Origin: Zanthoxylum bungeanum
Lineage: Eukaryota; Streptophyta; Magnoliopsida; Sapindales; Rutaceae
Direction: 5' to 3'
Length of the DNA stretch: 64,000 nucleotides
NCBI GenBank assembly: GCA_019454045.1
Contig: SKCR01049663.1
Span: 185,359 to 249,358 of the forward strand
Of the stretch, positions 1 through 64,000 are shown piece by piece (position 1 is the stretch's first letter; the number at the start of each line of letters is the position of its first letter). The translations under genes and the position numbers were made by a program. Under the pieces are notes generated by a model, which made no database searches, was not told the origin of the DNA, and saw only the letters and a program-made list of their open reading frames with translations.

Positions 1-1118
1 GGTGAAGTGGCGCCGGTGGGTGGTGACGTCGGTGAGCCAGTGGGGGCACCGCCTCCTCCGGTGACGTTAATGGCGAGTTTTTGTCCCAGAGAGCAGTGGG
101 TAGGGACAGTGCAAAGGTAGTAGTGTTCCCCAGGTTTTGTGAGTGTGATTCTTGTTGGTGGGTTTGTAGATTTAGAAAGGGTGGTGCTAGAATTGCATGA
201 ATCGTATACTGCCTTTGTCACCTCGGCCACATCATGTGCTCCACTCATATAGTTGAAAACTGCATAAAATTTTCAAAGATTGTTTTAATTTTTCTTGTTA
301 TTAACAACACAAATTGATAACATAGATCAGCTTTAGTTCTCTGCATCACTTACCTAGAATGTCTCCTGCCACAAAACTCTTGTTTCTAGCCCAATTTTGA
401 TAGCCCACTGAAGTGTTGGGAGGGATGCCCCATCCTAGAGCATCTCCAACGATATGGGTAACCGGATTTGTCGCCGGAGCTGGTGTCGGTGCTGCAGGTG
501 TGGGCGCTGCAGATGGTGCTGGTGTTGGTGCTGCAGGTGTTGGTGCTGCAGATGGTGCTGGTGTACGTGTTGGTGTTGGTGTTGGTGCTGGAGAGGGAGT
601 GTTACTGGGCTGAGGAGACGGGGCGGAGGTCGAGCCACTAACGTTGATGGCTAATTTCTGACCGCCGAGGCAGTGGCCAGGAAATGAGCAAATGTAGTAG
701 TGAGCCCCCGGATTAGTAAGAGTAATATTTGCAGGGCTATTTGGGAAGATGGGATTAGTGGTGGTGCATGGATTGAATGATGATTCTGTTACTTGAGTAA
801 CATCATGCCTTCCAGCGGCATAATTAAACACTGAACAATAATACCCACAATCTATTTTAGAATCAAGTTCATCAACTTATAATAATACATGACATGAGTA
901 ATTTAATTAATTTTACAAGTAAAAAAAGCTTTACCAAGAATGTCGCCCACACTGAAGGTTTTGTTTGCAGCCCAGTTAGAGTAAGTAGTAGCACCATTAG
1001 GAGGAACAATCCAGCCTAAGGAATCACCCACCACATGTGTTGTCTGTGCCGTCCCTAGGGTTGCAATTGCTATTATTGCAATTGCAACAAGAAAATATTT
1101 GTTAAATCTGATTGCCAT
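1..1118 (-). CDS. Tandem two-domain phytocyanin (blue copper protein), partial, three exons
   Basis: Exons on the minus strand are 1118-935, 830-354 and 259-1 (continuing off the window); both introns are GT-AG and phase 1. The 306 visible residues comprise a hydrophobic signal peptide (about residues 1-24), a first phytocyanin domain (about 26-125), a Pro/Ala/Thr/Ser-rich arabinogalactan-type linker (about 126-182), and a second phytocyanin domain (to about 286) followed by another Pro/Gly-rich stretch. Type-1 copper ligands are readable in both domains: His70, Cys109, His114, Gln119 and His229, Cys270, His275, Gln280; the disulphide pair in domain 1 is probably Cys83-Cys115. Gln as axial ligand is stellacyanin-like; uclacyanins and plantacyanins use Met. 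Phytocyanins are secreted or GPI-anchored electron-transfer or cell-wall proteins; the C-terminal anchor would lie outside the window. I infer the start at 1118 because the signal peptide follows it directly. Two domains in one chain is unusual, since most family members have one. Confidence 0.9.
488..565 (-). repeat. Two 39-bp tandem units in the phytocyanin linker
   Basis: Two adjacent 39-bp units (488-526 and 527-565) differ at only a few bases and encode a repeated Ala/Pro/Thr/Ser-rich 13-residue block of the arabinogalactan-like linker. The period is a multiple of three, so copy-number change keeps the frame. Confidence 0.85.
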
Positions 1119-1211
1119 TGAATTCTATGTGTTCTTTCAGGTCGCCCCTGTTCTTTTTTTTCTTCTTATCCTCTGTTTAAAAGAAGTAAAGGGTGTTTGT
1201 CATTTGGTTTG

Positions 1212-1219
1212 TATATATA
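1212..1219 (-). promoter_or_regulatory. Probable TATA box of the phytocyanin gene
   Basis: TATATATA on the minus strand, about 95 bp upstream of the start codon at 1118, is the only good TATA element close to this gene. It fits a 5' UTR of about 60-65 nt. Confidence 0.6.
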
Positions 1220-1259
1220 GAGGAAAAGGGTATGCATAGCCATAGGCTTTGTTTAGAAT

Positions 1260-2143
1260 CTTGGACGCTTGGATGAAAGACACGTGTATGATTCTGGATT
1301 GGTGAGATTGGTGGAGAGGGGGTGGGCTGGTTCCTCATAGGCAGCGGCCCGGAGATTTTTTGAAATTATTTTTGACAAAGCCGCGTGAGAATGGATGCAC
1401 CAAACCCGGTGACTTTGGGCGTTTACGGGTCAATCATTTTGTTTTGTTATTTGGAAGTCTTTCAAGTGTTTTTAGTGGCGTGATTTGGTGATATATGATT
1501 CATCATCTTATCTTAAAGTTCTGGATTTGAATCTAAAGAGTATGTTTTTTAGAAGAGTCTGAAACAGTTAGAAATTTTACTTACTATATTTAAATCCGAA
1601 AAAATAATTTGACGATAAAATTTTCAACAATTAAAAAAAAAAGCCTTTCAAGTAAATTAAGAATATCAAAATAAATAAATAGACCAAATGCATTGCGGAG
1701 CTGGTTCCATAAAGTGTTGCTACATGTGAACGCAATGATCCACTGACTTTTTTGTCTTTTTAACACCTAAAATAATAAATTAATTTTAAATATTTCGGTT
1801 ACTAAATAATTTGTCGGGGAAATCAAGCAAGTGTTGATCACGCAAATTTTTGTACCCGAGTTTGACAAGTCAAACTTCCGTTATTAACGAAAATCTAGAA
1901 GAGTCAATTGGTTTTTATTGAGCCGGCCTCATGCTGTCTATCCTAAATCGTGGACGGAGAGCCAATACAATCGGGGCATGTAGGCCCATATCCAGTTATT
2001 TCTAGCCTTTCTTTTTTATTTTTTATTTTTATTTTAAAAGTTACCAATAAATAAAATAAAATAAAAAATCTGTGAATATGTTAGATAAAAAAAATATTGA
2101 ATGCACACACCTGTGCATAATTATATGCACAAAATCATAAAAG

Positions 2144-2146
<3 letters not shown>
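1260..2146. other. Intergenic, no gene recognised
   Basis: AT-rich sequence upstream of the phytocyanin promoter with no long open frame, no recognised repeat family and no RNA gene that I can see. Confidence 0.6.

Positions 2147-2222
<76 letters not shown>
2147..2222. repeat. (AT)n microsatellite
   Basis: An almost uninterrupted AT dinucleotide run of about 76 bp, flanked on the right by (AC)-rich sequence. The open frame that runs through it (Ile/Tyr repeats) is an artefact. Confidence 0.95.
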
Positions 2223-2232
<10 letters not shown>

Positions 2233-2514
2233 ATATACACACGGGTCAGACTCATATAAGATTTATGTGAACTTTATGTGTACTGTAATGATAGATAAAG
2301 AAAAAAATTATGTCTTTTAGCTGAATATATATTTTATGCGGATTGTAGCCTGACCATATGTCTATATGTGTGTGTGACTGTCCACCCCTCGATAACATTG
2401 AAGTATGTTTCAAACTGAGTCTTGGATTGTAAAATGTGTCACTTGAATTAGGTTTTGTGTTTGACACTTAAGAAGTGTGATGCAAACTCAATAAATGTCC
2501 CATTTTTTAGCAAC
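2223..2514. other. Intergenic, no gene recognised
   Basis: Unannotated AT-rich stretch between the microsatellite and the start of LTR H. I see no supported gene. Confidence 0.5.
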
Positions 2515-3180
2515 TGTTGATGGTGATTTTTTTACCCCGAGAAAGGTTCAAATACCTAGGAAGGGGTGGAATGAAGATTCATAGCCAAAAGTAAGGTGAC
2601 AAAGCCCTAAGGGCCCAGAAAGAGATGAGGTCTGACAGAGAGACATGACTACATGAAAGAGAGAAGAAATCCCAAGAACAGAACATCTTGGGGATGAAGC
2701 GAGTTGTGATACCGATTCGACCATATGAAGAACGTAGATTTGAGGTTTCCTAAGAGTTTTGTTGATCCTGACCCGAGTAGGACCTTGTCTGTGAAACCCG
2801 TCCTATTTTGAAAGGGCTAGATAGGACTCCGATGAGTATCATCTGTCTCGGTATGCCAACACGAAGAATGAAGATGAGATCTCAGACTGATCAGTATTGA
2901 AGTCGTGTGACGTATGTCTTACTTAGGAATATGTGCTTCCAGCAGGCTAATGGCGATGGCAGGAAAACATTGATTCTCAATGAAAGTAGCCTCTGCCAGC
3001 CTCCATAGGCCGGTGCAGTGGTAGAGTAGTGGTAGAGTAGAGCCGCCATAGGCCGCCATAGGCAGCCATGGGCCGGTACAGTAGCAGAGAAATGAGCTAA
3101 TTTAATTGGCTGCATTATGGACAGTTAAGGATGGAAGTAACTATAATGATGATCTTGTGATATCGGCTGACATCATGGTT

Positions 3181-3185
3181 GGTGG
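3181..3185. repeat. Target-site duplication GGTGG, left copy (Copia A)
   Basis: GGTGG directly precedes the 5' LTR of Copia A and recurs at 18309-18313 directly after its 3' LTR. Confidence 0.9.
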
Positions 3186-4828
3186 TGTTGGAGTTTTATG
3201 AATAAAATAATTACATTTTCATTTCAAACCTTATTAATGGTAATGTCATTATGCATATTAGATAGATGTATAAATATGTTAAGATTGACATCGACCTTAG
3301 AATAGTCTTGTAGTAATATTGAACACTAGGTGGTCCGATATTGAGATAGTATTACTATCATCAACTATTCTTAAAGTAAATATTCCTAGTCGTTGGTTTT
3401 GGAATATGGTCGAATTTTCATAACCTAGAAAACTAGCACATGTCATATATTGGAATCAGAGTTTCAATGGTTTAACCCACGTACTATGAGCTTTGGAAGC
3501 TCGTATAGACATGTGGGTATTCGTTGAAGCAAATATTGAATGACTCACAGATGATTCCTAATAGTTGCAAGTACATACCACCGTCAATAGGAATCTCATC
3601 GAGTCGATTTTCGTTATCCTTTGACTATAGGATAACATTGATTTTGTGTGAGATCCTCCACATAAAAGTTGATTAGAACCTTTTATTAATTAATAATTAC
3701 CTAAGTTTTGCTATAAATAGCAAGCTTGAGCAAATATTTTGATAAAGCTTGAGAAAACTAAATACAAACAATAATTAGAGAAATTAGCTTAAGTTAGAGA
3801 AGTGTTTAAATAAATTTTGTGAGATCTCTACAACAGTTCAATTAGGAGAAATCAAGATTGGATATTGGAGTGAATCTTACTAGCATTGGAATCAAGATTG
3901 AATCTTGGAGTCAAGCTTGCTAACTTTCGATTTTCTCCACAACATTTCAACAAGGAGAAGTAGAATGGATCTTTGAATCAACCTTGATAGGTAAATTTGA
4001 TCTTCTCCAAAAGCCATGTCTTCGTTAGTGAGTTTTCATTAGTGAAACATATAGTGATGAATTATGTATTAGATACATAATAACATAGCTTGATATTTAA
4101 ATTAGGCTAATTAATTATGTTAGGATGCTTTGGAAGTATAAACGCAATATGCTTATAATTAGGTCAAAATGTTTATGTTAGACATATATATAAATTAGAG
4201 TTTAGAACTCTAGATAATAGCTTGGAGCTAAGGCTACCATTCTAGAATCACTTGACCACCTTTGAGTGACCTAGAATTGTTCATGAGTCATTTCATTGTG
4301 GGATTCTAATTTGGTTTGTGTTTTGGATTCAAAATTTACACAAGTGCGTATTTAGAATAAATTTATGTTTTGTAAAAATATTTGATATTTGGAAAAACTT
4401 GATTTTTTTCCTCTAACATGTGCTGATGTTGGTTTTGATGTTAAAATTAATTTTGGGTATTTTGAAAGTGTTTAGGGAAGATCGGAAGAAATTATGATAA
4501 AATATCCTAATTCCTTCAGCTCTCTTTCTAGAGAGCTGAAGGTAATGTTTGAAAAACAAATGAAATTTTAAAAAAAAGTTTTGTTTCAGTGCGCAGTGCG
4601 CGCACTGCAGCGCGCGTCGCACGTTACGTATATCGAATCTTGTTTTCTTTCGTTCTTGAGCTTCCGAACTCTGATTCAGTCCCAGATATTTTCCTATATG
4701 CACGTAATAGAATTTAGTATTTGATTAAATTTTTAAAATTACACCTATACCTGATATCCACAGGTTAGACCCACTTCCGCTGCGTGGGACACCGATCCGA
4801 CCCTAGGGGTCCCACAACTGCCCTAATA
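3186..4828 (+). repeat. 5' LTR of Copia A (internally deleted)
   Basis: Starts TGTTGGAGTT and ends CCCTAATA (consensus CCCCAACA), giving 1643 bp. Relative to LTR C (about 2.45 kb) it lacks roughly 0.8 kb: near 3660 the sequence jumps from the GAGATCCTCCACA block to the AAAAGTTGATTA block. About 45 bp is also missing just inside the left end. Confidence 0.85.
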
Positions 4829-4831
4829 GAA

Positions 4832-4843
4832 TGGTATCAGCGC
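4832..4843 (+). other. Primer-binding site of Copia A (tRNA-Met type)
   Basis: TGGTATCAGCGC lies 3 bp after the LTR end and resembles the Copia initiator-tRNA-Met site TGGTATCAGAGC with one change. Confidence 0.8.
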
Positions 4844-5596
4844 AAGTATTTACCATACAACACATGTTTTTGAATCTATACCACTGTAATTTAATTAATT
4901 ATGCATAAGTCATATTGGATATACATTGCATGCTTTAAATTAAAATTTTAATTTTGACCCAAACATGTTAATGACTTGATTGTTATAAATCTCTTATGAT
5001 TAGGTGATTACTTTTAAGTAATAAGTATTAATAATATTGGAGTATTATTGGAAGGCCTATCTTGTCAATACAGAGATGAATGAGTTCTTACTAGTTATGC
5101 CCATGACCGTCATTATTGTGAGGGTATAAGTGCTTGGAACTTAGGTCGCTCCAGTAAAACATTAGATGTAGCGTGATAAGTTAACGCAGTCATCCAATAT
5201 CGTCATTAATGTGAGGGTGTACATACGAAACTCATTAGTGCTCATTGAAAAGTATACACATGGAATACGTCTTAATCCAATATCGTCATTATTGTGAGGA
5301 TAAGAAACGGTTCAGGACAAAACTATGAGTCACATGAATGTGATTGACCTTGGAGATCTACCTAATGAATTTATAAAGGCCAAGACCATCATTATTGTGA
5401 GGCTGAAGTAAATGTCATGGGATCCATTCCCGCTATGAAATTTTGATAGTCAAATTTTTATTTTTCCGTTAAGGGAGATTACAGAATTACTTAAAGTTGT
5501 GAGAGTGCACTAATAGATTTAAAATTCCATAATCAATTAGTGTTATTATTTTGAAATGAAAAATGTTATACTACTGTTTAAAATATTGTCTTGTAG
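4844..5596 (+). other. Copia A untranslated leader
   Basis: Noncoding leader between PBS and gag. It contains a recurring phrase around CGTCATTATTGTGAGG (near 5110, 5200, 5285 and 5385) and is shared with the leader of element C (56419-57125). Confidence 0.7.
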
Positions 5597-6456
5597 ATGG
5601 CTGCCGCAAATTCATTGATACAACTATTGGATTCCAATAAATTGAAAGGAGCCAAAAACTATTTTGAATGGGAAATGAGCATTCGCTCTGTCTTGGGGTT
5701 TGAAAAGTTGACTTATGTAACTATTAATCCATTCCCTGTTGAAATCGATCGAGAAACTTTACAAAATGGAAGAAAGAAAACCTGAAGGTGAAATCCTACA
5801 TTTTAGGATCGATGGTTCCAGATTTGCTCAGACAGTACATAGAAGTACCAGATGCTTGGAGCATTATGGGAATACTCAAGGAGTTGTTCGAGACAAATCA
5901 AGAAATTGAAATATATCGTAGGTCTAAGGAATTATTCTGTGCTGAACTTAAGGATGAATGAGCTATCAGCATTCATGTTTTGAACATGATCGACCAGATC
6001 CGATATCTAGAGCAATATGGCATTGTGATTTATGAACGACTAGGCCGTAATTTGATTCTGTCTTCTTTGCTTGGAACTTATGTTGGCTTTGTGTTAAACT
6101 TTCACATGCATTCGATGCAAGCCAACTATAAATAACTTCATAATATGTTACGCAAGACAGAACAAGATTTGAAGAAAGGAAATCCTATTTTGTACCTCCA
6201 TGGTAGAGCAATCTCTTCTAAGACTTCTAAGAAGTCGAAGAAAATCAAAATGGGAAAGAATAATATTTCAAAGAAGAACTCCAAGAAGCGCAAAGGTGCA
6301 AGACTGCAAGTAGCTCGTGATCAATGTCTTAACTGCAAGAAGTCTGGACACTGGAAGACAGACTGTCCAGAACTGAAAGGAAATGATGTACCCTCAGGTA
6401 CGTTTTGTATTTTTCCTCTTAACATCTCATTAGCCTTAGATGCAAATAGTGGATGA
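5597..6456 (+). pseudogene. Copia A gag remnant
   Basis: The reading begins with ATG at 5597 and a typical Copia gag N-terminus (a LDSNKLKGAKNYFEW phrase). It is broken by frameshifts and stops near 5785, 5960 and 6130. A CCHC zinc knuckle (Cys-x2-Cys-x4-His-x4-Cys, starting CLNCKKSGHW) lies near 6328-6372, followed by the join to protease. Gag would form the virus-like particle and bind RNA; this copy cannot make a full protein. Confidence 0.85.
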
Positions 6457-8280
6457 GTGTTAGACACCGGAAATCCTACTCATATTTGCAACTCCATGCA
6501 GGTTATGAGGGTTAAAAAAAGGTTGAACAAAGAGGAGATCCAGCTTAGAGTTGGCAATGGCGAGACATTGAATGTCAAGGCCATATGAATGGTTGTTCTA
6601 GATCTCATTAATGGATGTAAATTAGATTTACTTGACTGTTATTATGTACCATCACTTATCAGATAAATAATATCATTATCGACATTAAATAAAGATGGAT
6701 ATAAAATAAACATTAAGGATGTAACTTTAAGTTTATATGATAAAGACAAAAATTTGATATGTGAATGTTCTTTATCTAACGATCACTATATTTTGTAAAT
6801 ATATAGGGATGTCTTTAATGTAGAGGAAAATACAAGTAGGAAATCTGAATTAAATAATATTGAATTATGGCATATGAGATTGGGCCACATAGGTGTTAGA
6901 CGTCTATCCAAATTAGTACATGATGGTTTGATTGAAAATCTTACCTTAGATCCTTATCCGATTTGTGAGTCATATATCCAAGGGGAGATGACTAAGGCCC
7001 CATTTCTTCGTGTTAGACATCGTGCTAGAGATTTATTAGAACTAATACACAGTGATGCGTGTGGTCTATTAAATCATGTCGCTCATGATGCTTCAACATA
7101 TTTCGTGACTTTCACGGATGATAAGTCTAGATATGAATATGTCTATTTGATGAGACATAAATCGGAAATATTTGACAAGTTCAAAATATTCCGAAACGAA
7201 GTAAAAAAATAAACCAGTAAATTCATCAAATGTCTTAGATCACATAGAGGTGGTGAATATATGAGTGACGAATTCAGAAAATATTTAAGGGAGAATTGGA
7301 TTCTAGCTCAATATAGCCCACCAGGAACACCTCAACACAATGGTGTGTCTGAGCGTAGAAATCATACTTTATTGGATATGGTATGAACCATGATGAGCTA
7401 TACAATTCTTTCATATTACCTTTGGAGTTACGCTTTACTTACTACTGCCCACATACTTAATAGGCTTCCATCGAAAGTTGTTTCTACGACCCTCTATCAG
7501 ATGGTTCAGTAGAAATCCAAGTGTTAGATACTTAAAGATTTGGGGTTGTCCTGCATATGTTAGAGTTGCACATCGGGATAAACTAGCACCAATGGGGTAT
7601 AAATATAAGTTCGTTAGATATTTTGAAAATTCTTTGAGATATCAATTTTATGATTCTGAGCAACGAAATGTATTTGTTGTTTGCTTTGCAAATTTTCTTG
7701 AAAATGAATTTTTGATAGAAAGTGGGAATTATAGAAAGATTGAACTTGATGAGTTTAATCCCAACAGTAAGGAACCTGAGATGGAACCAGAGATCAAACT
7801 AGGTGAATGATCTAAAACACAGGTTCTACGTAAGTCGAATAGAATATCAAAGCCTTATAAGAGATTTTTTTAAACATCTTATGTGAGCATTGATGTTCTC
7901 CTCTTGGAGGAAACAGATCCGACTACATATAAAGAAGCGATATTGGATATCGATTCGGGAAAACGACATGAAACCATGAAATCTGAAATAGATTCTATGC
8001 ATGACAATCAAGTCTGGGACTTAGTTAAACTTCCTGAATGAGTTAAACCTATTGGTTGTAAATGGGTTTACAAAAGGAAGCGAGGGCCCGATGGAAAGGT
8101 TGAAACTTTTAAGGCCCGACTGGTAGCAGAAGGTTACACTCAACGTCTGGGATTAACTATGAGGAAACTTTTTCACCAGTAGCCATGCTAAAATCTATTA
8201 GGATTCTTTTAGTCATTGCTGCATTTCACGATTATGAGATATGACAGATGGATGTGAAAACTACTTTCCTAAATGGATAT
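6457..8280 (+). pseudogene. Copia A protease, integrase and N-terminal reverse transcriptase remnants
   Basis: The protease active site reads VLDTGNPTH near 6457, with a TGA where Trp is expected just before it. A GAG-pre-integrase segment (LWHMRLGH) starts near 6865. Integrase core pieces follow: FVTFTDDKSRY near 7100 and SPPGTPQHNGVSERRN near 7315. Reverse transcriptase starts near 7930 with the phrases KPIGCKWVYKRK and EI*QMDVKTTFLNG, and stops at the inserted solo LTR at 8281. At least half a dozen stops or frameshifts are visible. Reverse transcriptase resumes at 10227. Confidence 0.88.
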
Positions 8281-10226
8281 TGTTGGACAATTATGACCCA
8301 TAGCATCACTATTTGTATAGAATATGATATTGTTGTATAAATTAACTATGTGACAAAGGAAATTGCTCTTTTACCATTTGTAATTGGATTACCAAGATAC
8401 ATAAATGATAAAAGTCTATATGATTAGTACCATATTAATAAGATATGAGACAATATTAATCCACTAAGGTTTAATAATTAAATATCCATAGTCGTAGTAT
8501 TATCGAGACTGAACATCGATAATGCGAAATAGACTAGTATTGCATTTGTGCGCGTTGTGGGAGTATAACGACATAGTTCTCATATATTTAAGTATTGGAT
8601 ACTTATGCAAGTGTAATAGGAGGTTCTGTTTACCGATGGTACGGAAACAGCTTCGCTCTGGATAGACCCCTCAGAATTCCATTGGTAGTATGACTATGTG
8701 TCTATGGGAGTCCGAATCAGGGTAGGTGTATTTGGTCTTAACCTGAGACTTGCATCGCTAATACTTGCGACAATCAATATACTTTGGTTTTGGTCGTCCG
8801 TGGCTTTAACAGGTTCTGTGTACGCCTCTTCTGGGTATATTGAGAATCGTAGTGTATTGGGTGTGATGTCAAGATAGAAGTATCACTTCAGTCATATAGA
8901 GATGATGATCACGTATGATACGAAACTAGTACTCTTAAGTACTGCAGTCATCGGGATAATATGACTAGGTCATGTTTATCTGATTTTAGAGACTAGTTAC
9001 CAGAGATCCGATATATGCTTCGTACGAGGCAAACACAATTCCAGCCCCAGGCCTAGTATGTGACATTCGATACTGGATCGCAATACGTAACACTACGTAT
9101 ACTACGCCTGACATGGATTATATATTCCTTAAAATAATATTTTTGGAGAATTGGGTAGGCACAATGCTTTGCTAGAAGCCAACCATGTCTTGTAAATCGG
9201 TAAAAACGTGGTATGGGGTACGCACGTATTCGGATAGTCCGATAACCAGATTTACTACCAACATATCCAGAGATCTCATGGGTCACTTCCCGAAGATTCA
9301 CCGATGACGTATGACTCGAACATAATTAATCTGGGATTAATTAGGAGAGAGAGAAAATTAATCTAGGATTAATTGCGGTGAAAATTTTATCTGGGATAAA
9401 ATTCAATTAATAGAGAGAGAACGATTAATTTTGAATTAATCGTTAAAATAATATATTCGATATATTAAATAAAATTAGATTTAACAGAATTAAAATTGGA
9501 TTTTAATTCAGATGAATGAGTTAATTTAGAATTAATTCGCGAGCGACTTGAATAGTAATTTTGCTAGTCATTATTATTTAATTAAATTTGATTTGATTAA
9601 GTCGCAACGGAAAATTCGTTAATTCAGAATTAACGAACCCGAGCCCGGAATGTGTTTGCGGGCCCACTCGAATTTTGAATCAAAGTGGGGCCCACATTAA
9701 GTCACATCACATGTCATTCTCATCACTTTATGTTGATGGAGTTTGGTATTTGGTGATGACTTACCAAACACTCAACTTTGAAAAAGTGATGGACTTTTAC
9801 CAAATCTTGATTTGGTATATGGTTTTGATTTTTGGAAAATCATTACACACTTCACTCATTTTTCTTTTCTCTTATCTCCATGCCTTGGGCGTGAACTTCA
9901 TCATCTTCCTCTCTTCTCTTGGCTTGGCCGAGAGTCACACAAAGTAAAGGGAATTTTTGTTGCAAAAATTTCAAGTGTTAGCACACAAAGAATCATACAA
10001 AGGTGATAGGGAAACCTTTCCATGAGTTTGGAATTCAACAAATCAAGCTTGGAAGCTCAACATACATCAAAGGAGGACTTGGATCTTTACACAAAAGCTT
10101 GGAAAAATTTTGTTGTCTCCTACATCCACTCAACCGAGCAATGTAAGTATTTTCCGCTACTTTACTTTGCGTATTCACATGTTTTATGCTTAATGATCTT
10201 GGTTATTGTTCTTAGAGAACCCAACA
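8281..10226 (+). mobile_element. Solo LTR B1 (Copia B family) inside Copia A reverse transcriptase
   Basis: Starts TGTTGGACAATTATGACCCA and ends ACCCAACA, giving 1946 bp. It is alignable along its length with the LTRs of B2 (44654-46545 and 52564-54455). No internal region or second LTR is adjacent, so it is a solo LTR left by LTR-LTR recombination. The flanks GATAT and GAATC would be a strongly diverged duplication at best. Confidence 0.88.
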
Positions 10227-10504
10227 GAATCCTCGATGAGGATATCTATATGGAACACCTAGAGGGTTGCGTATCCAGTGAGATTTCAAACTTGGTTTGT
10301 AAGCTCCAAAAGTCTATTTATGGACTTAAACAGGCATCCCGACGCTGAAATCATCATTTTGATGAGATAATTAGATTCTATGGATTCATCAAGAACGAGG
10401 AAGAACCATGTGTTTATAAGAAAGTGAATGAGAGCATGATAGTTTTCCTAGTCTTGTATGCACATGACATCCTTATAATTTGAAATGATATAGGAATGAT
10501 GCAA
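10227..10504 (+). pseudogene. Copia A reverse transcriptase, middle fragment
   Basis: Translates to a stretch ending YGLKQASRR near 10345, then after a stop continues to the position of the catalytic motif, which here reads LYAHDILII where Copia elements have a YVDD-type motif. The aspartate pair is therefore changed. The fragment is cut by the inverted LTR A' at 10510. Confidence 0.85.
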
Positions 10505-11245
10505 AGTGTTGTTGGGGCGGATGTGGAAACCCTAGGGTCGGATCGGAACCCCGCGCAGCGGAAGTGAGTCTAACCCATGGATATCAAGCATGAGTGTAAT
10601 TTTAAATTATTTAATGAAATACTATATTCCATTACGAGTGTATAGACAAAAACTGGGAATTAATAGGAGTCAGGAAGCTTAAGAACGAGCGAAAAAAATT
10701 CAGTACGCGTAGCACGCACGCACTGAGCTCACAATGCACAGTCCAAATATATATATATTGTTTTTTTTTTGTTTTCTAAAGTTTTTTCAGCTCTCTGGAA
10801 ACAGAGAGCTGAAGGCAATAGGGTTTTCAACCCTAATAGCTTCTAACCTTCCCTAAATATTTTCAAAACAACTAAAATTAATTTTAATATCAAAACCAAT
10901 ATCAACAAATGTTATAGAACAAAAATCAAGTTTTTCAAAATATCAAATATTTTTACAAAAATATAAATTTATTCTAAATACGCACTTGCGTAAATTTTGA
11001 ATCCAAAACACAAACCAAACTAGAATCCCACAATGAAGTGACTCGCGAACAATTCTAGGTCACCCAAAGGTGGACAAGTGATTTTAGAATGGTAGCCTCA
11101 TTTCCAAGCTATTATCTAGAGTTCCAAACTCTAATTTTATGTCTATGTCTAACATAAATATTTTTACCTAATTACAAGCATATTGTGTTTATACTTCCAA
11201 TGCAGCCTAACACAATTAATTAGCCTAATTCAATATTATATATCT

Positions 11246-13636
11246 TGTTGGGGTTGGTGCTCAGAGCGCCAATTCCCCGTTGTATTTCCTTGTAAATACT
11301 ATTGTAAACGTTTTATTATGAATAAAATAAGCAGTTTCTATAATATAATATATCTCTTTATATGGTAAAGACGTAATTGACCTTAGAATGATTAGTCATG
11401 ATTCAATTGCAAAAGTGTCGCAACTGACATTGAGTTGTATCATGACGTTGTCATTCTCAGACAGTTCCCGGTCAAGGTTTACACTACTTGGTCAGTAAAG
11501 TAAACCCATTGAGACCGGTACATGTCGTATACTAGAATATATGATTCCAATGGTTTCTCAATGAACCATGAGTCTTGGGGACTCGTACAGACGTGTAGGT
11601 GTTTACAGCAGATAAACACTGAACGACTCACTGAAAATTCTTAATGGATGGTACACCAACGTCAATAAGAATCTTCTCGGATTGAGTAGCATTTGTGATT
11701 CTTCGACTTGAGATACCACTGTGGACACATGAGACATCTTCCACACTTAGATGGCAGTCACATCACCAATATATTAAGATCAGACCTCCGCCTGTTCTTT
11801 GGTTGTGAACAGATCCTCAGGGTGTCCTGTGTGTGTCGAGATAGGATCCGTCAGTTCTGTGTACAGAGCATAAGTAGTCCATATATGATTAGCAATCAGA
11901 TAAAAACTATGGGCCCGTGGTACACTTTAGAAGTTAGTTCTAAGTGTTATTTTAGAGATTGCTAATAGAGACGTCGACGAGATTGTCCCTATAGAGATTT
12001 GACGTTTACATATATATCTCTGGGATATATCCGGATACCTGTGACGGAGGAATTAAACATATGCCATGACCTCGACTTGTATGATTCAGCGAGTTTATTT
12101 GTGGTCGTCATAATTTATGGGTGGGTAAATTATGGACATGAAATTGGATTTCGTGATGGATATGCCTGAATATAGAGAGTTTCACTAGTGAAATATACTC
12201 GTAGAGCACTAGGGAAACTTTATGAATAATACTGATTATTTATAAGTCGTTTAAATGTTAAACGAATAATACATGCGAAAGGACCTAATGATCATTTCCT
12301 AATTATTGTGTATTTGTATTTAATGATAGATTTTATTAAATACAAATTAATTAAATGTTAAATTGTGATATTTGACATATATCATATATATATGTATTTG
12401 GATAATTAAAGTAAATATAATACATATATTTAAAATATTTGTATTTAAATAATTATTTAATAATTAAATAATTAAATTAATTAAAAATATAAATATCTTT
12501 AGTTTTGATATTTTCGGAGATGCCTTGAGTTGCTTTATTTGACTTTTTGATAATCATTAAATGGTTTAATGATCATTTACACAGGTTGATAAATCAAAAT
12601 TAATTGAAACAAAAATAAATATATAGATATTTATTATATACTTAAATTTTCGACCAAGGGAAAAATTGTAGAGTATATATTGTTTTGTTTCATTTTCATT
12701 AGGTTAAGGTTAATAAGTTACACAAAAATAAACACAAAAGTGATGAGAGTAAAAGTTGAGGAACGAAAAGAAAAGCTTGGAAATTTCTTGATTTTGTAAG
12801 TTTTTCTTTAAACCTTTCAACTTAGAAAATATTTCTATCATGCTTAGCTTCAACATGTGTTGCTAGGATGTTGTCTCTACACTTTTAGTTGTGTTTTAAT
12901 TAGTTAAGAACTTGTTTGAAAGATGAAAGCATGTATGGTTACAAAGTAAGCTTGAAATGGTTCCATATGCTTTCTTTTGATTATTTGATTATCATGTTGC
13001 CATTCTAGAGTTGCTAAGCCACTCATTGATGACCTAGAATTGTTCTTGAGTTGTTTCATGATGGTGAGACTTGTTTGGTGTCGTAAAGTTTGAATTAAAG
13101 TGTTGGATTTAATTGATTTGATAAAATTTGTCAATTTGAAGAAATTATAAAATTTGGGTTCTTAACCTTTTCCAAATTTAGGGCTTTTCATATATATGAT
13201 GTAATATGGTGTTTATATAATGCATATTAATTTTTGAGTTGATTGGATTTGATCTTGACATGTTTTCAACAAAAATGGACCAAATTGTAAAAATTGAAAA
13301 ATTATGGTGTGTTCGGCAATTAGTAAAAATTTGGGGATTTTGTTGCAATCTGATTCTGATGTGTTGGACATGTTGGAAATCATTTTAGAAATGATTTAGA
13401 ATCATCCAAAATTGTAGTTGACAATTTTAGGACTAAATGATCAATTTGTAAAGTTTTGGGCCAATTCGGCAATTACCAAGAAATTTAGTTTCTTGTGCAA
13501 AATTTTAGTTTTTTAAGTATTGGGTAATTAATTAAATAAGTTTATTTAATTGATCCAAAAAAATTATTGAAATCGAAAAATTTTGATTTTCCGCGTTTCC
13601 GCTGCGTTACCGGATTTTCGCCATAAAACCCATACA
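11246..13636 (+). mobile_element. Solo LTR F (Copia type) inside LTR A'
   Basis: Starts TGTTGGGGTTGG and ends ACCCATACA, 2391 bp, flanked by an exact 5-bp duplication TATCT (11241-11245 and 13637-13641). No coding sequence. A second partial copy of this LTR is at 39487-39931. Assigned to Copia from the LTR start, which resembles that of family A. Confidence 0.82.
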
Positions 13637-14481
13637 TATCTAATACATAATTCAATACTATATGTCCCACTAATGAAAAATATAGATTTTGGAGAAGATC
13701 AAACTTACCTAGCAAGGTTGATTCAAATATCCAATCTAATTCTCCTTGTTGAAATATTTGGAGAACTTCCAAGGATTAGCAAGCTTCACCCCAAGATCCA
13801 ATCTTGATTTCTCCTAGATGAAATATTGTAGAGACCTCACAAATATTCTCTAAACACTTCTCTAACTTAGGCTAATTTCTCTAATTCTTGCTTGTATTTA
13901 GCTTTCTTAAGCTTTTATTTTCTTAATTAAAACTTCCCTAAAGCTTGCTTTATATAGAAAAACTTAGAAAATTTTTAATTATTAAAATTTGTAATTAACT
14001 TTTAGGTGGGCTTAATCTAATTTGTCCAAATATGTATAATTATATGTGACTAATCTCCATTGTCTACCACTTTGATTTAATCCAATTAAATTAAGACAAT
14101 GATTAAGAAATGGATTAGTTCAATGTTTGCCACTTTGATTTGATCCAATTAAATCAAGCCAAAACCTCCTATTATTATTACATACTTATAATTACCATAA
14201 TATCCTCAAATGGTAGAGATAATTATGATTTTACAGTTAAGCCCTTGTGTAATTATTGAATTAATCCAATTAGGTCAAAGTAAATAATCAATGTTATCCA
14301 ATAACACTTGATTATCTTAGTTGATAATTATAATATCAAATATTATCTTTTATCAAAATTAATCGGCTACCAAAGTGCTCAACGAGTACACTTCATATTG
14401 AGACTCTCTAAGTTCAGACATGTTCGTCATATAAGCCTAGCTAATATGAACGCAATTCGGCCACCTCCGAATTCGCGAAGA

Positions 14482-14978
14482 ACACGAACGACTTTTCTGA
14501 ACTATACAAGTCGAAGTCATTATATATGTTTAACAATCCCTCCTTCATAGGTTATCCGAGTTGTGCTTAGGAAAAACACATCTCATGTCGACATGTCCAT
14601 GATTCTTCATAACTGATGTGATCCACCCTAGGTGATCGACTTTTGACAAAGCTTTAAGAATCATGACTTTACTTACATGGATACCTAAACCCATTATGGT
14701 ATACATACGGGCCGACGGATCCTATCTTGCTTCACACTTGTTTACTGAGTGCATCGGTCCACACCCAACAAACATCTAGAGGTCAGACCATGAAATGTTT
14801 TCTTAAAGCTTTGTCAAAAGTCGATCACCTAGGGTGGATCACATCAGTTATGAAGAATCATGGACATGTCGACATGAGATGTGTTTTTCCTAAGCATAAC
14901 TCGGATAACCTATGAATGAGGGATTGTTAAACATATATAATGACTTCGACTTGTATAGTTCATAAAGGTCGTTCGTGT
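14482..14978. repeat. Near-perfect 179-bp inverted repeat inside LTR A'
   Basis: The left arm 14482-14660 is the reverse complement of 14800-14978 with few mismatches, separated by a 139-bp spacer. The spacer is itself directly repeated just right of the hairpin (about 14993-15130). No other A/C-family LTR in the window has this arrangement. Confidence 0.88.
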
Positions 14979-15680
14979 GGAGGATCTCATGAATCATGAC
15001 TTTACTCACATGGATACCTAAACCCCTTATGGTATACATACGGGCCGACAGATCCTATCTTGCTTCACACTTGATTACTGAGTGCATCGGTCCACACCCA
15101 ACGAACATCTAGAGGTCAGACCATGAAATGTTTATGACATACATGGCATCAAAGTGTGGATGATCTCACACAAAATCAATGTTATCCTATAGTCAAGGGA
15201 TTACATATGCTACTCGACTCGAAGAGATTCTTATTGACGGTGGTGTGTACTTCCAACTATTAGGAATCACCTGTGAGTCATTCAGTATTTGGTCCAACCA
15301 ATACCCACACGTCTATAAGAGTTTCCAAAAACTCATGGTACATCAGATTAAACTATTGGAACTCCAATTCCAATATACGACATGTGTTAATCCTCTAGGT
15401 TATAGGAATTCGACCATATTCCAAAACCAATGACTAGGAATATATATTCACTCTAAGAATAATTTACAACAATAATTCTTATCTCAATGTCGGACCACCT
15501 AGTGTCTAGTTTTACTACAAGACTATTCTAAGGTCGATGTCATTCTTAACATATCTATACATCAATCTAATACGCATAATGACAATACCATTAATAAGAT
15601 ATGAAATAAAATGTAGTTATTTTATTAATAAATAATAAAATATACAATTCAGATTGACACTCCAAGCACCAACTCCAACA

Positions 15681-16607
15681 AGTGTGAAAGTCTACATTTG
15701 CAAGAACTTCTCCATGAAAGATATGGGTAAGGCTTCTTATATACTAGGTATAAGGCTCTACCGGGATAGAGTTAGGAAGCTTATAGGATTGTCTCAATCG
15801 ACGTACATAGATAATATGTTAGAAAGGTACGGTTTTACCAACTGCAAGACAGTAAATGTAACTTTCCGATAGGACATAAATCTTTCGAAGAAAATGACAC
15901 CTCAGACCGAGGAAGAAAGAGTTAGGATGTCTAACTTGCCATATGCTTCTTGTATTGGAAGTATTATGTATGCTATGTTATGTGACATGCATCATTTTCG
16001 GCGTCAGTGTGACTAGCCGATATCAATCCGATCCGGGTAATGATCATTGGAAAACTGTGAAACATATCCTGAAATATCTTAAGGGTACTAGGATTAAGTT
16101 TATGATATATGGAGAAGATGAGCTACAAGTTAAGGGTTATACAGACTCCGACTTCCAGGGAGATCCAGATGATAGAAAGTCTACATCCGGATACATATTT
16201 ACCCTTAATAGTGGTGCAGTTAGTTGGCGATGTTTAAAGTAAGGCTCAATAGCTGATTCGACCACCGAGGTGGAATTTATAGTGGCTTCAAAAGCTGTTA
16301 AAGAAGCTGTTTAGATTAGAAGTTTTTTCACAGAACTTGACGTTATGCCTAGTTTTACAGATTTGATCCCATTGTACTGTGATAATAGCAGAGCCATTGC
16401 GCAGACTAATGAGCCGATGGCGCATTCCAAGTCTAAGCACGTGGAAATGAAATATCACGTGATAAGAGAGATCATTGAATGAAAAGACATAGTGGTCTTG
16501 AAGGTTCAAGGACTAGACAACATAGCAGACCCGCTTACAAAGGTCTTACCTCTTAAGTTATTCGATAAACCTGTGGAGGAGATGAGACTACGATACCATC
16601 CTGATTA
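15681..16607 (+). pseudogene. Copia A reverse transcriptase C-terminus and RNase H
   Basis: Continues the pol reading after LTR A': the SYILGIRLYRDR phrase near 15735, then RNase H with GYTDSDFQGD near 16137, the STSGYIF and SWRCLK phrases, and the terminal CDNSRAIA and KHVEMKYH motifs up to a stop at 16605-16607. Frameshifts occur near 15870 and 16010, and stops near 16240, 16312 and 16480. RNase H would remove RNA during reverse transcription; this copy is not functional. Confidence 0.88.
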
Positions 16608-16615
16608 GCACTAAG

Positions 16616-16627
16616 CAAGTGGGAGTT
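16616..16627 (+). other. Polypurine tract of Copia A
   Basis: CAAGTGGGAGTT immediately before the 3' LTR start; it is the expected plus-strand primer. Confidence 0.75.
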
Positions 16628-18308
16628 TGTTGGAGTTGGTGCTTGGAGCGCCAATCCGAATAATGTATTATACATTTTATTATTTATTAATAAAATAACT
16701 ATATTTTCATTTCAAACCTTATTAATGGTAATATCATTTTGCATATTAGATAGATGTATAATATGCTAAGAATGACATCGACCTTAGAATAGTCTTGTAG
16801 TGACATTGGACACCAGGTGGTCCGATATTGAGATAATATTACTATCATAAACTATTCTTAAAGTAAATATTCTTAGTCGTTGGTTTTGGAATATGGTCGA
16901 ATTGCGATAACCTAGAAGACTAGCACTTGTTGTATATTGAAATTGGAGTTCCAATGGTTTAACCCGATATACCATGAGCTTTGTAAGCTCATAAGACATA
17001 TGGATATTCGTTGAAGCAAATACTGGATGACTCACATGTGATTCTTAATAGTTGGAAGTACACACCACCGTCAATAGAAATCTCCTCAAGTCGAGTAGCA
17101 TATGTAATCCTTTGACTATAGGATATCATTGATTTTGTGTGAGATCCTCCACACTTTGATGCCATGTATGTCAGAAACCTTTCATGGTCTGACTTCCAGA
17201 TGTTCGTTGGGTGTGGACTGATACACTCGTTAATCAAGTGCGTATCAAGATATGATCCATCAGCCCGTATGTGTACCATAAAAGGGTTTAGGTATCGATG
17301 TGTGTAAGTCACGACTCCTAAAGACTTTGGCCAAAGCCGATCATCTAGGATAGATCGCATTAGTTGTAAAGAATCATGGATATGTCTACATGAGATGTGT
17401 GCCTCGGAAACTCGAAAGTATATTCTATGTTTCCTCAGCACAACTCGGATATCCTACGACAGTGGGATTCTTAAACATATGTGATAACCTCGACTTGTAA
17501 AGTTCAGAAAGGTCATTCATATTCTTCGCGATTTCGGAGGTGCCGAATTGCGTACATATTAGCTAGGTATATATGACAAACATGTCTGGATTTAGAGAGT
17601 CTCATATTATGAAGTGTACTCGTTGAGCACTTGGGTAGCCAATTAATTTTGATAAAATATAATATTCTATATTAGAATTTGGAACTCTAGAAAATAGCTT
17701 GGAGCTAAGGCTACAATTCTAGAATTACTTGACCACCTTTGAGTGACCTAGAATTGTTAGTGAGTCATTTCATTGTGGGATTCTAATTTGGTTTGTGTTT
17801 TGGATTCAAAATTTATGCAAGTAAGTATTTAGAATAAATTTATGTTATGTAAAAATATTTGATATTTTGAAAAACTTGAATTTTTATTCTATAACATGTG
17901 TTGATGTTGGTTTTGATGTTAAAATTAATTTTTGGCGTTTTAAAAATGTTTAGGGAAGATCAGAAGAAATTAGAGTAAAATACCCTAATTCATCCAGCTT
18001 TTTGGAAATAAAGCTGAAAGTAATGTTTGAAAAATAAATGAAATTGAAAAAAAAGGTTTGTTTCAGTGCGCAGTGCGCACGCGCACTGTAGCGCGTGCTT
18101 CGCGCGCTACGCTCACCGAATCTTATTTTCTTCCGTTCTTGAGCCATGGACTTCGATTCAGTCCCAATTGTTTTTATATACTCGTAATGGAATATAGTAT
18201 TTCATTAAATTTTTAAAATTACACCCATACCTGATATCCATGGGTTAGATCCATTTCCACTACGCGGGGTACTGATCCGACCCTAGGAGTCTCACAATCG
18301 CCCCAACA
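16628..18308 (+). repeat. 3' LTR of Copia A (internally deleted)
   Basis: Starts TGTTGGAGTTGGTGC and ends CCCCAACA, 1681 bp. It lacks about 0.77 kb relative to LTR C, jumping near 17670 from the ATAATATTC block to the GAATTTGGAACTCTAG block. This is a different segment from the one missing in the 5' LTR. Confidence 0.88.
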
Positions 18309-18313
18309 GGTGG
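18309..18313. repeat. Target-site duplication GGTGG, right copy (Copia A)
   Basis: Matches 3181-3185 exactly. Confidence 0.9.
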
Positions 18314-18755
18314 AACAACATCTTTTGAAGCCTATATAAAGAGGTTGAAGTCATAGATTCAAGGGTTAGAAAATTTTTTATTTCACTGTTTGTAAAAGCC
18401 AATAGCTCAAGAACTAGAGATAGAGAGGGAAAGCTGGTCAGTTACCCGACCACTTGAGAGAATTGTAATAAATTTATGTATGGCCCGATGTGTTTATCAC
18501 TTTGTGAGTTCATTTCCTCGTTTGTAGTTCAGGTCGGTCTTGACCTCGAGCAGTAATAAAATATCCCAATTTTCTCCCGTTGAAGTAGGTTGAAACCACT
18601 CTCCGCTGAACCACGTAAATCCTTGCCTCTGTGATTTATTTCTTTGATAAAGTTTGTGCGGTTTCCCACTAACCAAATAAATTCATCATTGAAAGGGGTT
18701 TATTTGAGGGAGAATTTCTAATTTTGCCATTCGAATGAAAAAAATTGTCAACTCT

Positions 18756-18773
18756 TGGCACCGTCTGTGGGGA
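18756..18773 (+). other. Primer-binding site of Gypsy element H
   Basis: TGGCACCGTCTGTGGGGA lies 5 bp after the LTR end TGTCA, and is close to the TGGCGCCGTCTGTGGG site found in Tat-lineage plant Gypsy elements. Confidence 0.7.
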
Positions 18774-19055
18774 GAAATCCAAAAAGTAATACAGCACACT
18801 AAGACGATGACAGAGGATAGGAATCATAAAGCTCCAAAGGCATCAACGTCGGAGTGGATGGAAAAGATGGAATAAAACCTATAGGTGGAAATGGAGAAGA
18901 CAGGTGAGGATAGAGAGTCAAACCAAACTTTTTTTGAAGGAAATGATAGAGAATGTGGAGAAGTTAGACAAGAAATCGTGAGAGCAGGCTCATGCGGGAC
19001 CTAGTTGTTAGATGGAAGAATTTATCATTGGGAAGAGACCAGTTGGTGGAGAATG
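18774..19055 (+). pseudogene. Leader or gag start of Gypsy H, truncated
   Basis: Purine-rich sequence after the PBS with a short broken Glu/Lys/Met-rich reading, typical of the first part of a Tat gag. It stops where Copia E begins at 19056. No domain can be identified. Confidence 0.4.
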
Positions 19056-22000
19056 TGTTGGAATATATGCCCTAGATTTTCATGTAATGTGTAAATGGAA
19101 TTATTTATTTAAAATAAAAGATTTATTGTTCATTTATCAATTGTTTTGATTTAAATCACATATTGTAAATTATCCGATTTACTCTTAATTACTTACATGC
19201 CTTCAGATTTAGTGTATGGGTATCATACACAAGAGGATTTAAGTATGAAGTTAGTAATCTAAAATAGTCAATAGAGAGCAAACAAAACATGTACTGTATT
19301 TGTGATTTATCTATAAATACGGTCCATTCTATAAATATATGGCGACCTTGATCCGAGATCGTTCATATGGTGACATGAGAATGAAAGCACCTTATATGAT
19401 GTGATCATATAGGACTGGACCCGGATAGAAATGAATTTCTTATAATATACGTTAAATAAAGAAATTCATTTCAATCTACTAGATGGTCATATATAAATTG
19501 ATCTTAATCTTGAGTGTACTACGAACTCCTGCATGATAGGTCATGTCCTTTGATTTACAAAGGTGAGGTTGGTATAGAAATCCCGACCAATAGCTACGTA
19601 TTTTGGGGATATGGTTTGGTGTGTAGCTGTGAACATTTTACATAGATATGAAGTTCACTTTTTCTTGTTAGAAGTTGATGAATATCTTCATTAAGGGTTG
19701 ATTCGGTACTTGAACAATTAGAGTGTTCAAGTCTTTCCATTATGAATAGAAAGATTTATATTCATTATAATTATGAATAAATCGTTCATTAGAGAATGAA
19801 TGGTACTTAAGGTAAAAATAATTGGAGGGGTATAACGAACATTTTGATCCGGCTCTAATTATGAGATACTCGTAAAGGGTCAACTCATATGTAATGACTA
19901 TATCGATGGACATCAATGTAGTTCGGCTTATATAATATATCTACGAAAACAAGAGCGCTGCTTTGGGTTTTTAGTGGAATAACCTAAAGTTAATAATTCA
20001 GAATATTTAATTAAAGATTTTAATTAATATTTCGGGATTATTGAAGCTCAGAACTGTAGGTTCATTTCGTCCCCGTGCAAGCTCAATATATTGTAACAAA
20101 TTAAATATAATTGGATAGTCCAATTCTAAACTCACATATATTATTAATATGATTGATAATATATTTGTCACATGGGGAACTTATATTAATTTTAATATAA
20201 GTTATTTATTTAATATTAATGATTATAAGATAATCACTTAACATTTTATAATTTTAAATCTTGCAATTATTAAATTATATATTGTATATAATTTTAGTTT
20301 TGGAAACAAATGGATTTAAAATTTGATTTTAAATTCATATCTTTATTAATATGGAAGTTACAAGAGTTATTTTAGCAAATTGATTATGTCTTAAAGAATA
20401 CATTTAATAAAACATTTTTGCAATAAAATAGGCACATGGCCGAATTTTTGGAACAAAAAAGGGAAGGATTTCTTTTATTTTTTGACAATAATATTAAACC
20501 CTAGATATAAAAGGAAAAAAGGTTTTTCCTTTTCACCGTAATTTTTTTATTGAAAAATCCTAGCCACCATTGTTCTTGTTTTTTCTCAAGAGTCGAAAGA
20601 AAAAGAAAGAACAACAAAAAGAAAAATTGGTGTGTGACAATTTGAGTTCTCTAAAAAGTTTAGAGACTTTGTTAGTGAGAGTAGCCCATATTACCTTTTG
20701 CTGGTAGCGAGTTATAGTACGGAAGACCATTCAGAGTTTGAAAATATTTATTCATCTTCTTATTATTACCATTCTCAGCAGTGAGCAGAAAAATATATTC
20801 ACTGCCGCCACTTGGGAGTTTTGTGTGGTTTAGTTTTAGTTCTTTTTTTATGCAGAATTTTCGGCAGTACAAAGGGCTGACTTGGGGATTTTTTGAGGGT
20901 GTTTTAGAGTTTAAAAAATATCCAGAACCGCTATCCAAAATTAGGAAAACAACCAGAACTAAAATAGTGAGCTGTGCGTGCGTATATCGAGCTTTTGGTG
21001 TGCAAAATAGTCCAATTTTTTGGGCTTCTGTCCGGGGCTGGAAAAATCATAAAAAAAACAGAAGCAAAACAAGTTCAATAGACCTGGACAGTTTCAGCAA
21101 TAGATGGGAAGAGCATAAAAAGTTTTCAAGGTCGATCCTGGTGCCTAACATGCTTTCGCCGCGCGAGAAATTATTTCCTATGATTGGCATTTAGAGCGAG
21201 GTTGAAAAGTGTTCTTAACCATTCTTATTTTTATTAAAAAGTTTTTGTTTTCTTAATTATTTATATGTGATATGAATATTTTTGCATGTTGTGATGAGTA
21301 GGCACAAATTTAATGTTCATGTGATGAATATTTTTATTTAAGTTTATGTGATGAATGTATTGTATTGTTCGTAAATTTTTTCGGCTCTTCTTTTTTGTGT
21401 TATTTTATTTTTGGGTAATGTAATGCCATACGGCCAATTTTTACAAAGTGTTGTAAATAAATTTTATGTAATTTTTGAATTGTATCAATTTTTATGTAAA
21501 TTGGAGAGCCCATATCGTCAACTACTACATAAGAAATTTTTCCCCTTCCATGGAGCAAGATTTGAAGACCAAGAGATGCCTTAGAAAATTTTGTACTAAT
21601 TAGATTAGTATAAAAAAACATAGGAGCATGATCAATGTAATTTTTTTATGTGTATATTTTATTTGAAATGTTTGAATAACATGTCATATAGCATAGAGTG
21701 TCTGCTCTTATATTTTCACATGTCATAACATGTAATAAATGCATGGATAAAATTTGATTTTATGAAATTTAAAAGGATTAAATTGGAATATGATATGCAT
21801 GTAAAAAATTAATTAGATTAATTATTTTAATGGTTTAAAATTTAAAAATTCGAATTTGTTGTATATATGGGCTTTATAAGTGCATTATGTTTTCCCTTGG
21901 TATATCGAATGGAAACCCGAAGGTAAATTTCATAGCCGATTTTGAATGGACGGTAGTGTGGTCTACGTTTGTGATATAATTTCATGTACCATTGGAATTT

Positions 22001-22430
22001 ATAAGACGCTTATATGGATTAAATAGTTTAATTAAATTTTATCCCTTATTTGAATTTCTAATTTTTAAACTTTTTAGTGATTACAAATTTTAGGGGGATG
22101 TCCGACGTTATTCCTGCAAAGTATGAGCCGATGGTTATAACATTTTTGATGATGAAGTCATTGCAGGGCATGTTCGGTCAGCCTTCAGAGTGGTAACGTT
22201 ATGAGGCTATGGTCTCAGTGATGACTGCAAGGATGAAGGAAGAGACATCGGTCCGAGAACACGTCTTGAAGATGATGGTATATCTCAACATGGTCGAAAT
22301 TCATGGTCTCTTATTGACGAGTGTAGTCGGTGAACATGATCATGGAAACTCTTCCGAATAGTTTCTTACAGTTTAAAATTGGATGATATATCATTGAATC
22401 TTGAGACGCATCCTAGTGGAATTTACATAC
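19056..22430 (+). mobile_element. Copia E remnant: LTR, PBS, leader and gag fragment
   Basis: A single LTR 19056-21183 (TGTTGGAATATATGCC start, TTTCCTATGA end), a degenerate PBS at 21184-21197 (TTGGCATTTAGAGC, resembling TTGGTATCAGAGC), an AT-rich leader, and a gag fragment starting near 22093. The rest of the element and its 3' LTR are missing; sequence beyond about 22430 belongs to something else. Confidence 0.7.
22093..22400 (+). pseudogene. Copia E gag fragment
   Basis: Conceptual reading contains SVREHVLKMMVYLNMVEIHG, matching the conserved helical region of Copia gag (SVREHVLKM...), followed by a stop after GNSSE. It is short, frameshifted and lacks a zinc knuckle. Confidence 0.65.
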
Positions 22431-22610
22431 ACAATTTCAAAAAGAAAAATAACAATATAGTCTCGAGAATCTGACTTTAAAAAACCTTTGTAGGCACTGC
22501 ATTTTTGCATGTAAGTCCCGATGATGAGTCTCATATGGAGACACTACCTTTTAAGTTGTGGAAGTCGCGGGAAACGGACGTCGGAAGGGAAAAGTCAGAA
22601 ATCAGTACTT

Positions 22611-24910
22611 TGTTGGATTTTATTCGTTTGCTTAGCTTCGGGTTCGCTTGTTGGATTTCTGTTTTAAAACACAACCTTAGCCTAAACCCCCACAAGTCAC
22701 ACACCAAGCCCGAATTCACACCACTCACGCCCATTACCCATGCAGCAGCCACTCACGCCATTAGCCTCTGAAGTCAGCCCCTGAACACGCCCGAATGCCC
22801 CTGAAGTCAGCCCCTGAACATGCCCGAATGCCCCTGAAAACTGCCTCTGATACATACCCAAGGAGTCCATTCACGCCCATCACCTTCCAAATTAAAAAAA
22901 CACACATATTAAATACATGCTAAAATCAAGACAAATCACATTCCCTAATTAAAAGATACAAATCAAATCACACCAAACACTTTCCTAATTCGATTAAATT
23001 ACATACCTAAATAAAAAAAATCAAAAAAAATCAAATATATCATCTTCCTAATCAAATCAAATCATATCTAATCACTTCGCTAATTAAAAGATTTTTCCCT
23101 ATCACACACTAATTAAAAATATCTCCCATCATTACACAAATCCTTTCCCTTTTCACACAAGGTAAACCCCAACCATTTGCCTATAAAAAGAAGCCTAAAC
23201 CCAACCTTGAAGCCCTAGCAACTCACGCCCAAAGCAACAAAAAACAAAGCAAATAATTCTCTCTTCTCCTCATCTCTACCATCACCGAAACACTCTCCCA
23301 AAACAACAAAGGAACATCAACGAAACACTCTCCCAAAAATAACAGAGGAACATCACCAAAACACCCCCTAAACAGTAAGCATCATCACCGAATACACCCC
23401 TAAAACTGCCCCTCCATTCACAGAAAATCACAGCTCTAAACAGCCCTTGGATCACCGACAACACCCTCAGACACACAGCCCCTGACCACCCAAACTAGCC
23501 ACTGAAACACATCCCCTAACCACCGAAAACAGCCCCTAAAACACAGCCCATGACTATCGAAAACAGCCCCTGACCACCCAAACCAGCCCCTAAAACACAG
23601 CCTCTGACCACCGAAAACAGCCTCTGAAACACCAAAAATAGCCCCTGAAACACAGCCCTTGACCACCCAAACCAGCCCCTGAAACACAGCCACTGACCAC
23701 CAAAAACAGCCCCGTGAAACACAGCCCATGACCACCAAAAATGGCCCCTAAAACACAGCTCCTGACCACCAAAAACAGCCCCTGAAACACAGCCCCTGAC
23801 CACTGAAAACAGCCCTTGAAACACAGCCCCCTGCCCACCGAAAACAGCCCCCTGAAACACAGCCCCTGACCACCAAAAACAGCCCCTGAAAATTACCCCA
23901 GGAACCACCGAAAATAGCCCCTGAAAGCTGCACCGTAACCACCAAAAAATAGCCCCTGAACTACACCTGAACCACCGAATTTTGCCATCTAAAAATAATC
24001 CAATTTCACCTCAAAACCCCGCTAAAACAGTCCCTTATTTATCGTAAAATAATGACCAGAAAATACAGTGAAAACAGCAGCAAAACAGAGTAAAAACAGC
24101 AGCCCAAACAGCGAAACAACGAAGGAAAACGTTGAACCAGTGAACCGGAGGAGTTGCGGAGCATCAACCATTCCGACAACCGCGTAGCGCACTTCCGAGA
24201 GACTACTTAAGAGGTTAGACCTGAGGGCACCCCTTTTATTTATTCTCTTTTGTTTTTATTTATTATATTATTTTACTTCGCATGAGTATTGTGGATTGGT
24301 GCATGATATGACATTCGGATGAATGGAATATGTGTTCTCTCTTGCGGTATATATGATGGAAACCCGAACGTAAAATCCATAGCCGAATCCGAATGGACGG
24401 TAGTGTGGTCTGTACTCGGGAAACAACTCCACATACCACTTGAGAGACACACATATTTCGTTTCATCCAACTTTGTGTTTGAGCATGATTTAATCGTTAA
24501 TATGTTATTCATTCTTAAGCATGATTTAGTCGTTAGTATGTTATTTCTTTATGCATGATTTAGTTATTTACTTTCACAATAAGAATTTAATTTATGTTTA
24601 TGTTTAGATTGTTATTTATTTTCTTATGTTTGATAATTCAATATGTTCATGAGATTATTGTGTGTTATCATGTGTTTGCTGTTATGATGACTTACTTTTA
24701 AAGCATGCAAACTTAGATATAGGATTTATTTTTATGAATGCGAACTAGATCTAGGTTATTCTTGAATATATGTTATGTAGATTCATTTAAGTTATTGCAC
24801 AAATCATTTCATTACAAGTGGCATAAGTAAGGGACCATTCCGAACCCAACGGTTTGAGGTCTTCCCTTGCGAGGGGTGAGTGCAGCCTTAAATCATTTTC
24901 CCAGTTCACA
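22611..24910 (+). mobile_element. Probable Gypsy-type LTR (I), boundaries uncertain
   Basis: TGTTGGATTT at 22611 is a possible LTR start. A strong TATA box (CTATAAAAAG, 23181-23190) would drive transcription, and a PBS-like TGGCGACTCC at 24916-24925 follows a CA end near 24909. This arrangement fits a long LTR of an Ogre/Tat-like element. I cannot confirm the edges because no second LTR is present. Confidence 0.4.
23470..23975. repeat. C-rich minisatellite, period about 34 bp
   Basis: About 14 imperfect units built around GAAACACAGCCCCTGACCAC with an AAAACAGCCCC spacer; some units are longer or shorter. The repeat lies downstream of the 23181 TATA box. Long minus-strand frames through it (Gly/Val/Phe/Cys repeats) arise from the repeat and are not genes. 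Confidence 0.88.
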
Positions 24911-24915
24911 CTGGG

Positions 24916-24925
24916 TGGCGACTCC
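24916..24925 (+). other. PBS-like site TGGCGACTCC
   Basis: Ten bases matching the start of the tRNA-Arg-type PBS reported for Ogre-like Gypsy elements (TGGCGACTC...). The next bases (ATTTTTAG) diverge, so it is eroded. Confidence 0.4.
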
Positions 24926-25419
24926 ATTTTTAGTTCTCCAGTTTAGTCCCCCGCGGGCTACTCCGTACTCCCAACCGGGCCGCGAGTCTGGAACAGCATG
25001 CGTCGCGGATTTCTGTTGTCTACAACCTTGTTTGCCAATTTATAAGAAAATTGGATATGAAGCATATCTCTGACCTGTAGAGGGCGTTCAAGCCGTTACT
25101 AGACGTAAAAGTAGAGGAAGATGTGAGTCACAATCACAACTACTAGTACATATTATTTCAATTTATTTCTTTGATTTCCTTTACTTTAAATTACTATTTT
25201 GATTTACTTTAATTTACTGTTTTGATTTCCTTTACTTTAATTTTTCTGACAGTATCTAACATGTTATTGTTCATCTGATAATTTTCATTTTACATATACT
25301 AGTGCCTTATTACTCACATTTTCAGGATAGATAAATACACCTCGTAATTTTTCTCTTCGAAACATCCAAATAAGAAAGAACGTAAAAATGGAGAAAATTT
25401 CAAGACGACGAGTCACTAA
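24926..25419. other. Internal leader remnant or unassigned sequence
   Basis: After the PBS-like site there is a GC-richer stretch to about 25030 and then AT-rich sequence with a repeated TTGATTTCCTTTACTTTAA phrase (near 25170 and 25224). No gene is supported. Confidence 0.4.
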
Positions 25420-26995
25420 TATATATTTGGATGATACCAAACTAGAACCCAAATTAGATAAGTGCCAAATGTAGGTTATCCTAGGGATACCATAAGTATT
25501 GTACTTACACAACTCACTGGAGAACAATTAGATTGTTACTCACCATACGGTTTTCCTAAGAGGAATACCGATATGCAGTGGTAAGTGGGAGGATAGTAAA
25601 ACTCGATGAAAATCAGAGTAATACTATTCAAGGCATCGATTCCTAATGGAACATAAATAGTTCATCAATGATGAAACTATACCATTAATCTTCGAATACA
25701 TAAGAACCGCGTATGTCGGAGAGAGTCAGAAGACAACCTAGGGTATGGGTTTCTGATCTCACCTCGTAAAGATGTCAATCTTTTGAGGTATACCAACTGA
25801 CTACGTATGAGGAAGTGATACAAGGTATCGACTCCCTATTATGAAAAAATGTCATGAGTCCGAAATGGATTCCATGTAAATCAACATGTTTAGAACTAGT
25901 TGATGTACCGCAAGACATTGTGCTTATTGGTACTATAAGTCTTCAAGGAAGACGTACATGGATGGCAACATACCAACGTATAAAGCTAGGCTTTTAGTGG
26001 AAAGGTATCGTTATCAACATTGTGATGATTACGATTCAACCTTTTAACTGTTGCCATGGTAAATCCATTTGGATAATGCTTGCTAATGCTGTATGTCTCA
26101 TTAGATGAAATATGACAGCTGAGCGGGAAAATCGCTTTCCTGAAAAGGAAACCTTTTGGAGGATGTTTACAACATCCTGTCGGTTTTGTCGTACCAAAAT
26201 TAGCAAACAAGGTTTGCAGGTTATTCAATCCATGTTTGGATTGAAGCAGACATAGGTTCTTGGAATTATCATTTTGATGTAATCATAATAGTTTATGATT
26301 TAATTCAAAACGAAAAGATTCGTGTGTATACAAGAGGTTTAGTGGTAGCACACTGACAGTGGTTGTCCTATAAAATAATGATAATATGTCATTTCTTGGA
26401 AATGATATTCCCATATAAACTATCAGCGAAAGCTTGGCTTTCGAAAACTCTCCGTGGAATCGTACATTGAAAATGTACGCGACCTGGTGTCTCATACGCT
26501 TTGAGCATATGGATTCACAAACAGGCCAATCCGAGTGATAGTCACTGGATTGATGTTAAGAACATCCGTTAGTATCTTAGAGAACTAAAGATGCTGTCTT
26601 AGTCTATGGAGATGGAGAACTTGAAGTGACTGGGATCACTGTAGCAAGTTTCCTAAACCGATAAAATGACTATAAGTCATAAACGGTACTACACAGTTTG
26701 AATAACGGTACAGTGAGCTGGAAATCTTCCAAGCAAGATAATGTTACTGTATAAACAACATATGCAGTTATTGCTGCAGCTGAAGCGGCAATACAAGCCG
26801 TCTGGGTCGATAAACAAATCTAATTAGATTATATATAATTCTGATTCGTGAGATCATACATTGTGGTGATGTGAAGATCGAGAAGATCGCATCAGATGAG
26901 AACATTGCATATCCGCTGACGAAAGCTATATCTCATCAAACGTTTGAGCGACATGTACATAGTTCATGTGTTAGATACCTGAGTGATTGGCTATA
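25420..26995 (+). pseudogene. Copia B3 pol remnant (integrase end to RNase H)
   Basis: Aligns base by base with B2 pol: the GGTTTTCCTAAGAGGAATACC segment (25547), the GAAATATGACAG segment at the EI*QMDV position (26107), and the RNase H segment encoding IAAAEAA near 26770. Stops and indels interrupt every 50-100 bp. No functional product is possible. Confidence 0.8.
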
Positions 26996-27010
26996 GGCCA
27001 AGTGGGAGAT

Positions 27011-28786
27011 TGTTGGACAATTATGACCCACAACATCACTATTTGTAAAGAACATTGTGTTTTTGTACAAATTAACTATGTGACAAAAGGAAATTGCTAT
27101 TTTATCATTATTGTAATTAGATTACTTGGATATATAATGATAAAAGTCCATATGGTTAAATCAGATTAATAAGATATGAGACAATATTAATCCACGAACG
27201 GTTTAATCATTAAATATCCCTAGTCGTAGTATTATTGAGACTGGACAATGATAATGCGAAATAGACTAGTATTACACTTGTGCGCGTTATGGAAGCTTAA
27301 CGACATAGTTCTCATATATTTAGGTATTGGAGACTTATGCAAGTGTAATAAGAGGTTATGTTAGCCGTTGGACCGGGAATAGTTTCGCTCTGGATAGACC
27401 CCATCAGAATCTCATTGGTAGTATGACTATGTGTCTATGGGAATCCGAATCAGGGTAGGTGTATGTGATCTTTAACCTGAGACTTACATCGCTATTAATT
27501 GCGACAATCAGTTTACTTTGATATTGGTCGCTTGGAGCTTTAACAGGTTATGTGTACGCATCTATTGTTTACTGAGAATCGTAGTGTATTGGATGTGATG
27601 TCAAGATGAGAGTATCACTTCAGTCATATGGAGATGATGGTCACACATGATACGGAACTAGTACTCTTAAAAGCTGCAGCTATCGGGAAAGTATGACTAG
27701 GTCATGACTTTCCGATTACAGAGACTAGTTACTCGGGATCCGATATATGCTTCGTACGGGGCAGACACAGAGCCAGCCCTATGCCTTGCATGTGACATCC
27801 GATACTGGATCGTATTACACATTACATTGTATTACTACGCCTGATACATATTATATTCCTCGGTGAATATTTCTGGAGAATTGGGTATGCACGGTGCTTT
27901 GCTAGAAGCCAACCATATCTTCTAAATCGATGAGAACGTGGTACGGGATACACACGTGTTCGGATGGTCTGATGACCGTATTTACTGCCAATATATCCAG
28001 GAATCTCTTGGGTCGCTTCCCAAAGATTCACCAATGACATTTGACTCATATAGAATTAATAAATGATTAATTGCGGCAAGAATTAATCTGGGATTAAATT
28101 CGTATAGAAGAGAGAAAGCGATTAATTTAGAATAAATCGATAAAATAAATATATCGGATATATTAATTGAAATTGGATTTCAATACGAAATTAAAATTGG
28201 ATTTTAATTCGGGCGAACGAAATAATTTGGAATTAATTCGAAAGCGACAATCGTAATAATTTTGCGAGGCATAATTATTTAATTAAATTGAATTTAATTA
28301 TGTCGTGACGACAAATTCGTTTAATTTGGAATTAAACGAACCCGGGCCCAAGTCTAGTTGTGTGTTGAAGAAGCCAACTTAAATTTTGAATTTAAAAATG
28401 GTGGGACCACTTGACTTACATCAACTTTAGACATTTGATGGAAGTTGTTGGCCTTAATAAATTGGATTCATTAACACACACAACAACCAACTTTTGGAAC
28501 TCACTATTCACTCTTCTTTATTTCCTCTCAATTGCCGATTCTTGCTCTATTGAAAGGGAAAATTTTTGCTTCAAATTTTCTCAAAGCTAGCACTTGGAGA
28601 GTCTTATGAGGTGTTAGGGAAACTCACCCAATGGTCAAACAACAAATCAAAAGCTTGGAGCTTTATCCATTCAAAGAAATTTCGAATTTCTCACAAAATC
28701 AATGTAAGTCATTCCGCAACTTTTACTTGATTAATTCACATACAAATCATGTTTAAAATCTTGGAAGCATATCTTAGAGACTAACA
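27011..28786 (+). repeat. 3' LTR of Copia B3
   Basis: TGTTGGACAATTATGACCCA at the start and ACTAACA at the end; preceded by the polypurine tract AAGTGGGAGAT. 1776 bp, somewhat shorter than the 1892-bp LTRs of B2. Confidence 0.88.
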
Positions 28787-29934
28787 ATAATGAAGTTTTA
28801 GAAAGATTGGTTTTAATAGCATAAGTTTTGAGATTTTCGGAGGCATGGGGGAATAAACCCACTTCAGTATGTAACTTATGGAATTGACGGATGATAAATG
28901 CACATGTAGAGGACTAGAGGGACGATGATACGTAACGCCCCCAGATTCTAGTTCAGGAGTAGGGATAACAGATGCCCCTAAATCTTATTTTAGAGTTTGG
29001 AGGGTAGCATAGATCTGCACCCCCAGTTTCTAGTTCAGTGGCTTGAGGGACAACGATACGTAACACTCGAAGACCACTAGTTTCAGGGACGAGAGTGGCA
29101 TGTTTTGGGGGACGGCGATACGTAACGCCCCAAAGTCATGAATTTGTATTTCTAGCTCTAGTTAGGCATATGAGGGGAAGATGATACGTAATGTCCCCAT
29201 ACGTCAGGTTTTCAGATACATATATCAGTTTTTAGAAATAATTTTCGGATACAGTTTTCAGAAAAGTTCCAGAGAAAAGTTTTCTAGAAATAAATATTTC
29301 TAGAGAATGCAGTTTATAAGAGATTTCCAAAAAAAAAAACAGGTTTTAAAAAAAAAAAAAGTTTTCCAGAAAGAAAGAAGTCTTTCACTTTATAAAAGAG
29401 ACTTTCAAAAAAAGATAAGTTTTACAAAAGAGTTTTCAGAAAAGATTTTCAGAAAAGAGTTCAGAGTTTTCAGACCAGAAAAGAGTCTTTCATATTTAGC
29501 TATTTTTGAACTTTGGTTTTAAAATCAAATATTTTCATAACAGTATTTCAGGTTTCATTTTAAATTGTCCACTCACTTAGATCATTCAAACGATCTAACC
29601 CCTTCCAGTGTTTTGTTTTGCAAGTAGTTTCGAAGGAAGAGCTCGAGGGGACGAATACTGATAGCAGTCACTAGTGGGTTTAGTCCACCAGGTCAAGTTA
29701 GAGACAAAGTCTAGTTCAATTAGAGTCAGGAAGTAGCATGTAATATACATATTGGATAGTGAAGATTTCTTATATATTGCATTGTAGTAACCATTGTCAG
29801 AGTTACAATATGTATTAAAACAGAGTATTTAGTATTAAAAGAGTTATGCATTCATGATTGATGAGTTGGGCAATGGCCCCAATGCATGAGTTTATATGTG
29901 AGATAAGAATAGCAGATGTCAGAAGTCAGAGGCT
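28787..29934 (+). mobile_element. Remnant Gypsy-type LTR G, left part (split by D1)
   Basis: Contains four copies of GATACGTAACG or a close variant (28927, 29055, 29117, 29183), each near GGGG/CCCC runs, then an A-rich stretch (29310-29420). The right end appears to resume at 39436-39486 (TACGGCCTATTTCCTGCCGG). An inverted relative is at 42891-43720. The ends resemble chromovirus-type LTRs in general style only. Confidence 0.5.
28920..29205 (+). repeat. Four spaced copies of a GATACGTAACG element
   Basis: Copies at 28927-28937, 29055-29065, 29117-29127 and 29183-29193. The third lies in GGGGGACGGC...GCCCC, which can fold into a GC-capped hairpin; the others are weaker versions. Confidence 0.65.
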
Positions 29935-30837
29935 TGACCGGCGTAAACACACACGTATAACGTAAGCGCACGTATCGTTCAAGTAGTATAAAAAGTATCG
30001 ATCCCACGAGGACTTAATATCTTTTCTATTAATTTTATGAGGTCAAATGATTACTAGTATCTAACAGGTTGTTTGATTGATTTGAAAAGGTGACGATTCT
30101 AAATTTAAAAATAAGTAAATAAAGTTGTCGAAAATAGGTTTTAAGAAAATTCAATATTAAAAACTATCTAGGGTTGTGATTTCTTCCAATATCATTTTAA
30201 AGATGAAGTGGTTATCTTAAAGTTGGGTAATATATTGATTTATTAACCTGGAACACTAAATTATGTGTAAGCCTCTGTCGATGGTCAGACACAAATACCC
30301 AGTTTAACCCAATTGAATCATATGTCTATGTCAACCAAATTATCTGGATTCATTAAGTTTAAGTTCCAATTATGGCTACCCCCGCCCGACAGGTATATTC
30401 CTATCCTGTAAGGAAATCTATTAAAGGGTTATCTATCCTCAAGGAAGATCGTGGGCTATTAAGTCTAAGGCTGAAACCTAAAATCCCTATGTCTAGTTCA
30501 TTTTAGATTTACCAGATCAATTTTATTAATGGCCAGTTAATGAAAAAGCATTAAGTTTAAGACTCAATAAATAAATATTTATATTACCCAAGCTATAATC
30601 TAACCCTTATAAAACGTGATATTGGATTTCATCACAACCCCAGATAACTAATTTAGTTACAACACATAACTAGGGCTAGTAAAAACTTGAAAATAAAAGA
30701 CATAAAGTAAAAATGCGGTAAAGTAAATACTGAAAAGTAAATTACAATAAAATAAAATGCTAAGGTAAAAGGAATTACTTTTACTACTACTAATTTAGAT
30801 ATCTCCCATAATATAATATATAAACTTGTGATAACAT

Positions 30838-31045
30838 TACCAACCAGCCATATAGGCGGTAACCTGATTAAGTCAAATTAAGTCCAACTGGCCATTAAGG
30901 CGGTAAAAAGATTTATCCATGAACCTGCCATATAGGCGGTAAGAAATTTTAATTACCAACCGACCAATCTGGCGGTATCCTTGATTAGTCAGGTTAAAAC
31001 CAGATTAAAATGAATTACCAACCGACCAATATAGCGGTATCCTTT
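30838..31045 (-). repeat. Short hairpin repeats (GCCATATAGGCGGTAA type) in the D1 3' LTR
   Basis: Five spaced degenerate copies of CCAGCCATATAGGCGGTAA. Several can self-pair through GCC/GGC around an ATATA or ATTAA loop. They lie downstream of the LTR TATA box, so they would be in the transcript. The same array is at 38265-38472 and, in D3, at 59022-59165. Confidence 0.8.
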
Positions 31046-31370
31046 TTAAGTCAATATTTTAAATAGTGAATATATTATATTTAAGGGAGATTAATCTAAA
31101 TAGCAATAGTAAAAGAATTACCTTTCACCCTAGCTGGGGAAGTTACCTCCTCATTACTGAAAAGTAAAAACTGAAAAATTAAAGAAAGAAAAGTACTGTG
31201 CGTAAAAGTAAATTGCGGAAAGTAAAAACTGAAAAGTAAAGAAAAGAAAGTGCGAAACTGAAAATTAATTACTGAAAACTAAAAATAAACAAACTAGATA
31301 CAATCTTCTTATTTATTCATTAAGAATTTCAAAGAAGAAAGTATGAATTTTACAAATGAAATGGCTTGGT

Positions 31371-31377
31371 ATTTATA
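31371..31377 (-). promoter_or_regulatory. TATA box in the D1 3' LTR
   Basis: CTATAAATACC on the minus strand fits the plant TATA consensus; the same site in the 5' LTR is at 38801-38807. Confidence 0.75.
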
Positions 31378-31998
31378 GGCAAAATTTTGCCACCATCAAA
31401 TCATCCATCAAATTCTCCACCAAATCCATTATTAATATCTCCACTAATTACTCCACCAAATCCATAATTGCTCCACTAATTGCTTATCTTGTTTGGTGTT
31501 GATTTGATAATTTTTATTAATTATTAATTAATTAATATTTTGTTTTGAAAATGATTGATAATGACTTTTAATAATTACAATCCACACACTTCTGGATGGT
31601 TCATCCATTTCGGTCATGAAATCATCAGAATTCGAAAATATTTTCTCTTTCAAAGTTGTAGAACTTTGAGTCTTCTTTAATCTGGCACTTGAATCAGCTC
31701 AATCCGATATCTGAGTAAAAAGTTATGCCCAAAATACAACAGATGCACAAAACTGGAATTTCCAAAACTGCACTTCGTCAAAACGCCCTTTCAAGTTTCC
31801 AATCTCCAAAATTAAAATATCAAGTCCAATAATTGCCTTATTTGACCCATATTTCATCCTAAATGATTTCATTAAGACCCGATATTATTTTATCTGCAAA
31901 ATAAACTAAAATATATCAAAACGTTCATCAAACCTGAGAAACTAAACAAAATATTAAGTAAAAGGGGCGGTAAATATTGATATATTTTCCGCTCATCA

Positions 31999-32010
31999 CA
32001 CCCCCAAACC
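31999..32010 (-). other. Polypurine tract of D1
   Basis: GGTTTGGGGGTG on the minus strand directly precedes the 3' LTR, as required for plus-strand priming. D3 has the identical tract at 60205-60194. Confidence 0.85.
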
Positions 32011-32578
32011 TAACATTTTGCTAGTCCTCGAGCAAAACAACAAAATAAAATACAAGAAACAATTAAAATTAAACTAAGCCACTTTCGTAGGGATCACGGT
32101 TGCATTTAGCGTATGCAACAAGCCTTTAAACCCCTAGGTGTCCCTAGTGGACGAGTTGTAGTCTCGTGAGGGTTTACAGCAATGATACCCACAAACATTT
32201 TTACAAAAGTAAAAAGTTAGTTAAAACTAATGCACACAAAAGCAAAAAGACAAGCGAAAAGAGAATAAAGATGTTAGTGACTAATCAGGTGAAACTTCTA
32301 CTCCAAGTTACTAGTTGTTTTGTTTTATTTTAAATTACTGAATAAGTAAATTCTCCGATTATTTTTACCATTCTTCATATACATGGCCAACAAAATATTA
32401 ATCAATTTATTTTTGCCCACAACAGTCATAAGTGTAGTTGATAAGAGAGTAATATTTTTGTCCTAAAGTTCTATCAGAGTTCACACCTTTTTTATAGCAA
32501 TGGAATAATTTTTCTCATTTTTCTGATTTTTTCTTTGATTTTTCTCTATTTTTTATTTATATACAATATCTTCTGTCT

Positions 32579-32804
32579 ATGTAGCGAGCTTTGGGTCGGT
32601 GGCTCCCAAACCAGTTGGCTTTAGGGCACCAGGTGTTAAGACACCCCTACGGACTTAATTACTCAGACTTCAAATATATATATATTTTTTGCAGCATCTT
32701 TGATCCATGTAACGAGCTTTGGGCCAGTGACTCCCAAACCAGTTGGCTTTAGGGCACTAGGTGTTAAAACACCCTTACAGACTTAATAACTCGGATCTCA
32801 GACG

Positions 32805-32805
<1 letters not shown>
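32579..32805 (-). repeat. Two copies of a ~95-bp unit, spacing 128 bp, in the D1 3' noncoding region
   Basis: Units at about 32579 and 32707 share GCGAGCTTTGGG, CTCCCAAACCAGTTGGCTTT and a GGTGTTAAxACACC hairpin. D3 has the same pair with the same spacing (60753 and 60881), so the duplication predates their divergence. Confidence 0.85.

Positions 32806-32832
<27 letters not shown>
32806..32832. repeat. Poly(T) run
   Basis: An uninterrupted run of about 27 T. D3 has shorter, broken T runs at the same place (about 60977-60995), so length is unstable. Confidence 0.9.
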
Positions 32833-32835
<3 letters not shown>

Positions 32836-32854
32836 CCATTGCTTTTTGAGATGA

Positions 32855-33070
32855 TTCCTCCAATTAAACTAGAGCACTGAATATTACAAACTTTTCAATT
32901 TTAGCTCATGTCCGTATGTTACCATGTATGTTGATAATATCTGTCAACTGAACATATGAAGCTTCCTCCAATTAAACTAGAGCACTGAATATTACAAACT
33001 TTTCAATTTTAGCTCATGTCCGTATGTTACCATGTATGTTGATAATATCTGTCAACTGAACATATGAAGA
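32855..33070. repeat. Perfect-looking 108-bp tandem duplication
   Basis: Copies 32855-32962 and 32963-33070 are identical over nearly all their length. D3 has a single copy (about 61017-61125), so this arose in the D1 lineage. Confidence 0.9.
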
Positions 33071-33461
33071 TTCCTTTTAGTCCGTTTTATGGAGAATTTA
33101 CAAATTAAATAATTCAAAATGAAATAAACAAAAATTAACTTGTTTCGAAATAGGTTTGAGATACGTCTCAGAAGTGGAAACTCCTTACTCAGCTATCTTT
33201 TACCAATTTCACCTTTTTAGTCAAATTAAAAACACAAAAAAAAAACACAAAATATTTTTGTAATTTTTGAAAATTTTCCAATTTTTTTGTATTTTTCGAA
33301 AATTTTTGGACTAAAAATAAAAACAACATTCAAACTAAAAACAAGGTACTAATCAACTAATTTCCTCCCCCAAACCTAAATGAGACATTGTCCCCAATGT
33401 CTTAAACAGTAAAAGGAGAGTTAAGAAGGTTGTACCTGGTTAGCTGAAAATCTACAGGAAA

Positions 33462-34115
33462 TTAAAGGTTAAGATCCAGATTAATCCGACGCCTCTTACC
33501 ACGATCGTCCTCGGACCAATTTATCTTTGAAAGGATAAGGTCAACTTGTGGTTCATAGGCTAAGAGTTGGTCTATTAGATCCGGAGCAGTTCTGGCAGTA
33601 AATAGGAGTTCTTTCAAAGGTTTTGACACGAACCCATTTCTTCGAGCATCATCAAGAAACACACAAAGAAAATCATAAAACCCATCAACATTGAGCAATC
33701 CAAGCGGTTTCTGGTGTATGTTCAGGTTCGCCCAAGATAGTACTATAAAAATTTCCTCCAATGTGCCCAAGCCACCTGGCAAAGCAATAAAAGCATCAGC
33801 ACGGTTAATCATTTCTACCAGTCGTTCAGACATACCTGGCACGATCAGTTCCTCTCCGTTTGATGATCCAATAAGATTTGCCTCTGCCAAGGGTTTTGGG
33901 ATGATTCCCAAAACGTGACTGCCTCCTTCCTGTACAACCTTTGAAACGATCCCCATAAGTCTAAGATTGCCTCCGCCATATATTAAGTGCATATTCCTTG
34001 CTGCTAAGACTCGACCCAATTCCTGTACTGCCTCTACGTATTGTGGCTTAGTACCAATACTACTACCGCAAAACACACAGATGTTTTCAACTCGTCTTCT
34101 TGAAGTGGCTTCCAT
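33462..34115 (-). CDS. LOG-like: LOG-type cytokinin-activating phosphoribohydrolase carried by element D1
   Basis: Uninterrupted 217-residue frame. LOG enzymes cleave cytokinin nucleotides to the active free base and ribose 5'-monophosphate. The Rossmann-like lysine-decarboxylase-type fold is recognisable: ICVFCGSS at 12-19, YGGGNLRLMG at 46-55, the conserved Arg98 in SERLVEM, and PGGLGTLEE at 113-121 with Glu121 (plant enzymes usually read PGGYGTLEE). Arg98 and Glu121 are the family's active-site pair. Residue 52 is Arg where the family and the D3 copy have Gly in the nucleotide-binding loop. After the usual end, a tail GKRRRINLDLNL adds a basic cluster and an LxLxL (EAR-type) motif. Plant LOG genes have several introns; this copy has none, so it is a captured retrocopy. 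I chose the ATG at 34115 because D3 starts at the same Met; the frame extends upstream without an ATG. It occupies the Athila env position. Confidence 0.9.
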   Translation of the reverse strand: MEATSRRRVENICVFCGSSIGTKPQYVEAVQELGRVLAARNMHLIYGGGNLRLMGIVSKVVQEGGSHVLGIIPKPLAEANLIGSSNGEELIVPGMSERLVEMINRADAFIALPGGLGTLEEIFIVLSWANLNIHQKPLGLLNVDGFYDFLCVFLDDARRNGFVSKPLKELLFTARTAPDLIDQLLAYEPQVDLILSKINWSEDDRGKRRRINLDLNL

Positions 34116-34171
34116 TTTATGTATTTCTTTCTCAACTCGGGATGCCTTCAAAAGTGCAATGACGGGCTGAA

Positions 34172-34184
34172 TTTATAGTACCTG
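34172..34184 (-). promoter_or_regulatory. Possible splice acceptor and TATA-like sequence before LOG (D1)
   Basis: On the minus strand a pyrimidine run ends CCCTTTTCAG at 34182 and is followed by GTACTATAAAT, about 66 nt before the LOG start. The same arrangement is kept in D3 (acceptor at 62211). It could be the 3' splice site of a spliced LOG message, or a core promoter. Confidence 0.35.
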
Positions 34185-34253
34185 AAAAGGGTGAGTAAAA
34201 ATAGCACAAGTATCTTCCAGAGGACGATTAGTAGCGAAATAATATCGTGATAG

Positions 34254-34433
34254 TCAAAAAGGTCTGGATCCTGCCAATCGGACTCGTGCTTCAATTACCC
34301 AACGAATATCATTAGGAATACCATGGATCGTCAGTAGTCTCATTCGTTCCAAGCGAGCTTTGTAAACTTTCATGAGAGATTTTTGAGGGAGAGAAGGAAA
34401 TTGCTTGCGAAGATTTGCGAGAGCTTCTTCCAT
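34254..34433 (-). CDS. Small unrecognised open frame upstream of LOG in D1 (59 aa)
   Basis: ATG at 34433 opens a Leu/Arg-rich, basic 59-residue frame beginning MEEALANLRKQFPSLPQ. I do not recognise it. D3 is colinear with D1 only up to about 34280 and has no matching frame, so it may be chance or a relic of deleted pol sequence. Confidence 0.25.
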   Translation of the reverse strand: MEEALANLRKQFPSLPQKSLMKVYKARLERMRLLTIHGIPNDIRWVIEARVRLAGSRPF

Positions 34434-34571
34434 CTTGAAATGACTAAACCTGCAAAAATTAAACACACAAAAATAAAACACACCAAATCACAATATATAC
34501 ACAAATTGCATGGGTTGCCTCCCTGCTAGCGCTAAGTTTAAAGTTGTCAGCCAGACTTGGCTTCTCGAACG

Positions 34572-36989
34572 TTAAGTTGGATCTGAAAGTGTAACACTTT
34601 CTTTTTGTCGCTCAAATGATTCTCCCCAGTAGTGCTTGACACGCTTGTTTTTAACCTTGAAAGTTTTGTTAGCGTCAGGATCATGTATCTCAACGGCTCT
34701 ATTTGGTAAAACTTTGGTGATCACAAATGGACCTGACCACCGTGATTTTGGCTTCCATGGGAAGAATTTCACCCTTGATTTGTTTAACAGTACCTTCTGC
34801 CCTGGTTCCAGTTGTATGCGCACTAACTTCTCATCATGTCGTTTCTTGCCCTTTTCTTTGTACAATTTGGCATCCTCAAAAGGCTGATTGTGAAATTCCT
34901 CCAATTCGTTGAGTTGGTGGAACGTTTTATCTTCTGTTGCTTGTAGTGCAAGAATTGGCTCCTTCAGTACAAAAGACGCTTTATCTTTAGGCTCCACAGG
35001 CAATTGACATGTTTTAAGTTTGTCAGTAGAACTTTGTCTTTCATCAGAGTTCTGAATGGTACTGTGTATCACATCAAGTCTGAAACATTCCTCATTCTTT
35101 TCATCATCTGGGAAATTCATGGCCTTGAAAACATTGAATGTTACTTCTTGGTCCTGTACCCTCATGGTTAATTCTCCTTTTTGTACATCAATAATGGTTC
35201 GACCTGTAGCCAAGAATGGTCTCCCAAGGATGATTGGTACGTCTGCATCTTCCTCCATATCAAGGACAATAAAATCTGCTGGAAAAATGAATTTGTCAAC
35301 CTTGACCAGCACATCCTCAACTACACCTCTCGGAAATACGAGCGTTCTATCAGCAAGTTGTAGTGAGACTGATGTTGGCATTGTTTCTCCAATCTGTAAT
35401 TTCCTGAAAATAGAAAAAGGCATCAAGTTAACACTCGCACCTAAATCACACAAAGCCTTACCAAAGTTATGTTCTCCTATGACGCAAGGAACAGTGAAAC
35501 TGCCAGGATCTTTCAACTTTGGGGGAAGTTTCCTCTGAATGATGGCACTGCATTCTTCTGTTAATGCTACTGTCTCGTAATCTCCCAATCTCCGTTTTCG
35601 TGAAAGAATATCTTTCATGAATTTGGCATAGGTGGGCATTTGTTCCAACGCTTCTGCAAATGGAATGTTGATATGCAGCTTTTTGAAGATCTCCAGGAAC
35701 CGAGAAAACTGCTTGTCCAATTTGTTCTTCTGAAGACGTTGAGGAAAATGTGGAGGTGGAGTGATCTGTTCTTTTTCCTTTGCTTCTTTTTCCTCCATCT
35801 GTTGCTTTGTTTCTTTTGGAACTTCCTCAGCAGTTGTTTTGGCTCCAACATCTTTGTTGATTTCAGTACCGCTTTTTAACATGATGGCATGACATTGCTC
35901 CTTCCCCATGTTCCTTGGATTTGGCTCTGTGTTGCTAGGAAGGGTACCTGGCGGTCTGTAACTCTGAGCATTGGCTAGTTGTCCGATTTGATTCTCTAGT
36001 GCTTTGATAGAGGCTGAATGGCTTTGAAATATAGTGTCATATCTTGCTGCTTGAGAGTCGTGTTTTGCTTCCATCTTTTTCAAGTAGGTCAACACTTCTG
36101 TTATTCCTGATTCATTTGCCTGCTCCTGGCCTTTGTTCTGTTGCTGGAATTCAGGTGGATAGTTCTGCTGTTGGCCTGAATTGTTGCTCCATGATAAATT
36201 AGGATGATTCCTCCACCCTGGGTTGTAGGTGTTGGAATATGAATTGTTCCCTTGTCTGTTGAAATTGTTGACATAATTCACCGTCTCTTCATGTTGGTTT
36301 GGTTCTGGTGCTCCTCCATATGGTGAACTTGTGGATCCAGTGATGTTCATAACTTGCGTGCTAAGTGTTTCTAGACATTTGCATATCTGATCCAGCCTGG
36401 TATTCACTGCTGTGTTTGCTCCAACTTCATAAATTCCTGCAATTCTTTGGATCATGCTCCTTTCTGTTGGCCACAAGGAATTGTTGTTGGCCATTTCTTC
36501 GATTAGGTCCCAGGCTTGATCTTCTCCTTTTGCCATCAAGGCTCCTCCAGCAGCAGCATCAATTGTGGTTCTCATTATTCCAGAAAGTCCATTATAGAAT
36601 GTTTGAACTTGTAGCCACTTTGGAATCTCATGGTGAGGACATTTCTGGAGTAAATCTTTGTACCTTTCCCAAGCTTCGCAGAGGGATTCTGAATCTTGTT
36701 GTACAAAGGATGTGATGTCATTCCTCAATTTTCCGGTTCTGGCTGGTGGAAAGTACTTTGCAAGAAATTTGGTGGCTAAAGTGTTCCAAGCTGTGATAGA
36801 ACCTGCTGGTAGTGAATGTAGCCAAGCTTTAGCTCTGTCCTTCAAGGAGTATGGAAAAACTCGCAGTCTCATTGCTTCTTCAGCTTCTCGGTTGTAATTA
36901 AAAGTGCCGCAAACTTCCAGGAAGTTACTGATGTGGGCATTAGGATCTTCAGTTGCATTCCCCCCAAATTGAACTGACTGCTGAATCAT
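34572..36989 (-). CDS. Athila-like gag-protease fused to an integrase C-terminal tail (805 aa)
   Basis: One open frame. Residues about 1-175 are the retrotransposon gag capsid domain (phrases FLEVCGTFNYN, AKAWLHSLP and YFPPARTGKLR). Residues 175-480 are a Gln/Asn-rich linker with predicted coiled-coil stretches near 295-340 and a charged Glu/Lys run near 390-410. Residues about 495-625 are a retropepsin-like protease with active site DLGASVNLMP (Asp515) and IILGRPFL. Residues about 700-790 match the C-terminal tail of Athila/Gypsy integrase (PGQKVLL, RWSGPFVITKV, NKRVKHYW). The junction near 690-705 is in frame, so a deletion removed reverse transcriptase, RNase H and the integrase core while keeping the ends. 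The CCHC zinc knuckle usual in this family is missing. The capsid start lies upstream in another frame (see 36986-37234). Confidence 0.88.
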   Translation of the reverse strand: MIQQSVQFGGNATEDPNAHISNFLEVCGTFNYNREAEEAMRLRVFPYSLKDRAKAWLHSLPAGSITAWNTLATKFLAKYFPPARTGKLRNDITSFVQQDSESLCEAWERYKDLLQKCPHHEIPKWLQVQTFYNGLSGIMRTTIDAAAGGALMAKGEDQAWDLIEEMANNNSLWPTERSMIQRIAGIYEVGANTAVNTRLDQICKCLETLSTQVMNITGSTSSPYGGAPEPNQHEETVNYVNNFNRQGNNSYSNTYNPGWRNHPNLSWSNNSGQQQNYPPEFQQQNKGQEQANESGITEVLTYLKKMEAKHDSQAARYDTIFQSHSASIKALENQIGQLANAQSYRPPGTLPSNTEPNPRNMGKEQCHAIMLKSGTEINKDVGAKTTAEEVPKETKQQMEEKEAKEKEQITPPPHFPQRLQKNKLDKQFSRFLEIFKKLHINIPFAEALEQMPTYAKFMKDILSRKRRLGDYETVALTEECSAIIQRKLPPKLKDPGSFTVPCVIGEHNFGKALCDLGASVNLMPFSIFRKLQIGETMPTSVSLQLADRTLVFPRGVVEDVLVKVDKFIFPADFIVLDMEEDADVPIILGRPFLATGRTIIDVQKGELTMRVQDQEVTFNVFKAMNFPDDEKNEECFRLDVIHSTIQNSDERQSSTDKLKTCQLPVEPKDKASFVLKEPILALQATEDKTFHQLNELEEFHNQPFEDAKLYKEKGKKRHDEKLVRIQLEPGQKVLLNKSRVKFFPWKPKSRWSGPFVITKVLPNRAVEIHDPDANKTFKVKNKRVKHYWGESFERQKESVTLSDPT

Positions 36990-37234
36990 CTGAATGCATG
37001 TTTTGATGTCACATGTATTTGCTGGTAAGGAGGAAGTACAATACAGGAAATGAGTCTGTCAACCATCGGAATGGTTCTGTCTCGAATGGGAATTGGTGGT
37101 GCAACGTTCAAAGGTTCAGGTTCCATGTTGACTAAAGCTTCTTGGCCTTCTCGCCTTTCCCTTCTCAACTGTCTGATGGTTCTTTCAATTTCTGGGTCAA
37201 TCGATCGGAGTTCAAAGCTTCTGGTTCGTCTCAT
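36986..37234 (-). pseudogene. N-terminal gag segment of D1, out of frame with the body
   Basis: ATG at 37234 begins MRRTRSFELRSIDPEIERTI, an Arg-rich start typical of Athila gag. Around 37030-37060 the homologous reading moves to the frame that yields ANTCDIKTCIQMIQQ and joins the 805-residue body. A single frameshift therefore separates the start from the capsid, unless the body initiates internally at 36989. Confidence 0.7.
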
Positions 37235-37340
37235 GTAGTTTCTGAGAACCTGAAACACAAGAAAACAACGACAATAAGTAAAAAGAAATTAGATACAAGT
37301 AACGTATCTAACCCCTAAATTAATAGTGAAAGATAAATAA

Positions 37341-37359
37341 CTCCCCGGCAACGGCGCCA
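37341..37359 (-). other. Primer-binding site of D1 (tRNA-Asp type)
   Basis: TGGCGCCGTTGCCGGGGAG on the minus strand, 6 nt after the 5' LTR. This is the classic site of Athila/Tat-lineage elements. Confidence 0.88.
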
Positions 37360-37365
37360 AAAACT

Positions 37366-39429
37366 TGACCGGCGTAAACACACACGTATAACGCAAGCGC
37401 ACGTATCGTTCAAGTAGTATAAAAAGTATCGATCCCACGAGGACTTAATATCTTTTCTATTAATTTTATGAGGTCAAATGATTACTAGTATCTAACAGGT
37501 TGTTTGATTGATTTGAAAAGGTGACGATTCTAAATTTAAAAATAAGTAAATAAAGTTGTCGAAAATAGGTTTTAAGAAATTCAATATTAAAAACTATCTA
37601 GGGTTGTGATTTCTTCCAATATCATTTTAAAGATGAAGTGGTTATCTTAAAGTTGGGTAATATATTGATTTATTAACCTGGAACACTAAATTATGTGTAA
37701 GCCTCTGTCGATGGTCAGACACAAATACCCAGTTTAACCCAATTGAATCATATGTCTATGTCAACCAAATTATCTGGATTCATTAAGTTTAAGTTCCAAT
37801 TATGGCTACCCCCGCCCGACAGGTATATTCCTATCCTGTAAGGAAATCTATTAAAGGGTTATCTATCCTCAAGGAAGATCGTGGGCTATTAAGTCTAAGG
37901 CTGAAACCTAAAATCCATATGTCTAGTTCATTTTAGATTTACCAGATCAATTTTATTAATGGCCAGTTAATGAAAAAGCATTAAGTTTAAGACTCAATAA
38001 ATAAATATTTATATTACCCAAGCTATAATCTAACCCTTATAAAACGGTGATATTGGATTTCATCACAACCCCAGATAACTAATTTAGTTACAACACATAA
38101 CTAGGGCTAGTAAAAACTTGAAAATAAAAGACATAAAGTAAAAATGCGGTAAAGTAAATACTGAAAAGTAAATTACAATAAAATAAAATGCTAAGGTAAA
38201 AGGAATTACTTTTACTACTACTAATTTAGATATCTCCCATAATATATATATAAACTTGTGATAACATTACCAACCAGCCATATAGGCGGTAACCTGATTA
38301 AGTCAAATTAAGTCCAATTGGCCATTAAGGCGGTAAAAAGATTTATCCATGAACCTGCCATATAGGCGGTAAGAAAGTTTAATTACCAACCGACCAATCT
38401 GGCGGTATCCTTGATTAGTCAGGTTAAAACCAGATTAAAATGAATTACCAACCGACCAATATAGCGGTATCCTTTTTAAGTCAATATTTTAAATAGTGAA
38501 TATATTATATTTAAGGGAGATTAATCTAAATAGCAATAGTAAAAGAATTACCTTTCACCATAGCTGGGGAAGTTACCTCCTCATTACTGAAAAGTAAAAA
38601 CTGAAAAATTAAAGAAAGAAAAGTATTGTGCGTAAAAGTAAATTGCGGAAAGTAAAAACTGAAAAGTAAAGAAAAGAAAGTGCGAAACTGAAAATTAATT
38701 ACTGAAAACTAAAAATAAACAAACTAGATACAATCTTCTTATTTATTCATTAAGAATTTCAAAGAAGAAAGTATGAATTTTACAAATGAAATGGCTTGGT
38801 ATTTATAGGCAAAATTTTGCCACCATCAAATCATCCATCAAATTCTCCACCAAATCCATTATTAATATCTCCACTAATTACTCCACCAAATCCATAATTG
38901 CTCCACTAATTGCTTATCTTGTTTGGTGTTGATTTGATAATTTTTATTAATTATTAATTAATTAATATTTTGCTTTGAAAATGATTGATAATGACTTTTA
39001 ATAATTACAATCCACACACTTCTGGATGGTTCATCCATTTCGGTCATGAAATCATCAGAATTCGAAAATATTTTCTCTTTCAAAGTTGTAGAACTTTGAG
39101 TCTTCTTTAATCTGGCACTTGAATCAGCTCAATCCGATATCTGAGTAAAAAGTTATGCCCAAAATACAACAGATGCACAAAACTGGAATTTCCAAAACTG
39201 CACTTCGTCAAAACGCCCTTTCAAGTTTCCAATCTCCAAAATTAAAATATCAAGTCCAATAATTGCCTTTATTTGACCCATATTTCATCCTAAATGATTT
39301 CATTAAGACCCGATATTATTTTATCTGCAAAATAAACTAAAATATATCAAAACGTTCATCAAACCTGAGAAACTAAACAAAATATTAAGTAAAAGGGGCG
39401 GTAAATATTGATATATTTTCCGCTCATCA
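37366..39429 (-). repeat. 5' LTR of D1
   Basis: 2064 bp, the same length as the 3' LTR with about a dozen small differences by eye (for example single-base indels near 37580, 38046 and 39268). Contains the hairpin-repeat array at 38265-38472 and TATA box at 38807-38801. The bases just outside it (39430-39437, CACCCCCA) repeat the polypurine-tract side of the internal region. Confidence 0.95.
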
Positions 39430-39435
39430 CACCCC

Positions 39436-39486
39436 CAGAGAAATAATACGGCCTATTTCCTGCCGGTAACATCTCCCAGATCGGGG
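39436..39486 (+). mobile_element. LTR G, right end
   Basis: CAGAGAAATAATACGGCCTA and following bases match the reverse complement of 42891-42945 (CTACCGGTAG-type end), identifying the far side of the LTR into which D1 inserted. Confidence 0.5.
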
Positions 39487-39931
39487 AACATGTGTTTCTA
39501 GGATGATGTCTCTACTCTTTTAGTTTGTAATTAAATGGTTGGAACTTGTTTGAAATGTGCTTGCATATTTGATGAATAAAGTAAGCTTGAAATGGTTTTA
39601 AAAGCTCACTTTTGATTATTTGATAATCACGTTGTCATTATAGAGTTGCTAAGCCACTCATTGATGACCTAGAATTGTTATTGAGTTGTTTCATGGTGGT
39701 GAGACTTGTTTGGTGTAATAAAGATTGAATTAAAGTGTTGGATTTAATTAATTTGCTGTAATTTATCAATTTGAAGAAATTATAAAATTAGGGTTCTTAA
39801 CCCATTCCAAATTTGGGGCTTTTCATATATATGATGTATTATGATATATATATATGATGTATTATGATGTATATATGATGTATATTAAATTTGGGATTGA
39901 TTGGATTTGATCTTAACTTGTTTTGAACAAA
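39487..39931 (+). mobile_element. LTR F fragment
   Basis: Aligns with 12855-13275 of solo LTR F (AACATGTGTTTCTAGGATG, then AAGCTTGAAATGGTT, then the CCACTCATTGATGACCTAG segment). It lacks both LTR ends. Tandem ATATATGATGTAT copies near 39830-39890 are an expansion not seen in the other copy. Confidence 0.8.
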
Positions 39932-40683
39932 AAAGGATAAATTCCATCCCTATATTTTGCTTCAATTCCTCATCACATCTCTATATTTTAAAAAATATCT
40001 CAAAACTTTTTTAATTTGATAATTTTAATCCTAAAATTTTAAATAAATGAAAAAAACTTTTTTTAAACAGAAAAATAAAATTTTTTTAAATTTAAAATAA
40101 TTTAAAATTGTCACTTAGCAAAAACTTTATTTTTAAAAAGAAAAAGAAAATTATTTAAATTAAGATGAATTAACTATAAATATAATTTTTTAATTATTAT
40201 TATTTAAATTAACATTATAATTATTAATCATGTAAAATGTTTTTCATATGAGAGAAAATATTTGAATATTAAGTTAGAGAATTCTGTCATTTTTTTAATT
40301 TTTATAATTTAATTAATGAAATACTTCATATGTTTTCATTTATTTGAATGAAGTGATGATTATATATATATATAAAATTAATTTAAAGAAACAAAAAGTT
40401 AACAATTATGTATACAATAAAAATTAAAATTTTCAATATGAGTAAAATTGTTAATATATTTTAAATTTAAATTTGAATTTTTTGGTTAAAAATTTGTATT
40501 ATTCATATTTTTTATTTAATTATTTTTGAATAATTATCTAAATTCAATAGCGGTAAAAAGTCAAATTCTGGTAATAATTAAATTTTATTAGAGGGATATG
40601 TTGAGGTATTTTACAAATTATATGAATGTAATAGATTTAACAATCAAAATATAGGGATGTAAGTAGCATTTGTATTTTTTAAA
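39932..40683. mobile_element. Possible MITE-like element with inverted ends
   Basis: The left end has CATCCCTATATTTTGCTTCAAT and the right end (near 40640-40660) has its rough reverse complement AATCAAAATATAGGGATG. The interior is very AT-rich without coding potential. No clear target duplication; classification is tentative. Confidence 0.4.
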
Positions 40684-40837
40684 ACCCTTTTGGGAGATTC
40701 TTATCTACTATTTCTTAAACTATGAGATTTTGGTCATCAGTATCAATACTTTCCTTGCAACATATTTTTGTTTACGAATTATTTATTTATTTTTTTAATT
40801 AATTTATTTTAAAAGTAGGTATGGACAAAAGCCTAAG

Positions 40838-40841
<4 letters not shown>

Positions 40842-40881
<40 letters not shown>
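40842..40881. repeat. Poly(T) run
   Basis: About 40 consecutive T upstream of the GNAT promoter. Confidence 0.9.
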
Positions 40882-40882
<1 letters not shown>

Positions 40883-41053
40883 TCTCTCATCTCTTCCGGG
40901 ATTCAGTATTATAAATGAAAAACCATCACTAATAGTTTTGGAAAATTTGATATTTTTTAGTAAAAAATTATAATTCTAGATAATAAAAAAAAATCCGAAG
41001 AGATTTTCTGTAAATCCGAGGGACTATCTATGAATAAAATAGAATGTTGTACA

Positions 41054-41061
41054 TATATATA
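41054..41061 (+). promoter_or_regulatory. Probable TATA box of the GNAT gene
   Basis: TATATATA about 125 bp before the start codon; implies a 5' UTR near 95-100 nt. Confidence 0.55.
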
Positions 41062-41184
41062 GCGTTGTCAGCAATTTCTTTCGATCACTTTTCTGCTTTT
41101 TACAAGTATCAGTTATCCCTTTGCTAAAGCTAATAATAATTAATCAGATAAGCCGTTTGTTTAGCCAACTCAGTGAAAATCATT

Positions 41185-41751
41185 ATGGGGGATATTCCTT
41201 TCGAATCAAACCTAAAAGTAATCGACGACGGCGACGGCAGCTGCTCCAGCATAATCTCTCTTAGGGCTTTCCATCATTCAGATATTGAGGATTCTATGGT
41301 GTGGGCTAGTGATGATAAAGTGACTCGTTTTTGCACATGGGAATCAGAAGATGGCATCAAGTTTTTCAAAAACAAAGTAATGCCTCACCCTTGGTTCAAA
41401 GCAATATGTCTTGTTAATAAGAACAAGCCAATTGGTGCAATTTCAGTGACACCAAACACAGGTGACTCTACCAAATGTAGAGCTGTAATTGGCTATTGTG
41501 TGGCTTCAAAGTACTGGGGCAAAGGGATTGCTACAAGGGCTGTCAAAATGGTGGCTAGTATTATTTTTGATGAATGGCCACATTTACAGAGACTTGAGGC
41601 TTTGGTTGATGTTGATAATTTGGCCTCACAAAAGGTGCTTCAGAAGGCTGGATTCATGAGAGAAGGTGTTCTTAGAAAGTATATAATTCTCAAGGGTAAA
41701 CCTACTGATGTTGTCATGTTTAGTCTTCTCTCTTCTGATCCCAAGATTTGA
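41185..41751 (+). CDS. GNAT (RimJ/RimL-type) N-acetyltransferase, single exon
   Basis: A 188-residue protein of the Acetyltransf_3 group, whose members move an acetyl group from acetyl-CoA to an amine or protein N-terminus; plants have a family of small cytosolic members of unknown substrate. Features: the opening strand ISLRAFHHSDIEDSMVW (24-40), the acetyl-CoA pyrophosphate loop YWGKGIATRAVK (110-121), and the conserved VDVDNLASQKVLQKAGF block (141-157) of RimJ/RimL proteins. The length is normal for this group. The start is the ATG at 41185, the first in-frame ATG, with a glycine next; the frame is open a few codons further upstream but with no ATG. No neighbour suggests a pathway; it is an isolated host gene between retroelement blocks. 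Confidence 0.9.
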   Translation: MGDIPFESNLKVIDDGDGSCSSIISLRAFHHSDIEDSMVWASDDKVTRFCTWESEDGIKFFKNKVMPHPWFKAICLVNKNKPIGAISVTPNTGDSTKCRAVIGYCVASKYWGKGIATRAVKMVASIIFDEWPHLQRLEALVDVDNLASQKVLQKAGFMREGVLRKYIILKGKPTDVVMFSLLSSDPKI

Positions 41752-41759
41752 TTATCGCA

Positions 41760-42890
41760 AGGACTGTACAAGATTTTAATTAGCTCTTAATATAAGCAGC
41801 TGTATTTACTCTTTCATTTGATTACATATATTAAAATATTTTACAGTTTAATTTCTGATTCATTTCATTTGAGCATATGTCCATATTAAAGAGAAAAATG
41901 ATATTTGTATAAAATGATAAAATAAATAATTTATAAAAAAAAAAGGGTTCAAAACTGTTGTTTTGTATGATATTTTGTCACCATTTTATATAAATATTAT
42001 TTCTCATTTATGATTATGTGATGGATTTATGTGTGGTTATTAATTTCATTTTGAGTTCTATCATATGAAAGAGAATAAGATCTTTTGTTTGGATAGCAAG
42101 GAATCCTATCTTTTCGTGGAGATCATGGGTTCATTTAAACCAATAATGGAGTTTCACTTTCACATAATAATTAGATTCCTTTCTTTGGAAAATAAACAAT
42201 AATAATTTTGGAGGATATCAAATGTTTATCACAACATGGGACAAATAAAAGACATACAATTTTAGTATTTATAATGAAATTACAGTAGATTTGGTGTAGT
42301 GTTGGTTGTTATTAATTTTTTCGAAAATAAAAAAATCTTGAATCTTAATATTATTTTGAATTAATCTATCTATAGTTAATTCCTCTATTTGCAATGTTAA
42401 AATCAATTAAAGTAAAATGATGAAAATATATGGCTAAATTTTTTTCAGAGAAGTGCTATAATGTTTGAAAATTTTACCTGATTTGATGTTCAAACATGCT
42501 AAATTAAAATAATATTATTTTTTATTTGATTTGTTTAAATGTTAAATCAGACAATTTTTTCAAGCAAAGAGTTTTTTTTATTTTTTTTTTAACAATAAAG
42601 GACTGTCATGGCGAACAAGAAATACACAGCAGTGATGCAAGTGTATAATGGTTGCCTTTGTTGACTGCTACCTTCTGAATAAAATGAAGTTAAAATATAA
42701 ATTGCCTTTGTTGAATTTTAATTTAAAAAATTAGGAAATGTTGAATAATAAAGGTTTGTAAATACAATATATAACAAATCTTTTTCAATATGCGTTCATT
42801 CTTCCATTTTTTTTATTACGTAATCTTTCAAGTGTACAAAATATTGAGACAAATTTTCATTTTATAAGTACAATAAGACATATAATGTAA
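41760..42890. other. Downstream of GNAT, no gene recognised
   Basis: AT-rich sequence, no long frames, short poly(T) and poly(A) runs. Likely 3' UTR followed by intergenic DNA. Confidence 0.55.
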
Positions 42891-43724
42891 CATCCACATT
42901 CTGGAGATACTACCGGTAGGTGATAGGTCGCCCTATTCATCTTAGGTCTCTATCTAATTTTCTATATACAACTACTGTACTTTATCACATATCATGTCTT
43001 ACTCATGCAGACTATGCAACCCATGAATCTCATGTATAAGACTTCATACCTAATTCATCATTATAAATTCAAAACTTTTCTTTAAAATTTACTTTCTCGT
43101 CTTAATTGCTTTTCTATTCAATCTAAAACTTCTTATACTTTTGACTTTACATGACTTGATTGTAACTGTACAATACAAACTGAACTAAATTTGATGGATC
43201 CAAGACACCCTAATGACTACAAATCAGTATCCAACTCCACGAACTTGTCCTTTGGAAAACCTATAAGACAGAAACCGGTATAAGGAGAGGGTGAGTATTT
43301 TACAATACTTAGTGAGTGAATAATATAAAACATAAAGTCATATACATATATTATTCAGAAAATTACAATTTAGTGAAAATAAAATTAAGTATAAACTTCA
43401 TGAAAACTATTTCGTCGGTAACACTAATTTCGGCTGAAAGTCACTTTCTTCAAAACTCATTTGAAAACTAAAACCTCTGTCAAGCTATTGTAAATCTTAT
43501 CATAAAACCATAACTTTATAAAACTCGTCATAAAATCAAATTCTTGAAAATCTCATCTGAAGGACTGCTTTTCTGTAAAATTGATCATAAAATAAAATCT
43601 CTTGTCCAGGACCCAATTCAATTAGACGAATCCGGGAATCACTCAACCGAATCTCTGGTGTCTAGGGGCGTTCATCTTGCTATCCCCCTAAACACCTCTC
43701 TAAGAATATCGGGTATCTTTGGGC
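42891..43724 (-). mobile_element. LTR G-type remnant, inverted
   Basis: Begins TGTAACATCC. Read on the minus strand, it ends with a segment alignable to 39436-39486, and its GGGGGATAGCAAGATGAACG segment (43690-43665) resembles the GATACGTAACG elements at 28920-29205. No coding content. It stops at the hAT-like end at 43725. Confidence 0.5.
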
Positions 43725-44155
43725 CAGTGGCGGAGCCAGTAATTCAACACAAGAGGGGCTAAGTTAAAAGTTCAACAAAAAATAAGTACCAAAATTTTGA
43801 ACTTTATTGATATATTTTCATTTAATACATTCATAACTATCCTCGACGAGCTTTCATATGTTGAAAACGTTAAATGATTACCTCATTATCAATACTACAA
43901 AATATCATTTTCTATGTATACAATAAGACTATCATTCAACCATTGATCTCTCATCTGATTTCGTAATCGATTTTTCACAAAATACATAGTTGAAAATGCC
44001 ATTTCCACTGTAGATTTTGCAACCAGTAATATCAATGTTAATGTCACCAATAAATATACTAATGGAATCACTTTATTTTTTTAGTTTCAACCATTCTTCT
44101 TGCAAACTCACTAATCCCTTTGAATCTTGAAAAATCATTATCATAACCCACATCC
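43725..44155 (-). mobile_element. hAT transposon 3' end with transposase fragment
   Basis: CAGTGGCGGAGCCAG at 43725 matches the terminal sequence common in plant hAT elements. The inner part encodes the C-terminus of a hAT transposase. The other end is missing, cut by LTR C at 44156. Confidence 0.75.
43895..44150 (-). pseudogene. hAT transposase C-terminal (dimerisation domain) fragment
   Basis: On the minus strand, one frame reads FSRFKGISEFARRMVETKK and then, after a frameshift near 44075, VIPLVYLLVTLILIL, STVEMAFSTM, VKNRLRNQMRDQWLNDSL and a stop at 43897-43895. The TVExxFSxM and WLNDSLIVYIE motifs are those of the hAT dimerisation region. The catalytic part is absent. Confidence 0.82.
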
Positions 44156-44648
44156 TGTTGGAGTTGGTGCTTGGAGCGCCAATTCGGATAATGTATAATA
44201 CATTATATTTTATTATTTATTAATAAAATAACTATATTTTAATTTCAAACCTTATTAATGGTATTGTCATGATGCATATTAGATTGAAGTATAAATATTC
44301 TAAGAATGAAATCAACCTTAGAATAGTCATGTAGTAATATTGGACACTAGGTGGTCTGATATTGAGATAAGTATTAGTATTATAAATTATTCTTAAAGTG
44401 TATATATATTCCTAGTCATTGGTTTTGGAATACGGTCGAATTTCTATAACCTAGAAGACTAGCATATGTCGTATATTGGAATTGGAGTTCCAATGGTTTA
44501 ACCCGATGTACCATGAGCTTTGGAAGCTCGTATAGACATGTGGGTATTGGTTGGACCGAATACTGAATGACTCACATGTGATTCCTAATAGTTGGAAGTA
44601 CACACCACCGTCAATAGGAATCTCCTCGATTCGAGTAGCATATGTGAT

Positions 44649-44653
44649 CCTTT
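44649..44653. repeat. Target-site duplication CCTTT, left copy (Copia B2)
   Basis: CCTTT directly before the B2 5' LTR, repeated at 54456-54460 directly after its 3' LTR. Confidence 0.92.
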
Positions 44654-46545
44654 TGTTGGACAATTATGACCCATAGCATCACTATTTGTAAAAGACATGA
44701 TGTTCTTTGTACAAATTAACTATGTGACATAGGAAATTACTCTTTTATCATTTTGTAATTGGATTACTTAGATATATAAATGATAAAAGTCCATAAGATT
44801 AGTACCGGATTAATAATATATGAGACAGTATTAATCCACGAAAGGTTTAACCATTAAATATCCATAGTCGTAGTATTATTGAGACTGGACATCGATAATG
44901 CGAAATAGGCTAGTATTGCACTTGTGCGCGTTATGGAAGCTTAACGGCATAGTTCTCATATATTTAAGTATTGGATACTTATGCAAGTGTGATAGGAGGT
45001 TCTGTTTACCGATGGTACGGGAACAGCTTCGCTCTGGATAGACCCCTCAGAATCCCATTGGTAGTATGACTATGTGTCTATGGGAATCCGAATCAGGGTA
45101 GGTGTATTTGGTCTTAACCTGATACTTGCATCGCTAATACTTGCGACAATCAGTACGCTTTGGTTTTGATCGTCTGGGGCTTTAACAGGTTATGTGTATG
45201 CCTCTTTTGGGTATACTGAGAATCATAGTGTAATGGGTGTGATGTCAAGATGAAAGTATCACTTCAGTCATATGGAGATGATGATCACGTAGGATACAGA
45301 ACTAGTACTCTTAAGTATTACAGTCATTGGGATAATATGACTAGGTCATGATTATCCGATTATTGAGACTAGTTGCCAGTGATCTGATATATGCTTCGTA
45401 CGGGGCAGACATAATTCCAGCCCTAGGCCTAGCATGTGACATCCAATACTGAATCGTAATACGCAATACTTAGTATACTACGCCTGATAAAGATTATGTA
45501 TTCCTTAAAAGAATATTTCTGGAGAATTGGGTAGGCACGATGCTTTGCTAGAAGCTAACCATGTATTGTAAATCGGTAAGAACGTGGTACTGGGTAGGCA
45601 CATATTCGGATAGTTCGATAACCGTATTTACTGCCAACATATTCAGAGATCTAATAGGTCGCTTCCCAAAGATTCACCGATGACATTTGACTCGAACAGA
45701 ATTAATCTGGGATTAATTATGAGAGAGAGAAAATTAATCTAGGATTAATTCCGGCAAGAATTTATCTGGGATAAATTTAAAATTGAAGAGAGAGAACGAT
45801 TAATTTGGAATTAATCGATTAAATAATATATTGGATATATTAATTGAAATTAGATTTCAAAGCGGAATTAAAATTGGATTTTAATTCGGGCGAACGAATT
45901 AATTTAGAATTAATTCGTAAGCGACTTTCGTAATAATTTTGCGAGGAATAATTATTTAATTAAATTAGATTTAATTATGTCACAACAACAAATTTGTTTA
46001 ATTCGGAATTAAACAAACCCGGGCCCGAGCGAAGTTGCGTGTTGAATTTGCCGACTTAAATTTGGAATTTAAAAGTGGTGGGACCCATTTCACTTATATC
46101 AACTTGTTGGACATGTGATGGAAGTGGTTAAGCTTAATTTATGGATTTGATTTGTTGAATGTAAGGCTTGCTTAACTTCTAAAACACTCAAACCCATTTC
46201 AACACACAAACTTTGTATTTAATCTAAGTCAACTTTGGAAGTAAAGGAGAGTTACTATTCACAGCAAACTCTTTCTTCTTCCTTTGCTCTTGTCGTGAGC
46301 TTCTTCCTCCTCCATTGAAGTTTTGTTGCAAATTTTCATTTAGCTAGCACTTACAAGGAGTCAATTAAGGTGATAGGGAAACTCACCCGAGAGTTTGGAA
46401 CACGATTTAAAGCTTGGAGCTTCTACATCCAAAAGAAGTTTTGAAATCCTAAAACCGATCAAAGTAAGTTTTTTCGCAACTTTCTTCGATTAATTCACAC
46501 ATGAATCACGCTTAGAGATCCCGTGACATGTCTAGGACACTAACA
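44654..46545 (+). repeat. 5' LTR of Copia B2
   Basis: TGTTGGACAATTATGACCCA to GGACACTAACA, 1892 bp; same length as the 3' LTR. Confidence 0.93.
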
Positions 46546-46546
46546 A

Positions 46547-46558
46547 TGGTATCAGAAC
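46547..46558 (+). other. Primer-binding site of Copia B2
   Basis: TGGTATCAGAAC one base after the LTR; initiator-tRNA-Met type. Confidence 0.85.
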
Positions 46559-48827
46559 GAGATCTAAGCTTGATTTGGATTTAGGGTTTATGGACTTTAT
46601 TTGGGATTTTTTTGCTTGGAGCTTGATTATCCTAAATTGGTTGTTTGGTTGTGGTTGGATGATGATGAATTGGATTTGTTCATCAATAGAATTGAGAAAA
46701 TTTGATTGGATCATAAATCCCCAATTCTTTACCCTTGGCCGAAACTTGAACCTTTAATTGCTCATAGTAATTTTTGATAATTAGACAATTGGATGTGTTG
46801 TTGGCATGAAATGTATATTAATTGTTGGTTTAATTGGATTGAAATCAAAATTGGATGTTAATTTCATGTTAATTGCCGTGAGTGAAGCATGTTATAGAAT
46901 TGATTTTGCTTCAATTGTGTTGGACATGAATTGAATATATTAAAGCATGATTAATTAGTTTAATTGATGTTTTGGAAATATTGGTTTAACTAATTAATTA
47001 TGGCAATTACACTTTAATTAATTAATATGATATTTAGAATATTATGTTAATAATAAAATTAGTCTTTAAATTGGATTGGGCTAATATTGTTGTATTTGGG
47101 CTTAATAGGCTTGGTTGGGCCAAGCTTGGTTTAGGACAATTGGATTGGATCCAAATTGGGCCTAAAACCATTCTTTAAAGTCCAAATATAATACTTGGGC
47201 CTTTAACAATTTAATTGGGCCTAATGGGCCTAAATTGAATTTATGGCAAATGGTGATTCCTAAATTGAGCCTTGGCATTTGGGTTTGATCCATATTGGCC
47301 AAAGCTAATGCCTTAAGAATTATTTAAAAGCCCATTGGACTTTAATTAAATTGACATTTGATGTTAATTGGGCCTTTAAGACCCATTAAGATTGGATTTA
47401 GAATCTAAGTCTAAAAGGCACATAAATAAGTGTAATTATTTAATTTGGAATTAAATTAGAATTAGTATTGAATACAAATTAAATTGGATTTAAAAATTAT
47501 AGTTCGATATAATTCAAGAATACGTACTTTGAGTATTTAATCTTAAACGAGTTGGACTCGCTCAAATCAAATCGTTGTTTGAACATTGGATGGTCATTAA
47601 TTCAAAGATTAATTAATTGGATCAGATTGATTGAATAACATGCTATGTGTGAATACTTTGATGTATTGTATGGATAATGTATATCAGATGGATATTAGAA
47701 GGGTGGAGGCAATTTTGGAAATTGTTGTAATAAATTTAGAATTTATTAAATTGGACCTGCGTGTCCAGCCTATTATCTCTTTTCTCATTGTATTTCTCTT
47801 CTCACCAATTCCCCTCAATGTAAATGAGGTTTCTTTTAGTGTTATGTAATTGGGTAGAAGTATGAATAGTGCTAGCGGGAGAGAGGAAATTGAGAGATTT
47901 GTTCTAGGAACAAATTTGTTATATATCCATCCATATATCATTATTAATTTATTTCGCGCCTTATTATGCTTTTAGAATGTATGCTTAAGGGTGTATGATG
48001 AGACCTAATCAAAGATAATAAATTGGTTGCCAATTACACAAAAACCATCATCAAATATTAAGCGTTTTTCCTTCCATTGAGTGGTTCTCTCTCAAGATCC
48101 AAGATTGGCATTGGTTTGTTGGCCAAAGTCAAGATCAATGTCCATCGCGGATGTGTTTGAACCACGAAAGCTTTGTTCTATATAGCATGTCTTGGGCGGT
48201 TGTGATTTGTTGGCCAAAGTCAAAGTCACTTCTAGTTCATCGACGTGGATTACGAAGTTTTCTCACTGTCAATGGGTCCCGCTTAACTGGAATCATTAAG
48301 CTTGTTGAGCCAAAACCAAGGTTTAGTTGATTCAGAGGAAATAGGTTAGGAAATATATTGGATATATTTACATATATTGGATATATGTTTCGGACTTGGA
48401 GGTCCACCCACTGGATCTAGGAATTGGATGGGATCCAATTGATCTTAGAGATCTTCCTAGTTAAGTTTCATACAACTTGTTGGCCAAAGTCAAGGTTGTG
48501 TGTTATTTAACGGGATCCTAGCCCATTAGGAAACTAGGTTTCCCGAGTACTCCACAGAGGGTTAGAGGCTCGCCGAAAAATAGTGGGATGGACGTATTAA
48601 ATTTTCAATTTTGTTTAAATACGTGCCAATACGCGCTCTTTTATTTTAATTTATCGTTGTTATAAATATATTAGTTGGACTAATATTGAATATTGCTTTC
48701 TTTGAACAGTTAGACTGTATAACACACTACTCCACTTGTAGTTGATTATATAGTTGGACTATAGTAATCATTACATTTTGAGTGTACCCAAAATCGTTAA
48801 TTGGATAGTTGGACTATAGCAATCAAG
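46559..48827 (+). other. Long leader of Copia B2
   Basis: About 2.3 kb without coding evidence, rich in TTGGGCC-type repeats (47080-47400) and with three copies of GTTGGCCAAAGTCAA (about 48120, 48212 and 48480). AGTTGGACTATAG also recurs near 48752 and 48808. Confidence 0.7.
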
Positions 48828-49615
48828 ATGAATGAAAAGATTAACGTTGCGGACATAATCATTGGCGATAATGTCTTTAACGGTCTAATTTTCCAGATTA
48901 GGAAATGAATCTTAGGATAACCCTGGAAGCCAAGAAGTTACTCTATGTAATAGAGAAACCTCTCGGGCCTGAGCCCGGAGTTGAGCAAATAGTAGAGCAT
49001 GAGCTTTGGGAGACTCATCGTGATGATAAATTTAGTGCTCAATCCATCATGCTTGCCGCAATGACTCCTTAATTTCGTCGTCATAACTAAGGATTAGATT
49101 CTTATACCATGATGTTGAAATTAAAGGATCTTCATATATCTAACCTTAGATCTTAGAAGTATGAATTGCAAAAGAAACTCTTTCGCTCGCGCATGTCAGA
49201 GAGTACATTTGTCGAGCACTAGGTGTCGCAGATGATTGCTGACATCAAATAGCTAAGGTTAGCTGGGCATTACCTACGAGGCCGAGACTTCCATAGATTT
49301 GATCTTACAGTCTCTGCCCGAATGATGGGGCGGGTTCATCATGAACTAAGAGAAAAACTCTTGGAGAGTTAATGGCTATGCTCAAGGAGGCAGAGCCAGA
49401 GCTTCTAAAAGGGCAAGAAACGCAAGGCGCATCTTACTTCGACATCTTAGAAGGCCAAGGCTTGGCCGAAGGTTTCTAGGGGTGTGAAGAAAATGGGCAA
49501 AGGCAAAATCGTCACAGTCTTCTGGGAAGAAAAAGAACATATCCCAAGACGTCTGCCTAAACTGTGGCAAATGGGGTCATTGGAAGCGTGACTGCCTTAT
49601 GGACAAGGCAGACAT
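48828..49615 (+). pseudogene. Copia B2 gag remnant
   Basis: ATG at 48828 starts MNEKINVADIIIGDNVFNGL; a stop comes about 26 codons later. Homologous reading continues as LEAKKLLYVIEKPL and HELWETHRDDK. The CCHC zinc knuckle CLNCGKWGHWKRDC is at about 49552-49593. Several frameshifts and stops intervene. Confidence 0.85.
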
Positions 49616-51165
49616 GAAGGAAGTGAAGGCGGGCAAGGCTCTGACTTTAGATATGTTTGTTATAAACTTGTCCACTACTGGTTTTAAAAATTGGATTTTT
49701 GATAGTGGATGTGGTACATACATATGTACTGATGTGCGGGATTTGCTGATTAGCAAGAGACTAGCTTCAGATGAGATTGACCTGTGAGTCAGAAACGGGA
49801 CGAGAGTCGCTGTTTTGGCTGTGGAAACCTAAGTTTTGGAACTGCCCTTTGGGCATGTACTTAAATTAGGAAACTGTTATAATGTACCTAGTTTGACTAG
49901 AAATATTATCTCTATATCTAGTTTAACCCGTTGCGGGTATACCTTTATGTTCCAGAACACCAGATGTTTTGTTTATAAAGATGATATTGAGAAATACACA
50001 TTAGATTTGAATAACAATATTTATATTTTGAATATAAATGAATCTCAAACATATAACATGACAAATAAAAGCTCAAACTGAGTAAATCATATGAGACTTA
50101 TTTGTGGAATAGTCGTCTGGGTCGCATTAACAAGACTAGTATATCCACTCTTTTGAAGAATGGATATATGGACATATTTGATCCTAAATCATATGACGTC
50201 TATGAATCTTGTTTATTAGGCAAAGTGCCTAAAACGCCTTTTAGCGGTAAAAGGGTGTACGTGTCACCGTGCTGTTTACCCCTCGTTCATAGTGACGTAT
50301 GTGGGTCTATGTCTAGATAGGCTAGAGGTGGTTATAAAAATACTTCGTAACCTTTACGGATGTTGCATCGCGTTATGGTTATGTATATCTTATGAAACAC
50401 AAATTAGAAACTTTTGATAAATTCAAAGAGTTTCGACACGAAGTAGAAAAACAGACGAGCAAAAGTATTAAGATATTACGGTTGGACCGTAGTGGAAAAT
50501 ACTTGAGCAATAAGTTTCTCGATTACTTGAAAGTGTATGGTATTCTTTCACAGTGGACTCCTCCCGGAACACCTCAATTGAATGGTGTGTCAGTATGGAA
50601 AAACCGAACTTTGTTGGATATGGTAAGGTTAATGATGAGTCGCACTAAGCTACCAATTTCCTTCACGGGATACGCATTGAACAGTGCAATACTTATTTTG
50701 AATAAGGTTCCGTCAAAGTCCAATGGAGAGACTCCATATGAAATATGGACAAGAAAGAAATCGGGTTTCTCATTTCTGAAGATTTGGGAATGCTGGGCAT
50801 ATGTTTGGATGATTCCAAACTACAACCCAAATTGGATAAGTGCCCATTTATAATTGGTTATCCTAAGGAAACTAATTCCATAACTCACAAGAGAACAAAG
50901 ATATTTGTTTCTCTCCATGGGGGTTTCCTAAGAGGAATACCTAAATTCAGTGGTAAGTGGGAGGAAAGTAGAACTCGATGAAAATCGAAGTAATACTGTT
51001 CCTGGCACCGATCCCTTAACAGAACACGAATAGTTCATCAGGGATGAATCTGTACCATAATCTTCTAATACACAAGAACCGCGTAGTTCGGAGAGAGTCA
51101 TGAAATAACCTAAGAGGTATGAGTTTCTGATCTCACCTAATGTATATGTCAATCTTATTAAGGAA
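49616..51165 (+). pseudogene. Copia B2 protease and integrase remnants
   Basis: The protease active site FDSGCGTYI lies near 49698. The GAG-pre-integrase segment LWNSRLGR starts near 50102. The integrase core shows YVTF-type and DKFKEFRHEV pieces (50340-50440) and PPGTPQLNGVS (50560-50592), with the usual SER/SEQ replaced by SVW. Stops near 49785 and 50320 and frameshifts near 50335 and 50850 break it. Confidence 0.85.
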
Positions 51166-52335
51166 GACGAACGTACTACGTATGAGGAAACGATACAAGG
51201 TATCGACTCCAGTTTATGGCAAAGTGCCATGAAGTCCGAAATGGATTCCATGTATACCAACCAAGTTTGGACACTGGTTGATGTACCAGAAGGCATTGTG
51301 CCTATTGGTAGCAAATGAGTCTTCATGGTGAAGATAAACATGGATGGCGACATACAAACGTACAAAGCTAGGCTTGTAACGAAAGGGTATCGTTATCAAC
51401 ATAGTGTCGATTACGACGAAACCTTTTACCTGTTGCCATGATTACATCCATTCGGATAATGCTTGTTATTGCTGCATATTTCAATTATGAAATATGACAG
51501 ATGGACGTCAAAACTGCTTTCCTTAACGGAAACCTTTTGGAGGATGTTTACAACACCCTGACGGTTTTGTCGTGAAAAAACATGCAAACAAGGTTTGCAA
51601 GTTAACTCGATCCATTTATGGATTGAAGTAATCATTATGTTCTTAGAACCAATATTTTGATGAGATCATAATGGTATATGGTTTCATTTAAAACGAAAAT
51701 GATTTCTGTGTATATAAGAAGGTTAGTGGGAGTGCACTGACAATGATTGTCCTATTCGTTGATGATCTATTGCTTCTTAGCAATGACATTCCCATATTAC
51801 AATCGATGAAAGCTTGGCTTTCATTAAAATTCTCCATGGAATACTTAGGAGATGTAACCTTTATTCTAGGAATAAAGATCTACTGGGATAGATCTAAAAG
51901 TTGTTGGCACTCTCCGAGAACTCATACATTGAAAAACATGTACACGACCTGGTGTCTCATATGCTTTGAGCATATGGAGTCACAATCAGGACGATCCAGG
52001 TGATGGTCACTGGATTGATGTAAAGAACATCCTTGAGTATCTTAGACGAACTAAGGATGCTTTCTTAATTTATGGAGAATGAGAACTTGAGGTAACTGGG
52101 TTCACCGTTGAAAGTTTCCGAACTGATGAAGATGACTTTGAGTCGCAATCAGGGTACGTATTTTGTTTGAACAATGGAACAATGAACTGGAAATCTTCAA
52201 AGCAAGATATTGTTGCCGATTCAAGAAAAGCGAATTATATTGCTGCAGCTGAGGTAGCAGAAGAAGCATTTTGGATCTATAAAATTCCTAATTAGATTAG
52301 GAGTAATTCTGTTAGCAGCTGAGCTAGGCTACAGC
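51166..52335 (+). pseudogene. Copia B2 reverse transcriptase and RNase H remnants
   Basis: WQSAMKSEMDSM begins near 51217, a TGA replaces Trp in the K*VFMVK phrase (51317) and again at EI*QMDVKTAFLNG (51496). The catalytic motif reads FVDDLLLLSND near 51758. RNase H pieces include ADSRKANYIAAAEVAEEAFW near 52216. Frameshifts occur near 51424, 51545, 51640 and 52000. Confidence 0.87.
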
Positions 52336-52550
52336 ACAGGTTAAAGAATTACGGTCTCATCAACGATCCAAGTATGTACTTCGACGATTTTATCTGATTC
52401 GTGAGATCATACATCGTGGCGATGTGATGATAGAATAAATCGCATCAGATGATAACTTTGAAAATCCGCTGGCGAAAGCGATATCTCAGCATAAGCATGA
52501 GCAACCCGTACATAGTTCAGGTGTTGGACACTTGAGTGATTGGCTATAGG

Positions 52551-52563
52551 CCAAGTGGGAGAT
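52551..52563 (+). other. Polypurine tract of Copia B2
   Basis: CCAAGTGGGAGAT directly before the 3' LTR. Confidence 0.8.
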
Positions 52564-54455
52564 TGTTGGACAATTATGACCCATAGCATCACTATTTGTA
52601 AAAGACATGGTGTTCTTTGTACAAATTAACTATGTGACATAGGAAATTGCTCTTTTATCATTTTGTAATTGGATTACTTAGATATATAAATGATAAAAGT
52701 CCATATGATTAGTACCGGATTAATAAGATATGAGACAATATTAATCCATGAAAGGTTTGACCATTAAATATCCCTAGTCGTAGTATTATTGAGACTGGAC
52801 ATCGATAATGCGGAATAGGCTAGAATTGCACTTGTGCGCGTTATGGAAGCTTAACGACATAGTTCTCATATATTTAAGTATTGGATACTTATGCAAGTGT
52901 GATATGAGGTTCTGTTTGCCGATGGTACGGGAACAACTTTGCTCTGGATAGACCCATCGGAATCCCATTGGTAGTATGACTATGTGTCTATGGGAATCCG
53001 AATCAGGGTAGGTGTATTTGGTCTTAACCTGAGACTTGCATCGCTAATACTTGCGACAATCAGTACGCTTTGGTTTTGATCGTCCGGGGTTTTAACAGGT
53101 TCTGTGTACGCCTCTTCTGGGTATACTGAGAATCGTAGTGTATTGGGTGTCATGTCAAAATGGAAGTATCACTTCAGTCATATGGAGATGATGATCACGT
53201 AGGATACAGAACTAGTACTCTTAAGTACTGCAGTCATCGGGATAATATTACTAGGTCATGATAATCTGATTATTGATACTAGTTGCCAGTGATCCGATAT
53301 ATGCTTCGTACGGGGCAAACACAATTCCAGCCCTAGGCCTAGCATGTGACATCCGATACTGGATCGTAATACGTAATACTTAGTACACTACGCCTGATAA
53401 AGATTATGTATTCCTTAAAAGAATATTTCTGGAGAATTGGGTAGGCACGATGCTTTGCTAGAAGCTAACTATATCTTGTAAATCGGTAAGAACGTGGTAC
53501 TGGGTAGGCATGTATTCGGATAGTCTGATAATCGTATTTACTACCAACATATCCAGGGATCTCATATGTCGCTTCCCAAAGATTCACCGATGACATTTGA
53601 CTCGAACAGAATTAATCTTTGATTAATTATGAGAGAGAGAAAATTAATCTAGGATTAATTAAAGCAAGAATTTATCTGGGATAAATTTAAAATAGAAGAG
53701 AGAGAACGATTAATTTGGAATTAATTAATTAAATAATATATTGGATATATTAATTGAAATTAGATTTCAAAGCGGAATTAAAATTGGATTTTAATTCGGG
53801 CGAACGAATTAATTTAGAATTAATTCGTAAGCGACTTTCGTAATAATTTTGCGAGGCATAATTATTTAATTAAATTAGATTTAATTATGTCGCAACAATA
53901 AATTTATTTAATTCGGAATTAAACGAACCCTGGTCCGAGCGAAGTTGCGTGTTGAATTTGCTGACTTAAATTTGGAATTTAAAAGTGGTGGGACCCACTT
54001 CACTTACATCAACTTGTTGGACATGTGATGGAAGTGGTTAAGCTTAATTTATGGATTTGATTTTTTGAATGTAAGGCTTGCTTAACTTCTAAAACACTCA
54101 AACCCATTTCAACACGCAAACTTTGTATTTAATCTAGGTCAACTTTGGAAGTAAAGGAGAGTTACTATTCACAGCAAACTCTTTCTTCTTCCTTTGCTCT
54201 TGTCGTGAGCTTCTTCATCCTCCATTGAAGTTTTGTTGCAAAATTTCATTTAGCTAGCGCTTACAAGGAGTCAATTAAGGTGATAGGGAAACTCACCCGA
54301 GAGTTTGGAACACGATTTAAAGCTTGGAGCTTCTACATCCAAAGGAATTTTTGAAATCCTAAAACTGATCAAAGTAAGTTTTTCCACAACTTTCTTCGAT
54401 TAATTCACACACGAATTATGCTTAGAGATCCCATGGCATGTCTAGGACACTAACA
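52564..54455 (+). repeat. 3' LTR of Copia B2
   Basis: 1892 bp, ends ACTAACA, followed by the CCTTT duplication. Confidence 0.93.
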
Positions 54456-56418
54456 CCTTTGACTATATGATAGCATTAATTATTATGAGATCCTCCCCAT
54501 TTTGATGCCATGTATGTCTGAAACCTTTCATGGTCTAGCCTATAGATGTTCATTGGGAGTGGATCAATGCACTCAATAATCAACTGCGAATCAAGATAGG
54601 ATCCGTCGTCCCGTATGTGTACTGTAAGGGGTTTAGGTATCCATGTGAGTAAGCCATGATTCTTAAGACTTTGTCCAAAGTCGATCACCTAGGGTAGATC
54701 ACATCAGTTGTAAAGAATCGTGAACATGTCGACATGAGATGTGCATCTTTGGAAACATGACGATGTATTTTATGTTTCCTAAGCACAACTTAGATAGCCT
54801 ACGACGGAAGGATTGTTAAACATATGTGATGACCTCGACTTGTATAGTTCAAAAAGGTCATTTGTGTTCTTCGCTAATTCAGAGGTGGTCGAATTACGTA
54901 CATATTAGCTAGGCTTATATGACGAATGTGTCTGAAGTTAGAGAGTCCCAATATGAAGTGTACTCATTGAGCAATTGGGTAGCCGGTCAATTTTGATAAA
55001 AGATAATATTCGATATTATAATTATAAACTAAGATAATCAAGTGTTATTGGATAACATTGATTATTTACTTTGACCTAATTGGATTAATTGAAGTAATTC
55101 AATAATTACACAATGGCTTAATTGTAAATCATAATTATCTCTACCATTTGAGGATATTATGGTAATTGTAAGTATGTAATAATAGATGGTTTTGGTTTGA
55201 TTTAATTGGATTAAATCAAAGTGGCAAACATTTAACTAATCCATTTCCTAATCTTTGTCTTTATTTAATTGGATTAAATCAAAGTGGTAGACAATTGAGA
55301 TTAGTCACACATAATTATACATATTTGGATAAATTAGATTAAGCCCACCTAAAAGTTGATTATAACTTTTATTAATTAAAATTTTCCTAAGTTTTGCTAT
55401 AAATAACAAGCTTTATGAAGGTTTTAATTAATCAAAGAAAAAGCTTAAGAAAGCTAAGTACAAGCAAATTCTTAGAGAAATTAGCCTAAGTTAGAGCAGT
55501 GTTTAGAGAAGCTTGTGAGGTCTCTACATCATTTCATCTAGGAGAAATCAAGATTGGATCTTGGATTGAAGCTTGTTAACATTGGAATCAAGATTGGATC
55601 ATGGAGTGAAGCTTGCAAACCTTGGAGGTTCTCCTACCATTTCAATAAAGAGAAGAAGATTGGATTTTTGCATCAAGCTTGCTAGGTGAGTTTGAACTTC
55701 TCTTAAGTTATGTTATTTTATGTATTGGATGCATGATCACATAACTTAATGTTGAAATAAGGCTAATAAATTGTGTTAGGATGCTTTGGAAGTATAAACA
55801 CAATATGATTGTTATTAGGTCAAAATATTTATGTTATACATATACATAAAATTCGAGTTTGGAACTCTAGATTAAAGCTTAGAGCTATGGCTACCATTCT
55901 AGAATCACTTGACCACCTTTGGGTGAACTAGAATTGTTCACGAGACATTTCTTATTGGGATTTTAATTTGATTTGTGTATTATATTCAAAATTTATGAAA
56001 ATACATATTTAGAATAAATTTATGTTTTTGTAAAAATATTTAATATTTTGAAAAACTTGATTTTATTCTATAACACTTGTTGATGTTAAAAATTATTTTA
56101 GGGTGTTTTAGAAGTATTTAGGAAAGATTAAAAATACATTGGGTTACAAATCCAAATATGATCTCTCATTCCAGCTCTTTGGAATGAGAGCTGACACTTA
56201 AGGAACAAACCAAGAAACAAAAAAAGAAAAGAAAATGAGAGCTGGGCGCTACAGTACTCACGCGCACTATACGCTCAATTTCGTTTCATCTCGTAATGGA
56301 ATATATTATTTCAATAAATATTTTAAAATTACACCCATATTTGATATCCACGGGTTAGATCCATTTCCGCTGTGCGGGACACCGATCCGACCCCAGGGGT
56401 TCCACAACTACCCCAACA

Positions 56419-57125
56419 GAATGGTATCAATAGCAATGCTTAACCACACAACACATGTTTTTGAATCTATACTAGAGTAATTTTAATTTAATTATGCATA
56501 AGTCATATTGGATATGTATTGCATGTTCTAAATTAAAATTTTGACCTAATTAAATTAATGATCTGGTGATTATTTTAATTAAGTAATAATGTATTAATAA
56601 TGTTGGAGCATTATTGGATGGTCTGTCAATACGGAGATGAATGAGTTCTTACTACTTATATCCAAGATCGTCATTATTATGAGGGTATAAGTGCTTGAAA
56701 CTTAGGTCGCTCCGGTAAAACATTAGATGTAGCGTGATGAGTTAACACAGGGTGTACATACGAAGCTCATTAGTGCGCATTGACAAGTATACACCTGAAA
56801 TACGTCTTAATCCAAGACCGTAGACATTGTGAGGATAAGAAATGGTTCAGGACCAAACTAGGAGTCACATGAATATGATTGACCTTAGAGGTCTACCTAA
56901 TGAATTATAGAGGCCAAGACCGTCGATAGTGTGAGGCTGGAGTAAATTTCATGGGATCCACTTGCCGCTATGAAATTTTGATAGTCAAATTTCTATTTTT
57001 CCGTTAAGGGAGATTAAGAAATTACGTAAAGTAGTGGGATGGCACTAATTGATTTAAAATTACATAATCAATTAGTGTTTTTATATTGAAATGAAACATA
57101 TACTGCTAGTGTCTAAATGTTGTCT
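56419..57125 (+). other. PBS and leader of Copia C
   Basis: TGGTATCAATAGC at 56422 is an eroded tRNA-Met PBS. The leader that follows aligns with 4844-5590 of Copia A and ends exactly before the expected gag start. Confidence 0.8.
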
Positions 57126-58602
57126 TAGAGAGTCCCAATATGAAGTGTACTCGTTGAGCACTTGGGTAGCGTATTAATTTTGATAAAAGATAATATTCGA
57201 TATTATAATTATCAACTAAGATAATCAAGTGTTATTGGATAAAATTTATTATTTACTTTGACCTAATTGGATTAATTCAATAATTACATAAATGGTTTAA
57301 TTGTAAAATCATAATTATCTCTATAGTTTGAGGATATCATGGTAATTGTAAGTATGTAATAATAGATGGTTTTGGCTTGATTTAATTGGATTAAATCAAA
57401 GTGGCAAACATTTAACTAATTCATTTCCTAATCTTTGTCTTGATTTAATTAGATTAAATCAAAGTGGTAGACAATGAAGATTAGTCACACCTAATTATAC
57501 ATATTTGGACAAATAAGATTAAGTCCACCTAAAAGTTGATTATAACTTTTATTAATTAAAAATTGTCTAATTTTGCTATAAATAGAAAACTTTAGGAATG
57601 TTTTAATTAAGCAAAGCAAAAGCTTAAGAAAGCTAAGTACAAGCAAATTCTTAGAGAAATTAGCCTAAGTTAGAGAAGTGTTTAGAGAAGCTTGTGAGGT
57701 CTCTACCATATTTCATCTAGGAGAAATCAAGATTGGATCTTTGATTGAAGCTTGCTAACATTGGAATCAAGATTGAATCTTGGAGTGAAGCTTGCAAACC
57801 TTGGAGGTTAACTACCATTTTATTAAAAAGAAGAAGATTGGATCTTTACATCGAGCTTGCTATGTAAGTTTGAACTTCTCTTAAGTTATGTTATTTTATG
57901 TATTGAATGCATGATCACATAACTTAATATTGAAATAAGGCTAATAAATTATGTTACTATGCTTTGGAAGTATAAACACAATATGCTTTTTATTAGGTCA
58001 AAATGTTTATGTTATATATAGACATAAAATTAGAGTTTGGAACTCTAGATTAAAGCTTAGAGCTATGACTATCATTTTAGAATCACTTGACCACCTTTGG
58101 GTGTCCTAGAATTGTTCACTAGATATTTCTTATTGTGATTTTAATTTGGTTTGTGTATTAGATTCAAAATTTACGAAAATACGTATTTAGAATAAATTTA
58201 TGTTTTTCTAAAAATATGTGATATTTTGAAAATTTTAATTTTTATTCTATAACATGTGTTGATGTTGGTTTTGATGTTAAAAATTATTTTTGGGTGTTTT
58301 AGAAGTGTTTAGGAAAGATTAAAAATATATTGGGTTAAAAACCCAAAGATGAGTTCTCATTCCGGGTCTCTGGAATGAGAGCTGACACTTAAGGAACAAA
58401 CAAAGAAACAAAAAAATGAGAGCTGGGCGGTACAATGCCCGCGTGCACTGCAGCGCGTACAGTGTGCTCGTGTCGCGCTACGTGAGCTCAATTTTATTTC
58501 ATCCCATTCAAGAGTTTCCAGACTCCGATTCAGTCCCGGTCTTTTCCTATACACTCGTAATGGAATATATTATTTCATTAAATATTTTAAAATTACACCC
58601 AT
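57126..58602 (+). repeat. Partial 3' LTR of Copia C
   Basis: Begins at AGAGAGTCCCAATATGAAGT, an internal LTR position corresponding to about 54944, and runs to ATTACACCCAT, roughly 80 bp short of the LTR end, where D3 is inserted. Confidence 0.85.
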
Positions 58603-59021
58603 TGACCGGCGTAAACACACACGTATAACGCAAGCGCATGTATCGTTCAAGTAGTATAAAAATATCGATCCCACGAGGACTTAATTCCTACTGTTGTTAT
58701 TAATTATTGATACTATTTATTTACAGATATCTAGTTATAGAGAGAAGGGAATTGATTGCTTTTGGTTGGTTGAATGTGAATTTGCTAATTAAAATAAAAA
58801 CAGACTCAAAAGAAAATACTAAGGAAAATAAAAGAAAGACTCAAAAATTACATCAATTATTAAATGTGAATATTGTGTTTCTTCACTTCCCTAGAATAAA
58901 ATAAAACGCTGGGGGTTAGAGGATCCACATTTAATATTTCTTATCTAGGAATCTCACTTATTATAATATATAAATTATTTTATGTTCTGCTTTCTCAGGA
59001 ATTAATAATGTTAAATATTTA

Positions 59022-59165
59022 AAACCAGTCATATAGGTGGTAATCCATTTAGTCCAATTACACCAGCCATATAGGCGGTAATTATCTGTCACATAAAGAC
59101 CAGCCATATAGGCGGTAAAGTAATTTATATTTAGACCGACCATATAGGCAGTAATAAAGTCTGCC
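59022..59165 (-). repeat. Hairpin repeats (GCCATATAGGCGGTAA type) in the D3 LTR
   Basis: Four copies of ACCAGCCATATAGGCGGTAA or close variants at spacings of about 36-42 bp, more regular than in D1. Confidence 0.85.
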
Positions 59166-59465
59166 ATTAATTAATCCGGTTAAATTATAATTAAGTGAGA
59201 TTTACCGAGATAATTATATTAAATGTTTCACCTTTTACCCCAGCGGTAAATTAACTACAAAACATAAAGTAAAAAAAAGTAAATATAATTTTATTACAAA
59301 AAGTAAAAGTGCATAATTAAAAATATTAAAAGTAAAAATGCTAAAGTAAAATTACAAAAACTTAAACACACAAGATGCAATCCTTAGAGTCCTTACAAAA
59401 CTCAAGGAAGGCATGCTTTGAATTCTGAAATCTCGCTGAATTGATAGGCGTCAGTAGGGGGTCAG

Positions 59466-59477
59466 CGTCGCGACGCC
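59466..59477. repeat. Perfect 12-bp GC palindrome GCGTCGCGACGC
   Basis: Perfect palindrome in an otherwise AT-rich LTR, followed by CCGCGTAGCGACGC, which partly repeats it. Confidence 0.7.
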
Positions 59478-59589
59478 AAGCCCGCGTAGCGACGCTGGAC
59501 ATTGTCGATGTGGCAGCTTCTGGTTCGTCGGGTGAGATTCTGGATAAGGTGATAAGGTGACACACGGTAAGGTGGTTGGGATCTCAATT

Positions 59590-59935
59590 ATTGTGACACG
59601 TGTCGGCTCGTGATTGGCTGATGAAGATTCTTATCCACCACATGTCGATTTTGGATAAGTGAGCCAATAATTGATGCTGACGTGGCACACGTGGAGAAAT
59701 GGACTGTTGGTACCATTGAATTGCGACACGTGGCACGCTGTGATTGGTTGATGATGACGTGGCGATGATGTGGCATGTTGACTCGGTCAACTGGTGATGT
59801 GGATGATGACGTGGCAGATAGGTGGAGTGACACGTGACGACACGTGGCGATGGTGACTGTCGGCACCGTATGATGATGACACGTGGCACAAAGCATGTTA
59901 ACAGATCGGCTGTGATGGTGACATGTGGCACGGCG
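59590..59935 (-). promoter_or_regulatory. G-box/ABRE-like cluster in the D3 U3 region
   Basis: CACGTG occurs at 59597, 59688, 59727, 59831, 59841 and 59880, several as ACACGTGGC, the abscisic-acid-response core. Extra ACGTGG cores are near 59680, 59758 and 59809, and ATTGG (CCAAT) boxes near 59613 and 59743. On the minus strand this lies upstream of the LTR's TATA position, where enhancers act. Confidence 0.6.
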
Positions 59936-60193
59936 CACGTTAGCAAAGTCAAACTTTTCTCAGATTCTGACTTGTGGACCCGGCGTACGTTAGGCTTCGT
60001 GGCGCGGAAAATTACCAAAATGCCATTTTTGTCCAATTTTCACTGTTTTGGTCCAAATCACCTCCAGAATGTCCTGAACTTTATTTATCTACAAAATAAC
60101 ACAAAACACATCAAAATATTCACAAAACTCAAGAAACTATACAAAATATTAGGTTAAATGAGTGGGAAATAGTGATATAATTATCACTCATCA

Positions 60194-60205
60194 CACCCCC
60201 AAACC
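60194..60205 (-). other. Polypurine tract of D3
   Basis: GGTTTGGGGGTG on the minus strand, identical to D1. Confidence 0.85.
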
Positions 60206-61504
60206 TAACATTTTGCTAGTCCTCGAGCAAAACATAGAATAAAGTAACATAAACATCTTTAAAATAAAATTTAACTAAGCCAATTTCGTAGGGATCACGA
60301 TTGCATTTAGCATATGCAACAAGCCTTTAAACCCTTAGGTGTCCCTAGTGGACGAGTTGTAGTCTCGTGAGGGTTTACATCAATGATACCCACAAACATT
60401 TTACAAAAGTAAAAAGGTAGTGAAACTAATGCACACAAAAGCAAAAAGAAAACAAGAGAAAATAGAATAAAGAAGTTAGTGACTAATCAGGTGAAACTTC
60501 TACTCCAAGTTATTAATTGTTTTCTTTCTTTCTAAATTACTGAATAAACAAATTCTCTGATTATATTTAACATTCTCCATATATACAGCCAACAAAATAT
60601 TATACAACTCATTTTTGCCCACAACAGTCATAAGTGCAGTTGATAAGAGAGTAATATTTTTGTCCTAAAGTTTTATCAGAATTCACACCTTTTTGTAGCA
60701 ATGGAATAATTTTTTTGATTTTTTTTATTTATATACAATATCTTCCATCTATGTAGCGAGTGTTGGGTCGGTAACTCCCAAACCAGTTTGCTTTAGGGCA
60801 CCAGGTATTAAAACACCCCTACGGACTTAATTACTCAGAATTCAGATATATATATATATTTTGCAACATCCTTGATCCATGTAGCGAGCTTTGGTCCAGT
60901 GACTCCCAAACCAGTTGGCTTTAGGGCACTATGTGTTAAAACACCGTTACAGACTTAATAACTCGGATCTCAGATGTTTTTTTTGTTTTTTTTTACTCCA
61001 TCACTTTTTGAGATGCTTCCTCCAATTAAACTAGAGCACTGAATATTAAAAACTTTTCAATTTTAGCTCATGTTCGTATGTTACAATGCATGTTGATAAT
61101 ATCTGCTAACTGAGCATATGAAGATCCATTTTAGTCAGTTTTATGGAGAATTCACAAATTAAATAATTCAAAAGGAAATAAACAAAAATTAACTTGTTTC
61201 GAAAATATGTTTGAAATATGTCTCAGGAGTGGAAACTCCTTACTCAGCTATCTCTTACTAATTTCACCTTTTTAGTCAAACTAAAAACACAAAAACACAA
61301 GATATATTTGTAATTTTTGAAAAAATTTCAAATTTTTTTTCGAAAAATTTAGGACAAAAATAAAAACAACACACAAACTAAAAACAAGGTACTGATCAAC
61401 TAATTCCCTCCCCCAAACCTAAATGAGACATTGTCCCCAATGTCTTAAACAGTATGAGAAGAATTTAGAAGATAATATCTGGTTAGCTAAAATTCTACAA
61501 GAAA
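60206..61504 (-). other. 3' noncoding region of D3
   Basis: Colinear with 32011-33461 of D1; in the 125 bp from 60275 I count about six differences. Contains the 128-bp-spaced unit pair (60753 and 60881) and a single copy of the segment that is duplicated in D1. Confidence 0.85.
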
Positions 61505-62158
61505 TTAAAGGTTAAGATCTAGATTAATCCGACGCCTCTTACCACGATTGTCCTCGGACCAATTTATCTTTGAAATGATAGGGTCAACTTGTGGTTCATA
61601 GGCTAAGAGTTGGTCTATTAGATCCGGAGCAGTTCTGGCAATATAGAGGAGTTCTTTTAAAGGTTTTGACGCGAACCCATTTCTCCGGGCATCATCAAGA
61701 AACACACAAAGAAAATCATAAAATCCATCAACGTTGTACAGTCCAAGCGGTTTCTGGTGTATGTTCAGGTTCGCCCAAGATAGTACTATAAAAATTTCCT
61801 CCAATGTGCCCAAACCTCCTGGCAAAGCAATAAAAGCATCAGTACGGTTAATCATTTCTACTAATCGTTCAGACATACCTGGCACGATCAGTTCATCTTC
61901 GTTTGATGGTCCAATAAGATTTGCCTCTGTCAAGGGTTTTGGGATGATTCCCAAAACGTGACTGCCTCCTTCCTGTACGGACTTTGAAACGATCCCCATT
62001 AGTCCAAGATTGCCTCCGCCATATACTAAGTGCATATTCCTTGCAGCTAAGACTCGACCCAATTCTTGTGCTGCTTTTACGTATTGTGGCTTAACACCAA
62101 CACTAGTACCGCAAAACACACAGATGTTTTCAACTCGTCTTCTTGAAGTGGCTTCCAT
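61505..62158 (-). CDS. LOG-like: LOG-type cytokinin-activating phosphoribohydrolase carried by element D3
   Basis: Intact 217-residue frame starting at an ATG, same length and ends as the D1 copy, with 20 residue differences by my count. Family motifs are complete: ICVFCGTS (12-19), YGGGNLGLMG (46-55, keeping the Gly52 that D1 lost), Arg98 in SERLVEM, and PGGLGTLEE (113-121) with Glu121. The expected reaction is release of free cytokinin base from its riboside monophosphate; activity is inferred, not shown. The tail GKRRRINLDLNL (basic run plus LxLxL motif) is unchanged. There are no introns. Of about 40 nucleotide differences from D1 roughly 24 are amino-acid changing and 16 silent, which suggests some constraint. 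It lies between gag and the polypurine tract, so it would be expressed from the element's LTR or a spliced message. Confidence 0.9.
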   Translation of the reverse strand: MEATSRRRVENICVFCGTSVGVKPQYVKAAQELGRVLAARNMHLVYGGGNLGLMGIVSKSVQEGGSHVLGIIPKPLTEANLIGPSNEDELIVPGMSERLVEMINRTDAFIALPGGLGTLEEIFIVLSWANLNIHQKPLGLYNVDGFYDFLCVFLDDARRNGFASKPLKELLYIARTAPDLIDQLLAYEPQVDPIISKINWSEDNRGKRRRINLDLNL

Positions 62159-62708
62159 GTTTTACTCTGGATGTCTTCAAAAGTGCAATGATGAGTTGAA
62201 TTTATAGTACCTGAAAAAGGGTGAGTAATAATAGCACTAGTATCTTCCATAGGACGTTTGTTAGCTAAACAACAAAAGAAATCGTGAAAGGTCAAAAAGT
62301 CTGGATTCTGTCTTGCGAAAATAAAGGAAATAAAAACAGAAAAGCAAATCAAAGCAATTATTAAGGCAACAGAATTGTGTACGCAATACGCCACTAGCTT
62401 AGTATAAATTCATAAGGATGCATCTCAAGAATTCATTCTTTACTCAGCCATCACAAATGAATTAGCTATATTCTTTCTGATTGCCAAACACCATTCCTTC
62501 TGTCTTAAAATACTCCATTTGTGCTTTTCCCTACAAAAATAACACACAAAATTAAAAACTCTACAACATGTATACATAAAATATAAAAATAGAAATTACA
62601 ACAAATTGCATGGGTTATCTCTCTGCTAGCACTAAATTTTTCATCTTCAGCCAGACGTGACTGAAATCCATCTGTCAAGGAGGTTTCAGCGTCGTTTTGG
62701 ATGTCCGA
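62159..62708 (-). other. Spacer between gag and LOG in D3
   Basis: Colinear with D1 up to about 62325, including the possible acceptor (CTTTTTCAG ending 62211). The GCATGGGTT phrase at 62608 matches D1 34508 (GCATGGGTTGCCTCC), a noncoding block seen in Athila/Tat 3' regions. No supported gene. Confidence 0.6.
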
Positions 62709-63953
62709 TTAAAGACAATCTCGTGAGCGTTGCTTTTGAAGGGTCTCTTCCAACGGAAAAGTGGCAAAAAGAATTTTGTCATATTTCGTGATTGTGCCAC
62801 CTTTTTTTATCTTTGTTGCTCCAGTGGTTCCTGAAAAGAAAGAGATAAAATCAGGAGGTCTCGTATGGTGCTTTACTTGGAATGGAAGTTCCATTATGTC
62901 AAACTTCTGGTTGATATCTTTGATTTGTACTCCCCAAAATAGTGATGTTTCTCTTGAATACACTGGATCTTCAATAAGGTCAGACATTTGCTCCTCCATT
63001 TGCTCTGTTTCTTGCTCCACCTTTTCTTCATAGATGTATTTTAGGATTTCTGCGTTCAGTTCTTCATCTGTCATCTGTGAAAAACATGCTCCATAAGTGT
63101 CAACCTGAGGATGTAATGATGTTTCTGACATTAGGTCTTCATCCTTTGATACGACTGGAATGGATGGTTCAGGTAGATTTTCATCAAACATCATGGTAAA
63201 GCATGCTCCAAGATCTTCATTTTGAGGATTGAAAGTTTGATCCTCCGATGTTGGTGCAGTTGGTACAAATAGATCAGCTTCATCCTCGTCAGAATCTGAA
63301 TAATAAAAGTCAAATAGAGACTTTGCTGGTTTGGGCTCCTGAACTGATACCTCTGGTTGCTGATACTGCTCAGCCTCCTCCTCTGTTAAGGTGTCATTGT
63401 GGATCTCTGGGTACTCGAAGGCTTTTTCAGTTTCATCTGATAATTCTTTTTGAGGTAATTGTCTCGTTTGATCTGTCAGTCTCTGAATGAATTCTGATTG
63501 TCTCTGAATACTTTCAAATTGATTCTGGCATGTTTCAAGCATTGTATCCAACTTTTCGTCTTGTTTCTTGACCCAATCTTTGAGCATTTCAATCATCTGA
63601 TCTTCCTCTGATGGTTCTGATTGTTGATGGAAATCATTGTAGGTGGGTGGTGGATAAGATGGAAAATGTGGTTATGTGAAATGTGATGGCTCTTCATACC
63701 ATGAAGGATTTTGATAGCTCTACCACCCTGGATTGTAGTTGTACTCGTAATGATCTCTCGGGTGGTTACCATTACATATGTCACATCTCCCCATTGCGTC
63801 TTGTTGAGCAAATGTGGTATTGCTTGGTTCTGGCATCCAGTGATAGTTGTTGGGCTGGACAACAGGCCTCAGAAAACCGGACTGTTGCTCCCAGATTTGG
63901 GCTGTATCTTCTAGTAAAGATCGTGATCTCTCAATCTCCCAATAATGTTCCAT
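62709..63953 (-). pseudogene. D3 gag, two in-frame stops
   Basis: One frame from ATG 63953 to the stop at 62709 is broken only by TAG (63722-63720, after YNYNPGW) and TAA (about 63674). A zinc-finger-like CDICNGNHPRDHY lies near 63780. The middle part MIEMLKDWVKKQDEKLD and following residues are a coiled-coil linker comparable to D1 residues 295-340. Two repeated phrases (GACFTMMFDE and GACFSQMTDE) lie in an acidic region. No protease active site is found. It may start further right, outside the window. Confidence 0.65.
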
Positions 63954-64000
63954 TTTTCAATCACCTGAAAACAAAAGAAATATTTAAAATTACAGATAAA

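Follow-up and report, generated by a model that had tools for sequence, protein, structure and literature searches.

A high-copy Athila-like Ty3/gypsy family of Zanthoxylum bungeanum carries, in its env position, an intronless LOG-derived gene with an altered pocket and an LxLxL tail

Plant retroelements carrying a LOG-like gene are not without precedent, as Athila-like elements with similarity to LOGL4 were reportedly described by Steinbauerova et al. in Genetica in 2011 (doi 10.1007/s10709-012-9654-9). A YgdH (LOG) domain is also found in Gypsy consensuses from two Citrus species and, unfiltered, from Populus trichocarpa (PMC9289625, where the 2011 paper is cited for the same domain). These Citrus/Populus elements resemble the one analyzed here in being Ty3/gypsy elements with the LOG domain as an extra ORF, whereas an LxLxL tail, pocket loss, a CRP-like ORF and pol-less high-copy forms go unmentioned in the available portion of that paper. 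A parallel is offered by the Ty3/gypsy elements of orchids that encode an AlkB RNA demethylase (PMC9289625), in that an enzyme domain has become fixed as an extra ORF and is proposed to help the element, although both the enzyme and the host are different, and in vitro activity was shown there. The suggestion of the initial annotation, made from the sequence alone, that no element of this kind had been described thus does not stand: LOG in such elements is already known. The present analysis adds the tail and the loss of the pocket, the apparent order of the two, the companion ORF, the selection on LOG and the pol-less high-copy members, none of which was found in the literature searched, in which few subscription papers were covered. 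No title or abstract opening among those listed dealt with an LxLxL tail or with LTR elements having a carlavirus-CRP-like ORF, and the same search returned no functional account of LOG-bearing Gypsy elements. Two further groups of known proteins are relevant to the comparison. Canonical plant LOGs (AtLOG3, 2a33; AtLOG8, 1ydh) share with the LOG described here the fold, the PGGxGTxEE motif and the Arg98/Glu121 pair, whereas the latter is intronless, has His96/Lys99/Glu124 replaced and Leu in place of Tyr116, and ends in a basic + LxLxL tail. Carlavirus cysteine-rich proteins (CRPs; PF01623/PF05515, e.g., CVB p12) provide the models matched by the companion ORF of the element, which, unlike them, sits in a retroelement (~182 aa) and is represented in our window by a 55-residue remnant only.

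The window, i.e., the whole 64,000-nucleotide stretch of contig SKCR01049663.1 that was analyzed, harbors an element spanning 29932-39435 on the minus strand, flanked by a 5-bp CAGAG target site duplication read at both flanks (29927..29931 on the left and 39436..39440 on the right). Its 5' LTR (37363..39435) and 3' LTR (29932..32004), delimited by the identity of the pair and the junction letters to within 1-2 bases at the edges, are 99.47% identical over 2076 aligned bp (7 mismatches, 4 gap openings), differences so few that the element must have been inserted recently. Read in the direction of the element, with all of its parts on the minus strand, the 5' LTR is followed by a primer binding site read from the sequence (TGGCGCCGTTGCCGGGGA, 37342..37359), which we take to be of the tRNA-Asp type, a 90-aa open frame without a Pfam match (36986..37258) that is probably the N-terminal gag in a different frame, and an 805-aa gag-protease ORF (34572..36989; delimited from the ORF list, Pfam and comparison with locus L017) fused to an “integrase-C-terminal-like” end, this name being our own, as no Pfam match was obtained for it. 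Then come the N-terminal residues 1-55 of a carlavirus-CRP/NABP-like ORF (34269..34433) that is longer in other copies, the LOG-derived ORF (33462..34115), about 1.4 kb without any listed ORF but with short tandem duplications, and the purine-rich tract (PPT; 32005..32018, minus strand ...GTTAGGTTTG, then the GGGG of the LTR edge) adjoining the 3' LTR. The LOG frame itself runs from an ATG at 34115 to a stop at 33462 and encodes 217 aa with no intron, so its description in the initial annotation as an intact, intronless ORF lying within an LTR pair, between the gag-protease gene and the PPT, was accurate; that annotation did not note that the frame is on the minus strand and has the Arg at residue 52 discussed below, nor that the element lacks the RT/RNase H/integrase core and retains part of a second extra ORF. 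RT, RNase H and the integrase core were found neither in the ORF list nor by the Pfam scan of the window copy, which, lacking pol and hence the complete autonomous set (gag, PR, RT, RNase H, INT), is non-autonomous. Two tandem duplications with units of 128 and 108 bp lie at 32557-33065, between LOG and the PPT. An older direct-repeat pair (27164-28408 / 44808-46085; pieces 83-95% identical, spacing ~17.64 kb) encloses the LOG element and is probably an older LTR element into which the LOG element was inserted.

Far from being a singular occurrence, the exact 35-nt PPT-LTR junction of this element occurs 5757 times in the 3.96 Gb genome, while its reversed control occurs 0 times. From approximately 100 listed junctions out of the 5757, 60 places, chosen without ranking by LOG, were inspected upstream: the first 20 (long loci, L009-L028) were plus-strand junctions with 10 kb of contig ahead, taken as they came in the list, and the next 40 (short loci, L029-L068) comprised 35 plus-strand and five minus-strand junctions. 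LOG DNA, the copies of which the initial annotation had proposed to count, was present at 45/60 of these junctions (16/20 long loci; 11/40 short loci lacked it), with 5/45 copies being of full length without an indel or stop. Extrapolation of the 45/60 to the exact junctions gives about 4,300 LOG-bearing places, a figure that duplicate contigs may inflate (contigs C62 and C3472, for example, have an identical LOG copy). All 150 of the best 150 genome places for the window LOG are at least 94% identical to it over the full or nearly full length, and 147/150 are stop-free, this being a ranked and, therefore, biased set. The LOG ORF is in this element family far beyond chance.

Some members of the family have retained pol. 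Locus L017 has ~2.8 kb between PR and the integrase-C-terminal-like end, with open pieces matching RVT_1, RNase H, Integrase_H2C2 and rve, its LOG being in the usual position, while L015, also carrying LOG, shows a similarly long spacing and an RVT_1 match. Among the 16 LOG-bearing long loci, this spacing is long in these two, undecidable in six and short, as in the window, in eight (L010, L013, L014, L018, L021, L024, L026 and L028), which makes the pol-less form, to which the window copy belongs, the commoner one in the sample. The four long loci without LOG are L011, L012, L020 and L025, and the two of these scanned for it, L012 (7909-8379) and L020 (7858-8442), have a Transposase_32 (PF20167) ORF roughly at the place of LOG ahead of the same PPT-LTR junction, which makes an exchange of extra ORFs at a fixed place possible; Transposase_32 is related to Athila ORF1 in PMC11728184. 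Athila elements commonly, albeit not exclusively, have an extra ORF after pol and ahead of the 3' LTR, and this place is taken here by LOG or, in L012 and L020, by Transposase_32. An additional RNase H (aRH) domain marks Tat and is absent in Athila (PMC6317226); the L017 pieces, as scanned with general domain models, show one RNase H region. The family is a high-copy Athila-like Ty3/gypsy one with LOG in the env position, some pol-bearing members included, and the initial annotation was right in assigning a LOG gene, here a spliced one in many copies, to the env position in an Athila-like element.

The 217-aa protein is matched by Pfam Lysine_decarbox (E 1.2e-34), its best PDB relative by sequence is AtLOG3 (2a33, E 5.7e-59), and its predicted structure has the LOG fold, with AtLOG3 again being the best PDB structural match (2a33, E 7.7e-20) and the nucleosidase PpnN being among the fold neighbors. 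The catalytic pair is in place (Arg98 and Glu121, as had been annotated from the start) and PGGxGTxEE is kept, as are Met95 and Trp128 of the pocket, whereas Ser96, Leu99 and Ile124 stand in place of His, Lys and Glu. The ORF ends in RGKRRRINLDLNL (basic patch + LxLxL), the terminal LDLNL fitting the LxLxL pattern that is one of the two defined EAR patterns (PMC9956375). Residue 52, within the GGGNxGLMG loop, is Arg (AGA) in the window copy; across 48 readable loci, this codon is GGA in 45, AGA in two (the window, i.e., L001, and L023) and GAA in one (L010), and Gly52 is present in 97/99 aligned element-type rows, with Arg in the other two, to which the window belongs. As this position is nearly invariant, the protein of the window copy itself may be impaired.

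To judge how general the changed pocket and the tail are, 99 rows (the window and 98 of the best 120 of 7683 database matches) were aligned, with 22 relatives, mostly fragments but also P0030 (212 aa) and P0042 (217 aa), being left out; the canonical comparison set consisted of the best 120 of 7998 matches to one LOG1/3-type query. Arg98 is found in 91/99 rows and Glu121 in 98/99, while the pocket residues are kept to very different extents (Trp128 in 98, Met95 in 85, His96 in 26, Lys99 in 12 and Glu124 in 12 rows). Lys and Glu of the adenine/prenyl pocket are both missing in 87/99 element-type proteins vs. 0/120 canonical LOGs listed, and MHxRK is seen in 12/99 vs. 120/120, with Glu likewise kept in 120/120 of the canonical ones. 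In CgLOG, the corresponding His97, Lys100 and Glu125 are three of the five residues proposed for the prenyl-group site, Lys100 also being assigned to adenine, and catalytic roles of the Arg and Glu of LOG are discussed in the same paper (PMC4979012). The C-terminal LxLxL is present in 75/99 element-type proteins vs. 0/120 canonical LOGs listed (when the tails were shuffled 1000 times, it appeared in 10.0 of the 99 on average and never in more than 19), a basic patch, defined by a loose pattern, precedes it in 96/99 vs. 9/120, and it is kept in 34/40 genome copies with a readable tail. The tail (residues 204-217) is predicted to be disordered (pLDDT under 50) and, among ten segments of the protein, has, narrowly, the fewest amino-acid changes per codon (0.07 vs. 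0.08-0.22). Gln takes the place of Arg98 in eight of the 99 rows (P0010, P0011, P0015, P0017, P0019, P0025, P0111 and P0114, three of which keep LxLxL), a hint from the alignment that the protein might do without catalysis.

A tree of 58 rows (42 of the 99 element-type proteins, 15 host LOGs and one bacterial outgroup on a long branch) puts the element-type LOGs into one group (94/96) beside, and not among, the host LOGs (90/95). Its earliest branches, Xanthoceras P0065/P0090/P0106 and then P0032/P0036, the node between which is weak (88/48), keep His/Lys/Glu and have no tail, P0048 has the full pocket and the tail together, and the remaining 36 rows (98/92) have Lys or Glu in none and the tail in most. 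Across all 99 rows, the tail is missing in 11/12 full-pocket proteins and present in 74/87 of those without Lys and Glu. Judging by these sequences, the apparent order in most of the clade was that the tail was gained first and the pocket lost afterwards. The proteins of the earliest branches may be host genes rather than element genes; querying the genome with P0065 gave at least 150 element-like full-length frames, none above 58% identity among the matches listed.

While the structure and history of the LOG element are well supported, its function is something we infer, and the reading tentatively favored here, at a little short of an even chance, is that the LOG protein has been neofunctionalized and is no longer a plain cytokinin activator but manipulates the host, probably in the nucleus. 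The family carries in its env position an old LOG copy derived from spliced RNA, often following a carlavirus-CRP-like ORF, and selection has kept this copy. The protein retains the LOG fold with the catalytic Arg/Glu and would have gained a basic + LxLxL (EAR-type) tail, after which Lys/Glu, and often also His, of the adenine/prenyl pocket would have been replaced in most of the clade. It would most likely be nuclear, engaging TOPLESS-type corepressors while binding or hydrolyzing a nucleotide that is not among the usual cytokinin ones, and the outcome would be to aid the expression or survival of the element. The EAR reading has to be tempered by LxLxL being a short motif and by synonymous change in the tail being low as well (0.044).

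The same protein could also be a cytosolic nucleotide phosphoribohydrolase of changed specificity, engaged in nucleotide clean-up or in the destruction of a nucleotide immune signal, with the tail being incidental; catalytic residues left in place beside a pocket that has changed around the N6 position would suit such an enzyme, as would the place of a nucleosidase among the fold neighbors, but we regard it as unlikely, for it leaves aside a conserved basic + LxLxL tail that is missing in the 120 canonical LOGs listed. The initial annotation called the gene cytokinin-activating, and an element encoding a working cytokinin activator could profit from local cytokinin, by which dividing cells that express and transmit the element would be favored. 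The fold, the PGGxGTxEE motif and the kept catalytic Arg/Glu, the purifying selection and the retention of His/Lys/Glu in the earliest branches of the clade would all agree with this, and, with most of the other pocket and catalytic residues kept (Arg in 91/99 and Glu in 98/99, Met95 and Trp128 in most), the proteins may still act on cytokinin nucleotides. That designation is, nevertheless, doubtful, and a working activator quite unlikely, considering the replacement of the pocket His, Lys and Glu by Ser, Leu and Ile in the window and the absence of both Lys and Glu from most relatives. Alanine at the AMP-binding/catalytic residues of CgLOG, one Ser excepted, nearly abolished activity (PMC4979012), and the window copy carries the Arg52 in its GGGNxGLMG loop on top of this.

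That LOG is retained through selection is evident from its substitutions. The dN/dS set consisted of L001-L008, which are the top copies by protein score and hence biased to low dN, and five open unranked copies, L001 being the window copy and L002 lacking the ATG; as L005 is the same place as L013, and L006 is identical to it, 11 distinct copies remain. Their 55 pairs give a dN of 0.026, a dS of 0.130 and a dN/dS of 0.20, and the 10 pairs of the five unranked open copies give 0.043, 0.153 and 0.28, respectively. Comparisons of the window with the divergent L029, L048 and L068 yield a dN/dS of 0.12-0.17 at a dS of 1.3-1.7, i.e., near saturation, and those with the remaining unranked copies yield 0.11-0.50 each, post-insertion decay included. 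Within the 20 long loci, the codon positions of LOG diverge from the window copy by.084/.055/.123 (16 copies), those of the N-terminal gag by.069/.048/.151 (nine copies), those of the protease by.066/.039/.138 (11 copies) and those of the integrase end by.111/.046/.133 (11 copies), whereas a non-coding stretch is flat under the same measure (.080/.073/.069; 15 copies); the third-position excess in LOG is like that of gag and protease, so LOG is kept much as they are. LOG is under purifying selection, acting through replicating copies. A LOG cDNA caught by chance and copied along without a function could account for 40/45 of the unranked LOG copies not being fully open, as is the case for any old insertions, and for the 15/60 sampled junctions with no LOG DNA, but a dN/dS of 0.12-0.28, a third-position excess that is missing from the adjacent non-coding DNA, and the retention of LOG in pol-bearing and pol-less members and divergent subfamilies make such a passenger very improbable, and it was rejected on this selection evidence.

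As for the LOG genes of the host, a whole-protein AtLOG3 query of the genome was swamped by element copies, while a query with one AtLOG3 exon separated the host genes, giving 29 places that are 54-94% identical, with the next ones at 48% or less (150 scored). The initial annotation had suggested looking for an intron-containing parent gene; in the three host regions fetched (L074-L076), LOG is broken up by introns (six in L075, according to the tblastn pieces), as had been expected of plant LOGs, whereas the element LOG is uninterrupted across the host intron junctions, implying passage through spliced RNA. With 50% identity to AtLOG3 in the structural alignment, the capture must be old. An ordinary LOG locus with chance LTR flanks has a negligible probability and is refuted by the target site duplication, the many intronless copies, all at a set spacing from the PPT, and the separate existence of the 29 host-type exon places and of intron-bearing host genes; the initial annotation had itself named this outcome, together with a lack of other LOG-bearing copies, as counting against it, and neither occurred. 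The host LOG of L075 has its nearest relatives, among the best 120 of 7998 matches, in Citrus (96%), Pistacia (95%) and Acer (94%), in line with a plant of Sapindales, the order to which Citrus also belongs. Five PGGYGT[LM]EE pattern matches considered as host genes were rejected, all being element-type copies with a changed residue.

The LOG gene is not the only extra ORF of these elements, since other copies have an ORF of ~182 aa between the integrase end and LOG (e.g., L013:7106-7660 and L010:7082-7666), which in L013 scores 30.2 bits against Carla_C4 (cut-off 20.9) and 29.6 against Viral_NABP (cut-off 23); it exceeds a model cut-off in four of the five copies scanned, L010 being below. 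This companion ORF is present in 11/16 LOG-bearing long loci vs. 0/4 long loci without LOG. It has 244 database relatives, those named among the best 120 being from Xanthoceras, Populus, Acer, Rhamnella and Orobanche, and in the Rhamnella protein P0225 we read an integrase-end-like stretch ahead of the CRP-like part. Its codon-position divergence from L010 is.078/.098/.145 (16 loci, L005 = L013 being counted twice), weaker evidence of constraint than that for LOG. Neither the LOG protein nor the CRP-like alignment yielded relatives when IMG/VR was scanned. Carlavirus CRPs have been reported as RNA silencing suppressors, and for CVB p12 weak suppression is reported along with a role as a transcription factor that brings about hyperplasia (PMC12172455); that the CRP-like protein of the element might act like them is a guess by analogy.

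Put together, these observations would fit an Athila-like lineage across rosids/asterids with a two-gene host-manipulation module in the env position, composed of a carlavirus-CRP-like zinc-finger protein and a LOG-derived nuclear protein in which the EAR-type tail was gained and the cytokinin pocket then lost, yielding a corepressor-linked nucleotide-binding regulator, a scenario that, taken as a whole, is possible but doubtful. Were it true, a plant retroelement would have turned a hormone enzyme into a regulator with a motif that some pathogen effectors share. The conserved tail, the apparent order of pocket loss and the CRP-like ORF make the question of why plant retroelements keep extra ORFs a testable one, and the data also suggest that some database proteins named LOGL10-like (e.g., in Populus) may be element genes and not hormone genes.

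A second LOG subfamily exists in the same genome: L077 (G000:C730:140500-141250) is 97% identical to the database protein P0006, which is, in turn, 76% identical to the window LOG protein. Identical LOG copies lie on different contigs in L005 and L006, and host LOG exons are often found on two to three equal-scoring contigs, a pattern as in a polyploid or unmerged-haplotype assembly.
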